Shown: positions 1-64,000 of the stretch, piece after piece
How the letters are laid out: every line of letters begins with the position of its first letter
How positions within the stretch are numbered: the first letter of the stretch is position 1
From: Humidesulfovibrio sp.
GTDB lineage: Bacteria; Desulfobacterota; Desulfovibrionia; Desulfovibrionales; Desulfovibrionaceae
DNA: 64,000 bases
NCBI RefSeq assembly: GCF_031082295.1
Contig: NZ_JAVHLD010000012.1
Span: 1 to 64,000 of the forward strand
Reading direction: 5' to 3'
The notes under the pieces: generated by a model
The model's database searches: none
What the model was told of the DNA's origin: nothing
The model's input: the letters and a program-made list of their open reading frames with translations, nothing else
Position numbers and translations under genes: made by a program

Positions 1-1674
1 GCCAAAGCATACGCTTACATCCGCCTCTCCTCGCAAGCGCAAGCCGCTGGCGACGGCGAACGCCGGCAACGTGAATCCGCGCAGCAGTTCGCTGGTCGGC
101 ACGGGTACGAGGTTGTCGAGTACCTCCAGGACATCGGCAAGTCCGCGTTCCGCAGTTCGAATGCCTTACATGGCGAATTGGCCGAGTTCCTCAAGATAGC
201 GCAAAAAGGTACACTCGAGAAGGGAACGCTCCTGATTGTCGAGTCGGTGGACCGCCTGTCGCGAGACGAACTTCAACCCTCCATACGGCTTTTACTCAAC
301 ATTTTCGACTACGGCCTTTTGCTCGGCATCATCTCCGAGGACAAAATCTTCAGCGAAATCAACTTCGATGATTTCCTGCAACTGCTCAACGACATGGCGC
401 GCTCAAACAAAGAGAGCGCCATGAAGTCCGTGCGATCCCTCGAAAATTGGAAGACAAAGCGGGAGAAAGCCAAGAAGGGAATCCCTGTCACCAAACAATG
501 TCCTCACTGGATGAAAGTCAAAAACGGCAAGTTCAAACTGATCCCAGAGCGCGTCGAGATCGTCAAACGGATATTCGCCTGGTACTCGGAGGGCAAGGGG
601 CAGGGCAAGATCGCCGACCTGCTGACGGAGAATGGCGTGCAGGCTTGGAACAAACGCAAGCCCGTCTGGCACCAAAGCTACATCTTCAAGTTGCTTCATA
701 ACCGGGCTGTCATCGGCGAATACCTGCCAGAAGTGACCACAGCGGGCGGCAGGAAAATCATCGAGACCATCGAAGGCTACTACCCGGCTATAATCGATAG
801 GGACACATTCGAGTTGATCCAGGATAAAACCCGGCTTCGGCGTGAGAACCACGCCGGGAGGAAGGGCAAAAAATACGCGAATCTTTTCCAAGGCATGACC
901 CGCTGCGATGTATGCGGCGCGCGGATGCGCTACCTTAACCATACAAAAGATGTCACGAGGAAAAGTGGTCTGCGGCCTTGGGCGCTCTATCTGGCATGTT
1001 CAAGCTCTCTCAAGAAAAGCGGGTGCAAGAACAAACAGTACTACAGCTACTTGCATATGGAAAACTTCATCCTGTCCGGCGTCCTGTCCGATATCGACAT
1101 CATCGAGGCCGCCGGTATGCACGTCGAGCGGCAGAAGCAGAATCAGGAGCGTGTGAAGGAGCTGGACGCGCAACTCATCCGGGTAAAGGCCACCATTGGC
1201 CGCATGATCGAGACGCTGGAGAACGACGACCTCGGGGACATGCCCGAACTCATTCAGGCGCTAGCGAAGAACCGCAAGCGGCGCACAGAACTGGAGGAGC
1301 AGCTTGCTACGGCGCGCGCCGGCGCGGCTGAAGCTCGCGAGGCCGCCCAATCTGCGGGTCTGTTCCGCCTCGTGGAGGAAGCCTACGGCGAGAAGATGCC
1401 AGAAGGCATCGACATGTCTGAAGAGGCCGTCTACTCCCGCCGGGTGCGCATCGCGGATCAGATGCGCGCTGTCATCGAGGATGTCGCGTTCCACGAGGAT
1501 CACATGATCCGCATCAAGACACGCGCTGGCACCGTCTACGAGCTTGTGAAGCGCGAATGGACGCGCATCGAAAAGAGCAAGCGCATCGGCGCCAAGGGCA
1601 CCCTGACTGCCCGAAGCTACGCAGGCCGCGCCGTCATGCAGCTTGGAACCGAAGATGACGAGGAGGCAAAGTAG
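1..1674 (+). CDS. Large serine recombinase (site-specific integrase), 5' end outside window
   Basis: The reading frame is open from base 1, so the start lies just outside the window. Seen: an N-terminal resolvase-like domain beginning AYIRLSS, where the first Ser after RL is the likely nucleophile; the DRLSRD motif typical of serine recombinases; a central recombinase domain (about residues 150-260); a zinc-ribbon module (CDVCGARM, then two further Cys, about residues 300-345); and a C-terminal coiled coil rich in Leu/Glu. This is the layout of large serine integrases of phages and integrative elements. Such enzymes cut and rejoin two att sites through a phosphoserine intermediate. It sits at the edge of an accessory block (to about 7560) and is its probable integrase. 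No att core was identified. Confidence 0.93.
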   Translation, partial: AKAYAYIRLSSQAQAAGDGERRQRESAQQFAGRHGYEVVEYLQDIGKSAFRSSNALHGELAEFLKIAQKGTLEKGTLLIVESVDRLSRDELQPSIRLLLNIFDYGLLLGIISEDKIFSEINFDDFLQLLNDMARSNKESAMKSVRSLENWKTKREKAKKGIPVTKQCPHWMKVKNGKFKLIPERVEIVKRIFAWYSEGKGQGKIADLLTENGVQAWNKRKPVWHQSYIFKLLHNRAVIGEYLPEVTTAGGRKIIETIEGYYPAIIDRDTFELIQDKTRLRRENHAGRKGKKYANLFQGMTRCDVCGARMRYLNHTKDVTRKSGLRPWALYLACSSSLKKSGCKNKQYYSYLHMENFILSGVLSDIDIIEAAGMHVERQKQNQERVKELDAQLIRVKATIGRMIETLENDDLGDMPELIQALAKNRKRRTELEEQLATARAGAAEAREAAQSAGLFRLVEEAYGEKMPEGIDMSEEAVYSRRVRIADQMRAVIEDVAFHEDHMIRIKTRAGTVYELVKREWTRIEKSKRIGAKGTLTARSYAGRAVMQLGTEDDEEAK

Positions 1675-1850
1675 CCACTAGCCTCCTTTCCTTCTCCATT
1701 TCCTTGTCCCGTCCTTTGCCTTCGCTTCCTTCTTTCTTGCCCCCATTCCTTGCTTCCTTGCATTGTCAGGCTCCCAAACGTAAGCCGCCGGACAACAAGC
1801 CCGGCGGCAACACTTCGCAACGCCCCGTCCGGGTCGTCACAATTTCCCTG

Positions 1851-2768
1851 CTATCGCACCGTCAGCGACGCGGAGTTCCCGCAGTCCTTGGTCACGAAAA
1901 GGTGCCGGAGGCCGGGGTCGTCGTTCGAAACCAAGACTCCAGAGCGGTTGTGACCATTGCGCCAGCGAGGCGATCCGGCGGGATGCCAGATGGCGCAGTC
2001 GTGCCACCATTCGCCCAAGTCTTCGACGGGCTTCGTCTGCGCGGCTTCGCGAAGAAGCTCGGTCGTAAGCGGCACATGGGGCCGCGGCTTGTACTGCGCA
2101 GCCATAAGTTCCGCGGAGCGACGGTTCGCGTCTGTTGGTGCTTCGGGCTCCCATGCTTCGCCCCATGCCGTTCTGTTGCGGACGATGACCTTGGCGGCCA
2201 ACTCGAGCGGATACTTTGCTGCGAAGAGCACGCCGGGGCGGCGGGCAAACGACAGCACGAGCGAGCCGCTTGGCCTCGCGAAATCGCCGTGGGGCCACAA
2301 ATGGCCTATCTGGCGGAACGGCGGAATGACGGAGTCCGTCGCCGAGATGAGCATGCCACAAATGGGACGCAGCATGGCTGTGATGTCACCGCTGGGCGAC
2401 GGCCACGCGCCGATGAGTTCCACCGCATCCCTGCTGCCAAGTGAAACGAAGGTGTAGGGTGAGCCGGAGCCGTCAAGGGAGAACGCAGCGGGCGGGAGCG
2501 CATCGAGTTCGCGCCAGACGCGGCCCGCGCCGCCCAGCGCTTCCGCGTGAAGGACGAGTCGACGTTGCACGGAGAGCACGTCTCGGACCGTCGTGCGGTG
2601 CACACGGCCCTGCGAGTCCAAACAGCCGACCAAGTGGGGGTTGCCCGCCGCTTCGGCGAGCAGCAACTGCCGGGTGATGGAGGAACGGCACGGCTTGCCG
2701 GTCCTCCGCGACAAGCAAGGCAGCACTATTGCTTGGGCCAGTGTTGTGAGCGTGAGTCTCGTGGTCAT
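1851..2768 (-). CDS. Hypothetical protein of the island, 305 aa
   Basis: The start is well supported: an AGGAGGGATC Shine-Dalgarno lies directly before the ATG that begins MTTRLTLTTLAQ. The protein is mostly soluble, with many Trp/Pro/Arg residues and no membrane segment or signal peptide that I see. I do not recognise a family. It is divergent from the 148-residue membrane protein downstream and convergent with the recombinase gene. Its position suggests a cargo gene of the integrated element. Function unknown. Confidence 0.72.
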   Translation of the reverse strand: MTTRLTLTTLAQAIVLPCLSRRTGKPCRSSITRQLLLAEAAGNPHLVGCLDSQGRVHRTTVRDVLSVQRRLVLHAEALGGAGRVWRELDALPPAAFSLDGSGSPYTFVSLGSRDAVELIGAWPSPSGDITAMLRPICGMLISATDSVIPPFRQIGHLWPHGDFARPSGSLVLSFARRPGVLFAAKYPLELAAKVIVRNRTAWGEAWEPEAPTDANRRSAELMAAQYKPRPHVPLTTELLREAAQTKPVEDLGEWWHDCAIWHPAGSPRWRNGHNRSGVLVSNDDPGLRHLFVTKDCGNSASLTVR

Positions 2769-2944
2769 GATCCCTCCTGGTTTTGGTGAAAGGGATCACG
2801 ATCTCTCGAATTCTCGCTGAAAAATCTAGATCAGAAATTTGCGAAATGACGATTTCAAAGTCTTGACTTCAGCATCGTGCCACAGCGGTCCAGGCAATAA
2901 ATTTCCTTCATTCCTTCGGCTAGACCATCGCTACACGCACGTTA

Positions 2945-3023
2945 GCACGAGCGCGCCGTGCGGCAAGGCGACCCCATTCGGGGGCGGCTACGCCGCGCCT
3001 TGCCCCACGCCGCTTGCTCGTGC
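2945..3023. other. Long interrupted inverted repeat in a gene-free stretch
   Basis: Between the two island genes (2769-3319) I see no convincing reading frame, but there is a long imperfect hairpin. GCACGAGC (2945-2952) pairs with GCTCGTGC (3016-3023), CGTG (2957-2960) with CACG (3006-3009), and GGCAAGGCG (2962-2970) with CGCCTTGCC (2996-3004). A CCCC-attc-GGGG hairpin (2972-2983) sits inside. It may be a structured RNA, a recombination site or a protein-binding palindrome; the sequence does not say which, nor the strand. Confidence 0.45.
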
Positions 3024-3319
3024 AGCGCACAGCTATGGGGCGACGGTCGAAGATGTCTCGCCGCCGGTGGGGGGCTCGGGTCATAGATGTTGTAGGGAGG
3101 GCGTACCGGCCCGCTTTGAAAGGGTGAGGTCATCTTCCTCAAGGTTTGTGAGCGCTGAAAGGCAGCGGAGTACCTACGCGCTTGCGCCCAGTTCTGGACG
3201 GCTAGCCAACTCGTACACGATTTTCATTAAACACCTGAAGTCGATCACTTTTTCCTGGGCTCTTCTCTCGGTTTGTGCTATAGATTGATTCCCAAAACGC
3301 ACAAAACCAAGGAGAAAAT

Positions 3320-3766
3320 ATGGACGGAATCTTCATCTGCACAGCGCTGCTCATCGCCATCGTGCTCCTGCGTCAGCGTGGGCAGGAGTCGGACGCGTTA
3401 GCTTACGCGCCGGTTCGCGTGGCCCCGGACGACACCGCCACCGCTGCTGTCATCTGCGGCAGCGGCCTCATGACGCATGAGGGCTCGCTCCTCTTCAGCG
3501 ACGACGACTGGCCGACAAACAGCGCGACGGACGACAGCACCATATCCTTCGGCTACGAGTCGGATACGAGCCGATGGACTGACCCGACGTATGCGTACGA
3601 GCTGGATAATATCTATCACGGTACGCTCGTTGACCCGACGTACCATGACGACAGCTTCACCAACTCATCCACCTTTGACGACTCGTTCTCATCGAGTAGC
3701 TTCGATGACAGTTGTTCAAGTAGCAGCTTCGACGATTCCTTCTCATCTAGCAGCTTCGACGACTAG
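3320..3766 (+). CDS. Small membrane-anchored protein with C-terminal Ser/Asp repeats, 148 aa
   Basis: An AAGGAG Shine-Dalgarno precedes the ATG. Residues 3-17 (IFICTALLIAIVLL) form one hydrophobic segment, probably a membrane anchor or uncleaved signal. The middle is acidic (SDDDWPTNS and similar). The last 40 residues are imperfect nine-residue repeats of the type FDDSFSSSS, three copies plus a partial, with one Phe-to-Cys change (FDDSCSSSS). The tail is low-complexity, polar and acidic, so it is probably disordered and exposed. A strong hairpin follows at 3805. I do not know the function; a surface or regulatory role in the mobile element is only inference. Confidence 0.75.
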   Translation: MDGIFICTALLIAIVLLRQRGQESDALAYAPVRVAPDDTATAAVICGSGLMTHEGSLLFSDDDWPTNSATDDSTISFGYESDTSRWTDPTYAYELDNIYHGTLVDPTYHDDSFTNSSTFDDSFSSSSFDDSCSSSSFDDSFSSSSFDD

Positions 3767-3804
3767 CTGACAGAGACTCTTGCCGTACCGAGACGGCACA
3801 GCAA

Positions 3805-3826
3805 AAGGGGGCCTTGCGGCCCCCTT
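3805..3826 (+). terminator. Hairpin terminator after the Ser/Asp-repeat gene
   Basis: Perfect 9-bp stem AAGGGGGCC (3805-3813) with GGCCCCCTT (3818-3826) around a TTGC loop, 38 bases after the stop codon. There is no long T tract on the plus side, but the minus-strand reading ends in TTTT, so it may also stop minus-strand transcripts leaving the intron-like RNA at 3885-4600. Confidence 0.7.
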
Positions 3827-3884
3827 ATCATTTGATGATCCATGATTCGGAATCCTGCCTTGACCGACCTAGTCTCCTTTGCCC

Positions 3885-4600
3885 GGACGCATTTCCTCGT
3901 CCCGTCTGCCCTTCGCTTACAGCTCGGTAGCCAACCGATACCTGCCACGGATTGTTTGTCCGTGGTCGGGCGCAGACGTTGCCTTTGCAGGGGGTTACTA
4001 TGAGACCTCTGTGTCCTGCACGCCGAATCGGCGTACAGGGTACATCCTCGATTCCATTGAAACGGCACTTTCCAAGCCAGTTGATAGCCAGCTAGTATCT
4101 TGTCAGTACGCCGCCGTGGGCTTTTACCCCACATGCCGATATCAACCGCCTTAGGCGCTATCTGTGCTCATGATTTCACCGCCAGGGCATTCTTCCTGGC
4201 ATCTGCTTCTTTCGGCCCCCGAGGTGTCACAGCGGGGCGGTACTCCAAGGCTAGTACATGAGTTTTATAGCGATAGTTCCTCTCGTCGCCGTAGCGGTGC
4301 GGGTCGGGCTTTCGCCCTTTAGCATGGCTGCTCTAGCCGCATCGTGCTTATTTCCGGTTGCCAGCCGGTTTCGTCACGCGCAGCCGCCATGCCCCTTCCA
4401 CGTCACGATCCAAGCCCGTGAGGGCGTAGGTGTCGTCCCGTGACCTGGGTTTCCCAGGTTTGCAGCATTCAACGTATCCAAGCGCACCAACTCGTTGATA
4501 GCCATGATCTCAACGACACTTCACACCTTCTGCTAACGCAAAAGTAGCTTGTGCCGCTGGATCCCGAACCGTACAGGCGCGTTTCCGTCGCATACGGCTC
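3885..4600 (-). ncRNA. Candidate circularly permuted group II intron RNA
   Basis: Read on the minus strand, the order is: domain V (4600-4566), domain VI (4559-4511), a 19-nt spacer (4506-4488), then a GTGCGC start at 4487, the 5' consensus of group II introns. A structured region of about 600 nt follows. It contains a GUUGAUA/UAUCAAC helix (4146-4140 with 4086-4080), an 11-bp hairpin (4039-4015), a multi-hairpin domain closed by a GTCTGC-type stem (3977-3904) and a short GGACG/CGTCC hairpin (3902-3885). No second domain V follows. Canonical introns end, not begin, with domains V-VI, so the order fits a circularly permuted intron, a class known from published work. A further hairpin with a perfect 9-bp outer stem precedes domain V (4674-4611). 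No reverse transcriptase is encoded. Boundaries are approximate. Alternatives are adjoining fragments of two ordinary introns. Confidence 0.58.
4566..4600 (-). ncRNA. Group II intron domain V motif
   Basis: On the minus strand the motif starts GAGCCGTA and ends TACGGTTC, which pair over 8 bp and include the conserved AGC triad. The upper stem is GCG-A-CG / CG-CGC capped by a GAAA tetraloop, and a small bulge lies on the 3' side. This matches the hallmark domain V fold, though it is 35 nt rather than the usual 34. It is followed by a domain VI-like hairpin whose outer stem CAGCGGCAC/GTGTCGTTG is 9 bp including wobbles. Confidence 0.72.
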
Positions 4601-4680
4601 TCCGGTTGCGAGCAAACTTGATGAGACCGTCGCTGGCTAGACGATGGCTACTGGTTGGCTACCAGAAGTTTGCTCTCGAT

Positions 4681-5137
4681 CAAAACGGCAGGGTTAACGA
4701 TTCCGATTGGCATGGCGAAGACGAGCGCCTGGATTGGGAGCGCACGTCTCCTGGTCTGTTGTTCCTCCTCTGTACGGGTTTGCGCATCCCTTCTTGCGGC
4801 ACGTGAGTGACGTCCACTGCGGGCCGTGTCGGTGTGAGGGCCGACGGGGTAGAATGCGGGGCTGCGCACAGCATACCACGTCGGTGCCGGCGATGCGCAA
4901 GGGCAGCGGGCAGGAAAGGCTCGAAGTCAGTCCACCTCAATGATGAAGCCATTTACACTTTATGTTTCAGAATATTGCGTGTCATCGAATGCGCTAGACG
5001 CGGCATGCCGGCCGCGATTGTGAAAAAAGTAATTTCGACCAACCCCGGATTTCACGTTGACGGATTTCCCTCAAGCAGTCAGCCGTGATTTGATGGCCCC
5101 CCTTTCCGCAACCTTTAACCCGTATACGGAGGTATAC
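4681..5137. other. Stretch without a convincing gene
   Basis: Several short open frames exist on both strands, but none has a good ribosome-binding site together with recognisable protein composition. The 3' part (from about 4950) is AT-richer than its surroundings and probably holds the promoter of the downstream three-gene island operon. I could not fix promoter boxes with confidence. On the minus strand it would be the upstream leader of the intron-like RNA. Confidence 0.4.
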
Positions 5138-5377
5138 ATGGCCATTATCAAAAAGGCGACGAAGTGCGACAAGCAGCTCAACATCAAGATTACCGTGCAG
5201 GTTCATGCCCGCTATGAAGCGGTCAAGAAGGCTTGCCTAGCGAAGAGCTGGGTGTTCACTCTCCAGCCGGACTTCGAGTCTTGGTTGAACACGCAGCTTG
5301 ACGGTGCGGAAAAGGAGCTTGCCGCTCACGACAAGACGTTGGCGAAGCAGGCGACCGAGACCGGTGTCGGCGCGTAG
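5138..5377 (+). CDS. Small hypothetical protein, 79 aa, first gene of island operon
   Basis: The start is set at the ATG following CGGAGGTATAC, a good Shine-Dalgarno, rather than at an upstream in-frame ATG (5057) without one. The product begins MAIIKKATKCDKQLNIKI and is Lys/Ala-rich and soluble, with a beta-like start followed by helices. I do not recognise it. The next gene starts 2 bases after its stop codon, so the two are probably cotranslated. Confidence 0.65.
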   Translation: MAIIKKATKCDKQLNIKITVQVHARYEAVKKACLAKSWVFTLQPDFESWLNTQLDGAEKELAAHDKTLAKQATETGVGA

Positions 5378-5379
5378 CC

Positions 5380-6435
5380 GTGGGCATCATAAAGGAATAC
5401 CAGCGGCCCGGGCCGGGGGACGTTGCGCTCGTGCGCCGAGCGCAACGCTCCCTTGCCTTGGCTGGCCGACATCACGATCTGATGCGGTACCTCGAGCGTG
5501 ACAGTTTCCAGAATGTCGCCGGGGCGCTTGTCGAGCGCTACATGCCGCGCTCCAGCCGGAAGCAGCTTGAGATAGCCGAGGTCTTCGGTGAGCTCTACGC
5601 TGTCTGGTTCGTGCTCGCGCCCATCGCCAATGGCGCACAAGGCTACTGGCGCCCGTGGTGGTGCCCCGGCGTCTTCACAAGCTGGATGCGTATCGAAGCG
5701 AATCGCTTTCACCGTTGCTGGCTCGGGCATGTCGGCTACGACTGGACAACCACGCAGATAGCGCCCGGTGCGGCGGCGGCACGAATCACCGACGAGGCGT
5801 TCATCGCCCACGTGCAGTGTCTGCTTGACCATGCGGCCGGGGGTACGCTGCGCGCCAGCTTCGCCCGGTACGTCCTGGGCAGCCTTGCTTGGCGGCATCT
5901 GGCAGAGACTACTCTGTCCGTAGCCCGCGAGTACCGTGCGGGCATGATGTGGAACGAAGACGGCTGTTGGCTCATGTCGGCGAAGCCGTTCGAAGGTGTC
6001 GGCGCGGTGTGGACCGACCTGCGCGAGCAGCCGGCGAAGGTTCTCGCTTGGGAAGCGCACGTAGCCAAAGGCTTACTGTACGCTAGGATGCATGACGTGT
6101 CCGTGCAGCGCCTGAAAGAGAGCGTGCGCACGGCGCTGGCCTCCGACGCCTCTCCCGAGCACAAACTCCGGCGCATCAACGCCGCGGCGCGTAGCTTTTA
6201 CCACTTCGCGCGCTACGCGTTTGACGCTCGGCAACAAGCGCAAGAGCTTGAGGCCTGGATATGGCGGCGCGTGAACCGGCACATCGTTCAGACTACGCCG
6301 CCGCTTACCGGCCGGTACTTCAATCTGCGCCACGTCCCCTGGGACACGCGGCTGCACTTCGAAAGGAAGTCGTATCTGCTGGATAAAGACGTGTCCGAAG
6401 AGCAGTGGATCAACCTGTGGAACCCGCACCGGTAG
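5380..6435 (+). CDS. Hypothetical island protein, 351 aa
   Basis: It starts with GTG two bases after the previous stop; initiation is probably coupled, since no strong Shine-Dalgarno is visible. The protein is rich in Trp, Arg and Tyr, largely helical by composition, with no signal peptide, membrane segment or motif that I recognise. Codon use resembles the flanking island genes and is less GC3-biased than the host genes beyond 7560. It may be a replication, maturation or RNA-binding function of the element, but that is a guess from position only. Confidence 0.62.
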   Translation: MGIIKEYQRPGPGDVALVRRAQRSLALAGRHHDLMRYLERDSFQNVAGALVERYMPRSSRKQLEIAEVFGELYAVWFVLAPIANGAQGYWRPWWCPGVFTSWMRIEANRFHRCWLGHVGYDWTTTQIAPGAAAARITDEAFIAHVQCLLDHAAGGTLRASFARYVLGSLAWRHLAETTLSVAREYRAGMMWNEDGCWLMSAKPFEGVGAVWTDLREQPAKVLAWEAHVAKGLLYARMHDVSVQRLKESVRTALASDASPEHKLRRINAAARSFYHFARYAFDARQQAQELEAWIWRRVNRHIVQTTPPLTGRYFNLRHVPWDTRLHFERKSYLLDKDVSEEQWINLWNPHR

Positions 6436-6454
6436 CGGGAAGGTAGGAGTATAG

Positions 6455-6862
6455 ATGTCGCTCACGTACGACAAGGATGGCTTCAAGCTCTCCATCACCG
6501 CCGGTGTCGCAGACGAGGCGAAGGGCAAGCGACGCTGGACTAGGGTGGCAGCCAACTTCATGGGGTATTCATGCTCTGATCTGGAGAGCCTGGCCACGCT
6601 CAAGGCATGTCTCGACTGCTTCCGTCGGGGCCAGCTCGCCCGTGGCAAGCCGCAGCCATGTCTGGGGACGGAAGCGGATGGCGTACTGTTCGCCGTTCGG
6701 CAAAAGGACAAAGTGCTGTACCTGCAGATGCAGCGCATGGTCGACGGGCGCATGACCGAGGAGACATATCTCGCGCAGCTCGACGCAGCCCGGCTTGAGA
6801 TAGCCGTCGGAAAAGCCTTTCAGGCCCTGTCGCCCGTAACCGTGTGGGGACCGGAGCCATAA
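6455..6862 (+). CDS. Hypothetical island protein, 135 aa
   Basis: The ATG lies 20 bases after the preceding stop, with GGAAGGTAGGAG upstream as ribosome-binding site. The small soluble protein begins MSLTYDKDGFKLSITAGV, alternating in a beta-strand-like way, and ends in a predicted helix (about residues 90-125). No recognised domain, signal or membrane segment. It is the third gene of the 5138-6862 operon. Function unknown. Confidence 0.62.
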   Translation: MSLTYDKDGFKLSITAGVADEAKGKRRWTRVAANFMGYSCSDLESLATLKACLDCFRRGQLARGKPQPCLGTEADGVLFAVRQKDKVLYLQMQRMVDGRMTEETYLAQLDAARLEIAVGKAFQALSPVTVWGPEP

Positions 6863-6986
6863 CAACAAGCAAAGCAACAGGGGCGGACACGCAAAACCAC
6901 TCACAGTGCATCCCACTAACCTGCTACTAAGTCTGGTGGGTACGGTTCAGCTAACGGATGGCACATTCAGCAAATTTGAGGAAAAC

Positions 6987-7339
6987 ATGATGAAGAAACA
7001 GATGCTTGTCATGCCCACTTACACTACAATCTACAAGGATGGCAGGTAGCTGCGGCTCCCTGCTGCTGTGGAGAAGATCGGCTTGCCTCTGCGCACGTTC
7101 CGTGCTTGGCGCAATAAGTACCGCTTAGATTCCAATAGCTCGGGATTGTTCGCGAAGTCGACAAGTTCGTGTTTTTCGATCTGAACGCCTGGGCTCGCTA
7201 TCTTGAACGTATCCAGATGGCGGCTGTCAAGGATGCGAAGGCGCGGCAGAACCGCTTCTGCCTCGTCCTTTTCTTTCCTGCCGCAGCCATCGCGATGGCC
7301 ATCGCCGCAGCGTTGCTCCGAGACGGGTGCAAATGTTAA
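6987..7339 (+). pseudogene. Decayed small DNA-binding (excisionase-like) gene
   Basis: A GAGG ribosome-binding site precedes ATG at 6987, but the frame meets TAG at 7047 after 20 codons. The same frame continues with LRLPAAVEKIGLPLRTFRAW, a winged-helix/helix-turn-helix-like stretch. Near 7144 a frameshift is needed to continue as IVREVDKFVFFDLNAWARYL, then a Lys/Arg-rich linker and a short hydrophobic C-terminus ending at TAA 7337. The reconstructed product resembles small excisionase or AlpA-type DNA-binding proteins with a C-terminal hydrophobic tail. The family call is tentative. A nonsense codon plus a frameshift make it a probable pseudogene. Confidence 0.5.
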
Positions 7340-7563
7340 CCGGCGAGTTCCTTCTTCCTTTGTCTTGGCATGAGATAGATGCGGGAAATCATCAACCCAG
7401 CGGCACTTCGGCTCTTCGTTACCATAGGGGCCAATCAATGATCAGAGCAAGTCTGGCGACGGCCAAGAAGGCCTTCTCATTTGCCTTCACAACAGTCCCC
7501 ACTCTTTGCCAGTGCCCAGCACGGAACTCTCCTTCGGAAGACGCATCAAACACGAACACACGG

Positions 7564-9513
7564 CTAGGCAGCTGAGCGCAACACAGCGGGCTTGAGCGAA
7601 GCCACATCCTTGTCGCCGCGGGCATGCTCACCCGGATCTTCGCCCGCATCCGCGCGGATCTCGTCCACGATGCCCGCGAGGTTGCGCGCCTGCTGGGCCA
7701 GCTCGCTCACGGCCCGGGCGCTCTCCTCCATGACCTGGCTCGTCTCCTCGCTGATGCGCCGCATGTCCTCCATGGACTGGCTCACCTCGCGCCCGGACTG
7801 GGCCTGCTCCCGCGCGGACTGGGCGATGCCGCGCACCTCCCCGGCGGCGCGGGAGGCCAGCTCCACGATCTCCGCCAGGGCGTAGACGGGAATCTTCAGG
7901 ATGCGGGCGATGGCCAGCCCGGCCAGGCCCATGGGGCCCGGCGTGGCCGTGAGGATGCAGTCGAAGTCCTGCTCGAAGCACCAGGCCAGCATCTTCAGGA
8001 ACGGCGGATAGGCCAGGGTCAGCTCCGGATATTCCGGCATGGCGAAGGAGCCCACGGGCTCGAAGTTCTTGGCCCCCTCCATCGGCGCGCCCCTGGTGCA
8101 GGTCACGCAGGTCATGTCCTTGCCGTATTTTTTGGCCAGGGCGATCTGCTGCTGGATGGTCAGGGCCACCCCGTTGATCTCTGCGAAGGTGTCCGTAAAA
8201 TGCGCCACCCGCAGTTCGCCGCCGCTCCGATTCTGCCGACGCACGCCGAAGGTCTCCATGCACATGCCGGTGAAGCTGCGTTCCCTGGCGAACAGTTCGC
8301 TTGAGAGGAAATAGGGCGAGAGCAGCGCGTAAAGTGAGCCCGCCGAGGCCACGTCGTGGAACAGCTGAAAGATGTTGGCGCTGCGCACCGAGGCCAGCAT
8401 CTTGTCGGCGAAGCGCGACAGGAGCCGGTCCGAAACGCGCCGCACGAAGCGCCGCCACAATTCCTCGGGCGGCACGCTGCGGGTCACGCTGCCGCGCGCA
8501 GCGGCGGCCAGCTCCGGGTCGGCCTGGATGGTGCGCGTGGCCTCGGAGAGCAGCATGGCCTGGGGCGAATCCTTGTCGGCCAGGCGCTCGTACAGGGCGG
8601 TGCGCACCCGGTCCTTGAGGCGCTCCAGAGGTGTGGCGCGGACCTCGCGCCCGGCCCTGGCGGGGTCGAGCAGAATGTCCGCGAGGCGCATGCAGGCGTG
8701 GCTGCGGGGCAGCCGTCCGGCGCGGCTTTTGTAGAACTGGTAGGCGATGCCGTAAAGATTGTGGGCCATGGCCCAGGGCGTGGCCGTGCCGCCCAGCACC
8801 CGGCCCCGGCCTTCGCGGATGCCGTCAAGCAGGTTCGCCAGCGTGGCCGGGCCGTCGAACTCGGTGTGCCTGCGGGCGATGGACAGAGACGAATGGTCGT
8901 CGCTGCCGCCCACCAGGCTCTTGATCCAGGGCGCCGGACCAGAGGGCTCGATGCCATGCCTTTCGGCAAGACGCTCAATGTCCGCAGGCCGCAGCGCCTC
9001 CACCACCTGGCGCAGGAAGGCGTTCTGGGACTCGTCGCGCGAGCCGTTCAGCTCGAAGATGTTGAACAGCAGCAGGCACTGCTCGAAATGCGCCGGGGTC
9101 AGACGGTCATTGACCGCGAACAGAGGATGCGCCAGCACGTGCACGATGCCTTCCTCGCGCAGGTAGGGCACAAGGTCGAAGACGTTCTCGCGCAGGCGCT
9201 GGAACTCCGCGTGCTGGGCCTCGGTGATGTCGTAGGCCAGCACGTGCAGCTTGCAGCGGTCCTCGGGAAAGTATGTGGTGATCTCCTCGCTGACGAAGGC
9301 CCCTGGCAGGTGCGCGATCTCAAGCGAGCCGCTGATCGTGTTGTGGTCGGTTATGGTGACCATGCCCATGCCCCGGGCACGCGCGATCTCGTAGATGCGC
9401 ATGGGCTCGGTGAAGCTTTCCGGGCACCCCATGCGCTGCAGGATCCATTGGGAGGGACGCGTTGAAAACTTGGAGTGGACGTGCAGATCGATACGAAAGG
9501 CGTCTGGGATCAC
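7564..9513 (-). CDS. Chimera: PHP domain + truncated glycosyltransferase fused to chemotaxis-receptor tail
   Basis: Residues about 1-300 form a PHP-type metallophosphoesterase domain: DLHVHSKFS, TITDHNT, VLAHPLFA and GGSDDHSS carry the expected His/Asp metal ligands. Residues about 430-543 match the N-terminus of a family 4 glycosyltransferase (RVAHFTDTFAEINGVA). That domain stops abruptly after KIPVY. From about residue 544 (near base 7882) the protein continues as the helical C-terminal tail of a methyl-accepting chemotaxis protein (EIVELASRAAGEV, RRISEETSQVMEESA). The nucleotide-sugar-binding half of the glycosyltransferase is absent. The junction lies about 320 bases from the island edge, so a deletion linked to island insertion is likely. 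The PHP part may still be active; the transferase should not be. Confidence 0.8.
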   Translation of the reverse strand: MIPDAFRIDLHVHSKFSTRPSQWILQRMGCPESFTEPMRIYEIARARGMGMVTITDHNTISGSLEIAHLPGAFVSEEITTYFPEDRCKLHVLAYDITEAQHAEFQRLRENVFDLVPYLREEGIVHVLAHPLFAVNDRLTPAHFEQCLLLFNIFELNGSRDESQNAFLRQVVEALRPADIERLAERHGIEPSGPAPWIKSLVGGSDDHSSLSIARRHTEFDGPATLANLLDGIREGRGRVLGGTATPWAMAHNLYGIAYQFYKSRAGRLPRSHACMRLADILLDPARAGREVRATPLERLKDRVRTALYERLADKDSPQAMLLSEATRTIQADPELAAAARGSVTRSVPPEELWRRFVRRVSDRLLSRFADKMLASVRSANIFQLFHDVASAGSLYALLSPYFLSSELFARERSFTGMCMETFGVRRQNRSGGELRVAHFTDTFAEINGVALTIQQQIALAKKYGKDMTCVTCTRGAPMEGAKNFEPVGSFAMPEYPELTLAYPPFLKMLAWCFEQDFDCILTATPGPMGLAGLAIARILKIPVYALAEIVELASRAAGEVRGIAQSAREQAQSGREVSQSMEDMRRISEETSQVMEESARAVSELAQQARNLAGIVDEIRADAGEDPGEHARGDKDVASLKPAVLRSAA

Positions 9514-9525
9514 AGAGCCTCCTGG

Positions 9526-9879
9526 TCATGCGCAACGGCGCAACCGGCCGCGTTCATTGTCGGCCTGGCAATGCACGCAAAGCTGGGCGGTAGGGTTGGC
9601 CATGAGCCGCGCAAGGCCGATCTCCTCGCCGCATTCCTCACAGTCGCCGTAGCAACCGGTGTCCATCCGCTTGAGGGCGGCCTCAATCTCGCCTCGGCGC
9701 TCCTCCAGCCTGCGCCGCAGGGCGATCTGCATGCCCACCTCCACCACGCGCGAGGCAAATTCGTTCTCATCGGCGCAGGCGTCGAGCCGGGGTTGCTCGT
9801 CCAATTCGGCGTCGGGGCAGGGCCGCACGCGGCAGCCATCGAGGGCATCAAGCAGGCGTTTGCGCAACATCTCCAGCAT
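9526..9879 (-). CDS. TraR/DksA-family zinc-finger protein, 117 aa
   Basis: It starts at an ATG after CGGAGGAGACC, a strong ribosome-binding site. Residues 1-75 are helical and charged. Residues about 76-112 carry a four-cysteine zinc finger (CYGDCEECG, then CVHCQ), the signature of DksA/TraR proteins that act in the RNA polymerase secondary channel. It lacks the clear DxxDxA coiled-coil tip motif of true DksA, so it is a short paralogue. The PHP/glycosyltransferase gene follows after 12 bases, suggesting cotranscription. Confidence 0.82.
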   Translation of the reverse strand: MLEMLRKRLLDALDGCRVRPCPDAELDEQPRLDACADENEFASRVVEVGMQIALRRRLEERRGEIEAALKRMDTGCYGDCEECGEEIGLARLMANPTAQLCVHCQADNERGRLRRCA

Positions 9880-10048
9880 GGTCTCCTCCGTAGGTAGCGG
9901 TTGAGCCGGTCTTTTCCGGTGTGCAGAGAATGTCTAGCATGACGTTTGCGCGGGCAGGTTTCCTCTGTGTGACGCCAGCGGAACAAATTGTCCTCTTTAT
10001 GGGGGCACCGAATAGTGAGGGGCGGCTGAAATGAAGTTTGCCGAGCCA

Positions 10049-10938
10049 AGAACTTATCCGTAATCAAATGGCACTGTATTCTTTTTTTCCTATAATTCAG
10101 AGCGGATGTGCATCATGGAAAGTCCGTTCATGGCGAGGTGTCTGATGAGTTCTGGGGGCATGTTGGACCGCTGATGCCTGCGCGTAAGGGTCTGGACGAG
10201 GGAAGCGACAATCGCAGGCAAGACGGGGAAATAGTCGATGGACCCCCGTAAAAGGCATGAGGGCATCGTGTTCGTGTTTCGCAGAAGGCTACCAGTAGAA
10301 AGCTCCTCCCAAGGAGCAGTTTGGCAACGCAAGTTCGGTGCGCAAACACTTCCGAAAGTAGCTCAACGCTGGATTATTCTTGCAGCTCTGGCAAGTTGGG
10401 CTAGCAGAGTACGACGACATGGAAAGTGTCGCCAGGGTGTGGCAAAGCATCAAAGGCTCAATGGTTAGGCTCTTTTGGCTCAAGAATCCGTCGGGCGAAA
10501 TCAAAGGACCGGGTGGAGAAATGGAAGCAAGCGGCAGGTGTTGGTGGACGAGAGTGGAACCCCACTGTCGATCATCGTAACCGGAGCGAACAGGCATGAA
10601 GTAACCCAGCTTACACGACTGATGGTAACGGTAATTTTAACTACGGCAGGCAAAGGCATGGTATGCCTCTATGCCGACAAGGGCCACGATTGAGATCCAG
10701 CGCAAAGAGCAATCGCTGAGAGGGGATTCATGCCATGTTTCTTCTGGAAGAAACATGGCCTGGGCGTTCGTGAAAGAATCGATGTTGGGTGTTCGAGGTG
10801 ACGCACTCTTGGCTCAATCGGTTCAGGAAGCTCCTGGTTCGATGAAAATAGTTAGCGGATAGCTTCGAGGCCTTGCTTCACCTGGCCGCAGCAAAAACTT
10901 GGTGGGGAAAAGTGACAGCAATTTACGGTTAGGTTCTA
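10049..10938 (+). mobile_element. Degenerate IS5-family insertion sequence
   Basis: Terminal repeats are still visible: AGAACTTATCCGTAA at 10049-10063 and TTACGGTTAGGTTCTA at 10923-10938, imperfect inverted copies of one another. Between them lies a broken IS5-type transposase gene. The right end coincides with a CTAG tetranucleotide (10936-10939), in line with the YTAR target preference of IS5-family elements. The element is clearly inactive. Confidence 0.72.
10131..10914 (+). pseudogene. IS5-family transposase, multiple frameshifts and stops
   Basis: Fragments of an IS5-type DDE transposase occur in shifting frames: an N-terminal part near 10140-10260 (SDEFWGHVGPLMPARK, then MDPRK and GIVFVF), QLWQVGLAEYDDMESVARVW near 10380, QESVGRNQ and GSKRQVLVDESGTPLSIIVT near 10480-10590, YADKGHD before a stop at 10691, and a C-terminal RCWVFEVTHSWLNRFRKLLV near 10780 followed by stops. 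At least three frame changes are needed to join them, so no functional transposase can be made. Confidence 0.75.
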
Positions 10939-11349
10939 GGTCTGCGCCGTCTGGCACTGGTCGGGCTCGCGCCACGACCACGCCAGCCAGACGATGAATA
11001 CTGTGCATGCGATTTCGATGGCGCTGAAGAAGATATAGTAAAGAGAAGGTGTCGTCCCAGTAAAGAGCGTCGCAGACTGGACGCCGGTCATAAGCGTCCC
11101 GGAGAAGAGGTTGGCTAGGCGGTTCATCTTGTGCCGCATAACTTTCGTCAGGATGGTCATGGCGATGGGGATCTCCATCAATATGGCTGCCCCGAACAGG
11201 AATTCCCTGGTGATTGGCGTTCCGTCAACACGGCCAGATAAAAACTGCTTCAGGATGTCATTGTCCATAAGCATCACAACGTCGCAATAGAGGTAATTGA
11301 ACATTACGAATATCCACAACCCCGAAAGAGTTGATTCCACGCTTCGCAT
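10936..11349 (-). CDS. DUF6326-like four-helix membrane protein, 137 aa
   Basis: Four hydrophobic segments are visible (about residues 8-28, 47-70, 80-100 and 105-127), with the FLSGRVDGTPIT motif between the first two. I associate this pattern with small DUF6326 integral membrane proteins of unknown function. The stop codon (TAG, read from CTA at 10936-10938) is the last triplet of the adjacent IS right end, so the IS lies exactly at the 3' end of the gene. There is no clear Shine-Dalgarno. Between 11350 and 11490 I see no gene. Confidence 0.65.
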   Translation of the reverse strand: MRSVESTLSGLWIFVMFNYLYCDVVMLMDNDILKQFLSGRVDGTPITREFLFGAAILMEIPIAMTILTKVMRHKMNRLANLFSGTLMTGVQSATLFTGTTPSLYYIFFSAIEIACTVFIVWLAWSWREPDQCQTAQT

Positions 11350-11490
11350 CTGCTGCCCTCGCGATACAGGGTTGGTGGTTCAGATAAATACTGTCGCACT
11401 GTGCCTGATGCGATGTGACGAGGCAACATATTGTACGCACTGAAAATGACGGAGGTGGCGAAAAATGCGCCAAGTTCCCAAAAGCCCCCG

Positions 11491-11560
11491 GCATTTCTTC
11501 ACCTGGCCGAAGCAATCGTTTGGTTGAGAAATGTAACAACTATTCACGGATAGGCTCTAA
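11491..11560 (+). mobile_element. 3' remnant of a second IS5-family element
   Basis: The frame from 11491 reads AFLHLAEAIVWLRNV and ends at TAG 11551, matching the conserved C-terminus of IS5-type transposases (compare LLHLAAA in the neighbouring remnant). It is followed by the terminal repeat TTCACGGATAGGCTCTA. Only the last about 70 bases remain. The CTAA at 11557-11560 is a YTAR target, and its complement contains the ptxD stop codon. Confidence 0.65.
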
Positions 11561-12573
11561 GCCCCGACAGACACATGTATGGGGGAATTGACCGCGCCGT
11601 GGGGTCTGAGGCCTTGAAGGGCCTCCACAATATTCTCAGCCGCCTCCATGGCGATTTCCAGGCGGACATGCTCCACGGCCGAGCCAAGGTGCGGAGTGAA
11701 CACTGTTCGCAATTCCGAATCAAGTAGGGCCAAGTTCACTGCATTTGGACGTCCCGGCAGAGCCCAGTCCTCGAACTCAAAGACGTCCGCCGCGTATCCC
11801 GCCAGTCGGCCTTGGCGTAGCGCCGCCGCCACAGCGGCCTCGTCCACGCAGGAGCCTCGTCCGGCGTTGATGAGCAGACAGTCTGGCCGCACAAGGGCAA
11901 GCTTTTCCGCGCCGAGCAGGTGCCGCGTACCAGGGGCCAACGGGGTAAGCAGAACGACGAAGTCCGACCTGCGCAGCAAGTCATCCAGCCCGGTCTGCTC
12001 CACGTGGAGCTCCGCAGCCCGGTCCGGCCCAAGAGGGCAGACATCGTGCCCCAGCAGCCGGGCACCCCAGCCCTGGAGCCGCCCCGCCACAGCCTGCCCG
12101 AGCCTGCCCATCCCAATGAGGCCGACGGTTGATCCCTGTATCCCTGTGCCGTAGAGAGTGGGCCGCCAACCGTGAAAGTTCCCGCCCATGACTATCTGGT
12201 CCCCTTGACGGAAATTGCGTCCAAGCGAGAGCATGAGCCCGATGGTCAGCTCCGCTGTGGGCACAGTAAGCAGGTCCGGCACGTTGGTGAGCCATACACC
12301 GCGCTCGGTGATGGCCTCCACGTCGTAGTTGTCAAAGCCTTTGAGCGCCGCCCCGATGACCTTGAGTCTTGGGGCGTGGTTTAGGAGCTCCTGGTCCACC
12401 CAGTCAGGCATGAACATCATGGCTGCATCCGCTTGGGCCAACCGCAAGAACAATTCCTTTCTGGGTAGGCTTTCGCGGGTGTCGTTCAGCAGGAGGCGGC
12501 AGTGTTGCGTCAGATACTCGGTCACTTCGGGGTGTATCCAGTGCGTGATGACGGTGAGCGGTTTTTCCTTCAT
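11557..12573 (-). CDS. ptxD: Phosphite (phosphonate) dehydrogenase
   Basis: NAD-dependent D-2-hydroxyacid dehydrogenase-family enzyme that oxidises phosphite to phosphate in the cytoplasm. 338 aa from the chosen ATG, which overlaps the ptxC stop (ATGA) behind GGGGGAA; a longer start at 12594 is less likely. Family-specific blocks match PtxD closely: MMFMPDWVDQELL, GAALKGFDNYDVEA, LTNVPDLLTVPTAELTIGL, the nucleotide-binding GLIGMGRLGQAVA, and NAGRGSCVDEAAV with ADVFEFEDWA. The catalytic Arg, Glu and His lie at NAGRG, FEFEDW and FTPHLGSA. As last gene of ptxABCD it lets the cell use phosphite as phosphorus source. Its stop codon lies in the end of an IS remnant. Confidence 0.93.
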   Translation of the reverse strand: MKEKPLTVITHWIHPEVTEYLTQHCRLLLNDTRESLPRKELFLRLAQADAAMMFMPDWVDQELLNHAPRLKVIGAALKGFDNYDVEAITERGVWLTNVPDLLTVPTAELTIGLMLSLGRNFRQGDQIVMGGNFHGWRPTLYGTGIQGSTVGLIGMGRLGQAVAGRLQGWGARLLGHDVCPLGPDRAAELHVEQTGLDDLLRRSDFVVLLTPLAPGTRHLLGAEKLALVRPDCLLINAGRGSCVDEAAVAAALRQGRLAGYAADVFEFEDWALPGRPNAVNLALLDSELRTVFTPHLGSAVEHVRLEIAMEAAENIVEALQGLRPHGAVNSPIHVSVGA

Positions 12574-13367
12574 GCGAATTTCCCCCTGAGCCAAGAGCCC
12601 AGCGCATCGACAAGTGTCACCATGACAAGCATGACAAGCAAGAGCGCGGCCACCTCCTGGTACTGCATGAGGCGCAGCGAACCCATGAGCTGGAAGCCTA
12701 TGCCCCCTGCGCCGACCATTCCCATGACCGTAGACGCCCGAAAGTTGTATTCCCAGCGGTACACGGCAATGTCGGCCATTTGGGGCAGCACCTGCGGAAG
12801 CATGCCGTGGAGCATGACCTGCATGGGAGTGGCGCCTGTGGCCCGGATGGCCTCCACCGCACGCTTGTCGCAGTGCTCCACGGATTCGGCAAAGAACTTG
12901 CCCACCATGCCCACGGAATGTAGCCCCAGTGCCAGCACACCCGGGAGCGCCCCGAACCCCACAGCCGCCACGAACACGATGCCCATGATCAACTCCGGCA
13001 CTGAACGCAGGAAATTAAGCACCCCCCTGGCGAGGCGGTGGACCACGGGATGCGGCGAGGCGTTTGCGGCCGCCAGAAAGCCCAGGGGAATCGACAGACA
13101 CACGGCCAGGAAGGTCCCGGCCACGCTCATGGCCAGTGTGTCCAGCAGCGGCATGCCCCAATTCGCCCAGTTGCTGAAATCCGGGGGCATCATTTCGCCC
13201 AGGAGGTCCGCCAAGGCCGGGCCAGCCTCCATGAGCCTTTGGGCGTCGAACAGACCGGAATGCGCAAGGCAAGCCCCAACCGCCAGCATGCCCAGTCCGG
13301 CCTTGGCGAGGCTTGCCAGGTATTCCCGCCTCAGTTCACCGATGGTGAATTCATATGTTTTGGACAT
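12570..13367 (-). CDS. ptxC: Phosphite/phosphonate ABC transporter permease (PtxC/PhnE)
   Basis: 265 aa. After a short basic N-terminus there are about five to six membrane segments and the permease EAA-like loop (EHCDKRAVEAIRATGATPMQV) that contacts the ATPase. The RSVPELIMGIVF and ASTVMGMVGAGGIGFQL blocks are typical of PhnE-type permeases. It moves oxyanions delivered by the binding protein across the inner membrane. It starts 2 bases after the ptxB stop and overlaps ptxD by 4 bases, so the operon is translationally coupled. Confidence 0.9.
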   Translation of the reverse strand: MSKTYEFTIGELRREYLASLAKAGLGMLAVGACLAHSGLFDAQRLMEAGPALADLLGEMMPPDFSNWANWGMPLLDTLAMSVAGTFLAVCLSIPLGFLAAANASPHPVVHRLARGVLNFLRSVPELIMGIVFVAAVGFGALPGVLALGLHSVGMVGKFFAESVEHCDKRAVEAIRATGATPMQVMLHGMLPQVLPQMADIAVYRWEYNFRASTVMGMVGAGGIGFQLMGSLRLMQYQEVAALLLVMLVMVTLVDALGSWLRGKFA

Positions 13368-13369
13368 TG

Positions 13370-14245
<876 letters not shown>

Positions 14246-14267
14246 CTAGAAGGTTTCGGATGGTGGT

Positions 14268-15068
14268 TCAGGCAGCCTTGGCCTCAAGGACGGCAAGCTC
14301 GTTCTCACCGGTCTCTTCCTCGGGCTGTGACGAGACATCACCGCCAGAAGTGTAGATCTCTTTAAGAGCGCTTTCGCTCAACTCGTTTGGCGGAGCATCG
14401 AACACAACCCGCCCGTCCTTGAGGGCAATGACCCTGTCGGCGAACTTCCGGGCCAGGTCCACCTGATGCAGGCTCACCACCGTGCAGATGCCATCCTCCC
14501 GGCAGATCTTCAGGAGCAGTTCAAGAATCTCCTCTGACTTGGCGGGATCCAGGCTGGCCACAGGTTCATCAGCCAGGATGATGCGCGGCTTCTGAGCCAG
14601 GGCGCGGGCGATGCCTACGCGTTGCTGCTGGCCGCCCGAGAGCCTGCCGGCGCGCGTGAGGGCGAAATCCAGTAGCCCTACGCGCTCAAGGCACCCAAGA
14701 GCGTCGGTGACATCCTTGCGCGACCAGGGGAGCAGGCTCCTCCAAAGCGGCGTGCAGCCAAGGCGACCGTTAAGGACGTTGGCCAGGGCCGTCTGGCGAA
14801 AGATGAGTTGGTGCTGCTGGAAAACGAACCCTGTCATGCAGCGCAGTGCGTGACGCTTGGAGGCGGTGTCGATAGACCCTATCCCCTCAATCTCCACCGT
14901 TCCGCCAGTCGGAACGGTGAGCTGATTCAGGCACCGCAGCAGGGTTGATTTTCCGGCCCCTGAGGGACCGAGGAGAACGCTGAAACGGCTGGCTTCAAAG
15001 GTAAGATCCGTGGGATATAGCGCCGTGTGCGCCTGGTAGATTTTGGTGAGGCCTTGGATCGTGAGCAT
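14268..15068 (-). CDS. ptxA: Phosphite/phosphonate ABC transporter ATPase (PtxA/PhnC)
   Basis: 266 aa from the ATG behind AAGGAGGG ([12 protein letters not shown]); an upstream in-frame start lacks this signal. Walker [10 protein letters not shown]-loop FVFQQHQL, signature LSGGQQQR, Walker B ILADEP with SLD and the switch His (VSLHQVD) are all present. About 30 C-terminal residues rich in Glu extend past the usual PhnC end. It energises phosphite import. First gene of ptxABCD; a Pho-box-like array lies 53-81 bases upstream. Confidence 0.92.
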
Positions 15069-15120
15069 ATGGAAGCCCTCCTTGCATGGGAGGATCCCTA
15101 GCATCTGAACTCCAAGGAGT

Positions 15121-15149
15121 CATGACGGCAGAGTCACAGGCATGTGACA
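15121..15149 (-). promoter_or_regulatory. Pho-box-like array upstream of ptxA
   Basis: On the minus strand three heptamers, TGTCACA (15149-15143), TGTGACT (15138-15132) and CGTCATG (15127-15121), lie exactly 11 nt apart, the spacing at which PhoB monomers bind. They precede ptxA by about 50 bases. A -10-like TGCTAGGG follows about 20 nt downstream. I infer phosphate-starvation control of phosphite use. Confidence 0.6.
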
Positions 15150-15204
15150 ATAGCAGCAGACCTGTTCAGAGGAGCCAACAAGAATAATACGGCCGTCTTT
15201 CCTG

Positions 15205-15261
15205 CGTCACCCACCTTTTGCCGGGCCGTCACACAACCGTCACATGGCGGGGCTTTATGAT
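15205..15261 (+). promoter_or_regulatory. Pho box and -10 element of pstS
   Basis: CGTCACC (15205), CGTCACA (15227) and CGTCACA (15238) sit on an 11-nt register with one weak unit at 15216. TATGAT (15256-15261) is a good -10 box, with no sigma-70 -35 box, as expected for PhoB-activated promoters. The pstS start codon is about 44 bases further on. Confidence 0.75.
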
Positions 15262-15304
15262 GTTCCGTGCAAGCGTAAACATCAACCCCTTCGGAGGCTC
15301 ATCC

Positions 15305-16159
15305 ATGAAACGTCTTCTTTCCGCCGCACTCGCCGCCCTGGCCGTGCTCGGCCTCGCCGCCGTCTCCTTCGCCGGCGACCTCCCGGTCAAGGGCTCCACC
15401 ACTGTCCAGCCCATCATGCAGAAGGCCGTCGAGGCCTTCATGGCCAAGAACAAGGGCGTGTCCATCTCCATCTCCGCCTCCGGCTCCGGCGACGGCGCCA
15501 AGGCCCTCATCGACGGCAGCACCCCGCTGGCCATGATGAGCCGCGAGATGAAGGAGTCCGAGATCAAGCAGGCCAAGGATAAGGGTGTGAACCCCAAACA
15601 GATCATCATCGCTTACGACTGTCTGACCCCCATCGTGCACCCCTCGAATCCGGTGAAGAACCTGACCATGGACCAGCTAAAGGACATCTACACCGGCAAG
15701 ATCACTGACTGGAAGGACGTGGGCGGCGCAGCCGGCCCCATCTCCGTGGTCTCCCGCGACTCCTCCTCCGGCACCTTCGAGTACTGGAACGAGCACGTCT
15801 TGAAGAAGGAGCGCGTCTACGCCCGCGCCCAGATGCAGGCCTCCAACGGCGCCGTGGCCCAGACCGTGTCCAAGCAGAAGTCGGCCATCGGCTACGTGGG
15901 CCTGGCCTACACCCAGAACAAGGGCCTCAAGGCCGTAACGGTGGAAGGCGTCGGCGGCAGCGTGGAAAACACGCTCAACGGCACCTATCCCATCTCCCGC
16001 GGGCTGTACCTCTACTCCAACGGCGAGCCCACCGGCGACGTGGCCAAGCTCGTGAACTACATCCTCTCCGACGAGGGCCAGAAGATCGTTGCCTCGGTGG
16101 ACTATGTGCCCCTGAAGGCCGCCAAGGCCGCGAAGGCGGACAAGAAGGCCAAGAAGTAA
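15305..16159 (+). CDS. pstS: Phosphate ABC transporter substrate-binding protein
   Basis: 284 aa from the ATG behind CGGAGG (MKRLLSAALAAL); residues 1-23 are a signal peptide ending SFA. The mature protein carries the phosphate-binding segments of PstS: KGSTTVQPIM, SGSGDGAKALIDG and SRDSSSGTFEYW. It has a Lys/Ala-rich C-terminus. It is of the short PstS type. It captures phosphate in the periplasm for PstCA-PstB. First gene of pstSCA and preceded by a clear Pho box. Confidence 0.95.
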   Translation: MKRLLSAALAALAVLGLAAVSFAGDLPVKGSTTVQPIMQKAVEAFMAKNKGVSISISASGSGDGAKALIDGSTPLAMMSREMKESEIKQAKDKGVNPKQIIIAYDCLTPIVHPSNPVKNLTMDQLKDIYTGKITDWKDVGGAAGPISVVSRDSSSGTFEYWNEHVLKKERVYARAQMQASNGAVAQTVSKQKSAIGYVGLAYTQNKGLKAVTVEGVGGSVENTLNGTYPISRGLYLYSNGEPTGDVAKLVNYILSDEGQKIVASVDYVPLKAAKAAKADKKAKK

Positions 16160-16288
16160 CAACGCTTCCCCGAGCGCCAAGACCGTTTCGACCTTCCTCC
16201 TTTGGGACCCCTCCTCCCAGCCCGGCCCGGCCCATCCGGACCGGGTTCGGGCGGAGGGGTCGAAACGCAAGAGACCGGAGATTCGCCC

Positions 16289-17179
16289 ATGCGCCGCAGC
16301 ACCAGGGAAATCCTCATCAAACGGGCCTTCATGGCCACGGCCGTGACCTCGCTGGCCGTGCTGGCGCTGATCATGGTCTTTTTGTTCATGGAGGGCCTGC
16401 CCGCCTTCAGCTTCGTCAGCGTGAAGGGCTTCCTGCTGGGCATGGACTGGTACCCCACGGACGAGGCCAACCCGGCCTACGGCATCCTGCCGCTCATCGT
16501 GGCCAGCGGCGCGGTGACGGCCCTTTCTTCCCTGGTGGCCATCCCCCTTGGCGTCATGACCGCCGTGTACCTGGCGGAGATCGCCTCCCCACGCGTGCGC
16601 GCCGTGGTCAAGCCCATTGTGGAGATGCTGGCGAGCCTGCCCTCGGTGGTCATCGGCTTCTTCGGCATGGTGGTCATGGCCCCGTTCCTCCAGGACTATT
16701 TCGACATCCCCGTGGGCCTGAACCTGGCCAACGCCGCGCTCATGCTGGCCTTCATGAGCGTGCCCACCATCGCCAGCGTCAGCGAGGACGCCATCTACGC
16801 CGTCCCGCGCGACCTCAAGGAAGCCAGCTTCGCCCTGGGCGCCACGCACCTGGAAACGCTTCTGCGCGTCACCATCCCGGCCTCGCTCTCCGGCATCGGC
16901 ACGGCGGTGATCCTGGGCATGAGCCGGGCCATCGGCGAGACCATGGTGGTGCTCATGGTGGCGGGCGGCGCGGCGGTGATTCCGGACTCGCTCTGGAGCC
17001 CGGTGCGGCCCATGCCCGCGAGCATCGCGGCGGAGATGGCCGAGGCGCCGTTTCGCGGCCACCACTACCATGCGCTCTTCGCCACGGCCATGGTGCTCTT
17101 CCTGGTGACGCTCTGCTTCAATATCCTGGCCGACTACATCTCCCACAAGCACAGCCAGACCGGCTCGGCCAGCCTGTAA
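16289..17179 (+). CDS. pstC: Phosphate ABC transporter permease PstC
   Basis: 296 aa; start at the ATG before RRSTREILIKRA, behind CGGAGA, rather than an upstream frame extension without a signal. Six membrane segments. The EAA loop (DLKEASFALGATHLETLLRV) and SVVIGFFGMVVMAP typify PstC. It forms the inner-membrane phosphate channel with PstA. About 130 bases separate it from pstS; this gap holds an imperfect GC-rich inverted repeat (near 16204-16260) that could act as a partial terminator and raise PstS over PstC. That last point is inference. Confidence 0.93.
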   Translation: MRRSTREILIKRAFMATAVTSLAVLALIMVFLFMEGLPAFSFVSVKGFLLGMDWYPTDEANPAYGILPLIVASGAVTALSSLVAIPLGVMTAVYLAEIASPRVRAVVKPIVEMLASLPSVVIGFFGMVVMAPFLQDYFDIPVGLNLANAALMLAFMSVPTIASVSEDAIYAVPRDLKEASFALGATHLETLLRVTIPASLSGIGTAVILGMSRAIGETMVVLMVAGGAAVIPDSLWSPVRPMPASIAAEMAEAPFRGHHYHALFATAMVLFLVTLCFNILADYISHKHSQTGSASL

Positions 17180-17191
17180 AGCGAGGCGAAC

Positions 17192-18115
17192 ATGAACGTT
17201 GACGCGACCGTCTCCCTGCCCACGCCCCCGCGCCGGTCCCTGTCCGTGACCACGGGCCGCGACCGCGTGCGCAAGACCAAGCAGTGGCTGGCCTTCCTGA
17301 TGCTGCGCGGCGCCATCCTCATCGTGGCCGCAGCCCTGGCCGTCATCATCGGCTTCCTGCTGGTCAACGGGCTGTCGTCCATTTCGTGGAGTTTCCTGAC
17401 CGAGGTCCCGCGCAACAACATGACCGAGGGCGGCATCTGGCCGTGCATCGTGGGCACGGTGCTGCTGTCGCTGGGGGCCATGGCCGTGGCCCTGCCCCTG
17501 GGCGTGGCCAGCGCCATCTACCTGCACGAGTACGCCCAGCCGGGCAGGCTCATGCGCGTCATCCGCCTGGGGGTGAACAACCTGGCGGGCGTGCCCTCGG
17601 TGGTGTTCGGCCTGTTCGGCCTGGGACTGTTCGTCACGGTGCTCGATCTCGGCGTGTCGCTCCTGGCTGGCTGGCTGACGCTGGGCGTGCTGTGCCTGCC
17701 GGTGATCATCGGCACCACGGAGGAGGCCCTGAAGAGCGTCCCGGCCACCTACCGCGAGGCCTCCCTGGCCCTTGGCGGCACCAAGTGGCAGACCATCTGG
17801 CGGGTGGTGCTGCCCAGCGCCCTGCCGGGCATCCTCACCGGCTCCATATTGGGCATCAGCCGCGCCGCGGGCGAGACCGCGGCCATCATGTTCACGGCGG
17901 CGGTGTTCTACACCCCGAAGATGCCGACCTCCATGTTCTCCGACGTCATGGCCCTGCCCTACCACATCTACGTGCTGGCCACCGCGGGCACGGAGATCGA
18001 GAAGACCCGGCCCATCCAGTATGGCACGGCGCTGGTGCTCATCGCCCTGGTGCTGGGCATGAACCTCTTCGCCATCTTCCTGCGCGCCTGGCTGCAGAGA
18101 CGGGGGGAGCGGTAA
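17192..18115 (+). CDS. pstA: Phosphate ABC transporter permease PstA
   Basis: 307 aa. After a cytoplasmic, Arg-rich N-terminus (about 30 residues) there are six membrane segments with the PstA blocks GVASAIYLHEYA, NNLAGVPSVVFGLFGLGLF and the EAA loop (YREASLALGGTKWQTIWRV). It starts 12 bases after pstC. The operon has no pstB downstream; that gene lies on the opposite strand 1 kb further, facing this operon. I see no gene between 18116 and 18404. Confidence 0.93.
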   Translation: MNVDATVSLPTPPRRSLSVTTGRDRVRKTKQWLAFLMLRGAILIVAAALAVIIGFLLVNGLSSISWSFLTEVPRNNMTEGGIWPCIVGTVLLSLGAMAVALPLGVASAIYLHEYAQPGRLMRVIRLGVNNLAGVPSVVFGLFGLGLFVTVLDLGVSLLAGWLTLGVLCLPVIIGTTEEALKSVPATYREASLALGGTKWQTIWRVVLPSALPGILTGSILGISRAAGETAAIMFTAAVFYTPKMPTSMFSDVMALPYHIYVLATAGTEIEKTRPIQYGTALVLIALVLGMNLFAIFLRAWLQRRGER

Positions 18116-18404
18116 CGGGCAAAACAAAGAGGCTTCAGCCGTACAGCCATCAGGCTTCCCACTGCCAGGGCAGATGCCCCCCCGGACACTTCGCTGACAG
18201 GCTCTCTGCCTGCAAGCTGCGCATCCTCGGGTTGGTCCAAGCTGCCTCCCTCTCATCTTCGGCATAACTGCGGCCAGCATCTCCACCACGCACAAGGTGC
18301 GAAACTGTCCACCAATGTGCCTTTGTGCGGGTGCAAGAAGCTCTGCGCCTCCTGTTCCTCGTCATGGGCAACAAGATGCTCCATGCCCTACCAAGTCTGC
18401 ACGA

Positions 18405-18448
18405 CAAGCGGCCTGGCCCAGAGTTGACGCTCCAGGCCAGGCCGCTTG
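18405..18448. terminator. Bidirectional terminator between pstSCA and pstB-phoU
   Basis: A perfect 14-bp stem CAAGCGGCCTGGCC (18405-18418) / GGCCAGGCCGCTTG (18435-18448) with a 16-nt loop, between the ends of two convergent operons (pstA ends 18115, phoU ends 18475). T tracts are short on both sides. Confidence 0.72.
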
Positions 18449-18474
18449 AATGTAGTTTGACCGGAGGGACTTCT

Positions 18475-19140
18475 CTAACCCTTGCACCTGTGTTTCACGT
18501 TCTGGCCTTCCTTGATGAAGATGACGGCCTCGGCAAGGTTGGTGGCTAGGTCACCGATTCGTTCCAGGTGCCGTGAGGCCATTATGACATGCACGCTGCG
18601 CTCCACGATCCGTGTCTCCTCGACCATGGTGCTGATGGCCTCCTTGAGCACCTTGAGGGACAGTTCGTCGGCGGTGTGGTCCATGGCGCAGATCTCCCCG
18701 GCCAGCACCGTGTCTTCGTCCACAAAGGCACGCACGGCCTTGGTCAGCATATCCTGCACATGGGCGCAGAGCCGCTCCATGCGAGCATTGGCTGGCAGGG
18801 GCGGCCGAGTGGACAGAAACAGGGTGCGGTGGGCCAGGTTCACGCATTCGTCGCCGATGCGCTCCAGGTTCACGGTGAGGCGCATGGAGCCGATGATGAG
18901 GCGTAGGTCTTTGGCCATGGGCTGGTCCAAGGCCAGCAGTTCCAAGTTGAAGGTGTCGATGGCGTCTTCCATGTCGTTGACAGCCGCATCGTTCATGACC
19001 ACGCTCTCGGCCAGGTCGGTGTCGTTCTCCAGATAGGCGCGGGTGGCGTCGTGCACGGCCTTCTCGGTGAGGGCGGCCATGCGGATGAGCTGCATGCGCA
19101 GTTCGTCGAGCTTCTGGGTGAAATGGATGCGCTGCTGCAT
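18475..19140 (-). CDS. phoU: Phosphate signalling protein PhoU
   Basis: 221 aa from the ATG behind GGGGG (MQQRIHFTQKLDELRMQL); a longer upstream frame overlaps pstB and is spurious. Two PhoU helical repeats, each with the metal-binding E/DxxxD pattern: NDMEDAIDTFNLELL and RIGDECVNLAH in the first, HTADELSLKVLKE and RIGDLATNLAEAVIFI in the second. PhoU links the Pst transporter to the PhoR sensor and damps the Pho response at high phosphate. It follows pstB by 8 bases. No phoR is in the window. Confidence 0.93.
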   Translation of the reverse strand: MQQRIHFTQKLDELRMQLIRMAALTEKAVHDATRAYLENDTDLAESVVMNDAAVNDMEDAIDTFNLELLALDQPMAKDLRLIIGSMRLTVNLERIGDECVNLAHRTLFLSTRPPLPANARMERLCAHVQDMLTKAVRAFVDEDTVLAGEICAMDHTADELSLKVLKEAISTMVEETRIVERSVHVIMASRHLERIGDLATNLAEAVIFIKEGQNVKHRCKG

Positions 19141-19148
19141 GTGTCCCC

Positions 19149-19907
19149 CTAGCCGAAGCGGCCGGTGATGTAGTCTTCTGTCTGCTTGTTGCGCGGGCGG
19201 GTGAAGATGGTGCGAGTGTCGCCCTCTTCGATGAGTTTGCCTAAATAGAAGAAGGCCGTGCGGTCGGACACGCGCGCGGCCTGCTGCATGCTGTGGGTGA
19301 CGATGATGATGGTGAGGTCGCGCTTGAGCTCGTGGATCAGGTCCTCGATCTTCTGGGTGGCGATGGGGTCGAGCGCGCTGGCGGGCTCGTCCATGAGCAG
19401 GACCTCGGGCCGCACGGCCAGGGCGCGGGCGATGCACAGGCGCTGCTGCTGGCCGCCGGACAGTCCCAGCGCCGAGGACTCCAGGCGGTCCTTGACCTCG
19501 TCCCAGAGGGCCGCGCCGCGCAGGGAGGACTCCACGCTCTGATCGAGGACGCGCTTGTCCTTCACGCCGTTGACGCGCAGGCCGTAGGCCACGTTCTCGT
19601 AGATGGTCTTGGGGAAGGGGTTGGGCTTCTGGAATACCATGCCGATGCGCCGCCGCAACTCCACCACGTCCACGCCGGGGGCGTAAATGTCCTCGCCATC
19701 CAGGGTGAGCCGGCCGTCGACCCGCGCGCCGGGGATGAGGTCGTTCATGCGGTTGATGCAGCGCAGGTAGGTGCTCTTGCCGCAGCCCGAGGGGCCGATG
19801 AGCGCCGTGACCTGGTGCTCCTCAAAGTTTAGGTCCACTTGGTGCAGCGCCTGGAAGGCCCCGTAGTGGAAGTCCAGGGACTGTGAAGCAATCTTTATGT
19901 TGGGCAT
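19149..19907 (-). CDS. pstB: Phosphate ABC transporter ATPase PstB
   Basis: 252 aa. Walker A GPSGCGKS followed by the PstB-specific [19 protein letters not shown]-loop [17 protein letters not shown], signature [15 protein letters not shown], Walker [13 protein letters not shown] and switch His THSMQQ. The length is normal for PstB. It energises PstCA although encoded on the opposite strand in a separate pstB-phoU operon with its own Pho box. Confidence 0.95.
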
Positions 19908-19976
19908 GGGCTCTCCGTGCTCTGCCGGTCAGGGCCAAGCGGGACACTTTCCCGCCAAGCCGTTGCCTGCGGGGTG

Positions 19977-20031
19977 AAGATACTCTTTGGGCGCAACATC
20001 AGGGACACGAGAATGTGACAATTCGGTGACG
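19977..20031 (-). promoter_or_regulatory. Pho box and -10 element of pstB-phoU
   Basis: On the minus strand CGTCACC (20031-20025), TGTCACA (20020-20014) and CGTGTCC (20009-20003) are exactly 11 nt apart, with TATCTT (19982-19977) 20 nt downstream as likely -10. The pstB start codon is 70 bases further. Confidence 0.68.
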
Positions 20032-20138
20032 AAGCACAGGGAGCAAGGTCCCGCAAGCGTTGATCTTGAGTACCAGCCACTCATGGCGCACGGCGAGGGA
20101 GGAGAGAAGGGCGCAATAGTTGCTGGCGGGAATGCATT

Positions 20139-20825
20139 TCAGTCTTTGAACCGGTATCCCACGCCGCGCAAGGTCTCGATCCAGTCGGCATAGTGGCCCA
20201 GCTTGACCCGCAAGCGGCGCATGTGCGTGTCAATGGTGCGCGAAGTCCCTTCGAATTCCGTATTCCAGACCATATCCAGGAGCCTGTCTCTGGAGAGCAC
20301 GCGGCCCCGGCTCTGCACGATGGCCTTGAACAGCTTCTGCTCGGTGGCAGTCAACACGCGCTTTTCGCCGTCCACTAACATTTCATGAGCAGCAAAGTTC
20401 ACCATGAGCCCTTCGCGCTGGAAAGTGTCCGAGTTTTCGTCATGTTCCGAACTTGTCCTGCGCAGCACGATCTTGATACGCAGAAGGAGTTCGCGAGTGC
20501 TGAAGGGCTTGAGCACATAGTCCTCGGCTCCAAGCTCCAGACCCACAACGCGGTCCACCTCATCGGTGCGCGCGGTGAGAAAGATCACCGGCACCGCGCT
20601 TAAGGAAGGGATCTGCTTGAGCGTGCGGCAAACTTCAAAGCCGTCCATTTCCGGCAGCATCAGGTCGAGCAGCACGAGGTCAGGACGCCAGCGGTCCATG
20701 ACGTTTAGAGCCTGTTTTCCGTCCAGCGCCGTGCGCACTTCAAAGCCTGCCGCGGTGAGATTGTAACGCAAGAGCTCACACGTTTCCGCATGATCCTCCA
20801 CCACCATGACTCGCCGCTGTTCCAT
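20139..20825 (-). CDS. phoB: PhoB-type OmpR-family response regulator
   Basis: 228 aa. Receiver domain (1-120) with the acidic pocket EDH, phosphoacceptor Asp in LVLLDLMLPEMDG, Thr in FLTAR and Lys in LKPFS. The C-terminal winged helix (about 130-226) has the PhoB/OmpR pattern: LTATEQKLFKAIVQSRGRVLSRDRLLD, then RTIDTHMRRLRVKLG and the wing GVGYRF. Located between pstB-phoU and a Pho-box-controlled gene, so it is the probable PhoB of this regulon. No sensor kinase is adjacent. Upstream there is only a weak Pho-box-like pair (20910-20927). Confidence 0.85.
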   Translation of the reverse strand: MEQRRVMVVEDHAETCELLRYNLTAAGFEVRTALDGKQALNVMDRWRPDLVLLDLMLPEMDGFEVCRTLKQIPSLSAVPVIFLTARTDEVDRVVGLELGAEDYVLKPFSTRELLLRIKIVLRRTSSEHDENSDTFQREGLMVNFAAHEMLVDGEKRVLTATEQKLFKAIVQSRGRVLSRDRLLDMVWNTEFEGTSRTIDTHMRRLRVKLGHYADWIETLRGVGYRFKD

Positions 20826-20909
20826 GAGCTAAGCTCCCCGTTATGAATGAGATGAAAGGCAGCGTTACTTGCAATTGCGTTCACCTTAGACCCCTCCGGG
20901 GCGCCCATT

Positions 20910-20927
20910 GTTACCTTGGCGTTACGT
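20910..20927 (-). promoter_or_regulatory. Weak Pho-box-like pair upstream of phoB
   Basis: On the minus strand CGTAACG (20927-20921) and GGTAACA (20916-20910) are 11 nt apart, about 85 bases before phoB. They differ from the CGTCACA consensus seen at the other promoters, with A in place of C at the fourth position. Autoregulation of phoB is possible but this is the weakest site of the set. Confidence 0.32.
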
Positions 20928-20953
20928 CGGGGCAAAGGTTCCGCAACACCGGA

Positions 20954-23302
20954 TCAGGCTGCAGAGTCTTCCTTGAGCGGGGCAGGTTCGGCGCAGACTC
21001 CCTGACCGTTTCCGGGCAGTTGTTCGGTGCCCAGCGGTTGCCTGCGATCCCTCGCGTACACATTACCGGGCAGGGACTTGGCGTATTTCTTCACATACGC
21101 GGCGCGTTCGCCGATCTCCTGGAGACTGCAGGGTCCGCCGATCTCCAGGATGCCGATGCTGAGCGACACCAGTGGATAGGTTCGCTCCACGCCGTCGCGG
21201 CCCGTGGCGATGACCTCGCCGCGCGTGCGGTCCTCCAGACAGTAGCAGCCCCGGATGAGGCGCTTGAAGCTGCGCGTAGTGGCCTGGCAGATGCGCTCCA
21301 CGTGTTCTGGCTTGCTCATCAAAACGAAGTCGTCCCCGCCGATGTGAAAGAGCTTTGCCGTGGCGTCACCATAGCGGCGCACGCTGTGGTCCAGCAGGTC
21401 TGCGGCCAGCTTGATGACCCGGTCGCCGTTCTTGAAGCCATAGGTGTCGTTGTAGACCTTGAAGTTGTCCAGGTCGGCGTAGGCGATGGAAAAGCATTTC
21501 CCGGCCGCCACGCTGGCCTCGACCTCCTGCTCCAGGGTCACGTTGCCGGGCAGGCCCGTGAGCGGGTTGGTGCCCTTGGCCATCTCCACCTGGACGCTCG
21601 CCAGGGTGCTTAGAAGCCGCTGCACGGTGACGATGCCCAACACCCGCCCCTGGCTGGTGACGATGATGTCATCGTAGGCCTTGATCTTCTCGCGCTGCAT
21701 GGCGGCCTTGGCCGTTTGCTCCACGGGCGTTGCCTCGTCCACGATGAGCGGGCTGCGGTCCATGATGGCCTCCACGGGCCGTTTGGCATACAGGGCCGAA
21801 CCGAACTGCCCGGAGAGCTGCCGATTGAGCTGGTATTCCATGACCAGGCCGATGGGCCTCTCCTCGTCCACAATCACGATGCTGGTATGTTGGCGTGTGG
21901 ACTCGAAGCACTGCTGGGCGTCGGGCACGAGCATCCCGGCCGGGCGCACCTGCGCGGCCTCCACAAGATTGCCGATAGGCATGAGGCAGGAGGTGCTGAT
22001 TCGCGTCTGCTCCTGACGGGTCCGCAGATAGGTGGTGTCGAGCGCCAGGGAGGGCTTGGGCGTGGCTGGCTTGGCCAGGTAGTAGCCCTGACCGTAATGC
22101 ACGCCGATGTCGATGAGGCAGGCGGCCTGGGCCTGTGACTCGATGCCCTCGGCGATGATCTTGGAGCCGATCTTGTCGGCAAAGGTGACGAAGGTTTCGA
22201 TGAGCGCGCGCTTCACCGGATCCTTGTCGATGCCCTGGATGAGGCTCATGTCGATCTTGATGAAATCCGGCCTGATCTGGGCGATGGAGGTGAGCCCGGA
22301 ATACCCGGCCCCGGCGTCGTCGATGGCCACCAGATAGCCCTGGCTGCGGTAGTGGTCCAGCGTGCGGTGGAAGAGGGCGAACTCTGTGATGCTGTGCCGC
22401 TCGGTGATCTCAAAAACAATGTTCTCCGGGGCGAGCCCCACGGTTTCGAGCAGCTCCAGCGTTTTGCCGTGGGTGAAATTCGGGTCGGCCATGGTCTTGG
22501 GATGGATGTTCAGAAAGAGCTTTTGCCCAGGGGCTATGAGTCCCAGGGTGCTGATGGCCTTTTCGCGGCACAGGCGTTCCAGGGCGAAGAGCTTGCCGGA
22601 CTGCTCGGCAAAGTCAAAGAGCATGGCCGGGGACTGAAAGGCCGTGCCCTCGGGGCCGCGCGCGAGGGCCTCCCAGGCCAGGATGGTGCCGGTGGTGAAG
22701 TCTGCGATGGGCTGGAACACCGCGCGCACGTCCCGGTTGTGCAAAATGGCATTGAATTCGGTGGACAGGGAGAGCTGGCTTAAATCCAGGCGCATTTTGG
22801 CGCGCAGCCGGGCCTCGTTCACGGCCTGGAACAGCCGGGCCTCGCGGTCCTGGCCTTTGGCTACGGTGTGGCGAGCGCAGCCGAATCCCAGGTCCAGCTC
22901 ACGCCCGGCCCAGCGCAATAGGTGCGCGTTGGCCTCGCGCTGAGCCAGGAGTCGGATCTCGTAAGCCGTGTCGTGCTGAGTGCGCGGATCATCTCCTTGG
23001 CTGGGCCAGCCCAGCAGGTATTCGCCAGGTTCAAGCGTCATACAAAATGGCACCACATGCAGGCGTTCGCTGACGGCCCGGCGGAGCACGGCAGTGAGCT
23101 GCGCCTCGACCTCCTGAGCCAGGTCGTTGCCGTAAAGTTCGCGCAACAGGGGGAAGTCGCGCACGTTGATGAGCAGGATGTCGAAGTCCTGCCCATTGCG
23201 CACGAGTTCACGCAGGCGGTTTGTGCGCAGGTCAGGAGCGCCAGTGTCGGCTGCTGGCGCATGCTTGCCATTGCGTAGCAGGTGCAAAACGGTTTTGATC
23301 AT
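20954..23302 (-). CDS. EAL - CBS - GGDEF cyclic-di-GMP protein
   Basis: 782 aa from the ATG behind GAGG (MIKTVLHLLRNGK). The N-terminal about 150 residues are a degenerate domain of GGDEF-like fold. The EAL phosphodiesterase domain (about 185-435) keeps EALARGP, NIHPKT, EITERH, DDAGAGYS, KIDMSLI, EGIES and QGYYLAKP, so it should hydrolyse c-di-GMP. A CBS-pair region follows (about 460-590: SIVIVDEERPIGLV, VTSQGRVLGIVTV). The C-terminal GGDEF domain (about 605-750) has IGGDDF and may also be active. There is no signal peptide or membrane segment, so it is cytoplasmic. A three-unit Pho box lies 72-100 bases upstream, suggesting induction by phosphate starvation. Confidence 0.88.
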   Translation of the reverse strand: MIKTVLHLLRNGKHAPAADTGAPDLRTNRLRELVRNGQDFDILLINVRDFPLLRELYGNDLAQEVEAQLTAVLRRAVSERLHVVPFCMTLEPGEYLLGWPSQGDDPRTQHDTAYEIRLLAQREANAHLLRWAGRELDLGFGCARHTVAKGQDREARLFQAVNEARLRAKMRLDLSQLSLSTEFNAILHNRDVRAVFQPIADFTTGTILAWEALARGPEGTAFQSPAMLFDFAEQSGKLFALERLCREKAISTLGLIAPGQKLFLNIHPKTMADPNFTHGKTLELLETVGLAPENIVFEITERHSITEFALFHRTLDHYRSQGYLVAIDDAGAGYSGLTSIAQIRPDFIKIDMSLIQGIDKDPVKRALIETFVTFADKIGSKIIAEGIESQAQAACLIDIGVHYGQGYYLAKPATPKPSLALDTTYLRTRQEQTRISTSCLMPIGNLVEAAQVRPAGMLVPDAQQCFESTRQHTSIVIVDEERPIGLVMEYQLNRQLSGQFGSALYAKRPVEAIMDRSPLIVDEATPVEQTAKAAMQREKIKAYDDIIVTSQGRVLGIVTVQRLLSTLASVQVEMAKGTNPLTGLPGNVTLEQEVEASVAAGKCFSIAYADLDNFKVYNDTYGFKNGDRVIKLAADLLDHSVRRYGDATAKLFHIGGDDFVLMSKPEHVERICQATTRSFKRLIRGCYCLEDRTRGEVIATGRDGVERTYPLVSLSIGILEIGGPCSLQEIGERAAYVKKYAKSLPGNVYARDRRQPLGTEQLPGNGQGVCAEPAPLKEDSAA

Positions 23303-23373
23303 TGCGGACCTCGGGGGATCTGGCTGTGTGGTGTATGTGACGTGTATGTCTCGCGTGGAGATAGTTATGTCCC

Positions 23374-23402
23374 GACGACGGTTGTGTGACGCCCTTGTGA
23401 CA
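23374..23402 (-). promoter_or_regulatory. Pho-box-like array upstream of the EAL-GGDEF gene
   Basis: On the minus strand TGTCACA (23402-23396), CGTCACA (23391-23385) and CGTCGTC (23380-23374) are exactly 11 nt apart; the first two are near-perfect copies of the pstS units, including the CAAC spacer. An A/T-rich CATAACTAT lies just downstream as a possible -10. Confidence 0.62.
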
Positions 23403-23599
23403 ACCTGGAAAGCATTGGGTACAGAAAATATGGAAAACGCCCGGAGAAACATGTCCGTCCGGGCGTAGGTGGAGCGCGAAGCTTGCGGCTAGCGGTAGTG
23501 CCGGTTGCTCCCGCCCATGGCCAGGAATACCTGGGGAGGGATGATCTGTAGGAGTTGACCTAATGCGAGAGGGCTACATCAGCACCGCGTGGCCGCTTG

Positions 23600-24871
23600 C
23601 TATACATAGGTATGCTTAAGCTTCATGACGTCTCGGTAGGGAACCACGCCCTGGATCACATCCTTTTCGTCCAGGACGGGAATGGCCCGAAAGCCATAGC
23701 GCTCGAACATGGCTGCGGCGTCCTTGAGGGTGTCCCCAAGGGCCAAGCTCTTGACGCCGGTGGTCATGATGGCGTCCAGCCGCTGGGAGGGCTCTGCGCG
23801 CAGAATCGAATGGTAATTGACCACTCCGAGCAGACGGTTGTCGCCGGAGAGGACGTAGACGTACCAGATGACGTCCTTGTCGCGGGCGACCTCGCGGAAT
23901 TGCTGAAAGACCTCGTCGACCTTGGTCTCGGGCGGAAAGGTGATGATGCTGTCCGTGGCGAAGTCGGCGATATCCTTGTCGTGGTCGTCCATGAGCGACT
24001 CGATCTTTTCGACATGGTCCTTTTCGTCCATCAGGGCCAGGATGTCGTCGGCATCGGAGGCCGGCAGGGCCGAAAGCACATCCGCAGCCTGGGCCGGGGT
24101 CATTTCGTCAATAAGGTCGGCGGCCATCTCGTCGCCGATGCTTTCGATGATTTCGCGTTGCACGCGGGGTTCGATCTCTTCCAGGGTGTCGGAAGCTTTT
24201 TCCAGACCCAATGCGTTGAAGATGGCTAGGCGCTGATCGTGCTCCATCTCCTCCAGGATGTCGGCCAGGTCCACAGGGTGGATCTCATGGATCTTGTCCT
24301 TTAGGATGTTGAGCTTGAGGCTGCCAGTGAAACGGCCCAGCTCATGTGAGAGCGGCTGCACGAATTTCCAGGGAATGGGCTCATCCTTGAGGGTGGCCGC
24401 CAGGTCGCTGATGAAGCTGGCCAGGCGGCTGAGGCCGATGCGGCGTAGGAAGCTCTGGCGCGAGCAGTCCACGCCGCTGACAAACAGTTTGCCACTGCGG
24501 CCGCACAGGCGCACGTCGTAGACCACCTCGACCTCATGGTCCTCAAGGTCTACGATTTTCTTATCCAGGATGTGATCCTGCAAAAGCACCAGGCCGTCGA
24601 AGTGGTCCTTCTCGCGGCTTTCAATGCTTTCCAGGCTCACCGCGACCTCCCGCTCCCCGATCTCGACGTCGGACCACGGGACCAACAGCGACTTGTAGCC
24701 AAAGGAGCGGCGGACGATGATGTCGGTGATTTCCGGCAAGACCTCAGTCTCACGGATGACCATATCGTCGAGCTTGCCGATCTTCTTGCCGTTCCATACG
24801 ACCTTCAGGCCGAGGAGGTCAGAAAGGGAATAGGCCTGCTCGGTGCAGGTAGAATTGTTCTGCTGGACCAT
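23600..24871 (-). CDS. PRC-barrel / MgtE-N / CBS protein without membrane domain
   Basis: 423 aa. Residues about 12-85 form a PRC-barrel-like domain (LLGLKVVWNGKKIGKLDDM), with a second barrel-like segment to about 165. Residues about 195-295 are a MgtE N-terminal helical superfold (IHPVDLADILEEMEHDQRLAIF). Residues about 300-420 are a CBS pair (DSIITFPPETKVDEVF, VKSLALGDTLKDAA, PVLDEKDVIQGVVPY). In MgtE these parts sense Mg2+ and gate the channel, but the five-helix membrane domain is absent here. It is the last gene of an operon with an Nramp transporter, so a soluble metal- or nucleotide-sensing partner of that transporter is a reasonable inference. Confidence 0.82.
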   Translation of the reverse strand: MVQQNNSTCTEQAYSLSDLLGLKVVWNGKKIGKLDDMVIRETEVLPEITDIIVRRSFGYKSLLVPWSDVEIGEREVAVSLESIESREKDHFDGLVLLQDHILDKKIVDLEDHEVEVVYDVRLCGRSGKLFVSGVDCSRQSFLRRIGLSRLASFISDLAATLKDEPIPWKFVQPLSHELGRFTGSLKLNILKDKIHEIHPVDLADILEEMEHDQRLAIFNALGLEKASDTLEEIEPRVQREIIESIGDEMAADLIDEMTPAQAADVLSALPASDADDILALMDEKDHVEKIESLMDDHDKDIADFATDSIITFPPETKVDEVFQQFREVARDKDVIWYVYVLSGDNRLLGVVNYHSILRAEPSQRLDAIMTTGVKSLALGDTLKDAAAMFERYGFRAIPVLDEKDVIQGVVPYRDVMKLKHTYV

Positions 24872-24895
24872 GATGTTCTCCCTTATAATGCTGGG

Positions 24896-25075
24896 CTACG
24901 CCGTCAGCACAGTGATGAACTTGTACAGAAGCAGGCCCACCAGCAGCAGCAGGTAGCAGCGCAGGAGCAACAGACAGACCTTGACCGGGCGGGACATGAC
25001 CAGGCTCGGCGTGGCGTATTTCTCGTTGATCTCGTTGATCTTCCGGAAGTGTTTGCGCATGAAGTTCTTGAACAT
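24896..25075 (-). CDS. Small single-span membrane protein, 59 aa
   Basis: Starts at an ATG behind GGGAGGCTGACC, a good ribosome-binding site. The basic N-terminus (MFKNFMRKHFRKINEINEKY) is followed by one strongly hydrophobic segment (about residues 36-57, rich in Leu). It lies 15 bases after the Nramp gene and 24 bases before the MgtE-N/CBS gene on the same strand. I infer a small subunit or adaptor of the transporter; no known family recognised. Confidence 0.7.
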   Translation of the reverse strand: MFKNFMRKHFRKINEINEKYATPSLVMSRPVKVCLLLLRCYLLLLVGLLLYKFITVLTA

Positions 25076-25090
25076 GGTCAGCCTCCCTGG

Positions 25091-26359
25091 CTAGCCGAAC
25101 AGGCTCGGAAACAGCGCGCTGGCCGCATAGAGCGAGGAGAGCACGACGATGACCGAGACAATGCCGATGTTGACGATGTTTTCAAAGAGCGTGTTCTTGT
25201 ATGCACCCATGGTCTTTTCGTCGTTCAAAAGCAGAATCAGGAAGACCAGGGCGGCGGGCAGAAGCGTCACCGCCACCACCTGCACGAAGAGCGTGATGAG
25301 CACCAGCGGGGCACCGGGGATAAGCACCACGCCGCCGGCGGTGACAAGGGCCAGAAAGTAGGCGGCATAGAACCAGGGAGCTTCCTTGATCTTGTTGTTG
25401 AGCGAATGCGCCCAGCCGAAGATCTCGCCCAGCGCCCAGGAACTCGCGAGGGAGATGCAGATGGCGCCGAGGAGCCCTGCGTCGAAGAGCCCGATGGCCA
25501 TGAACGTTCCGGCATAGCCGTGGGTTCCCATGAGCATTTTGGAGGCCTGGGCTGCGTCGTCAATCTCCATGCCCGGCAGCACTGTGCCCACCACAATGAT
25601 GATGAAGGCCGCCACCACCACGGTCAGGATGGAACCAAGCAGGGTGTCGAACTTGCCGAAGGGGATATCCTTTTCCGTCATGCCCTTGTCCACCACGGCG
25701 CTCTGCTGGAAAAAGATCATCCAGGGCGCGATGGTGGTGCCTATGTTGGCCATGAGGAAGAAGAAGAGCTGGTTGTCGAACTTGCCGCCAGGAAGATTGG
25801 GAATGACCCCTGCGAGCACGGCGGAGGTGTCCGGCCGCACCCAGAAGGCCGCCGGGATGTAGATGAGGTTCAGCAGGCAGAAGCCCATGGTGATTTTTTC
25901 CCAGGTCCAGTAGCGACCGTTCAGCACCATGAAGCCCATGATGCCGATGACGCCGAGGATGGTCAGCCAGGGGGGCACCCCGAAGATGCCCATGGCTGCG
26001 GTCATGCCGATGAATTCGGTGATGAGCGTCAGCCAGTCGCAGAAGACGAGGTCGATGAGCGAGAACCAGCCCCAGAAGGCACCGAAGTTCTCGAAGATGG
26101 CCTCGGCGTGCCCGCGCTTGGTCACCGCACCCAGACGTACGGTCATCTCCTGCACGAAGTAGGCGACGGGCACCAGCGCGATGAGAAACCAGATGAAATT
26201 GTAGCCGTACTTGGCGCCCGTGGCGGCATACGTAGTGATGCCGCCGGCGTCGTTGTCGGCAATCATGACCACGAGGCCAGGACCGGAGAGTATGAGGAAG
26301 AGCCGCAGGGCCTTCCAACTGCGGCGGAACATGTAGAAAAGCTTGGTGAAGATGTTCAT
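25091..26359 (-). CDS. Nramp-family divalent metal transporter
   Basis: 422 aa; start at the ATG behind GGAGG (MNIFTKLFYMFRRSWKAL). About eleven membrane segments. The first carries GPGLVVMIADNDAGGITTYAATG, the Nramp metal-binding Asp-x-x-Asn region in variant form (DNDAGG rather than DPGN), so substrate preference could differ from standard MntH. The sixth helix region has AICISLASSWALGE. It would move Mn2+, Fe2+ or Mg2+-like ions with protons across the inner membrane. It heads an operon with a 59-aa membrane protein and a MgtE-N/CBS protein and is divergent from the alkaline phosphatase gene. Confidence 0.83.
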   Translation of the reverse strand: MNIFTKLFYMFRRSWKALRLFLILSGPGLVVMIADNDAGGITTYAATGAKYGYNFIWFLIALVPVAYFVQEMTVRLGAVTKRGHAEAIFENFGAFWGWFSLIDLVFCDWLTLITEFIGMTAAMGIFGVPPWLTILGVIGIMGFMVLNGRYWTWEKITMGFCLLNLIYIPAAFWVRPDTSAVLAGVIPNLPGGKFDNQLFFFLMANIGTTIAPWMIFFQQSAVVDKGMTEKDIPFGKFDTLLGSILTVVVAAFIIIVVGTVLPGMEIDDAAQASKMLMGTHGYAGTFMAIGLFDAGLLGAICISLASSWALGEIFGWAHSLNNKIKEAPWFYAAYFLALVTAGGVVLIPGAPLVLITLFVQVVAVTLLPAALVFLILLLNDEKTMGAYKNTLFENIVNIGIVSVIVVLSSLYAASALFPSLFG

Positions 26360-26661
26360 GAGAACCTCCATGTGCCACCCCTGGCCGCCAGTATTCTTTG
26401 TCGGTGGGGCTCGTGGAAACGGGACCGGTTAGGCGGTCCAGGGCCTGGCCTGGGATCTCCACCAAGGGGAGCGGGCGGTTCCAAGGCGTTCAAGGATTAG
26501 GCCTCGACCGCGCGGAGCGTCTACTGTCTTTGTGCAACATTTCCGTGACGAAAACGTGCCGACCGCAGGTGGACGGTGGCTCCGCCGCTGGCGAACGTTT
26601 GAAGACCAAGTCGGTCCGAAGGAACAGGCCAGCTATCCCTGCACGGGCGGCTGGTCTTCAC

Positions 26662-26716
26662 CGTCATGCACTTTTCACCCTCCCGTCACACTGGCGCCCT
26701 GTTGCGGGGCTAGCAT
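26662..26716 (+). promoter_or_regulatory. Pho-box-like array upstream of the alkaline phosphatase gene
   Basis: CGTCATG (26662), TTTCACC (26673) and CGTCACA (26684) are exactly 11 nt apart; TAGCAT (26711-26716) is a likely -10 with the same 20-nt gap as at pstB. The start codon is at 26753. Confidence 0.62.
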
Positions 26717-26752
26717 GCTTCGGAACACCGCTAGACCACGGAGGAGCCGGAT

Positions 26753-28333
26753 ATGCGTGAAGACACACAGCAGGACGGACTGAGCAGACGCGAGTTGCTG
26801 CGGCTTTTGGGAACAGGAGTGCTTGCGGCGCTGGCGCCGGGCATGATGCTCGGGCAGGCCCAGGGCGCGGGCAAGACGGCGGGAGACGGCTTCGAGCGCG
26901 CGGCGGGGCCCGGCGTCATCTTCGTGGTGGGCGACGGGATGCCCCTGGGCGTGGTGCGCGCCATGCACGAAATCCGCACCGGGGTCTTTGGCCGGGCGGA
27001 CTCCAATCTGTATGCCCGCCTGCGCGATCCCAAGTCCTCCGTGGGCTACATGGCCACGGCCAGCCTGTCGAGCATCGTCACGGACTCGGCTCCGGCCTCG
27101 GCAGCTTGGGCCACCGGGGTCAAGACGGTCAACCATTCCTTGTCCGTGCTGCCAGACGGCCGCCCGCTTACGACCATCTTTGAGCTGGTGAAGCCGCGTG
27201 GCGTGGCCACAGGCCTGGTCACCACCACCCGCGTGACCCACGCCACCCCGGCAGCCTGGATCTCACATCAGCCTGACCGCGACAGTGAGGACGCCATTGC
27301 AAGTGAGATGCTGGCCTTCAACCCCGATGTGCTCCTGGGCGGCGGCAGCACCCACTTCGACGCCAAGAAGCGCAAGGACGGACTCGACTTGCTGGCTGGA
27401 TTCGCCAAGGCTGGTTATGACACCGTTACCGACCGGGCTTCGCTTCTGGCCGCGCCAACGCACGCCAGGCCTCTGGTGGGTCTGTTTTCTCCCTCGCACA
27501 TCGCCTACCATGTGGACCGCCTGAACGACTCGGCGCTTAGCTCCCAGCCCTCCCTGCCAGAGATGACTGCTGCGGCCCTGAAGCGCCTAGCCAAGAATCC
27601 CGACGGTTTCCTGCTTCAGGTGGAGGCCGGGCGCATCGACCACGCCAGCCACTCCAACGATGCCTGGTCAGCCATCATGGACACTATCGAGTTGGATGAC
27701 ACCCTGGGCGTCATCGACGCCTTCCTCAAGGTCAACCCGCGAACCCTGGTCATCGTCACCTCGGACCACGGGAACTCCGGCTGGGGCGTCAACGGAACCG
27801 GGCCGGAGTATAACGACGCCACCAGCGCCCTGCGCTCCTACCGTGCCGGCAAGGCCTCCTTCGAGGCCACCATCAAGCGCATGAAGGACAAGAGCGTGGG
27901 CGAGATACAACAACTCGTGGCCGAGATGTCGGGCTTTCCCATCAACTTGGACGAGGCGCGGCTCATCCACGAATCCATGCAACCTGGTTACAAACCATTC
28001 CCTGGCGACTTCATCTACCAGCCTGACGCCACTATCGGGAAAATCCTGGCCCACAGCGCATACCCGTCCAAAGGCGCGCCGTCTTTGCGTCGGGGCAACG
28101 TGGGCTTCACCTCCTGCAACCACACTGCCGAAGACCAGCTTCTCCTCGCTTACGGCCACCAAGCCAAGGAGCTCGGCCTGGACCGTCTGGTGGACAACAC
28201 AGCACTCTTTGACGTCATGTGCCGCGCCTTCGGCGTGACCCACAAGAACCCCACCATGTCTCTGGCCCAGGCGCGGCCCCTCATCTTGGCAAAAGTCAAA
28301 GGCGTGGGCATGTTCCGTCGACATATTGTGTAG
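26753..28333 (+). CDS. phoA: Tat-exported alkaline phosphatase (PhoA superfamily)
   Basis: 526 aa, start behind GGAG. The N-terminus has a twin-arginine signal (LSRRELLRLLGTG plus hydrophobic stretch to about residue 42), so it is exported folded. Catalytic core: FVVGDGMP metal-binding Asp, the nucleophile Ser in TDSAPASAAWATGVKT, GRIDHASHSND with metal-binding Asp/His, TSDHGN, and a late His in SCNHTAEDQ. It releases phosphate from organic esters in the periplasm. It is longer than E. coli PhoA by about 55 residues. The Pho box upstream places it with pst and ptx. Confidence 0.9.
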   Translation: MREDTQQDGLSRRELLRLLGTGVLAALAPGMMLGQAQGAGKTAGDGFERAAGPGVIFVVGDGMPLGVVRAMHEIRTGVFGRADSNLYARLRDPKSSVGYMATASLSSIVTDSAPASAAWATGVKTVNHSLSVLPDGRPLTTIFELVKPRGVATGLVTTTRVTHATPAAWISHQPDRDSEDAIASEMLAFNPDVLLGGGSTHFDAKKRKDGLDLLAGFAKAGYDTVTDRASLLAAPTHARPLVGLFSPSHIAYHVDRLNDSALSSQPSLPEMTAAALKRLAKNPDGFLLQVEAGRIDHASHSNDAWSAIMDTIELDDTLGVIDAFLKVNPRTLVIVTSDHGNSGWGVNGTGPEYNDATSALRSYRAGKASFEATIKRMKDKSVGEIQQLVAEMSGFPINLDEARLIHESMQPGYKPFPGDFIYQPDATIGKILAHSAYPSKGAPSLRRGNVGFTSCNHTAEDQLLLAYGHQAKELGLDRLVDNTALFDVMCRAFGVTHKNPTMSLAQARPLILAKVKGVGMFRRHIV

Positions 28334-28715
28334 AGGAAAGCGGCCGGGTGGCCATCCCGTGCCTCGCCACGATTGGTTCACTCATGTGGACGTCTCTTGT
28401 GGGGATGGGGCGTGGTGACTTCCTTGGAGGGGGGCGGCATTGGTGTAAGGTTGAATAAACCCGTTTCGCACTGCTTCAAGTCGCTGTTCAACCATCATAT
28501 GTGTCCCGCGCATGCAGGGACTATCGACATGGCAAGTTGACAATAGCCCTGAATTAAATGTGATATTTCTATACCGGTCTACACTCAAAGGGGAATCATT
28601 GGTCTTGAGGTAGCTCCATTGCGTCAACTTGAGCCAACAGCCATCGTCTCACGCGCTATACCGATGCAATAACCACCTAACACTCAGTCATAGAGCATTT
28701 TTTAATAAATCTTTG
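28334..28715. other. Stretch without a gene
   Basis: No convincing reading frame on either strand. From about 28540 the sequence is AT-richer (GTGATATTTCTATACCGG and similar) and probably contains the promoter of the downstream FtsX/ABC operon; I could not fix boxes. A C-rich hairpin of the dispersed repeat family follows at 28716. Confidence 0.4.
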
Positions 28716-28757
28716 AGCCGGGGTCAAGGGGCAGCGCCCCTTGCGCCGGAGGCATCC
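28716..28757 (+). repeat. Short relative of the dispersed hairpin repeat, carrying a ribosome-binding site
   Basis: AAGGGGC-AGC-GCCCCTT hairpin followed by GCGCCGGAGGCATCC. The same GCCGGAGGCATC ending closes the repeats at 34141-34153, 48297-48310 and 60200-60213. Here the GGAGG within it serves as Shine-Dalgarno of the FtsX gene starting at 28761. Confidence 0.55.
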
Positions 28758-28760
28758 TTC

Positions 28761-30065
28761 ATGAACATCCTGACCATCGCGCTCCGCAACGCCCGCAAGA
28801 AGTGGGTCCGCACGCTGTTGTTGCTGCTTGTGTTCACGCTCGGCGTGGTCAGCATCGTCTCGCTCAATTTCGTCTCGCGCGTGGTGGGCGAGGGCCTGGA
28901 GAAGAAGCTGGTGAGCTTCGGCGCGAACATCCTGGTTTCGCCCAAGAGCGAGAAGCTCACGGTGAGCTATGGAGGTTTCGCCCTGGGCGACATGCTCTTC
29001 GACGTGACCTACCTTGACGAGAAGGACACCATCGCGCGCGTCGACGCCATCGAGTTGCGCAAGAACATTTCGGTCATCGCGCCCAAGCTGGTGGTCATGG
29101 ACCGCGTGCAGGGCACGGCGGTGGCCATCGTGGGCGTGCGTTTCGCGCAGGAGAAGCTGCTTAAGGGCTACTGGATGGTCGAGCAGGGCGCCATCCCCGG
29201 CGAGGAGCCCGCGCCCATGAGCGCCAAGCCCAAGGGCTCGGGCATGCATGCTCCTTCGGCCCCGGCCCCCGCGGCGGCCAGCCCCACGGGCCTGCCCCAG
29301 GCCGCCATGGCCCCGCTGGGCGTTCCGCTGGACACCTACAAGGGCAACGGCGTTCTTGTTGGCAGCGCGGCGGCGGCCAAGCTGAACCTCAAGCTCGGCT
29401 CCGAGATCCCCCTCGGCAACACGCACATGGTGGTGACGGGCATCCTGGCCCCCACGGGCAGCGAGGACGACAACGTGCTGCTGGCCGACCTCACCTTTGT
29501 GCAAAACGCCGTGGGCCGTCCCGGCAAGGCCAATTTCGTGGAGGTGGCGGCGCTGTGCTCCGGCTGCCCCATCGAGGACATAGTGCACCAGCTCGCCACG
29601 GCCCTTCCGGGAGTGGAGATCAAGACCCTCAGGAACATCGTGGAGCAGCGCATGTACTCGGTGCACTTCGTCAAGCAGCTCATCCTGTCGGTGAGCCTGG
29701 TGATCCTGCTCACGGGCTGCTCCATGGTGGGCATCTCCATGCTCTCCGCCGTGAACGAGCGCAAGAAGGAGATCGGCATCCTGCGCTCCCTCGGGTTCTC
29801 GCGCCGGGCGGTGTTCTCCATCTTCTGCGCCGAGGCCGCGAGCATCGGCCTGCTGGCTGGGCTGGCGGGGTACGTGACGGGCTACGCGGTGAGCTTCCGC
29901 ATCCTGGCGGTGCTGGACATGGCCGAGGGCGCTGTCCTGTCCTTCGAGCCCCTGCACCTCGCCGCCACGGTGCTGATCCTGGCGCTCCTGACCTCGCTCG
30001 CCTCGCTTGTTCCGGCCTGGAAGGCCGCGGCCATCGAGCCCAGCGAAGCCCTCGTGACCCTTTAG
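28761..30065 (+). CDS. FtsX/MacB-family ABC permease
   Basis: 434 aa from the ATG behind GGAGG. One membrane helix at about residues 16-38, a large periplasmic domain (about 40-300) with an Ala/Pro-rich insert and a CSGCP motif, then three C-terminal helices (about 310-335, 360-385, 395-425) as in FtsX/LolC/MacB permeases. The coupling-helix region reads AVNERKKEIGILRSLGFSRRAV. With the ATPase that starts 11 bases later it forms a mechanotransmission-type ABC complex that probably exports or extracts a lipid or peptide substrate. Substrate unknown. Confidence 0.87.
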   Translation: MNILTIALRNARKKWVRTLLLLLVFTLGVVSIVSLNFVSRVVGEGLEKKLVSFGANILVSPKSEKLTVSYGGFALGDMLFDVTYLDEKDTIARVDAIELRKNISVIAPKLVVMDRVQGTAVAIVGVRFAQEKLLKGYWMVEQGAIPGEEPAPMSAKPKGSGMHAPSAPAPAAASPTGLPQAAMAPLGVPLDTYKGNGVLVGSAAAAKLNLKLGSEIPLGNTHMVVTGILAPTGSEDDNVLLADLTFVQNAVGRPGKANFVEVAALCSGCPIEDIVHQLATALPGVEIKTLRNIVEQRMYSVHFVKQLILSVSLVILLTGCSMVGISMLSAVNERKKEIGILRSLGFSRRAVFSIFCAEAASIGLLAGLAGYVTGYAVSFRILAVLDMAEGAVLSFEPLHLAATVLILALLTSLASLVPAWKAAAIEPSEALVTL

Positions 30066-30076
30066 GAGGACACGGC

Positions 30077-30799
30077 ATGAACGCAACCGAAACCACGCGG
30101 CCCGCCGCCTTCGCCGCCCCCATGGCCGGAACCCCGCTGCTTGAAGCAGTGGACGTCACCAAGTCCTTCACCCAGGACGGCACGCCCACCCAGGCGCTGA
30201 AGGGCGTGTCGCTCTCCGTCGCGCCGGGCGAGTTCGTCTCCATCGTGGGCCGCTCCGGCTCGGGCAAGAGCACCTTCCTCTCGGTGCTGTCCACCCTGCT
30301 CCGGCCCGACTCCGGCCAGCTGACCTACAACGGCCAGGACCTGACCCGGGCCACCGAGGCCGAGGTCAACGCGCTGCGCCACGGCGACTTCGCGGTGATC
30401 TTCCAGTTCCACTACCTGCTGCCCTACCTGACGGCGCTTGAGAACACGCTGCTGCCCTTCATGCGCGGGCTTCGGCCCGTCTCCGGCGCGCAGCGCAGGC
30501 GCGCCCTGGAGTGCCTGGAGCGCGTGGGCCTGGCCGACAAGGGCCACCGCCTGCCGGGGCAGCTCTCCGGCGGCGAGCAGCAGCGCGTCGCCATCGCCCG
30601 CGCGCTGGTCAAGGACGCCCGCGTGCTCTTCGCCGACGAGCCCACGGGCAGCCTGGACTCCGCCACCGGGGCCACGGTGATGGAGCTCCTCAGCCAGATC
30701 CACAAGGACGGCCTCTCCGTTGTCATGGTCACGCACAACGAACAGTACGCGAGCCTGTCCGACCGCGTGGTCAGGATGACCGACGGCCTGATGGCCTAG
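30077..30799 (+). CDS. ABC transporter ATPase, LolD/MacB type
   Basis: 240 aa from the ATG behind AGGAGG. Walker A GRSGSGKS, Q-loop FQFHYLLPYLTALEN, signature LSGGEQQRVAIARAL, Walker B VLFADEPTGSLD and switch His VTHN. The LLPYLTALEN and EPTGSLD blocks typify LolD/MacB-class ATPases that pair with FtsX-like permeases. It forms an operon with the preceding permease. Confidence 0.92.
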   Translation: MNATETTRPAAFAAPMAGTPLLEAVDVTKSFTQDGTPTQALKGVSLSVAPGEFVSIVGRSGSGKSTFLSVLSTLLRPDSGQLTYNGQDLTRATEAEVNALRHGDFAVIFQFHYLLPYLTALENTLLPFMRGLRPVSGAQRRRALECLERVGLADKGHRLPGQLSGGEQQRVAIARALVKDARVLFADEPTGSLDSATGATVMELLSQIHKDGLSVVMVTHNEQYASLSDRVVRMTDGLMA

Positions 30800-31234
30800 G
30801 TTCCGGGAGGCGGGAGAAGGTCCGGGCCGCACCCCGGCGCGGAACTTGACGCGTGCCGCCCCCGCGGGTATCATTCGGCATCAAACGTATGATTCAAAGA
30901 GGTTTTTTTGAGCAGCATCACCCTGGACATTGCCTCCCCGGTTGCTGGCGAGAGCCACGGCCGGTAAGCGCCCCCAGCGCCTGAGCCGCCCTTTCCCAAG
31001 GCGACGGCTCCCGTTGAGGCGCTTTCTGTCCCGCCCATCCTGATCCCGCCCGGCATCGCCCGGCCGGTCATCTCGACGTTCGTCCAGCAGCCACCCACCC
31101 CTTGCGTACCCGAGGCACCCTCTGGTCGCGCGCGCCGCTTGCCCTTGCGCACATGCCGCAACAGCCGTCGCCGCCGCGTCCAGAACACCGACACCGCAAC
31201 AGCGGGCGTTTGGTCCGCCAGACGCCTGCGGGGA
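30800..31234. other. Stretch without a gene
   Basis: I see no supported reading frame. A GC-rich tail after the ATPase stop could act as a weak terminator, and the stretch 30890-30915 is locally AT-rich. An in-frame extension upstream of rsgA (from 31139) has no ribosome-binding site and was not used. Confidence 0.35.
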
Positions 31235-32296
31235 ATGACAATGACGCTGCAAGAACTCGGCTACAACACTTGGTTTGAACAACACGCAGCCCTCCTGAAC
31301 ACCGGGGGCTGCGCCATCGCGCGCATCACCGCCGTCGACCGCGGCCTCTGCCTGGTGCGCGACGCGCTGCGCGAAGTGCCCGCGGAATTGTCCGGCCGGA
31401 TGTCCTTCGGCATCGACAGCCCGGAGGAGCTGCCCTGCGTGGGCGACTGGGCGCTGGTGCGCCACTGCAACGACGACACCTTCGCCATCATCGACGGCCT
31501 GCTGCCGCGCAGGACCTTCCTCCGCCGCAGGGCGCCGGGGACGGGGGCGGGCTGCCAGATGATCGCCGCGAACATCGACCTCGCCCTCATCGTGCAGTCC
31601 TGCCAGTTCGACTTCAACCCGAACCGCCTGGAGCGCTACCTCGTGATGGCGCTGGACGGGGGCGTGGAGCCCCTGGTCCTGCTCACCAAGACGGACCTCG
31701 TCCCGGAGGAGGAGGTGGAGCGAAAGCTCGGGGTGCTCCGCGCCCTCGCCAGGGGCAAGGCGTTGCCCCTCAGCAACGTCACCGGCAGCGGGCTGGAGGA
31801 GCTGCGGCAGCGCCTCGCCCCTGGGCGGACCTGCTGCCTGCTCGGCTCGTCCGGCGTGGGCAAGACCACCCTCGTCAACCGCCTCATGGGCCGGGAGGCC
31901 TTCGAGACGCAGTCCGTGAGCGGCACGGGCGAGGGCAGGCACACAACGACGCGCCGGCAGCTCTGCGTCCTGCAGGGCGGCGCGCTGCTGGTGGATACGC
32001 CCGGCATGCGGGAGCTCGGCATCGTGGGGGCGGAGGAAGGCCTTGAGGCCGGGTTCGAGGACATCGCCGTCCTCTCGGCCCAATGCCGCTACGCGGATTG
32101 CCGCCATGGAAACGAGCCCGGCTGCGCCGTCAGGGCCGCCCTCGAGGGCGGCGAGCTGGCCGGGGAACGCTATGCGCACTACCTCAAGCTCAGGAAGGAG
32201 TCCGAGTACAACGCCCTGTCAGCCCTCGATAAGCGCCGGAAGGACAAGGCCTTTGGCCGGTTCGTCAAGTCGGTCAAGAAGCACATGAGGGATTAG
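31235..32296 (+). CDS. rsgA: Ribosome small-subunit-dependent GTPase RsgA
   Basis: 353 aa. N-terminal OB-fold (about 15-105), then a circularly permuted GTPase: G4 LTKTDLV precedes G1 LGSSGVGKTTLVN, followed by G2 with TTTRR and G3 DTPGMRE. The C-terminal zinc-binding motif is CRYADCRHGNEPGC. This order is diagnostic of RsgA/YjeQ, which checks late 30S subunit maturation in the cytoplasm. Start chosen at the first ATG after a GGGGA motif; a second ATG lies two codons on. Confidence 0.93.
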   Translation: MTMTLQELGYNTWFEQHAALLNTGGCAIARITAVDRGLCLVRDALREVPAELSGRMSFGIDSPEELPCVGDWALVRHCNDDTFAIIDGLLPRRTFLRRRAPGTGAGCQMIAANIDLALIVQSCQFDFNPNRLERYLVMALDGGVEPLVLLTKTDLVPEEEVERKLGVLRALARGKALPLSNVTGSGLEELRQRLAPGRTCCLLGSSGVGKTTLVNRLMGREAFETQSVSGTGEGRHTTTRRQLCVLQGGALLVDTPGMRELGIVGAEEGLEAGFEDIAVLSAQCRYADCRHGNEPGCAVRAALEGGELAGERYAHYLKLRKESEYNALSALDKRRKDKAFGRFVKSVKKHMRD

Positions 32297-32389
32297 GTCC
32301 GGCATCGGACAGCGGCCACGGAGCGGCCACTGCGCCGTAACATGGACGAGCCGCTCGCGCCACTATAGACGGCGTTGGCGATCCGTTCA

Positions 32390-32436
32390 GCCTGGGGGCT
32401 TTGGCAGGCCAGAATACCTGCTGAAGCCCCCCAGGC
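32390..32436. terminator. Hairpin between convergent rsgA and permease genes
   Basis: GCCTGGGGGCTT (32390-32401) pairs with AAGCCCCCCAGGC (32424-32436), enclosing a second small stem (GCAGG/CCTGC). Its position between two convergent genes fits a bidirectional terminator. Confidence 0.6.
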
Positions 32437-32474
32437 CAACGGCCCTCGCCAAGGCGGCATTTCCGCCCTCGCGC

Positions 32475-33692
32475 CTAGGCCGACAACACGTCCAGGATTT
32501 CGATGCGCGCAGCCTGCCGCGCCGGGTAGGCCCCGGCGGCGAGCCCAAGCAGCACGGAGCCGCCAAGGGTGCCCAGCGTCAGCACGGGGTCGAACACGTA
32601 CGGAAAGCCCGCCAGGGCGCACACGGCCTGGACGAGCCCCACGCTGGCGGCCGCTCCGAACGCACCGCCTGTCCCGGCCATGAGCCCGGCCTCCAGCAGA
32701 AACTGGCGGATGATGTCGCGCCTGCTGCCGCCCACCGCCCGGCGGATGCCGATCTCCATGCGCCTGGCCTGGACCATGAGCACCATGATGGACAAAATTC
32801 CCATGCCGCCCACGGCGAAGGAGATGGTGGAGGTGATGGCGCCAAGGGTCTGGACCAGGTCCAACGCCTCGCGCCGGAGCTGCATGGAGTCAGCCGCGGT
32901 GAGCAGGCTGAAGTCGTCCTTCTTGCCGTCGAGGTGGTGCCGCTGGCGCAGAATGGCGGCGGAAGCGGCCTTCACCTTGTCCAGGTCCGCGTCCTCGGCC
33001 AGCTGCAGGTACACGCCGTTGATCCAGTTCTGGTTGGCCGCGCGGCGCATGTAGGTGGACAGGGGCATGAAGGTCTGCTCGTCCTGATCCGCACCGGTCA
33101 GGTCGCGCCCCTTGGCCTCCATGACGCCGATGACCATGAACCGGGCCCGGAAGATATGCACCTCACGGCCCACCGCCGACTCGGGCCTGCCGAACAGCCG
33201 CTCGGCAATCTTGCGGCCCAGCACCACCACCTTCTCCTTGGCGTCCACATCCTGCTGGCTGATGAAACGTCCAAGCTCGGGCCGGAAACTGCGAATGTCC
33301 ACATACTTGGGCCAGGTGGCAAGAATCTGGGTGGTCACAGTGGTGGAGCCGGAACGGATGGGCATGGTGCCGCTGAAGTACGGCGCAAAACCCAGCACCC
33401 CCGCAACCCCCCCGGCCAAAGCCTCGGCGTCCGGGATGGTAAAGTTGCGCACGAACCCGGAGAACCGCGCCGAGCCGCTCGCCTTGTTGAAACGCACCTG
33501 CCCGGCCATGGCCGCGAACAGGTTGGGGCCAAGCTTGGCGGCCTCGGCCTCGGCATTCTTGTACATGGCCTCGGCCACGTGCTGCACGCCGTTGAAGGAC
33601 AACGCGCCCAGAAAAACGCCCAGCATCGCCAGAACCGCGCGCAGCTTGTGCGCGGAAAGCGAGGCCAGGGCTATCTTGAGGTCGAGCAACAT
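32475..33692 (-). CDS. MacB-like ABC permease, orphan
   Basis: 405 aa from the internal ATG (MLLDLKIALASLSAHKLRAVL), which matches where MacB-type permeases begin. Layout: helix 1 (about 18-40), a MacB periplasmic core domain (about 45-265), then three helices (about 285-312, 335-360, 370-392). The coupling segment reads VQARRMEIGIRRAVGGSRRDII. No ATPase or membrane-fusion gene adjoins it, so the partner must be elsewhere. Substrate unknown. Confidence 0.85.
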   Translation of the reverse strand: MLLDLKIALASLSAHKLRAVLAMLGVFLGALSFNGVQHVAEAMYKNAEAEAAKLGPNLFAAMAGQVRFNKASGSARFSGFVRNFTIPDAEALAGGVAGVLGFAPYFSGTMPIRSGSTTVTTQILATWPKYVDIRSFRPELGRFISQQDVDAKEKVVVLGRKIAERLFGRPESAVGREVHIFRARFMVIGVMEAKGRDLTGADQDEQTFMPLSTYMRRAANQNWINGVYLQLAEDADLDKVKAASAAILRQRHHLDGKKDDFSLLTAADSMQLRREALDLVQTLGAITSTISFAVGGMGILSIMVLMVQARRMEIGIRRAVGGSRRDIIRQFLLEAGLMAGTGGAFGAAASVGLVQAVCALAGFPYVFDPVLTLGTLGGSVLLGLAAGAYPARQAARIEILDVLSA

Positions 33693-33750
33693 CCACAGAG
33701 TGTAGCCCCGCCAGGGCACACAGGGCAAGCGCGGAAGCGGCCCGAGGGAG

Positions 33751-34155
33751 CCCAGGGGCGCAGCCCCTGGACCCCGCCGGGGGCAGCGGCCCCCGGACCC
33801 CCATTTTACGCCGAAAGGGCTGTTTCAGGATGAACCTGAAACAGCCCTTTCGGATTTCGGGGGGCCAGCCACGAGAGCGTGTCTTTGTTCTGATCTTTCG
33901 ACTTGGCTTCCTAAAATTCTATTTTCAGAAATTCAGCCTGCCACCCGTCTCGTTTCGCCTCCTCTCTCAAGAGGGGGCCAACCGCGCGCAGGTATTTCGG
34001 CGTCTTCGCCGAAAACCTGCGCGCATTGCCTTCGCCCAGCCCAGCCGACGCGCCCGTCCAGGCCACCCCTGCCCAGCCCCATTGGGGGGTCCGGGGGCCT
34101 CAGGCCACCGGCGGGGGTGCCGGGGGCGGAGCCCCTGGCCGCCGGAGGCATCTCT
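33751..34155. repeat. Dispersed multi-hairpin repeat, copy A
   Basis: An ordered set of hairpins. First CCAGGGGC/GCCCCTGG (near 33752-33770). Then a perfect 19-bp stem, arms 33811-33829 and 33835-33853, starting CCGAAAGGGC. Then TTTCGGGGGGCCAGCCACGA. Then an 18-bp stem with one bulge, arms 33984-34002 and 34007-34024, around a TCTT loop. Last a GGGGGGTCCGGGGGCCTCAG tract and the GCCGCCGGAGGCATC ending. Copy B (47999-48313) has the same order, with paired base changes in both large stems. Between the large hairpins copy A has about 50 extra AT-rich bases. It could act as terminator for the permease-facing side; the wider role is unknown. Confidence 0.72.
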
Positions 34156-34180
34156 GGCGGCCAGGCCCAGGGGGGGCCGC

Positions 34181-34900
34181 CTAGTTTTTCAGGTCGGCCT
34201 CAGGCGCGGGTGCTGGCGCGGGTGGCGGCGCGGGCAGTTCCTGGCGCACGATCACCTCGGGCTGTACTCCGGCGGTGGCGGGTGCAGGTGCGGGCGTCAC
34301 GGCTGCGGGTGTTGGAGCGGGCGCTGGAGCCGCTGCGGGGGCCACTGCGGTGGACGGCGGCGCTCCGGGCCTGCGGGCCTTGAAGGCTGCGACGGTCTGT
34401 TCCTTGTCCGCCACGCGATTTTTGAGGTCGCGCACGAACACGTCGGTCTGGTCGAGCTTGGCCTTGAGCTGGATGCGCTCGTTTTCGTTCTTGATGCTGT
34501 CCTCGCGCAGGTCGGCCATGATTTTCTGGTTGTCTTCCTTCTTGCCGAGGTTTGCGGCGTCCACGGCGTTGATGCGCGCGGTGTCGAGCGCCAGTTCGGT
34601 CCCGGTGGCCTGGGCCTTGGCGAGCTTGGTGGCGATGGAGGCGTAGTCGTCCTGGCGGTCGGCCAGTTCTTCCTTGAGTTTGGCCAGGGCCACTTCCTCG
34701 TTGGCCACGGCGTTGTCGAAGTCGGCCTTGTCGATGGCGGCGCGTTTATCCTTGGGCACCTGGGCCACGAGTTCCTTGTCCACTCGCGAGCCGAAGAGGC
34801 CGCCCAGGCTGAAGGCCTGGCTGGGCGCGGGCGCGAGGAGCATGCTGGCGGCAAGGCCGGTGATGACGGCCGCGGCAAGAAGTGTGCGTTTCGGGTGCAT
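34181..34900 (-). CDS. Secreted coiled-coil protein with Pro/Ala tail, 239 aa
   Basis: Start at the ATG behind CGGAGG (MHPKRTLLAAAV). Residues 1-30 are a signal peptide ending PSQAF. Residues about 45-170 are a charged helical, probably coiled-coil region rich in Lys/Asp/Glu/Ala. The last about 65 residues are low-complexity Pro/Ala (APAPAPTPAAV and similar), probably disordered. It looks periplasmic or envelope-associated. No family recognised. It lies about 100 bases downstream of glnD on the same strand. Confidence 0.75.
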   Translation of the reverse strand: MHPKRTLLAAAVITGLAASMLLAPAPSQAFSLGGLFGSRVDKELVAQVPKDKRAAIDKADFDNAVANEEVALAKLKEELADRQDDYASIATKLAKAQATGTELALDTARINAVDAANLGKKEDNQKIMADLREDSIKNENERIQLKAKLDQTDVFVRDLKNRVADKEQTVAAFKARRPGAPPSTAVAPAAAPAPAPTPAAVTPAPAPATAGVQPEVIVRQELPAPPPAPAPAPEADLKN

Positions 34901-34996
34901 GTGCGCCTCCGTGTGATATCTGGTTGATGATGCCTGCAGGCTAGCGCAAAGCGCTGTGGCTGGCAACGGTTGGGGCGAATGTCGCCGGATGGCGCG

Positions 34997-37885
34997 TCAT
35001 TTCGAGACGGAGAGCAGGGCCTTCTTGATTTCCTCGGCCTGGGCGGGGTCGGTGATGCGCTGCCCGCCCTCGCCTCGCAGGTAGAAGGAATCGTGGATGC
35101 GCCCGGCGCTGGTGGCGATGCGCGCCACGTGGATTTCCAGGCGCAGGGAGGCCAAGGCGCGCGCCAGGTCGTGCAGCAGGCCCAGGCGGTCGGGCGCGGC
35201 GATTTCTACAAGCGTGTAGAAGTCGCTGGCCTCGAAGTCCACGCGCACCTTGCGGCGGGCCTTTGGCGCGCGCGAGGGCAGGGTGAGCGGCGAAATGCGC
35301 TTCTGCTCCAGGCGGTATTCCAACTCCAGCTTGCCGAGCAGCGTGTAGCTCACGGCGCGGCGGATGCGCTGCCACAGGTCGTCGAGGTAGAGGCCCTCCT
35401 CTGGCTCCTGCACCACGAACATGTCGAGCGCCATGCTGCCGCTGCCGAAGTTTGCGGCGGTGGTCGGCGGCAGGCTGTTCCAGGTCAGCACCTCGGCGGA
35501 GAGGATGTTCAGGTCGTGCAGGGCGAGCACCCCGGCCATGACCGCGAACAGTCCGGGCTGGTTGAGGGCAGCCAGGCTCACCTGGAAGGCCTTGGCTCCG
35601 GGCAGGGGCACGGCCTCGATCTCCACCACGCCGATGCCGGCCTTGCCCGAGGGCTTGCGCACCAGGTCCTCGTCGAGGCTTGCGCGGAAGCGCCGGGCCA
35701 GCTCCATGTGGCGCACCAGGGTGGGCGCGTCGAGCACCAGCGTGGCGCGGGCGGGCATGCGTTCCAGGCAGGCCTCGGCGTAGTCGCGGCCCAGGGGCGC
35801 GGCTCCGGCCACAGCCTTGGCGGCCAGCTCCAGGGCGGCCTCGCGGGCCTTGCGGCTCTTTTCCACGGCGTGGGGCTCGGCCAGGGGGCCGCTGGTGAGC
35901 AGGTGCCGCGCCTTGAGGGTCAGCTCGCTGAACAGGGAGGCGGTCCAGGGGTTCCAGGCGCGGGGGCCGGTGGAGCTGGAGTCGGCCACGGCGAGCAGGT
36001 GCAGCATGTCCAGGCGTTCCGGCGTGGCGCAGACCTCCGCCAGCCGCGCGGACACGGACTCGTCGGCCAGGTCGCGGCGGGTGGCGGTCTTGGGGATGAG
36101 CAGATGCTCTCGCACCAGGAACGCCACGTCCTCGACGGTGTCTTTGTCCGCGCCCAGGCGGCGCAATAGTCCTGTGGCCATGCGTGCGCCGGCGCCGGAA
36201 TGGTCGCGGTCGGGCTTGGCCAGGTCGTGGGCGAAGCCTGCCAGCAGCAGGCGCTCGAAATGCGGGATGGCGCGGGCGCGCTCGGCCAGCCAGGCGTCGC
36301 CGCCGTTCAGGTCGGTGTCGGGCATGGCGGCCAGGGTGCGCACCACCTCGAGGGTGTGCTTGCCCACGGGGTGGATGTGGAAGTCGTCGAACTGCACCAG
36401 GTGCTCCACTGGCCCGAACTCCGGCACCAGGGCCGCCAGGAGCCCGGTGTCGAGCATGGACTGCAGGGCCGTGGACAGGGTCGGGATGGTGGGCGGCGGG
36501 GGCGGCTCCGGGGCTTCCCCTGGGGCCTTTGCCGGGGCGAAGAAGCCCTTCAGGGCGCGCACCAGGCCCTTCTGCGCCTTGGCCTTGCCAGCGGCCAGGG
36601 AGAGCGGCGAGCTCTCTGCGTCGCGCCCGCAGACGCGGAAAATGGCGATGAGCGCGTCCAGGATTCCCGGCAGGCTGGCGAAAGCCGCCCGCGTGGGCTC
36701 GTCGGCCAGGGCCAGGCGCGTGGCGCGCAGGGCGGGCCAGGCCACGGGCCGGGAGGCCTGGGCGGCGGCCACGTACAGGGCCAGGATCTGTGCCGGGGAG
36801 GGCTCCAGGCCGGGCTTGAAGGCCACGCCCGTGGGGGTGTCGACGATGCCCTCCGGCGCACCGGAAGGCAGGGACGGGGTGTGGTCCTTGGGCGGAAAGG
36901 CGTTGAGCCAGCAGGCCTGGCGCATGGAGCGGATGCGCGTCATGCTCTGGTGCAGGCGCGAGAGAAAGGCCTCCACCGCGAGGCCGGTGGCGTAGGGGTC
37001 GGGCTGATCACCTTCGACGTGCTCCCCCGCGTTGTCGGGCACAGGATCGGCCCCGGCAAAGCCCAGGGCGCGGGCGACCTGGGGCTGGTAGTCGAAGGAC
37101 AGGCGGTCGGTCTTGCGCCGGGCCGCCAGGTGCAGGGCCGTGCGCGCGGCCAGCACGAAGGCGTAGTCCTCCTCCAGCACCGCGCGGTCGCCGGGGGTGA
37201 AGGGCTCCGCCGCCTCCGGGCGCAGGCCGAGCAGCCAATGGATCTGGTGCACGTCGCGCAGGGCGCCCAGGCCGTTTTTCAGCTCCGGCTCAAGCAGGCC
37301 GGAGGAGTCGCCATATTCGGCACGGCGCTGGGCGTTGTGGGCCAGCACCCATTGGCCGAAGGGCTCCGCCGCCTGGGCCAGCACCTTCTGCGAAAATTCC
37401 TGGCGGAAGCGCGCCACGACCGACTCGGACCCGGAGATGAGCCGGATGTCCAGAAGCGAGGTCAGGACCTGGGTGTCCTCCCGGGCCAGGGCCAGGCCGT
37501 CGGCGAGGGCGCGCACGCCGTGGCCCAGGTCCAGGCCGATGTCCCAGAGCGGATGGAACAGCCCGCGGGAGAGTTCCTCGGCGCTTGGCGGCACCGCGCC
37601 CTCGTAAAGCACCAGCACGTCCACGTCGGACGCGGGGCAGAGCTCGCCGCGGCCATAGCCGCCGACGGCAACGAGGGCAAAAGGCGGGGATGTGGCCGGG
37701 GCCTGCGGCAGCTCGGCCAGGCGGGCTCGGAAATAGGCGTCCATGAGGGCGGCGGCGGCGGCCGGATAGCCTGCAAGGTCGCCCGCGCGGGCGGCCTCGG
37801 CCAGGGAGGACCGGCCCTGCCGCAGCGCGATGGCTGAAGGCGGCAGGACCGGTCCGGTTTGTTCGCTATCGGTTTCCCTGGTCAT
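34997..37885 (-). CDS. glnD: Bifunctional PII uridylyltransferase / uridylyl-removing enzyme
   Basis: 962 aa. Nucleotidyltransferase domain (about 60-230) with GGYGRGELCPASDVDVLVL, where the two Asp bind metal. A linker with a Pro/Gly-rich insert follows (about 460-480). The HD domain (about 515-650) has KHTLEVVRTL and GFAHDLAKPD for uridylyl removal. Two C-terminal ACT domains (about 780-850 and 890-955: LAALNQPGLFAVMAGVLAL, IAAPDRLGLLHDLARAL) sense glutamine. It modifies Tyr51 of GlnB. It starts 19 bases after glnB, giving an amtB-glnB-glnD operon for nitrogen sensing. Confidence 0.93.
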   Translation of the reverse strand: MTRETDSEQTGPVLPPSAIALRQGRSSLAEAARAGDLAGYPAAAAALMDAYFRARLAELPQAPATSPPFALVAVGGYGRGELCPASDVDVLVLYEGAVPPSAEELSRGLFHPLWDIGLDLGHGVRALADGLALAREDTQVLTSLLDIRLISGSESVVARFRQEFSQKVLAQAAEPFGQWVLAHNAQRRAEYGDSSGLLEPELKNGLGALRDVHQIHWLLGLRPEAAEPFTPGDRAVLEEDYAFVLAARTALHLAARRKTDRLSFDYQPQVARALGFAGADPVPDNAGEHVEGDQPDPYATGLAVEAFLSRLHQSMTRIRSMRQACWLNAFPPKDHTPSLPSGAPEGIVDTPTGVAFKPGLEPSPAQILALYVAAAQASRPVAWPALRATRLALADEPTRAAFASLPGILDALIAIFRVCGRDAESSPLSLAAGKAKAQKGLVRALKGFFAPAKAPGEAPEPPPPPTIPTLSTALQSMLDTGLLAALVPEFGPVEHLVQFDDFHIHPVGKHTLEVVRTLAAMPDTDLNGGDAWLAERARAIPHFERLLLAGFAHDLAKPDRDHSGAGARMATGLLRRLGADKDTVEDVAFLVREHLLIPKTATRRDLADESVSARLAEVCATPERLDMLHLLAVADSSSTGPRAWNPWTASLFSELTLKARHLLTSGPLAEPHAVEKSRKAREAALELAAKAVAGAAPLGRDYAEACLERMPARATLVLDAPTLVRHMELARRFRASLDEDLVRKPSGKAGIGVVEIEAVPLPGAKAFQVSLAALNQPGLFAVMAGVLALHDLNILSAEVLTWNSLPPTTAANFGSGSMALDMFVVQEPEEGLYLDDLWQRIRRAVSYTLLGKLELEYRLEQKRISPLTLPSRAPKARRKVRVDFEASDFYTLVEIAAPDRLGLLHDLARALASLRLEIHVARIATSAGRIHDSFYLRGEGGQRITDPAQAEEIKKALLSVSK

Positions 37886-37904
37886 GGACTGCGTTGGACT
37901 GGCG

Positions 37905-39486
<1,582 letters not shown>

Positions 39487-40117
39487 TGAGGGATCCTCCT
39501 TGCTGCCAGGGTCCGTTATTCGCCCCGCCGAATCGACGCATCGGCCGGGCAACTCCATTACAAATTTGTGAACAGTGCCTCTATTGTTACCGTTTCGGCA
39601 AATCCCGCCCTTCAGCTCCGCCACCCCGCATCCACTGTTGCGTGGCTTGGTCCAATCGCGAAATCCGCCCACAGACACAGGATACACATTTGTCGTCACG
39701 CTTGCGTTTTCGTGTGCTGCGTGGCCTACAAAAGCAAGAGCCGGGCCAACGCGCAAAAAACAACAGCAACATATTGAAATAAAAGAGGTTGACAAGTTTG
39801 CGGCTACACTTTTGGTGGGCCGGCATTCCACTCTAACGCAAAACAGCGCGATGCAGATAGCAAATTTGTAAAATTGGCACCTGCTGCGAGGGGGAATTGT
39901 CGCCGTTGTATCAAAAATGGACCGCGCAAAGGGGGCGCAGTGCCCGGCGAGCCTTGACGCTGGCGGATCTGGCACGCCGGGCCTGGTTTGGGAGCCTGGC
40001 CGATTCGTCCTGGCCTGTGCCTTTCGTTCGACAATACGCAGGGGGGGGTGCGCATGCCATAGCACGGCTGCGACAGTTTTATCAACGCCGCGCGCGCATT
40101 CTCCACACGACAAGAAA
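39487..40117. other. Stretch without a gene
   Basis: About 630 bases between the divergently placed amtB start and the Sel1 gene terminator. The middle (39740-39870) is AT-rich compared with the host average and likely holds the amtB promoter region. Short frames on both strands lack ribosome-binding sites. A GG-N9-GC near-match to a sigma-54 site on the minus strand (about 39597-39613) has the wrong spacing and is not called. Confidence 0.4.
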
Positions 40118-40160
40118 CCGAAAGGGCCGCCCCAGGTCTCCCCCGAGGCGGCCCCTTCGG
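40118..40160 (-). terminator. Terminator downstream of the Sel1-repeat gene
   Basis: Arms CCGAAAGGGCCGCC (40118-40131) and GGCGGCCCCTTCGG (40147-40160) pair with one wobble; on the minus strand the stem is followed by TTTCTTGT. It lies 42 bases after the stop codon of the minus-strand gene. The CCGAAAGGGC core is shared with the dispersed hairpin repeats. Confidence 0.72.
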
Positions 40161-40201
40161 CGCATTGGCACGTCCAGAGGGCCAGAGCCCCTCTGGCGAG
40201 G

Positions 40202-41383
40202 CTAGCGGCCGTCGTCCTTATCATTCGCCTTGGCCTTGAAGGCGGCGACGCGCTTGGCCTGGGCGTCGAGTTGGCTGCGGGACAGCTCCTTGGCGGCCTG
40301 TTCGCGCAGGGCTTTCGCCTCGCTCAGGCCGTGCCGCGCGGCCAGCGACAGCCAGTAATAGGCCTGCTCCGGGTTGGCGGCCAGCTCCTGCCCGGAGAGC
40401 AGCAGCACGCCCAGGTTGTACTGGGCCTTGGGGTCGTCCTGCTCGGCGGCGTTGACCAGGAGGCGCTCGGCCTCGGCAGGATTCCTGTCGGGGTTGGCGT
40501 TATCAAGCATGATCAGGGCGAGGTTGGTCATGGCGCCGGTGTGGTTCCTGCTGGCGGCTTCCCGATACCAGTGCAGGGCGGCCTCATGATTCCGGGCCGT
40601 GCCTTTGCCCTGCTGGCAGTGCACAGCAAAGGAGTATTGCGCGCGGGAGTGCCCGGCCTTGGCAGCGCGCTCCAGCCAGTGGACGCTCTTGACGGCGTCC
40701 TTGTGCACGCCGAGACCCTGAGCGTACATCTGGGCCATTAGGTACTGGGCGCGGGAATGCCCGGCCTCGGCGGCCTTGAGCATCCAGCGGGCCGCCTTTG
40801 CGTCGTCGCGTTCCAGGCCATGCCCGCGGGAGTAGGCCAGGGCGAGGTTGTACATCGACTTGACGTGGCCGTGCCCTGCCGCGCCTTCATAAAGGGTGGC
40901 GGCCTGGGCCAGGTTCATGGGCACGCCGTGGCCGGAGCTCAACAGCCCGGCCAGGTTGTACATGGCGGCGACGTTGCCGTTGGCGGCGGCCTTTTCATAC
41001 CAGCCCTTGGCCAGGGTCGCGTTCTGGGCGGTGAGGGAGCCCTGGTCGTAGGCCAGGCCGAGGTTGAACTGGGCCGCGGGCAGGCCCTTGTCTGCGGCCA
41101 GGGTCCACCAGCGCAGCGCCACGGCCGGAGACTTGGGGGCTCCGGTCCCCTGCGCCAGGGCAAGAGCCAGCTCATTCTGGGCGTGGGCGTCGCCGTTCTG
41201 GGCCTTGGCCATGAGGGAGCGCACCTTCGGCGAGAGCGTGCTCTCGTCCGGCTCCAGCACGGAGGGCTGGCCCGGGCTGGCCTTGCTGGCCTGGGCCGCG
41301 CCCGGAGCGCACCCGACGACGAGGGTGACGGCCAGCGCGACGGCGCAAAGAATTCTGTCAAGGCGGGGAGCGGAACTGATCAC
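40202..41383 (-). CDS. Exported Sel1-repeat protein, 393 aa
   Basis: Starts with GTG behind AGGAGG. Residues 1-32 are a signal peptide, with VGCAPG near its end as a possible lipobox (V-G-C is not ideal). Residues about 55-365 hold about eight Sel1-type repeats of 36 residues (for example AAQFNLGLAYDQG, SMYNLALAYSRGHG, AQYLMAQMYAQGLG, AQYNLGVLLLSG). These alpha-alpha units form a protein-binding solenoid. The C-terminus is Lys-rich. It is probably periplasmic or lipid-anchored and scaffolds a partner; the partner is unknown. Confidence 0.85.
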   Translation of the reverse strand: MISSAPRLDRILCAVALAVTLVVGCAPGAAQASKASPGQPSVLEPDESTLSPKVRSLMAKAQNGDAHAQNELALALAQGTGAPKSPAVALRWWTLAADKGLPAAQFNLGLAYDQGSLTAQNATLAKGWYEKAAANGNVAAMYNLAGLLSSGHGVPMNLAQAATLYEGAAGHGHVKSMYNLALAYSRGHGLERDDAKAARWMLKAAEAGHSRAQYLMAQMYAQGLGVHKDAVKSVHWLERAAKAGHSRAQYSFAVHCQQGKGTARNHEAALHWYREAASRNHTGAMTNLALIMLDNANPDRNPAEAERLLVNAAEQDDPKAQYNLGVLLLSGQELAANPEQAYYWLSLAARHGLSEAKALREQAAKELSRSQLDAQAKRVAAFKAKANDKDDGR

Positions 41384-41718
41384 GGGCTGGAAACCTCCTG
41401 GGACTATGGCCTGACGCCGCAGGGCGGGCGCCCGACTGCATGCGCATACTAGGCCCGCCTGGAGCGGATGTCTACACCCCGCGCGGAACGCGCAAAGAGT
41501 TTTGGCGCCCTGGCGCTCCTTTCACTATTGCAACGAGCACTGGCGCATGCATTGCAAAAACTTTTAACGTAGAAATTATGCCCATGGAACGCAAATAGGC
41601 CATTCTATACGATAAAAGTAGAAAAAGTGCTGGACTCTGCAACTTTTGCTGGAATAGATATCGCAGGAACTATTTCACGGAAGCTGCAGCAGCGGCTCCA
41701 AGAGCACGGAGGAGCATC
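41384..41718. other. Stretch without a gene
   Basis: No supported frame. An AT-rich patch at 41555-41630 (AACTTTTAACGTAGAAATT and GATAAAAGTAGAAAAAG) probably contains promoters for the small gene at 41719. Confidence 0.35.
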
Positions 41719-41976
41719 ATGCATTGCATCATTCTGCTTCCTGACGCCACAGGGCAGATGCCCACGGCGGAAGAACTTCGGCAAAGAGGTTTCGCGGTTT
41801 CCGCGGCAGTGGCGTCACCCTGCCGCAAAGCGTCTGATGGCGCCCCGCCCGCCTCCCTCTCCATCAACGGGGTCGACGCCGCAAGACCGCAACGGACAAC
41901 CTCGTCCCTTGCGCCCCCGCAGGCCCTGGCCGCGGAAGAGCCTGCGCCCTATGGCGGCCGGGTACAGCCCGAGTGA
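41719..41976 (+). CDS. Small hypothetical protein, 85 aa
   Basis: A GGAGGAG Shine-Dalgarno stands 6 bases before the ATG (MHCIILLPDATGQMPTAEEL), and an AT-rich promoter-like region lies upstream. The product is soluble, Ala/Pro/Gln-rich, without recognised motif. Composition in the second half is biased, so this could be a chance frame. A terminator hairpin follows 23 bases after the stop. Confidence 0.42.
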   Translation: MHCIILLPDATGQMPTAEELRQRGFAVSAAVASPCRKASDGAPPASLSINGVDAARPQRTTSSLAPPQALAAEEPAPYGGRVQPE

Positions 41977-41998
41977 TGGCGCTCGTCGCGAACGCGAA

Positions 41999-42037
41999 AG
42001 GGGCTCCCCCGGCCTGTTGTCGACCGGAGGAGCCCCT
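41999..42037. terminator. Bidirectional terminator
   Basis: AGGGGCTCC (41999-42007) pairs with GGAGCCCCT (42029-42037), with an inner CCGG/CCGG extension. It separates the plus-strand small gene from the minus-strand Hsp20 genes, ending both. Confidence 0.65.
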
Positions 42038-42065
42038 GCTCATGCCTTTCGCTTGGGCGGCGCTT

Positions 42066-42437
42066 CTAGGCGGTCTGCACGGGGATGCGGCGCGGGGCCA
42101 GCTTCTCCAGGCGCGGCAGGTGCACGGTCAGCACACCGTCCTTCAGGTTCGCCTTGATGCGCTCGCGGTCCACGCGGTCCGACAGGGACACGGCGCGAAC
42201 ATATTCGCCAGGCCCGAACTGCACCTCCAGGAAGGACTCGGCCTCCGAGGCCCCCTGCAACGCGCGTCCGGTAACGGTCAGCTCGTTCTCGTTGATGTCG
42301 ATGTTCAAGTCCTCGCGCTTCACCCCGGGCAGGTCCATGAAGACATAGAAGCCGTCTTCGCGCTCGAGGATATCCGTGGCCGGACTCACGCGGGGCAATG
42401 CCTTGCTCTCGTTGCTGTTCTCGGTGTTCTTGCTCAT
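42066..42437 (-). CDS. Hsp20/alpha-crystallin small heat-shock protein
   Basis: 123 aa. Alpha-crystallin domain from about residue 22 to 112: DGFYVFMDLPGVKREDLNI at its start and LKDGVLTVHLPRL, with the GVLTV pattern, near its end. Short flexible N-terminus and a C-terminal IxV-type motif (RRIPVQTA). It holds unfolding proteins in the cytoplasm. It lies 28 bases after a second Hsp20 gene in the same operon. Confidence 0.92.
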   Translation of the reverse strand: MSKNTENSNESKALPRVSPATDILEREDGFYVFMDLPGVKREDLNIDINENELTVTGRALQGASEAESFLEVQFGPGEYVRAVSLSDRVDRERIKANLKDGVLTVHLPRLEKLAPRRIPVQTA

Positions 42438-42465
42438 CTTGCTTCCTCCTGCTTCTCGGCGCGGC

Positions 42466-42876
42466 TTACGCCACGTCGATGCTGATCTTCCTGGGAACGC
42501 AGCTTTCGCACTTGGGCAGGACCACGGTGAGCACGCCGTCGGCCAGTGTTGCGCGCACCTTGTCGCGATCCACGGGCACGTTCAGCGCCACCACGCGCTG
42601 GAAGAACCCCGCCGGGCGCTCCTGGCGATAGTACTTGCCCTGCTCCGTGGGCCTCTCGCCGCGGATGACCAGGCTCTTTTCCGTCAGGGTCAGTTCCACG
42701 GCGTCCATGGCCAGGCCGGGTATCTCGGAGCGCACATAGTAGTTGGCCTCGTCCTCGCTCAGATTGAGCGGCGGAAAAGCCATCCTGCGCCCCTCTCCGG
42801 GCTGGGGCCTGAAGAAGTCCTCGATGAGCCGTTCGAAGCGGCCGGGGTAGTAGATAGTGTTGAAGTCGAGCACCAT
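42466..42876 (-). CDS. Hsp20/alpha-crystallin small heat-shock protein
   Basis: 136 aa from the ATG behind AAGGAGGAA (MVLDFNTIYYPGRFERL). The alpha-crystallin domain spans about 40-130: YYVRSEIPGLAMDAVELTL and LADGVLTVVLPKCE. The extension ends RKISIDVA, an IxI-like assembly motif. The N-terminus has the RFERLIEDFF amphipathic segment typical of class A bacterial Hsp20. With the downstream paralogue it may form mixed oligomers, as in other two-gene hsp20 operons. No CIRCE or other clear heat-shock operator was found. Confidence 0.92.
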   Translation of the reverse strand: MVLDFNTIYYPGRFERLIEDFFRPQPGEGRRMAFPPLNLSEDEANYYVRSEIPGLAMDAVELTLTEKSLVIRGERPTEQGKYYRQERPAGFFQRVVALNVPVDRDKVRATLADGVLTVVLPKCESCVPRKISIDVA

Positions 42877-43444
42877 GATGCCTTCCTCCTTCTTGGTGTT
42901 GTGACGCAATGATAAATCCGGGTCATGGACAGTCAAGAGGAGGAGGCGCAGGTTTTAAACACGCAGTGCACAGCTGTGGAGAACGGGCGCCTCGGCTTCA
43001 ACAGGGCTGTGGGAAGATGGCGAGATGACGGGTCGGGCAGATACGGTCTTGGAGGGGGGATGCGCTCATCAAGTGTGTGCGCCGCTTCCCGGTTCTCCCG
43101 GGTGGACTCCGGCCCCCTTTTGTCCGGGCCTGCGGGTCACGCTTGCGGCGCACTGTGCTCTTTCGTGGCGTGGGGCGGCTCAATCCGCCATTCTGTCAGG
43201 AGATGCTGGGGGTCTATTCGTGCACACCCTCCGTTGGCGTTAACGCCATGAACTGCACCCCGGACCTTCCGAAGGAGTCCTTGCTTCAAATACTAGCCAC
43301 GCGCCGGGCAAAGTAAAGGACTATTTTCGGTCCGCCTGCCTGTGGAAAGCCAACCCCCCAGCGCGGCGTCATATTTTTCTTGCAAGCCGCCAGCGGATGC
43401 GGGAGAAGTGGCTATCACGATGGGCTTCAGGAGGCCTGCCGCAC
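42877..43444. other. Stretch without a convincing gene
   Basis: A plus-strand frame at 42925-43251 has biased composition and no ribosome-binding site, so I do not call it. Several short inverted repeats are present (for example CCCGGTTCTCCCGGG near 43086), but none is terminator-like. I see nothing else. Confidence 0.35.
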
Positions 43445-43810
43445 ATGTCGCACCTTGCGCCCCGAACATCCGTTTTCCCGGTGGCTCGCTTGGCCTTCAG
43501 CGCGGCCCTGGCCCTGGCTTTCTGCTTGGCCCTGCCGCCCGCGCCAGCCCGCGCCGCCAGCCTCGACTGCCCTGCCCTGTACGAGCTCTACCGGGTCTGC
43601 CACGCCCAGGGCCGTGAGGCCGACAGCGGCAGGATATGCCTGGAGGCCAGCCGCATGGCCATGACCAGCGCCCTGGCCAAGACCCTGCGCAAGTCCCCGC
43701 AGACCGCCCAGGCCCTGGTGGACCTCGTCTGCGGCACCGGCTGCGAGGACGGGTTGAGCCAGCTGCCCCTCGCCACGCGCCAGGAGTTCACCGAAGCCTT
43801 CTGCGACTGA
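43445..43810 (+). CDS. Small secreted cysteine-containing protein, 121 aa
   Basis: Start at the ATG 10 bases after AGGAGG (MSHLAPRTSVFPVARLAF). A signal peptide runs to about residue 37 (ending PARAAS). The mature part has five cysteines (CPALYELYRVC, ICLEAS, VCGTGCEDG, FCD) that could form disulfides in the periplasm, and is otherwise helical. It precedes the DUF362 gene by 31 bases and may be cotranscribed. Function unknown. Confidence 0.6.
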   Translation: MSHLAPRTSVFPVARLAFSAALALAFCLALPPAPARAASLDCPALYELYRVCHAQGREADSGRICLEASRMAMTSALAKTLRKSPQTAQALVDLVCGTGCEDGLSQLPLATRQEFTEAFCD

Positions 43811-43841
43811 GCCCGCCCACCGAAACCGCAAGGAGACCGCC

Positions 43842-44966
43842 ATGGCCAGCCAAGTCTATTTCTGGAACCTGCGCGCCAGCATGAAAGCCCCCTACGCCGA
43901 GCGCATCAAGAAGCTGCTCGGCCGCACGGGCTTCGCCGCGCACGTCGCGGACGGCGACCTCGCGGCGGTGAAGATCCACTTCGGGGAGCGCGGCGTCACC
44001 GGCCATGTGCAGCCGCTCATGGTGCGGCCCATCCTCGACGAGCTTTCCCGCGCCGGGGCGCGCCCCTTCCTGACCGACGCCAGCACCCTCTACGTGGGCC
44101 AGCGCGGCGAGGCCGTGAGCCACGCCATGCAGGCCGCCCGCCACGGCTACGACCCGCTGCTCCTGGGCGCGCCGGTCATCATCGCCGACGGCCTCAAGGG
44201 CGGCTCCCAGGTGGCCCTGCCGGTGCCCGGCGGGAAGCACTTCGCCGAGGCATACATCGCGGCGGACATCGCCGAGGCCGACCTGCTCGTCTCCATCAAC
44301 CACCTGAAAGGACACGAGCTGGCTGGGTTCGGCGGCGCGCTCAAGAACATCGGCATGGGCGCTGCCAGCAAGCAGGGCAAGATGCTCCAGCACCTCACCA
44401 CCGGCCCCCTGGTGGATGAGGCCGCCTGCAAGGGCTGCGGCGCCTGCGTGGGCATCTGCGCGGCCCAGGCCCTGGCCCTGGCCGACGGCCTGGCCGGGAA
44501 AAAGCACGTGCTGCTGAACCTCGACGCCTGCCGGGGCTGCGGCGCCTGCTTCCTGGCCTGCAAGAACGGAGGGCTCACCATCAACTGGCAGACCGACGTG
44601 CAGGCCTTCCTGGAACGCATGATGGAATACGCCGCCGCGCTCCTGCTCTCGCGCCGCAAGCCCAGCCTGCACATCACCTTCGTCACCTCTGTCACCCCGG
44701 ACTGCGACTGCATGGGCTTCTCCGACTCACCCATCTGCCCGGACATCGGCGTGCTGGCCTCCTTCGACCCCGTGGCCATCGACCAGGCCGGCATCGACCT
44801 AGTGAACAAGGCCGAGCCCCTGTGGCCAAGCCACCTCCCGGCGGGGCTCAAGGCCGGGCAGGACAAGTTCCTGGCGCTCAGGCCCAGCCTGCCGCCCTCC
44901 ATGGGCCTGGACTACGCCGAATCCCTGGGCCTGGGCAGCAGGAAATACGAGCTCATCGCCCTGTAG
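43842..44966 (+). CDS. DUF362 protein with two [4Fe-4S] ferredoxin motifs
   Basis: 374 aa behind AAGGAG. An N-terminal and C-terminal DUF362 domain (IHFGERGVTGHVQPLMVRPI, LVSINHLKGHELAGFGGALKNIGMG, CDCMGFSDSPICPDIGVLAS) surround a bacterial ferredoxin module at about 190-245. That module has two CxxCxxCxxxC clusters (CKGCGACVGIC and CRGCGACFLAC), although the third ligand spacing should be checked. Such proteins are common in sulfate reducers and methanogens and are thought to carry electrons; the partner is unknown. Cytoplasmic. Confidence 0.88.
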   Translation: MASQVYFWNLRASMKAPYAERIKKLLGRTGFAAHVADGDLAAVKIHFGERGVTGHVQPLMVRPILDELSRAGARPFLTDASTLYVGQRGEAVSHAMQAARHGYDPLLLGAPVIIADGLKGGSQVALPVPGGKHFAEAYIAADIAEADLLVSINHLKGHELAGFGGALKNIGMGAASKQGKMLQHLTTGPLVDEAACKGCGACVGICAAQALALADGLAGKKHVLLNLDACRGCGACFLACKNGGLTINWQTDVQAFLERMMEYAAALLLSRRKPSLHITFVTSVTPDCDCMGFSDSPICPDIGVLASFDPVAIDQAGIDLVNKAEPLWPSHLPAGLKAGQDKFLALRPSLPPSMGLDYAESLGLGSRKYELIAL

Positions 44967-45058
44967 CCGCTCTTGACGCGTTCGCGCTACTGGCGCAGAA
45001 TACGGACACAATCGGCCCTCCCCCCGGGCGCGATTCGCAACACTGGAGGTGTTCCGCC

Positions 45059-45592
45059 ATGCGAATCGAACAGATCATGCGCCACGACCCCACCCGCGTC
45101 GGCCCGGACGAGCCCGTCTCGCGGCTCATCGAGTGGTACGCCAACCCCGGAAACCGCTCGCGCTACACGTACGTGGTCGACAAGGACGGCGTGCTTGTGG
45201 GGGTCGTCACCATGCTTGAACTGCTCGGGCTGTTCCTGCCGCCAGAGCTGGTAGACAGCCATGAAAACGGCGCGCTGAGCGAGCCCGAAGTCATCCACAA
45301 GGTCAAGGACATCCTCCAGACCAACAAGAGCCGGCCCGTGCGCGATCTCATGCGCACCGACCTGCCCACCGTGCGCGCCTCAAGCTTCTTCCTCGACGCG
45401 CGCCTGCTCCTGCGCGGACGCGGCGTCACCGCGCTGCCCGTGGTCGACGGCGCGGGCGTGCTCGTGGGCGAAGTCACCCGGCGGGTGCTCATCCGCCTGC
45501 TCGACAACATCCTGCGCGACCCCGACCTGTTCGAACTCAAGAAGGACTCCAAGCAACTCTTCGAGACGTCCAGCGAATTCTTCATCGGCTAG
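45059..45592 (+). CDS. Two-CBS-domain protein, 177 aa
   Basis: Start at ATG behind GGAGG (MRIEQIMRHDPTRVGPDE). First CBS motif about residues 1-60 (YVVDKDGVLVGVVTMLEL), an insert with ENGALSEPEVIHKVKDIL, and a second CBS about 95-155 (DLMRTDLPTVRAS, LPVVDGAGVLVGEVTRR). CBS pairs bind adenosyl ligands and sense energy state. No catalytic domain attached. It lies between the ferredoxin gene and radA; partner unknown. Confidence 0.82.
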   Translation: MRIEQIMRHDPTRVGPDEPVSRLIEWYANPGNRSRYTYVVDKDGVLVGVVTMLELLGLFLPPELVDSHENGALSEPEVIHKVKDILQTNKSRPVRDLMRTDLPTVRASSFFLDARLLLRGRGVTALPVVDGAGVLVGEVTRRVLIRLLDNILRDPDLFELKKDSKQLFETSSEFFIG

Positions 45593-45661
45593 GCCGCGGC
45601 AGAATTGCCCGGGATGCCCCCCACGTTGTCAACGCGGCGCAAAGCGGGCATAAGGCTGCGC

Positions 45662-47008
45662 ATGGCGAAACAACGCGAGGAATTTGTCTGCACGGCCTGC
45701 GGGGCGCACAGTCCGCGCTGGACGGGCCAGTGCGTGGGCTGCGGCGAGTGGAACACGGTCAAGGCCGCAACTCCGGTGGGCGGCTTCAGCGCGCGCGGCG
45801 GCGGTTCGCGTTCCCGCGCGGCGGCCCTGGCCGGGCCGGAGGCCCTGGAGGATCTGCGCGGCGAGACGGCCAAGGCGCGGCCCACAGGTATTCCGGCGCT
45901 GGACGGCCTGCTCGGCTCCGGCCTGGTGCCTGGCGCGGCGCTGCTTCTGGGCGGCGAGCCCGGCGTGGGCAAGAGCACGCTGCTGCTGCAACTGGCGGCG
46001 CTCCAGGCCTCCCAGGGCAACCGGGTGGTGTACGTCTCGGGCGAGGAATCGCTGCCGCAACTGCGCGGGCGGGCGGAACGCCTGGGCCTGCTGGGGCCGG
46101 GGCTCATGGCGCTTGCCACCAACAACGCCGACGAGGCCCTTGCCGCCATCGCCGACATGGGCAGCGCGCCGGGCCTGATCATCGCCGACAGCGTGCAGAC
46201 CCTGGCCAGCCCCCGCGCCGAGGGCATCCCCGGCAGCGTGAGCCAGGTGCGCACGGTCTCCGGCGAGCTGGTGGAGGCGGTGAAGCGCTCCCAGGCCACG
46301 CTGGTGCTGGTGGGCCACGTCACCAAGGACGGCCAGATCGCCGGGCCCAAACTGCTGGAACACATGGTCGACACCGTGCTCTACCTGGAGGGCGACCGCC
46401 GCGACTACTCGCGCGTGCTGCGCGTGCTCAAGAACCGCTTCGGCCCTTCCGACGAACTGCTCGTGTTCACCATGGAGGAGAAGGGCCTGTCCGTGGTGGA
46501 CGACCCCTCGACGTTCTTTCTGGGCGCGCGCGACGCCAGCCTCTCCGGCGCGGCGGTCTCCGTGGCCATGGACGGGCGCAGGCCCTTCGCCGTGGAGATC
46601 CAGGCCCTGGCCACCAAAAGTTTCCTGGCCATCCCGCGCCGCGCCGCGCTCGGGTTCGACAACAACCGCCTGCACCTGCTCTTGGCCGTTCTGGAAAAGC
46701 GCCTGCGCCTGCCGCTGGGCTCAAACGACATCTACGTAAAGCAGGGCGGCGGCCTGGCCCTGCGCGACCCCGGCCTGGACCTGGGCCTGGCCGCGTCGGT
46801 CCTGTCCTCGTTCTACGACGCGCCGCTGCCCGAGGGCGCGGCCTTCTGGGGCGAACTGGACCTGAACGGCCACGTGCGGCCCGTCAGCGGCCACGACACG
46901 CGACTGAAGCAGGCCGGACGGCTGGGCTACGGCCCGCTGCTGCACTCCGGCACCTGCAAGACCTTGGAAGACCTTCGCCGGGCCCTGTTCGGCAAGGCCC
47001 AAGGCTGA
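45662..47008 (+). CDS. radA: DNA repair protein RadA
   Basis: 448 aa; ATG chosen at MAKQREEFVCTACG. N-terminal zinc finger CTACGAHSPRWTGQCVGCG. RecA-like core with Walker A GGEPGVGKS and Walker B LIIADSVQTL. The RadA-specific KNRFGPSDELLVFTM motif is present. The C-terminal Lon-protease-like domain (about 290-440) lacks the catalytic Ser. It drives branch migration during recombination repair. Confidence 0.93.
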   Translation: MAKQREEFVCTACGAHSPRWTGQCVGCGEWNTVKAATPVGGFSARGGGSRSRAAALAGPEALEDLRGETAKARPTGIPALDGLLGSGLVPGAALLLGGEPGVGKSTLLLQLAALQASQGNRVVYVSGEESLPQLRGRAERLGLLGPGLMALATNNADEALAAIADMGSAPGLIIADSVQTLASPRAEGIPGSVSQVRTVSGELVEAVKRSQATLVLVGHVTKDGQIAGPKLLEHMVDTVLYLEGDRRDYSRVLRVLKNRFGPSDELLVFTMEEKGLSVVDDPSTFFLGARDASLSGAAVSVAMDGRRPFAVEIQALATKSFLAIPRRAALGFDNNRLHLLLAVLEKRLRLPLGSNDIYVKQGGGLALRDPGLDLGLAASVLSSFYDAPLPEGAAFWGELDLNGHVRPVSGHDTRLKQAGRLGYGPLLHSGTCKTLEDLRRALFGKAQG

Positions 47009-47046
47009 TCCCCCTTCCAACTACCCTCATTCGCAAGGAGACACGC

Positions 47047-47991
47047 ATGCTTCCCACCGCCTTTCTGTTCCCCGGCCAGGGCTCCCAGGAGCTGAACATG
47101 GGCCGCGACGTGGCCGAGGCCCAGTCCTCCGCCATGGACCTCTGGAAACTCGCCGAGAAGATCTCCGGCATCAAGCTGCGCGAAATCTACTGGGGTGACG
47201 AAGGCGCCACCCCGGCCCCGGAGATGAGCGACACCAAGGCGCTTCAGCCCGCGCTCACCGTCGTCAACGTGAGCCTGTGGCTGACAGCCAAGCCCAAGAC
47301 CGCCGCCTACCCTGTCATCGGCGCGGCGGGCCATAGCCTGGGCGAGTTCGCCGCGCTGGCCGCAGCGGGAGTGCTCGGCGTGGAGGATGTCATCAAGGCC
47401 GTGTGCGAACGCGGCACGCTCATGGCCGGCGCGGGCAAGGAAGGACACGGCATGGCCGCCGTGGTCAAGCTGCCCCTCGACACCGTCGAGCAGATCGTGG
47501 ACAAGGCCGCAAAGCAGTCCGGCGCCTTCCTGCGCATCGCCAACCACAACTCCCCGGCGCAGTATGTGCTCTCCGGCGAAAAGCCCGCCCTGGACGCCGC
47601 CAGCGCCCTGGTCAAGGAAGCCAAGGGCCGCGCCGTGCCCCTGGCCGTCAGCGGCGCGTTCCACAGCCCGCTCATGAGCGAGCCCGCCAACGCCTTCGCC
47701 AAGGTGCTGGACGACCTGCGCTGGCAACCCGCGCAATTCCCAGTGTGCATGAACGTCACCGGCCAGCCCGAAAGCGACCCCGGCATCCTCCAGACCCTGC
47801 TCAAGGCGCAGATGACCTCCTCCGTGCTCTGGACCACCACCATGCAGTCGCTCTACGCCGCTGGCGCGCGCCGGTTCGTGGAACTCGGACCCAAGAACGT
47901 GCTCACCAAGCTCGCCCCGCAAAACCTCGAAGGCAAAGACGATATCATCGCCCAAAGCGCCGGCAACATGGACAGCGCCACGGACCTGTAA
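47047..47991 (+). CDS. fabD: Malonyl-CoA:ACP transacylase
   Basis: 314 aa, ATG behind AAGGAG (MLPTAFLFPGQGSQELNMG). Nucleophile Ser in GHSLGEFAAL, the catalytic His in SGAFHSPLM, and the FPGQGSQ N-terminal motif. It loads malonyl groups on acyl carrier protein for fatty acid synthesis. Starts 38 bases after radA. The next 320 bases are a dispersed repeat that begins with a terminator-like hairpin. Confidence 0.94.
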   Translation: MLPTAFLFPGQGSQELNMGRDVAEAQSSAMDLWKLAEKISGIKLREIYWGDEGATPAPEMSDTKALQPALTVVNVSLWLTAKPKTAAYPVIGAAGHSLGEFAALAAAGVLGVEDVIKAVCERGTLMAGAGKEGHGMAAVVKLPLDTVEQIVDKAAKQSGAFLRIANHNSPAQYVLSGEKPALDAASALVKEAKGRAVPLAVSGAFHSPLMSEPANAFAKVLDDLRWQPAQFPVCMNVTGQPESDPGILQTLLKAQMTSSVLWTTTMQSLYAAGARRFVELGPKNVLTKLAPQNLEGKDDIIAQSAGNMDSATDL

Positions 47992-47998
47992 ATACTGC

Positions 47999-48313
47999 AC
48001 CCCAGGGGGCGTTGCCCCCTGGACCCCCACCTGAGGGCCTGAGGCCCTCAGGACGCCCCATTGCGCCGAAAGGGCTGTCTCAGGAGGAACCTGAGACAGC
48101 CCTTTCGGCTTTCGGGGGGTCAGCCACGAGAGAGTGCCTTTCTCTCTCAAGAAACGGGGCCAACCGTGCGCGGGGCTTTTTGTCGTCTTCGACAAAAAAC
48201 CCGCGCACATTGCCGACGCCCAGCGCAACCGAGGCATCCGCCCCAGCCACCCAGGCCTAGGCCCTACGGGGGGTCCGGGGGCCTCAGGCCCCAGGCCGCC
48301 GGAGGCATCCCAG
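47999..48313. repeat. Dispersed multi-hairpin repeat, copy B
   Basis: Same order of parts as copy A at 33751. CCAGGGGGC/GCCCCCTGG (48002-48022). A perfect 19-bp stem, arms 48066-48084 and 48090-48108. TTTCGGGGGGTCAGCCACGA. A stem of about 18 bp, arms 48166-48185 and 48190-48208, around TCTT. Then GGGGGGTCCGGGGGCCTCAG and GCCGCCGGAGGCATC. In the first stem T-A in copy A is C-G here; in the second stem many pairs differ but pairing is kept. This is compensatory change, so the folded form (RNA or DNA) is conserved. Confidence 0.74.
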
Positions 48314-48326
48314 GCCCGGCTTCCGG

Positions 48327-49211
48327 CTACAGTCGGCGGTAGGCGTGCGGGACGAGGGGTGTTTGTCCGGCGAGGGCGTTGTGGATGAGGGAGAGTCCGG
48401 CCTGTTTGTCGCGTGGGAGGCGCAGCTTGAGCCGCAGGGGGTTGGAGGCGTGGTTGGAGAAGAACAGGCCGCTGGTGAGGTTGGTTGTTTCGAGTAGCCA
48501 GGCGAGTTCCTGCAGCAGGCCCTGGTCGTTTTGCGGGGTGAAGTCGCCTGCGAGCAGGCGCTGGTGCAGGGGGGTGCCGGGCACGATCATGAGCGCCAGG
48601 GCGGCGGCCTGTTCCGGGTCCATGCGCGAGAGGGCGCGGCCGGTGGCCTCGGCGTGTTCGCGGGCGCGGGTTTGGCCGCCCAGGCCGAGCAGCACGGTGA
48701 CGGAGAGCTTCAGGCCCGCGGCCTTGGCTTTGGCGGCCTGGCGCAGGTGTTCCTCGGCGTCGCCCCATTTGTGCATGCTGGCGAGGGTTTCGTCGTCGCC
48801 GGACTCCAGGCCCAGGTACAGGGTGGAGAGGCCCAGGGCGCGCAGGCGGGCCAGTTCGGCCTCGGTCTTGCGGGAGAGGGCCTTGGCGTTGGCGTAGGTG
48901 CTGATGCGCGTGACTTGCGGCAGGCGCTGGCGGATGTCGGTCAGCAGGTCTTCCAGGCGTTCCTGGGGCAAGATGAGGGCGTCGCCGTCGCAGAGGAACA
49001 GGCGGCGGACATCGGCAAAATGGTGCGCGGCGTAATCCAGGGCGGCGCGAATTCGTTCGGGGGACTTGATGGCGAAGCGTTTGCCCTTGTAGGCCGGGCA
49101 GAAGTCGCACTTGTTGTGGGAGCAGCCCAGGGTGACCTGAAGCAGGATGCTTTCGGCCTCGGCCGGTGGCCGGATGACCTGGCCTTCGAGGTCTTCGCCC
49201 AGGAGCGTCAT
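48327..49211 (-). CDS. Radical SAM protein, 294 aa
   Basis: Cluster motif CSHNKCDFC (C-x4-C-x2-C rather than the common C-x3-C-x2-C) at about residues 30-38. Radical SAM barrel elements follow: FLCDGDALILP, TRISTYANAKAL, LYLGLESGDDETL, VTVLLGLGG. It resembles the stand-alone radical SAM proteins of anaerobes (COG1032 type). Substrate unknown. It follows ispDF by 4 bases on the same strand and may be cotranscribed. Confidence 0.83.
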   Translation of the reverse strand: MTLLGEDLEGQVIRPPAEAESILLQVTLGCSHNKCDFCPAYKGKRFAIKSPERIRAALDYAAHHFADVRRLFLCDGDALILPQERLEDLLTDIRQRLPQVTRISTYANAKALSRKTEAELARLRALGLSTLYLGLESGDDETLASMHKWGDAEEHLRQAAKAKAAGLKLSVTVLLGLGGQTRAREHAEATGRALSRMDPEQAAALALMIVPGTPLHQRLLAGDFTPQNDQGLLQELAWLLETTNLTSGLFFSNHASNPLRLKLRLPRDKQAGLSLIHNALAGQTPLVPHAYRRL

Positions 49212-49215
49212 GCTG

Positions 49216-50478
49216 TTACCCCGGCAGGGCGGTGACGATTGCGGTGGCTTTGATGCCGCGCTTTTCGCCGGTGAAGCCCAGGCCTTCCTCGGTGGTGGCC
49301 TTGACGTTGACGGCGCTGGCGGGAAGCTCCAGCAGCTGGGCTATCTGCGCGGCCATGCGGGCCTTGTGGGGCGCGAGCTTGGGGACCTGGGCGATGACGG
49401 TGAGGTCGGCGTGGACGGGCCGGTAGCCCAGGGCGCGCACGCGACGCAGGGCCTCAGTGACGAACACGGCGCTTGGCATGTTGTCGAAGGTGTCGTCGGT
49501 GTCGGGGAAGAGCTGGCCGATGTCTCCGGCGCAGGCGATGCCGAGCAGGGCGTCGGTGAGGGCGTGCAGGAGCACGTCGCCGTCGGAGTGGGCGATGACC
49601 TGGGGCGCGCCGGAGATGCCGATGCCGCCGAGCATCATGGGCCGCGCCTTGGCGAGCACCTTGGGGGAGGCCTCGCCGGGGGCGAGGTAGCGGTGCACGT
49701 CGTAGCCCCAGCCGGTGCGCGGAGGCTTCGCCTCGTTCATGGGGGAGGAAAGCAATGCCAGGTCCGCGGGGTTTGTGATCTTCACGTTGCGCTCCTCTCC
49801 GGGCACGATCAGCACCGGGTGCCCGCAGCGTTCCATGAGGGCCGCGTCGTCCGTGACCTCCCAGGCCTCGGCCTGTGCGCGGCGGTGGGCTGCGGCAAGC
49901 GGCGCGAGCAGGAAGCCCTGGGGAGTCTGCACGGCGCGCAGGGTCGCGCGGTCCGGTGTGTCGACAACAACGTTGTCGTGGTCCACGGCCTTGATGGTGT
50001 CGGTGACGGCGAGGCCGGGTATGGCCGCCTGCGCGCCGTCGGTCAGGGCCTGGGCCACTCGGCGGGCCAGGGCGGCGGTGGCGAAGGGCCGGGCGGAGTC
50101 GTGCACGAGCACGGCCTTGCAGTCGGCGGGCAGGGACTCCAGCCCCAGGCGCACGGAGTCCTGGCGGCGCTCTCCGCCGGAACAGGCGAGCCAGGGCAGG
50201 CCCAGGGGTTCGGCCGCGTCCAGTTCGGCCACCAGCTCGCCCATGCGCTCCAGGTCCTGGGGCGGAAAGACGAAGACGAGGCCCGTGACCGCCTGCACGC
50301 GCGAGAGGGTGCGGGCGCTCTGCCAGAACAGGGGCGCGCCGTTCAGGTCGAGATACTGCTTGCGGACGGGGTCGCCGCCTTGCTGCGTCAAGGCCTGGGC
50401 CAGGCGGGTGCCGCTGCCTGCGGCGAGCAGAACGGCCCAGAGCGGTGCGGCAGAGTTATGCGGGCTGTTGCTGGGCAT
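49216..50478 (-). CDS. ispDF: Bifunctional IspD-IspF isoprenoid enzyme
   Basis: 420 aa from the ATG behind AAAGG (MPSNSPHNSAAPLWAVLLAA); an upstream in-frame start reaches into rnpB flanking sequence and lacks a signal. The IspD part (about 15-245) has LLAAGSGTRLA, GGERRQDSV and HDSARPF. The IspF part (about 255-418) has GWGYDVHRY, HSDGDVLLHALTDALLG, the metal-binding Asp/His residues, and KATTEEGLGFTG. It performs the third and fifth steps of the MEP pathway. Fusion of the two is known in delta- and epsilon-proteobacteria. Confidence 0.93.
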   Translation of the reverse strand: MPSNSPHNSAAPLWAVLLAAGSGTRLAQALTQQGGDPVRKQYLDLNGAPLFWQSARTLSRVQAVTGLVFVFPPQDLERMGELVAELDAAEPLGLPWLACSGGERRQDSVRLGLESLPADCKAVLVHDSARPFATAALARRVAQALTDGAQAAIPGLAVTDTIKAVDHDNVVVDTPDRATLRAVQTPQGFLLAPLAAAHRRAQAEAWEVTDDAALMERCGHPVLIVPGEERNVKITNPADLALLSSPMNEAKPPRTGWGYDVHRYLAPGEASPKVLAKARPMMLGGIGISGAPQVIAHSDGDVLLHALTDALLGIACAGDIGQLFPDTDDTFDNMPSAVFVTEALRRVRALGYRPVHADLTVIAQVPKLAPHKARMAAQIAQLLELPASAVNVKATTEEGLGFTGEKRGIKATAIVTALPG

Positions 50479-50555
50479 GGCGGCGGCCTTTCGCTGGGCG
50501 GTGTTGCGGGAAAGAGGCCGGGGGAGGTTGCGCCTCCCCCGGTTCATTGTCGGCT

Positions 50556-50942
<387 letters not shown>

Positions 50943-50947
50943 GAAAC

Positions 50948-51676
50948 CTATTCCTGAATCGTGGGGGAATGTTCCACCCAGAAAATGATGCGCTGACAGT
51001 TGGGGCAGCCGAGGATCTGCTTGCCCTTCTGCAATTCGTTGTACGACTGGGGCGGAATCTTGATGTGGCAACCGCCGCAGATGCCCTCGGTGACCGGGAC
51101 GATGACCGGGTGCTCGATGCGCGAACGGATGAATTCGTAGCGGCCCAGGATGGGGGGCGGCACGACCTTTCCGGCCTTGTTGCGGCGCTTGCCCAGGGCA
51201 TCCAGGCGGGACTGAGCCTTGGCCAGGCGCTCGTCCAGGGTGGCCTTCTTGGCGTCGTAGCCCTCCATGAGGCCGTCCATCTCGGCGGCCAGCTCCTGCA
51301 TGGCGGTGTCCTGGCGGGTGAACTCCTCCATCACCGCGATGCGCTCTTCCTCGCGCAGGCGGTTCAGCTTCTCCATGGAGTCCATCTCGCGCATCATTGC
51401 GTGATATTCCTTGGAGTTGCCCACAGCCATGAGCTTGTTCTTGCTCTTCTTGATCTTGTGCCCGTCGTCCTCGATCTCGCCCTCAAGGCGCTTCTGCTGC
51501 ACTTTCAGCAGGTCGAGGCGTTCCTGAACCTGGGCCTGACGCTCCTTGAGCTGGGCCAGGCGGCCTTCAAGTTCCGAGAGCTCGAGCGGAGCCTGCTTGA
51601 CCTCGACCTCCAGACCCTTGATTTCATCATCCACGGTCTGCAGGACCACCAACTGCTCGATCTGTTTCTGATACAT
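50948..51676 (-). CDS. Coiled-coil protein with C-terminal C4 zinc ribbon, 242 aa
   Basis: Start at ATG behind AGAGGTG (MYQKQIEQLVVLQTVDDEIKG). Residues about 5-175 are a long antiparallel coiled coil. Residues about 195-232 carry CGGCHIKIPP and CPNCQR, a four-Cys zinc ribbon. This matches the CT398/YbgA-like family of uncharacterised bacterial proteins. It is 57 bases downstream of the NIF3-family gene and directly upstream of rnpB. Confidence 0.85.
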   Translation of the reverse strand: MYQKQIEQLVVLQTVDDEIKGLEVEVKQAPLELSELEGRLAQLKERQAQVQERLDLLKVQQKRLEGEIEDDGHKIKKSKNKLMAVGNSKEYHAMMREMDSMEKLNRLREEERIAVMEEFTRQDTAMQELAAEMDGLMEGYDAKKATLDERLAKAQSRLDALGKRRNKAGKVVPPPILGRYEFIRSRIEHPVIVPVTEGICGGCHIKIPPQSYNELQKGKQILGCPNCQRIIFWVEHSPTIQE

Positions 51677-51733
51677 GGGCACCTCTTAGTGTTGCAATAT
51701 TGTGACGCCGCCAGGCCGAAAGGACTGCTGGCC

Positions 51734-52774
51734 TTAAGCCAGCACCCGATAGCCGAACGGGCTCTTTCCCTCGAAAAATTTCACGTCCACGCCGGACAGG
51801 GCCGCGCCGAGCTCCCCGGCGAAGAGCCGCATCATCTCTTCCTCCAGGATGAAGTGGCCCACATCGAAGACCAGCCCCGGCGTCTCCATGGCGGGGTGGT
51901 GCTTCACGTCGCCGCAGATGAACACGTCCGCGCCCGCGGCAAAGGCCGCCGGGATGAGCGAGGCCCCCGAACCCGTGGTGTAGCCCACGCGGCGGATCAT
52001 CTCCGGCCTCGGCCCGCACTCGGCCCAGGCGAGCCCCTTGGCGCTGCCGCCAATGACTCCGGAGGGCCGCTGCACGCTGAACAGGGCCTTCTCCAGCAGC
52101 TTGGCGAAGTCCTCGTAGGGCAGGGGCTTGGGCAGGGAGCCCAGCTGGCCGAAGCCAACGCGCTCCAGCGGGGCCTCCAGGCGGCGCACCAGGAACTCCG
52201 GGCGCTTGCCGAAGATGCCCACAAGCCGCTCGGCGATGTCGTCCCAGGCGCGCTCCTCGCAGATGACGCGCACTTCCCCGGCGCTGCTCTGGGACACGGC
52301 GATGACGCCCGGGGCGTCGGAAAGGGGCCGGGCCTCGCGCTCGGTGATGCGCGCCGGGGCCTGGAAGAAGACCTCCCGCGCGGGGAAGGACTGCACTGGC
52401 TCGATGCTGGCGCAGTCGCTCAACTTCAGGGCGCGGCCAAGCCAGAAGGCCGGGCCGTCGGGCCTGCAGTCCAGGCTGGTGTGCGCGGTGTAGAGCCAGG
52501 CCCCGGCCTTCATGAACTGGCGCAGCACGGTGAGGTGCTGTCCGTCCTGGGTGGGCGCCTGGGCCTTGAAATACAGCGGGTGGTGGGTGATGACGAGGTC
52601 CGCGCCCCAGGCCAGGGCCTGAGCCATGTTCGCGGGGTGCGGGTCCAGGGTCACGGCGAGCTTCTTGATCTCGGGCCGCTCGCCCTTGATCTGCACGCGG
52701 GAGTTGTCCCAGTCGGCGGCGAAGGCCTCTGGAGCCAGGGAACGTATGGTGCTCAAGACTTTATCGGCGTTCAT
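51734..52774 (-). CDS. NIF3/DUF34-family dinuclear metal protein
   Basis: 346 aa. N-terminal NIF3 half: WDNSRVQI, ADLVITHHPLYFK and YTAHTSLDC with metal-binding His/Asp. A central insert of PII-like fold (about 135-225). The C-terminal half has CGDVKHHPAM and DVGHFILEEEMM with the remaining ligands. Often annotated GTP cyclohydrolase I type 2; biochemical role is unsettled. It heads a pair with the zinc-ribbon gene. Confidence 0.88.
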   Translation of the reverse strand: MNADKVLSTIRSLAPEAFAADWDNSRVQIKGERPEIKKLAVTLDPHPANMAQALAWGADLVITHHPLYFKAQAPTQDGQHLTVLRQFMKAGAWLYTAHTSLDCRPDGPAFWLGRALKLSDCASIEPVQSFPAREVFFQAPARITEREARPLSDAPGVIAVSQSSAGEVRVICEERAWDDIAERLVGIFGKRPEFLVRRLEAPLERVGFGQLGSLPKPLPYEDFAKLLEKALFSVQRPSGVIGGSAKGLAWAECGPRPEMIRRVGYTTGSGASLIPAAFAAGADVFICGDVKHHPAMETPGLVFDVGHFILEEEMMRLFAGELGAALSGVDVKFFEGKSPFGYRVLA

Positions 52775-52790
52775 GCGACCCCCTCAAAAC

Positions 52791-52829
52791 GCAGATGCTC
52801 CCGTAGGGATTCCCCCTGGGAGCATCTGC
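52791..52829. terminator. Strong hairpin between tRNA-Met and NIF3 gene
   Basis: Perfect 12-bp stem GCAGATGCTCCC (52791-52802) / GGGAGCATCTGC (52818-52829). On the minus strand it lies about 175 bases after the tRNA and 17 bases before the NIF3-family start codon. It may end tRNA transcripts or act in the leader of the protein gene. I see no gene in 52830-53004. Confidence 0.5.
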
Positions 52830-53004
52830 TATCGCCTGCACAAGTCCGGGCGGCAAGTTTCAACGTCTTCGCTGCTGCGCGTATGGTCAATGTCAATCCT
52901 TGCGATTTGGCCAGTCTGTTCTGGCCTTGCGCTGAAGCCGGTGTCGCGGCCCGCTTGGCCCGCCCGCGCCCCTGGGGTTGTCGCCCGGTGGCCTGTGGTC
53001 TGAC

Positions 53005-53080
53005 TGGTGGGCCAACCAGGGGTCGAACCTGGGACCATCCGGTTATGAGCCGGGGGCTCTACCAACTGAGCTATTGGCCC
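53005..53080 (-). tRNA. tRNA-Met (CAU), elongator type
   Basis: 76 nt including an encoded CCA. Acceptor GGGCCAA pairs with TTGGCCC; D-arm GCTCAGTTGGTAGAGC; anticodon arm CCCGGCTCATAACCGG with anticodon CAT; T-arm CCAGGTTCGACCCCTGG. A CAT anticodon could also mark a lysidine-modified tRNA-Ile; the lack of the usual initiator features rules out initiator Met. Assignment between Met and Ile2 is not certain from sequence reading alone. Confidence 0.9.
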
Positions 53081-53168
53081 GTGTCCGTCCGAGCAGACTT
53101 ATATATCCGAAGCGCCGAGCGCCGTCAAGACGCAATGCCGCAGCCTCCGGCGCCGTGGTCCTGCGCGG

Positions 53169-53675
53169 TCAGCGCGCGCTTTTGATGATGCGCTCGATGA
53201 GTCCGGTGGTGGAATAGCCCTGCAACAGCGGCAGGCTCATGACCTGGCCTCCGGCGTTTTCCACGACCTCGCGGCCCACGATGCTCTCCTTGCCCCAGTC
53301 GCCGCCCTTGATGAGCACCTGGGGCTGTACGGCGCGGATGAGCTCAAGCGGCGTGTCCTGGTCGAAGATGACCACGAAGTCCACGGCCTCCAGCCCCGCC
53401 AGCACAAAGGCGCGCGCGGCCTGGCTGTTCAGCGGGCGCCTGGCGCCCTTGGCGTCTTTCTTGATGCGCTTGACCGAGGCATCGGAGTTGAGGCCCACGA
53501 TGAGGCCGTCGCCCAGGGCGCGCGCGCGCGCCAGCAGGTCCACGTGGCCCGGGTGCAGCAGGTCGAAGCAGCCGTTGGTGAACACCAGCCGGTAGCCGGC
53601 GGGCAGCACCCGGCGCATGGCCAGGAACTCTTCCAGGGTCATGAGTTTCGGGTGGAACAGGTCTTCGTCGTTCAT
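53169..53675 (-). CDS. rfaE2: D-glycero-beta-D-manno-heptose 1-phosphate adenylyltransferase
   Basis: 168 aa from the ATG behind AGAGG (MNDEDLFHPKLMTLEEFL). Nucleotidyltransferase fold with VFTNGCFDLLHPGHVDLL, containing the HxGH motif, and the C-terminal YSTTGLIERI motif. It lacks the kinase half of HldE, so it is the stand-alone form. It makes ADP-heptose for lipopolysaccharide core. Last gene of the glycan operon 58381-53169. Confidence 0.92.
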   Translation of the reverse strand: MNDEDLFHPKLMTLEEFLAMRRVLPAGYRLVFTNGCFDLLHPGHVDLLARARALGDGLIVGLNSDASVKRIKKDAKGARRPLNSQAARAFVLAGLEAVDFVVIFDQDTPLELIRAVQPQVLIKGGDWGKESIVGREVVENAGGQVMSLPLLQGYSTTGLIERIIKSAR

Positions 53676-53679
53676 CGGT

Positions 53680-54465
53680 CTACCTCTTGGAATTTTTTGG
53701 CTGCAAATGCTCGGTGTGGCCCATGAGCGAGAGCTCCAGCCAGTCGTAGCCGAAGTCGAGGCAGGCCTCCTCGTCGCCCAGGACATCCTGCTTGCGGGCC
53801 TCGGTCATGTCCAGGCGGTCCATGAGCCCGGACTGGGCCAGGAAGGGCTGGAACTCGTCAGGCTGGTACAGGGCCAGCCCCGCCATGCCGAGCTGCTTCT
53901 GGCCAATATGTCGGCCGGTGAGCGTCTCGAAGGCGCGCAGGTCCTCGGCCAGGGCCATATAACGGTCGTTGGCCTGGTTGTATGGCTCAAGGCCCTGGTC
54001 GTGCATCCAGGCCGCGGCGTCGAAGTCCGTGCCTTCGTCGAACCCGTGGCAGTGGGCCTCGCGCGCCATGAAGATGCGCTCCACCACGTTCCCCTCGGCG
54101 TCGCGCTGGGTGGCCCGGCCAAGCGGATAGGTGCGGCAGGCCGAGGGCCTGTCCTGGTACACGGCGCAACCTGTTTCGCGCTGGAAGGGACAGTGGTGTC
54201 GGGCGTCGGCCAGCATGCGCATGTGCAGCATGGGCAGGCCCACCTCCGGCATGGCCATCAGGTTGGCGAAAAGGGTGATGAACTCACGCGAGGTCTGGCC
54301 CGTGGTGTGGCGGAGGCGCAACGCGTCGTAGGGCGTGAGCATGAGGTCCAGCGCCGAGCAGCAGGCCCCGAAGCAGGACACGCCGGGGTGGCAGGCGAAG
54401 CGGAAGCACTCGCCCGCCTTGAGCTCCTGGTGCTCGTTCAAGAACTGCTGGCTGGAGTCGGTCAT
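53680..54465 (-). CDS. YkgJ-family cysteine-cluster protein
   Basis: 261 aa; start ATG overlaps the stop of the glycosyltransferase gene (ATGA). Cysteines fit the YkgJ zinc/iron-chelating pattern: CFRFACHPGVSCFGACC near residue 19, CPFQRETGCAVYQDRPSACRTYP near residue 100 (last part PLG). The C-terminal 130 residues are helical. Function of the family is unknown; it lies inside an envelope-glycan operon. Confidence 0.85.
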   Translation of the reverse strand: MTDSSQQFLNEHQELKAGECFRFACHPGVSCFGACCSALDLMLTPYDALRLRHTTGQTSREFITLFANLMAMPEVGLPMLHMRMLADARHHCPFQRETGCAVYQDRPSACRTYPLGRATQRDAEGNVVERIFMAREAHCHGFDEGTDFDAAAWMHDQGLEPYNQANDRYMALAEDLRAFETLTGRHIGQKQLGMAGLALYQPDEFQPFLAQSGLMDRLDMTEARKQDVLGDEEACLDFGYDWLELSLMGHTEHLQPKNSKR

Positions 54466-56213
54466 GCGTCTGGTCCTTCGGAATAGGTTGTGTCGAGCAG
54501 GGCCAGGCCCGCCGTCAGGTGCGCTTCCAGCCGCTGGGCCTGGGCCTCGATGTGCCGGGCGATCTCCTGGCGCGGGTGCATGCACTGCATCTTGTAGCGG
54601 TTGCCCGCAGCGCCCGCGCCCGCCGCTTCGGCCTGCGACGCGAGGCCCGAGCGCTTGCGGTGGCCCACCCTCAAGTGCCCCGTATACACGGCATTGGAGC
54701 CGGAATCCAGCATTCGCAGGTCACGCTCGAAATCATCGTACTGCGAGGGGCCGAGGGCCAGGGAGAAACCGCCGCCAGCGGCGTTCGGCGCGTGGATCGC
54801 CTCGCGCCGGAACAGGTGGCAGCAGCCCGTCACCGAGGCGCAGGGGCTCACAAAGTCGAACAGGCCCCAGTCCGGGCCTTGCAGATGCGCGTCGCAAAGC
54901 CGGAAGGGGTTGGGGGTCAGGCTCTGGAAGTCCAGGTCCGGGCGGTCGCCGTTTTCATCGCAGGGGGCGTCCGCCGGGATGACCAGGTGTCCGGCGACGT
55001 TCTGGAGCAGGTGCGGGGCGTGGTGGTCGGCCACCTTGCAGCCCACGACCCCGGCCTCCGGGTGCCGCCGCAGGGCCGCGCCCAGCCGTCCCAGCCAGTC
55101 GCGGGACAGAGCGACGTCGTCGTCTAGGTAGATGAGAACGTCGGCGGCCTTGGCCTCGGGCGTCGCGGCCAGCCAGTTGCGGGCCGCCGGCGCGCCGATG
55201 TTGATGGGCAGGGTCACGCGCAGCAGGTTTTCCCCCGCGCGGTTGGCCCAGGCGTCAAGCACCTGGGGAGTGGCGTCCGTGCTGCCGTTGTCCAGCACCA
55301 TGACCTTGGCGCCGTGCAGATCGGAATGAAGCAGGCTCGCCAGCGTGGCGTCCAGGTCCGCCGCCTTGTTCCAGGTGTACAGCATGATGAGCGCAGGCCC
55401 GGGCAGGGGCGCGAGCTCCCGGCGCAGGCCGCTTGCCGCGTCCGCAGCCACCTGTGCCAGATTGGCCTGCCAGGGCGCGGCCTTCAGGGCGCGCAGCAGG
55501 GGCGCGGCGGCGGCGGGCTCGTCGCCAGCGGCCAGCAGCGCAAGACCCGCGCGGGCGGGCGCGAAGCCCGGGCCGAAGAGTCCGTCGAGCGTGCGGAGGG
55601 AATCCAAGCAGGCGGCGGTGTCGCCGCGCAGGAAGGCCGCCTGGGCCTTCAGCGTTCCCGCCACGGGCGCCAGGGCGGGGGCCGCGTCCAAACCGCCCAA
55701 CGCCGTGGTCTCCAGGGCCGCGCGGACATCCGGCTCTGCGGCGTAGAGCGCCAGGGCCAGGGCCTTCTCGCGCCAGAACAGCGCCGTGGGGGCCTTCTGC
55801 ACCTGCACGGCCAGGAAGTCGGCCAGCTTCTGCGTGTCGCGCTGCTTGGCCAGGCGCTCGAAATAGGCCAGGCCTCCGTCCTTGGCTTCCGGCACGCGCC
55901 AGTTGTCCGCCACGGCGGCGAGGCCGGCGCGGGAGGCCTCGGGCAGCGGCAGCTCCGGGGCGGACAGGATCTCCGCCGCCAGCGGGCCGCTGAGCGGATT
56001 CTCGCCCCAGGCCCACAGCACCAGCTCCGCCGCCAGGGCGGTCAGGCGCGCGTGCTCGGACGGCTCCCCGGCCCCGCGCGCCAGCCCCAGGCACAAGGCC
56101 CCGGCCTGGGCAAGGTGCCGCCAGCCCGTGGACGAGAGCGCCAGCCGCCGCCGCACGGGCTCAGGCAGGGCGTCCCAGGCCCCGGTCAGGCTTTGGGCTA
56201 GCGGTGCTGACAT
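54462..56213 (-). CDS. Family 2 glycosyltransferase with helical N-terminal region
   Basis: 583 aa. The N-terminal 265 residues are Ala/Leu-rich helical repeats (TPR-like). The GT-A domain (about 270-500) has LIMLYTWNKAADLDATLASL, VLDNGSTDAT, IGAPAARNW and a DDDVAL catalytic DxD motif. It probably adds a sugar to a surface glycan in the cytoplasm. It overlaps the upstream deacetylase/GT4 gene by 16 bases and the downstream gene by 4. Confidence 0.87.
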   Translation of the reverse strand: MSAPLAQSLTGAWDALPEPVRRRLALSSTGWRHLAQAGALCLGLARGAGEPSEHARLTALAAELVLWAWGENPLSGPLAAEILSAPELPLPEASRAGLAAVADNWRVPEAKDGGLAYFERLAKQRDTQKLADFLAVQVQKAPTALFWREKALALALYAAEPDVRAALETTALGGLDAAPALAPVAGTLKAQAAFLRGDTAACLDSLRTLDGLFGPGFAPARAGLALLAAGDEPAAAAPLLRALKAAPWQANLAQVAADAASGLRRELAPLPGPALIMLYTWNKAADLDATLASLLHSDLHGAKVMVLDNGSTDATPQVLDAWANRAGENLLRVTLPINIGAPAARNWLAATPEAKAADVLIYLDDDVALSRDWLGRLGAALRRHPEAGVVGCKVADHHAPHLLQNVAGHLVIPADAPCDENGDRPDLDFQSLTPNPFRLCDAHLQGPDWGLFDFVSPCASVTGCCHLFRREAIHAPNAAGGGFSLALGPSQYDDFERDLRMLDSGSNAVYTGHLRVGHRKRSGLASQAEAAGAGAAGNRYKMQCMHPRQEIARHIEAQAQRLEAHLTAGLALLDTTYSEGPDA

Positions 56214-58381
56214 GGCGCGCCTTCCTCAAGGCCTGACAGGGACATCTCCGCCGCCACCTGCCGGGCCAGGTCCTCGATGGGCAGGGGCTCGAACAGTGCC
56301 TCGCCGAAATAGGTGCGCAGCAGGGTGAGGGTCTTGGCGGCGTTGCCCAGGTGCCGGGCCACCAGCCGCCGGTTGACACGGCCCATGCGCAGGCGCAGGG
56401 CGGGGTCCTCGGCCAGCCGCGCCACGGCGTCGGCCAGGCCGGGCACGTCCTCGGACGCCCGCACGAAGCCGTTGACGCCGTCGTGCACCAGTTCGGGCAT
56501 GCCGCCCACCTCGGTGACCACGGCGGGCAGCGAGCAGGCGAAGCCCTCCAGCAGCGCGTTGGGCAGGCTCTCCTGGCGCGAGGGCAGCACCAGGATGTCG
56601 GCGTCCCGCAGCTCGGCCAGCACGCCCGCGTGGGGCAGGTGTCCGGCCACGCGCAGGCGCAGGCGCAGCCCCGGCGTCACCAGTTCCTCGAAGGGCTTCA
56701 TGTTGCGCACCCCGGCGGCCACGAACTCCAGGTCGCGCACGCCGCGGGCCACCAGCTCCGCCGCAGCGCGCAGGAACACGTCGAAGCCTTTCGCGGGGGC
56801 CTCATTGCCCACGTAGAGCACCCGCGCGCCGCGCTTCTTGCGGGGCTGGCGCTCCGGCGGGAGCGTGCCGTTCTCCGGCAGAAAGGAGTTGTACACCAGC
56901 CGCAACCGGTTCCGGGGCACCTGGTATTTGCGCAGCACCTCCGCGCACTTGAGCGAGTTCACGGTGACGCCCTGCGCCGCCAGGCAGTACAGCGCGAAGA
57001 TGGTGTTGGGCGGGAAGATGACCCCGCGATTGACGAACAGGCTGAAGCGCGCGCCGCGCGCCTTGGCCAGGGCGGCGCTCTTGTAGGCCTTGGCGTGGAA
57101 GGTGTGCACCACATCGGCCTGCACGCGGGCCGCCAGCTCGGCCACGAAGGAGGCCGCGCGCACGTACTGCTTGAACCCGCCGAACTCCACCACCTCCACC
57201 GGGTTTTCGCCGGTGGCCAGGGGCACAAGCGCCGTGGCGATCTCCGAGCCGGGCGGGATCACCGCCGTGACGCGCAGGCCGCTTGCGCGCATGCCGAGGA
57301 TGTTGTTGACCATCTGGCGCGAGCCGCCGGAGAGCTTTTCGGAGTCGGTCATGTACAGCACGCTGGCGATTTCCGGGCGCTTGCGCAGGTACTTGAAGAA
57401 CAGCCGCGAGCTTAAGCTGCCCGAGTACATGCGCAGGCGGCTTTTGATCCACGCGCCGTTCTTGCTCTTGCCGACGCCTATCCGGTGGATGCGCATGGGA
57501 TTCGTGCCGGACACGTTGGCGCTGCGCTCCAGGGTGAAGGCGGCGGTGAACCCGGCCTCGCGCAGGCAGGCTTCCGACAGCGCGTCGAACTGGCCCCAGG
57601 GCCAGCAGAAATACTGCTCGTCGCCGTAGCCGTTCACCTCGCGGATGCGCGCGTAGCAGCGCCTGAAGTCCTCCAGGCAGAAGGCCCGGCGCTCGGCGTC
57701 GGAGCGGCGGCGGTAGTACAGCCCCCCCCCGGCCTCAAGGCCGCCCTCCGTGGGCCAGTAGCCGTTGTAGACGTAGGCGCTGCCGGTCTCGAACTGCGGC
57801 AGGGCGCTTGGCTCGCAGCCCTGGCGCTGCGCCGGGGTGTAAATGCCCCAGGCGCTCCAGTGGGCGTGGGCGTCGGCCTGGCTGCCGGTCTGGATGAGGC
57901 TGCGGAAGCAGCCCTGGTGCCGGGCGCTGTGGCCGTGCACCTCGAAGCCGAAGTCGTGGACCATGGCTCGCAGCTCGGCCTCGTTCATGAACTGCGAGAC
58001 GTCCCCGGCCTCCAGGGCGCGGCGGAAGGACTCCGGGGCGCTCAACAGCTCCGGGCCTCCGGCCTCCGGGGCGAGCTGGGGGCGCTTTTCGCCCGTGCCG
58101 ATGAAGTCCGTGACGCAGAAGAACACGCCGGTCATGGAATACTTGGCCAGAAGCGGCGCGGCGATGGTCCAGTTGGACAGGTGGCAGTCATCGAAGGTGA
58201 GCACGCAGGCCTTGCCCGGAACGGGGGCGTTCCCGCGCAGGCAGGCCAGCATCTCCCGCGCGGAGATGGTCCGGTAGCCCGCGTCGCGGATGGCCGCCAG
58301 GTGCTCCTCGAAGCGCTCGGGCGTGTGGCCGTCGGTCCGGCTCACGTTGTGGTAGCAAAACACTGGAATGCTGTGCGGCAC
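56198..58381 (-). CDS. Polysaccharide deacetylase fused to family 4 glycosyltransferase
   Basis: 727 aa if it starts at GTG behind GAGGGAG (VPHSIPVFCYHNVSRTDGH); a longer ATG start at 58450 has no signal. Residues about 1-320 are an NodB-type deacetylase: YHNV, LTFDDCHLSNW, FEVHGHSARHQG, and FCWPWGQFDALS. Residues about 325-710 are a GT-B glycosyltransferase: SGGSRQMVNNIL, HTFHAKAYKSA, YVGNEAPAKGFDVFL, VLPSRQESLPNALLEGFACS (the E-x7-E region). The fusion suggests coupled trimming and extension of one glycan. First gene of the operon; divergent from the sigma-54 activator. Confidence 0.88.
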   Translation of the reverse strand: MPHSIPVFCYHNVSRTDGHTPERFEEHLAAIRDAGYRTISAREMLACLRGNAPVPGKACVLTFDDCHLSNWTIAAPLLAKYSMTGVFFCVTDFIGTGEKRPQLAPEAGGPELLSAPESFRRALEAGDVSQFMNEAELRAMVHDFGFEVHGHSARHQGCFRSLIQTGSQADAHAHWSAWGIYTPAQRQGCEPSALPQFETGSAYVYNGYWPTEGGLEAGGGLYYRRRSDAERRAFCLEDFRRCYARIREVNGYGDEQYFCWPWGQFDALSEACLREAGFTAAFTLERSANVSGTNPMRIHRIGVGKSKNGAWIKSRLRMYSGSLSSRLFFKYLRKRPEIASVLYMTDSEKLSGGSRQMVNNILGMRASGLRVTAVIPPGSEIATALVPLATGENPVEVVEFGGFKQYVRAASFVAELAARVQADVVHTFHAKAYKSAALAKARGARFSLFVNRGVIFPPNTIFALYCLAAQGVTVNSLKCAEVLRKYQVPRNRLRLVYNSFLPENGTLPPERQPRKKRGARVLYVGNEAPAKGFDVFLRAAAELVARGVRDLEFVAAGVRNMKPFEELVTPGLRLRLRVAGHLPHAGVLAELRDADILVLPSRQESLPNALLEGFACSLPAVVTEVGGMPELVHDGVNGFVRASEDVPGLADAVARLAEDPALRLRMGRVNRRLVARHLGNAAKTLTLLRTYFGEALFEPLPIEDLARQVAAEMSLSGLEEGAPCQHR

Positions 58382-58525
58382 GCTGTACTCCCTCGCAAAA
58401 CGCCTACCAGACGCGGCCCACCCCGGCAAGGGCGCGGCGCACCACGACATTCGGCGGGCGCGCGGCAGCGGGAACGTTCATACGTCTATTGATAATATGC
58501 GCGGATAAGGCTACAAGCCAAAGAT

Positions 58526-60103
<1,578 letters not shown>

Positions 60104-60104
60104 G

Positions 60105-60215
60105 CACAGGCACCAGGGGCTCCGCCCCACTGGAGTCCGCCGGGAGCCGAGCCTCCGGCGGCCGGGGGAAATGATTTCCCCCCGACCCCCCCCATTTGGC
60201 CGCCGGAGGCATCTC
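60105..60215. repeat. Relative of the dispersed hairpin repeat, short form
   Basis: Contains CAGGGGCTCCGCCCCACTG, an inverted GCCGGGAG/CTCCGGC stem, GGGGGAAATGATTTCCCCCC and the closing GGCCGCCGGAGGCATCTC, shared with the copies at 33751 and 47999. The large 19-bp and TCTT-loop hairpins are missing. It follows the sigma-54 activator and precedes the photolyase. Confidence 0.55.
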
Positions 60216-60232
60216 TTTCCCAAGGAGTGTCC

Positions 60233-61570
60233 ATGCATCCCGCCCGCGCAAGGCTCATCCACAGCAGACCACAACAAGATGGCCCAGTGGTCTACTGGAT
60301 GCACCGCGAGCTGCGCGCGGCCGACAACTGGGCGCTGGCGCACGCGCTTGAACTGGCGCGGGAGCGCGGCAGGCCGTTGTGCGTGGCGTTCTGCCTGGCG
60401 CGGCATTTCGGCCAGGCCAGGCCGGAGCATTTCGCGTTTCTGGTGCGTGGCCTGCGGGAGACTGCGGCGGCGCTGGAGGCTCTCGGCATCCCTCTGGCGC
60501 TGCTGCGCGGCGAGCCCGGGCGCGAGATTCCTGCGTTCGCGCGGTCTGTCGGGGCCGGGCTGGTGGTCACCGACGCCGACCCCACGAAGCCCAAGCGGGC
60601 CTGGCTGGCCGAGGCCCTGCCGAGGCTGGACGCGCCGGTGGTGGAGGTGGACGGGCGCAACGTGGTTCCCGTCCGCGCGGCCTCTGACAAGCGCGAGTAC
60701 ATGGCCCGCACCCTGCGGCCAAAGATCCAGCGCCTGCTGCCGGAGTTCCTGGACGAGTTCCCGGCCCTGGCGCCGCACCCGGTCGCGTGGGACGCGCCCC
60801 TGCCGCGAGCGGACTGGGAGGCGCTGAGCGCTGAGTTCGGCCCGCCACCCAAAGCCTTCGCGCCGGGGGAGGCCGCTGCCCAGGCCCGCCTGGACGCGTT
60901 TCTGCGCGACGGCCTGCCGCGCTATGCCGATGACCGCAACACGCCGGTGGAGCCGGCCTGCTCGCTGCTCTCGCCGTACCTGCACTTCGGCCAGCTTTCC
61001 GCCCAGCGGGTGGCGCTCAAAGTGCTGGCGGCCAGGAACGTTCCGGCCGAGGCCCGCGACGGTTTTCTGGAGCAGCTCATCGTGCGGCGCGAACTGGCCG
61101 AGAATTTCTGCCTGCACACCCCGGACTACGACACGCCGGAGGCCTTCCCGGCCTGGGCGGCGGCCACGCTGGCAAAGCACCAGGACGACCCGCGTCCGCA
61201 CCTGGCCAGCGAGGCCGAGCTGGAGGCCGGTGATACGCCGGACCCGCTTTGGAACGCGGCCCAGCGTCAACTGCTGGCCACCGGGCACATGCACGGCTGG
61301 CTCAGGATGTACTGGGCCAAGCAGATTCTGCTGTGGTCGCCGGACGCGGCCACGGCGCTGGCGCGCTGCCTGCGGCTCAACGACGCGCTGTCGCTCGATG
61401 GCCGCGACGTGAACGGGTACGCGGGGATGGCCTGGAGCATCGGCGGGGTGCACGACAGGCCCTGGCCGGAGCGGCCAGTGTTCGGGACCGTGCGCAGCAT
61501 GACGCTCTCCGGCGCGCGCCGGAAGTTCGACGTGGCGGCCTTCGTGGAGCGCTGGTCGATCGGGCTTTAA
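60233..61570 (+). CDS. phr: Class II CPD photolyase
   Basis: 445 aa, start at ATG behind AAGGAG (MHPARARLIHSRPQQDGPVV); a GTG two codons earlier is possible. N-terminal antenna-type domain with VVYWMHRELRAADNWAL, and FAD-binding C-terminal domain with LSPYLHFGQLSAQRVAL, RRELAENFCLH, MHGWLRMYWAKQILLWS and DGRDVNGYAGMAWSIGG. These blocks are those of class II photolyases. It repairs cyclobutane pyrimidine dimers with light. Its TAA stop overlaps the selD stop on the other strand. Confidence 0.93.
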   Translation: MHPARARLIHSRPQQDGPVVYWMHRELRAADNWALAHALELARERGRPLCVAFCLARHFGQARPEHFAFLVRGLRETAAALEALGIPLALLRGEPGREIPAFARSVGAGLVVTDADPTKPKRAWLAEALPRLDAPVVEVDGRNVVPVRAASDKREYMARTLRPKIQRLLPEFLDEFPALAPHPVAWDAPLPRADWEALSAEFGPPPKAFAPGEAAAQARLDAFLRDGLPRYADDRNTPVEPACSLLSPYLHFGQLSAQRVALKVLAARNVPAEARDGFLEQLIVRRELAENFCLHTPDYDTPEAFPAWAAATLAKHQDDPRPHLASEAELEAGDTPDPLWNAAQRQLLATGHMHGWLRMYWAKQILLWSPDAATALARCLRLNDALSLDGRDVNGYAGMAWSIGGVHDRPWPERPVFGTVRSMTLSGARRKFDVAAFVERWSIGL

Positions 61571-62646
61571 CGCAGGAGCAGGGACGGGCCGCCGGGACGG
61601 CAGTCAACCACGCGGCCGATGCACACGGACAGGTCGCCGGAGGCCTCAAGCATGGCCTGGGCATCGGCCAGCTTGTCCTGCGACACGCCGAGGATGAGCC
61701 CGCCCGAGGTCTGGGCGTCGAAGACCAGCGCCACGCGCAGGTCGTCCAGGCCGGGAGCCCGGTGCGCGCGCGGCATGTAGTGGTTCAGGTTGCACACGCT
61801 GCCGCCGGGCAAAAGCCCCAGCGCCGCAAGCTCCAGCGCCTCGGGGAAGAAGGGCACGGCCGCGAGGTCGAGCTCCGCGCAGACGCCGCTCGACTGCGCC
61901 ATCTCCAGCAAGTGCCCGCCCAGGCCAAAGCCCGTGACGTCGGTGGCGGCCTTGAGCCCCAACTCGCGGATCACGGCGGCCCCGCCTCGATTCAGCCGGG
62001 CGCACCATTGCAGCAGCAGCGCTTCGAGCGCCTCCGCGCCGGGCCGACCGGCCTTCACGGCGGTGGCCAGCACCCCGGTGCCGATGGGCTTTGTCAGCAC
62101 CAGGGCGTCACCGGGCTTTAGCCCACGGTTGGTGGCGATCTTGTCGGGGTCGATGACGCCGGACACGGACAGCCCGTACTTGATCTCCGGGTCTTCCACG
62201 CTGTGGCCGCCGCAGAGCACCGCCCCGGCCTCATGGATCTTGGAGAGCCCGCCCTTGAGGATGGCGCCCAGGACCTCCGGCGGCATGTTGCGCGCCGGGA
62301 AGCAGCACACGTTCATGGCGGTCAGCGGCTCGCCGCCCACGGCGTACACGTCGGAAAGGGAATTGGCGGCGGCTATCTGCCCGAACTGGAAGGGGTCGTC
62401 CACCACGGGCGTCAGGAAGTCGACGGTCTGGACCAATGCCATGCCGGGCGGAAAGCGCACCACCACGGCGTCCTCGTTGCCGCCGCGCGGCCCCGAGAGA
62501 ATGCGTTCGTCCTGGCCGACAACCAGGCCCTTGAGTATCCGCTCCAGGTCCCCTGGAGCCACCTTGGCGGCTCAACCGGCGGCGCGTACGCCCTGGGTCA
62601 GCCGGACTTTTTGCGGTGCTGCGGGAAATGCGGAGAATGACTGCAT
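61567..62646 (-). CDS. selD: Selenophosphate synthetase SelD, a selenoprotein (UGA = Sec)
   Basis: The frame continues upstream of the obvious ATG-less segment through an in-frame TGA (62574-62572) to an ATG at 62646 behind AGGGA. The product begins MQSFSAFPAAPQKVRL and reads RAAG-U-AAKVAPGDLERIL around the TGA, exactly where SelD has its catalytic Cys or Sec; the usual Lys follows three residues later. Right after TGA, GAGCCGCC can pair with GGTGGCTC, a bacterial SECIS-like hairpin. Downstream are NEDAVVV, TVDFLTPVVDDP, AANSLSDVYAVGG and TDVTGFGLGGHL. Total 359 aa with Sec. It makes selenophosphate for selenocysteine and needs SelA/SelB/SelC elsewhere. Confidence 0.93.
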
Positions 62647-62800
62647 GGGTAATCCCTACCAGAACAGGCGTGCACAGCCAAGGGAAATCCGTGTATCTGC
62701 GATAGATAGTTTCGATAGTTGATTTCCGGGGCAGATTGTTCCCGGCACGCAAGATGCATCGACCTGGGCAGCGCGGCTCAATGTCGCGCGGGAGGCACCC

Positions 62801-63016
62801 ATGATCCGTCATCGTTGTGCAGCCTGCGGGCACCATATCAATCGCACCGACCATCTCTTCGAGGACTCGGACGGCACCCTGTGCGCGGCCTGCCTGACGC
62901 GCCTGGCGCCCGGCCGCGGGCCCGAAAAAGGAGCACGCCGCTGCGCTCCGGCTCCGCTGGCGCCCGCCTGGGCCATGCTGCCGGACCTCGCCTTCCGGCG
63001 GCAGGAACAAGGCTAA
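62801..63016 (+). CDS. Small zinc-ribbon protein, 71 aa
   Basis: ATG behind GGGAGG. CAACGHH and CAACL form a likely four-Cys zinc site (CxxC-x~20-CxxC) in the first 35 residues, with a basic, Pro-rich tail. Short stand-alone zinc ribbons of this kind often bind nucleic acid or protein. Family not recognised. A strong terminator follows. Confidence 0.65.
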   Translation: MIRHRCAACGHHINRTDHLFEDSDGTLCAACLTRLAPGRGPEKGARRCAPAPLAPAWAMLPDLAFRRQEQG

Positions 63017-63051
63017 CGCCCCTCCGGCAAAACGTCGCCACGCCAACGCCA

Positions 63052-63089
63052 CAAGGCCCGGCCTCCCGTTCAGGGAAGGCCGGGCCTTG
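63052..63089. terminator. Bidirectional terminator
   Basis: Perfect 13-bp stem CAAGGCCCGGCCT (63052-63064) / AGGCCGGGCCTTG (63077-63089) between the plus-strand zinc protein and the minus-strand PEGA lipoprotein. Confidence 0.75.
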
Positions 63090-63126
63090 CGCGTTTGGGG
63101 CCGCTCCCCTCGGGGGGGGGGCGCCG

Positions 63127-63567
63127 CTACTTTTCCGGCGCCAGGTCCTGGTTCTTTTCGGCGTTCTTGGCGGCATCCTCCAGCACGCGCTTGAGCACGC
63201 CGATGCCCATGCCCACGGCGGTGTCCACCACCTTGCCGGTGTCGCGCACGTCCACCTCATCGGGCTTGTACAGCCGCACGGTGACGATCTCCGGGCTCAA
63301 GGCCGAGCCCCCGCCGGACGCGGCGACGGGACGCACCGGGATGTCCTTCTGGCCGTAGCCTTCCTTGATGATGGTCAGCAGGTGGTTCTGGCCGGTGGCC
63401 ATCTCCACGCTGCACGGGGTGGCGGCGCAGATCTGCTGGCCGTCCAGGTAGACCAGCGCGCCGCTCGGGTCGGTGCTCACGGGAACCTTCTGGGTGGTCA
63501 CGCAGCCGCCCAGCAGCGCGATGGCGAAAACGGCTGCGAGCAGGCGGGGAGACAGGGAACGCGGCAT
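63127..63567 (-). CDS. PEGA-domain lipoprotein, 146 aa
   Basis: Start at ATG behind CGGAGG (MPRSLSPRLLAAVFAIALL). Lipobox LLGGC at about residue 22 gives a lipid-modified Cys. The PEGA-like segment VPVSTDPSGALVYLDGQQIC, then TPCSVEMATGQNHLLTIIKEGY, spans about 30-75; such domains bind cell-envelope partners. A helical C-terminus follows (VGMGIGVLKRVLEDAAKNAE). It follows the caspase-like gene by 79 bases on the same strand. Confidence 0.82.
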   Translation of the reverse strand: MPRSLSPRLLAAVFAIALLGGCVTTQKVPVSTDPSGALVYLDGQQICAATPCSVEMATGQNHLLTIIKEGYGQKDIPVRPVAASGGGSALSPEIVTVRLYKPDEVDVRDTGKVVDTAVGMGIGVLKRVLEDAAKNAEKNQDLAPEK

Positions 63568-63646
63568 GGGGCCTCCGGTCGTTGGTTGGGGATGCGTGCT
63601 CGTCATTTAACCCTTCGCGCCGCGGGCCACAAGCCCCCTGCCGGGC

Positions 63647-64000
63647 CTAGCGCGCAAGCTCCTTGAAGGTGAAGTCCCCGGTGAGGGAGCTGGACTCCCA
63701 GGGCACCTGCTTCTCGTGGGTCTCGCCCAGCACGCCGATGCGCACCCGCTTGAACATCTCCTCGATGGGCAGACCGGGCGTGCGCATGTGCTTGAGGAGC
63801 TGGCCGGTGTACACGCCGTTCTTGCCGCCGCCGTCGGCCGCCACAGAGTCCGGGGCCGTGGCGTAGGCCACGATGGACCCCCTGGGCGCGTCCATCTTGG
63901 CCAGCCCTTCCTGGGCGGAGCGGAACCCGCGCGAGTACGGGTTGTTGCGGCAGGCGTCGAGGATGACGATGTTCAGCTGGTTGCCAGCGTTCTCCATGCG
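63647..64000 (-). CDS. Caspase-like (peptidase C14) protein, truncated by window edge
   Basis: Only the C-terminal 117 residues are in the window; the frame runs off the end. It has NIVILDACRNNPYSRGF with the catalytic Cys of the p20 subunit, then GSIVAYATAPDSVAADGGGKNGVYTGQLLKHM and IEEMFKRVRIGV, as in bacterial caspase-family proteins. The His of the dyad would lie upstream, outside. Its PEGA lipoprotein neighbour suggests an envelope-linked pair. Substrate unknown. Confidence 0.83.
   Translation of the reverse strand, partial: RMENAGNQLNIVILDACRNNPYSRGFRSAQEGLAKMDAPRGSIVAYATAPDSVAADGGGKNGVYTGQLLKHMRTPGLPIEEMFKRVRIGVLGETHEKQVPWESSSLTGDFTFKELAR

Follow-up and report, generated by a model that had tools for sequence, protein, structure and literature searches.

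A circularly permuted group II RNA beside a divergent maturase-like gene in a mobile island of Humidesulfovibrio

What does a group II RNA do when its domains V and VI (D5 and D6) stand before domain I (D1), and which protein might serve it? This question is raised by a window of 64,000 nucleotides from Humidesulfovibrio sp. (contig NZ_JAVHLD010000012.1, positions 1 to 64,000, to which all coordinates refer), in which a sequence-only reading had noticed such an RNA on the minus strand.

Architecture and conservation of the permuted RNA

The RNA had been placed at 3885-4600. A structured RNA is present there, but it proved to be longer, running on the minus strand from 4690 to 3804 in the order P2, D5, D6, linker, GUGCG, D1 onwards and terminator-like hairpin; DNA similarity with the other copies extended from ~4955 to beyond that hairpin. 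In the 14-RNA alignment and structure counts, the P2 stem (4675-4610) comprises two sub-hairpins whose loops are both UAGCCA (P2b loop, 4639-4634). D5 was found where it had been predicted, at 4600-4566, with the AGC triad, a GAAA loop and a two-nucleotide bulge (CU), and it was recognized in the alignment as well as by the Rfam model RF00029 (match at 4602-4504, 41.1 bits, where the gathering score is 40). D6, which carries the bulged A4510, was also present, but alignment and structure counts gave it an extent of 4563-4506 instead of 4559-4511. By the group II consensus, the 3' splice site is predicted to lie after 4504, with A4510 seven nucleotides away. The 5' splice-site motif GUGCG at 4487 was borne out by the alignment, but the 23-nt spacing proposed ahead of it gave way to a linker of 16 nt after the 3' splice site, and the circle drawn from 4507 to 4488 was corrected to 4503-4488; under group II chemistry, this linker would be the circular product.

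Nested helices occupy ~640 nt 3' of GUGCG. We assigned the name D1 to the segment 4482-4047 of the alignment and, by order, the names of a probable D2 (4039-4015), a probable D3 (4007-3871, holding a UGGCUA loop at 3933-3928) and a probable D4 (3867-3847). They are followed by the terminator-like hairpin GGGGGCC-GCAA-GGCCCCC (3824-3807) and a U run, together 3824-3803; a terminator scan in which five T were required did not flag this hairpin. The sequence-only reading had proposed a check with Rfam and had named the absence of D1-D4 hits as a result that would speak against a permuted intron. The D5 model matched, but the D1-D4 models (E up to 5) gave no match in 3885-4487. This null result does not discriminate, because the record with a published permuted RNA (pTT8, L004) likewise gave no Rfam match at gathering score.

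The order D5-D6-linker-D1 onwards was retained at 17 loci in 11 genomes, namely 15 loci in nine of 149 relatives' genomes, one in Syntrophaceae (L026) and one in a further family of the same phylum (G175); three more loci, on contigs as long as ones in G001, G005 and G006, were not added to this count. A near-identical island occurs in Humidesulfovibrio sp. (L023; L027 is 99.7% identical over 11.7 kb). The window's own genome gave three RF00029 matches, all at permuted-RNA loci with pairwise identities of 75-86%, and the genus gave 14 such matches in 8 of 15 genomes, every one at a permuted-RNA locus; no other group II D5 was found by RF00029 in these 15 genomes. RVT_1 was present in four of them, with no match in the window's own genome, and no active reverse transcriptase was found within or adjoining the permuted RNA, as had been claimed. 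Truncated copies were seen as well: L008:4045-4739 (own genome, contig C21) is a D1-D4-only copy that is 89% identical to the window RNA, lacks D5, D6 and GUGCG and lies ~3.5 kb from a complete cassette, and L026:1687-2086 is a second one.

The first RNA alignment held 16 of the 17 loci (G175 left out), alignment A1 13 of those 16 and alignment A8 14 of the 17, the near-duplicates L027, L031 and L035 being left out. A structure of 241 pairs was scored across 14 aligned RNAs, and 94.0% of its 3,296 cells were standard pairs, against 33-39% in controls with slid partners, an advantage that is inflated because 12 of the same 14 sequences had served to derive the structure. Changes on both sides were seen in 138 of the 241 pairs, and none of 500 shuffles reached the observed pairing and covariation values. 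All cells of the 14 D5 pairs were paired (100%), and D5 and D6 alone showed compensatory changes in 20 of 36 pairs. The AGC triad, the branch A and GUGCG were retained in 14/14 RNAs. A candidate EBS1, CACCU (near columns 720-724 of the 16-RNA alignment), looks invariant; it fits the linker end at ≥4 of 5 positions in 13/13 RNAs, and a second place fits too, with scarcely any covariation. Taken together, the comparative data confirm at the sequence level that the permuted group II RNA is a structured RNA conserved in this order, in agreement with the order that had been read from this one site.

Relation to the published circularly permuted class

As described in the parts of Roth et al. (2021, PMC8637638) drawn on here, circularly permuted (CP) group II ribozymes comprise about 290 sequences of unknown role and have the order D5-D6-D1-D2-D3-D4; five of them self-splice in vitro without protein, and the predicted circles of four tested RNAs measure 32-86 nt. 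The same parts of the paper give GGGCG and NU as splice motifs, a P2-D2 loop-loop pseudoknot as characteristic and acpG as a frequent neighbour gene, and state that intron-encoded protein ORFs never occur within or near CP ribozymes and that AcpG is without known relatives. The window RNA had been proposed as a new instance of such ribozymes; this stands, although the class itself was already published in 2021.

By its domain order, and with a putative P2 loop-loop contact, the window RNA belongs to the CP class. Shared with that class are D5-D6-linker-D1 onwards as a stand-alone gene, a bulged A in D6 and a mobile-DNA setting. The P2 hairpin, which precedes D5, has a loop that could pair with the loop of a hairpin further 3', a contact that may correspond to the published one. 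The P2 loop UAGCCA and the 3' hairpin UGGCUA allow 6/6 pairing in 12 of 14 RNAs. A hairpin search returned UUGCCA/UGGCAA in L099 and in L051, an RNA of the published type, and CCCCCA/UGGGGG in pTT8; these pairs are only suggestive, because the search lists other complementary loops too. In L038 the loop-loop pairing does not fit. Furthermore, the 3' partner loop sits in the segment that we assigned to D3, whereas the published contact is with D2.

Other features set the window RNA apart. Its 5' motif is GUGCG (14/14) where the published one is GGGCG, and the motif is GGGCGACC in L051, L054, L067 and pTT8; its 3' motif, AU or AC in window-type RNAs, matches NU just partly. The D5 bulge is CY here and UN there, and the triad A here can pair with U. 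The neighbour is AcpG there and a maturase-like protein here. In PMC8637638, as far as it was available, the splice motif is given as a consensus with no stated membership rule, so we filed the window RNA as a variant within the class. Given GUGCG here against GGGCGACC in the four RNAs above, window-type RNAs are treated as a variant of their own within that class. A short linker was considered as a special trait of the window type (14-21 nt in 16 RNAs, 23 in L099) and was dropped, as L051 and L054, published-type RNAs from the same bacterial family, have equally short linkers of ~14-16 nt.

The published-type GGGCG RNAs of that family (L051 and L067 in G045, L054 in G083) are each followed downstream by a same-strand gene matching the AcpG profile. 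The proteins beside published-type RNAs of the family matched AcpG with E 0.00043 and the 351-aa protein described below with E 0.18, which is no match. Kinship of AcpG with the 351-aa protein was considered and rejected, as their profiles gave no signal (E 0.24). The gene order can be compared with that of the acpG set of the Thermus plasmids pTB2, pTA14 and pWG13, which consists of a ribbon-helix-helix protein, AcpG and a protein of about 117 aa: window genes of 79, 351 and 135 aa fall in the corresponding order. The third proteins (about 117 aa and 135 aa) differ in having no profile similarity, no ribbon-helix-helix gene is listed at the acpG set of pTT8 and pTA16, and the CP RNA itself was inspected for pTT8 only. 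A ribbon-helix-helix identity for the 79-aa protein, considered by synteny with Thermus, was not confirmed.

A maturase-like neighbour in a mobile island

Divergent from the RNA, a conserved set of three genes is encoded on the plus strand: a 79-aa gene (5138-5377, with GGAGG 5 nt ahead of its ATG), a 351-aa gene with a GTG start (5380-6435) and a 135-aa gene (6455-6862). Homologues of the 351-aa gene were found at all 17 loci, more than for any other neighbour counted, and those of the 79-aa and 135-aa genes at 16 and 15 of the 17; the divergent placement of the 351-aa gene relative to the RNA was retained down to 22% identity. Comparisons with the window gave dN/dS values of 0.14-0.19 for the 351-aa gene (eight comparisons), 0.33-0.43 for the 79-aa gene (five) and 0.11-0.25 for the 135-aa gene (six). 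No family above cut-off was found for any of the three proteins in Pfam, PHROGs or NCBIfam. Protein alignments covered 15 of the 17 loci (A2, without L027 and L032), 14 (A3) and 10 (A7).

The fold of the 351-aa protein was predicted with AlphaFold2 (no templates, 15 sequences), and the best model had a pLDDT of 82.1 and a pTM of 0.78, the pLDDT ranging over 59.0-82.1 in five models and reaching 82.1 in one alone. All 11 Foldseek matches of this model with E ≤0.001 were group II intron or group-II-like reverse transcriptases (best E 2.0e-6, TMq 0.61). VIA-align gave Z scores of 18.4 (6me0_C, 295 residues, 4.3 A), 17.3 (8fli_B) and 16.2 (8t2r_D), and lower scores for a DGR reverse transcriptase (15.1), DRT9 (13.1), a retron reverse transcriptase (10.7) and a spliceosome chain taken for Prp8 (10.3). 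By profile comparison, with no structural input, hhalign aligned residues 219-311 with five canonical maturases over their thumb/X region (E 0.0023 at a probability of 12.6%). None of 200 column shuffles came up to the score of 32.8 (best 24.8); the reversed profile scored 20.7, and scores of 11-17 were obtained for eight further profile pairs. Pfam GIIM matched weakly in 4 of 15 family members, with a best E of 0.0045 where an irrelevant family got 0.0069 in a similar scan, and did not match in the L099, L038 and L026 members. Four PDB sequence matches to the 351-aa protein were judged irrelevant.

At the hairpin taken as catalytic, YADD is present in 5/5 canonical maturases and in 0/15 family members, the assignment of this hairpin being made from secondary structure and sequence and not from a residue-level structural alignment. 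The family members carry WNED, WHED, WSED, WNEN, WHEN, WNEQ, WWEN or WDEK there, L099 being gapped; one of the 15 (L099) has a [YFW]xDD elsewhere in the chain. The 351-aa protein is thus predicted to have the fold of a group II reverse transcriptase/maturase with a thumb/X domain and to lack the polymerase motif. It shares with LtrA and GsI-IIC RT the predicted fold over ~300 residues and the thumb/X profile, but it is encoded outside the RNA and divergently, has no YADD and is ~350 aa long; an endonuclease domain was not matched by Pfam. The 135-aa protein was modelled with a pLDDT of 86.3, from an alignment that took in a doubtful relative from L099, and gave Z scores of 9.0 with PURA, 8.0 with WHY2 and 7.3 with the trypanosome guide-RNA binding protein (MRP), with TMq <0.5 in Foldseek. 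It is predicted to be PUR/Whirly-like, with weaker support than for the 351-aa fold.

Linkage of RNA and protein was examined with an RNA search model (R1) whose source loci had mostly been identified via the 351-aa protein. Above 100 bits, R1 matched 15 loci in 149 genomes, and these were exactly the 15 loci of the protein matches, a co-occurrence that is partly by construction since R1 derives mostly from protein loci; G175 is the cleanest independent case. R1 matched at 24-45 bits in 11 further genomes of this search. Among the 11 weak loci inspected (ten alignments), L051, L054 and L067 were published-type CP RNAs, and the other eight (RF00029 53-60 bits) probably represent canonical introns. 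Across the phylum (395 genomes), R1 matches above 80 bits and the protein coincided at six loci in three genomes, including the distant G175; two of these genomes are also in the 149-genome set, and 30 further genomes had R1 matches below 50 bits. A match of profile A2 in G324 (E 4.3e-4; 395 genomes) fell in a frame with four stops and was taken as chance; it overlies an ORF resembling a glycosyltransferase by eye. No relatives of the 351-aa protein were found in the viral contigs or plasmids searched. At the level of sequence, these results demonstrate a permuted group II RNA together with a divergent maturase-family gene that lacks the polymerase motif.

As to the setting in a serine-integrase island, also claimed earlier, a large serine recombinase gene was found in the same island (in-window part 178-1674, plus strand; Pfam Recombinase and Zn_ribbon_recom). 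This gene begins left of the window, and a fuller copy that includes the N-terminal part is present in G001. Serine recombinase homologues were found at 4 of 17 loci; tyrosine integrases adjoin three other loci, and a KfrA-type plasmid protein one. Window DNA from 7881 on has matches that start at that position in eight other genomes of the genus, besides the near-identical G001. Neither a cleanly empty site nor the island's left edge was found. The ORF 7564-9513 fuses two unrelated pieces at 7881: the stretch 7628-7882 shares 94% identity with G000:C23:2249-2503 and resembles the end of a chemotaxis receptor by eye, and the sequence from 7881 onwards belongs to a gene present in the eight other genomes. 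A 305-aa protein (w305, 1851-2768), for which no family match was found, has homologues at 7 of 17 loci. A 148-aa ORF (w148, 3320-3766) ends in tandem acidic and serine repeats, and its homologues occur at 9 of 17 loci, near or beside the RNA 3' end. In G001, a terminase-like gene (L128:1236-2909; Terminase_3, E 9.4e-5, just under cut-off) adjoins the serine recombinase gene, to the left of the island.

Possible function of the cassette

Maturases hold intron domains together in normal group II introns. We consider it fairly likely that the cassette is a permuted RNA served in trans by a maturase relative without reverse transcriptase activity, which branches, releases a 16-nt circle and is kept as a branched ribonucleoprotein. 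The 351-aa protein would act in trans as a maturase, binding the RNA and keeping D5-D6 and D1-D4 together; A4510 would attack the 5' splice site ahead of 4487, and the freed 3' end at 4488 would then attack after 4504, so that the 16-nt circle is released. The remaining product would be an RNA branched into a T shape, with the protein still holding it, and we guess that the island retains this particle for trans activity on other nucleic acids. We infer the back-splicing chemistry from the conserved RNA sequence and by analogy with other CP RNAs, and the maturase role of the 351-aa protein is plausible from its predicted fold and linkage. Counting against a maturase, the CP RNAs assayed by Roth et al. 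needed no protein to react in vitro, and many CP RNAs have no maturase-like neighbour. In a literature search of titles and abstract openings, with subscription papers mostly and bioRxiv entirely outside it, no maturase-like protein was described with CP group II RNAs.

A wider proposal can be put forward only tentatively: the permuted ribozyme, the maturase relative without polymerase activity and the PUR/Whirly-like binder may form a trans-acting splicing ribonucleoprotein, an independent parallel to Prp8 that mobile islands keep for a reaction carried out in trans on RNA or DNA. In this proposal, AcpG would take the corresponding place beside the other CP RNAs. Prp8 is itself a maturase relative without reverse transcriptase activity, and its RT-like core matches the 351-aa model at lower Z than the group II enzymes do (10.3 for the spliceosome chain and 9.3 for 4i43_B, the chain named Prp8). 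The 351-aa protein differs from it in being bacterial and in being one short protein beside one RNA, and the likeness is one of predicted structure.

It is also conceivable, but rather unlikely, that the RNA is an ordinary CP group II RNA on which the 351-aa protein does not act, its gene being a passenger or having another island function. Such a reading would agree with the activity of other CP RNAs in vitro without protein, as given in the part of PMC8637638 drawn on, and with the recurrence of the recombinase, w305 and w148 beside some of the copies (4/17, 7/17 and 9/17 loci). The presence of the 351-aa gene at 17/17 loci, in a divergent place down to 22% identity, argues against a passenger, as does its membership in the one protein family for which action on group II RNAs is known.

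We give still less credence to a defence-like or regulatory protein of RT fold (DRT or retron-like), with a group II RNA that is a mere structural partner and has lost splicing. An RT fold does adjoin a structured RNA here, and the DRT9, DGR and retron enzymes do match the model, at lower Z. The polymerase motif is absent from the 351-aa protein, however, and PADLOC-DB gave no match for the 79-, 351- and 135-aa proteins in a search that matched a canonical maturase strongly; moreover, all 14 RNAs keep the AGC triad, the branch A and GUGCG, as expected under selected splicing chemistry. That pieces of two ordinary group II introns, lying side by side, were mistaken for one RNA, as the D1-D4 null result and the truncated D1-D4 copies might suggest, is highly improbable and was rejected because 17 loci share the arrangement with covariation along the whole RNA, the 15 genus genomes offering no further RF00029 match.

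For the in-trans maturase that we favour, the neighbour would provide a concrete protein for a ribozyme class of unknown role. If this is true, the cassette would be a bacterial instance of a step that is assumed to lie behind the spliceosome, in which the maturase fold is kept, the polymerase is lost and the RNA is served in trans.
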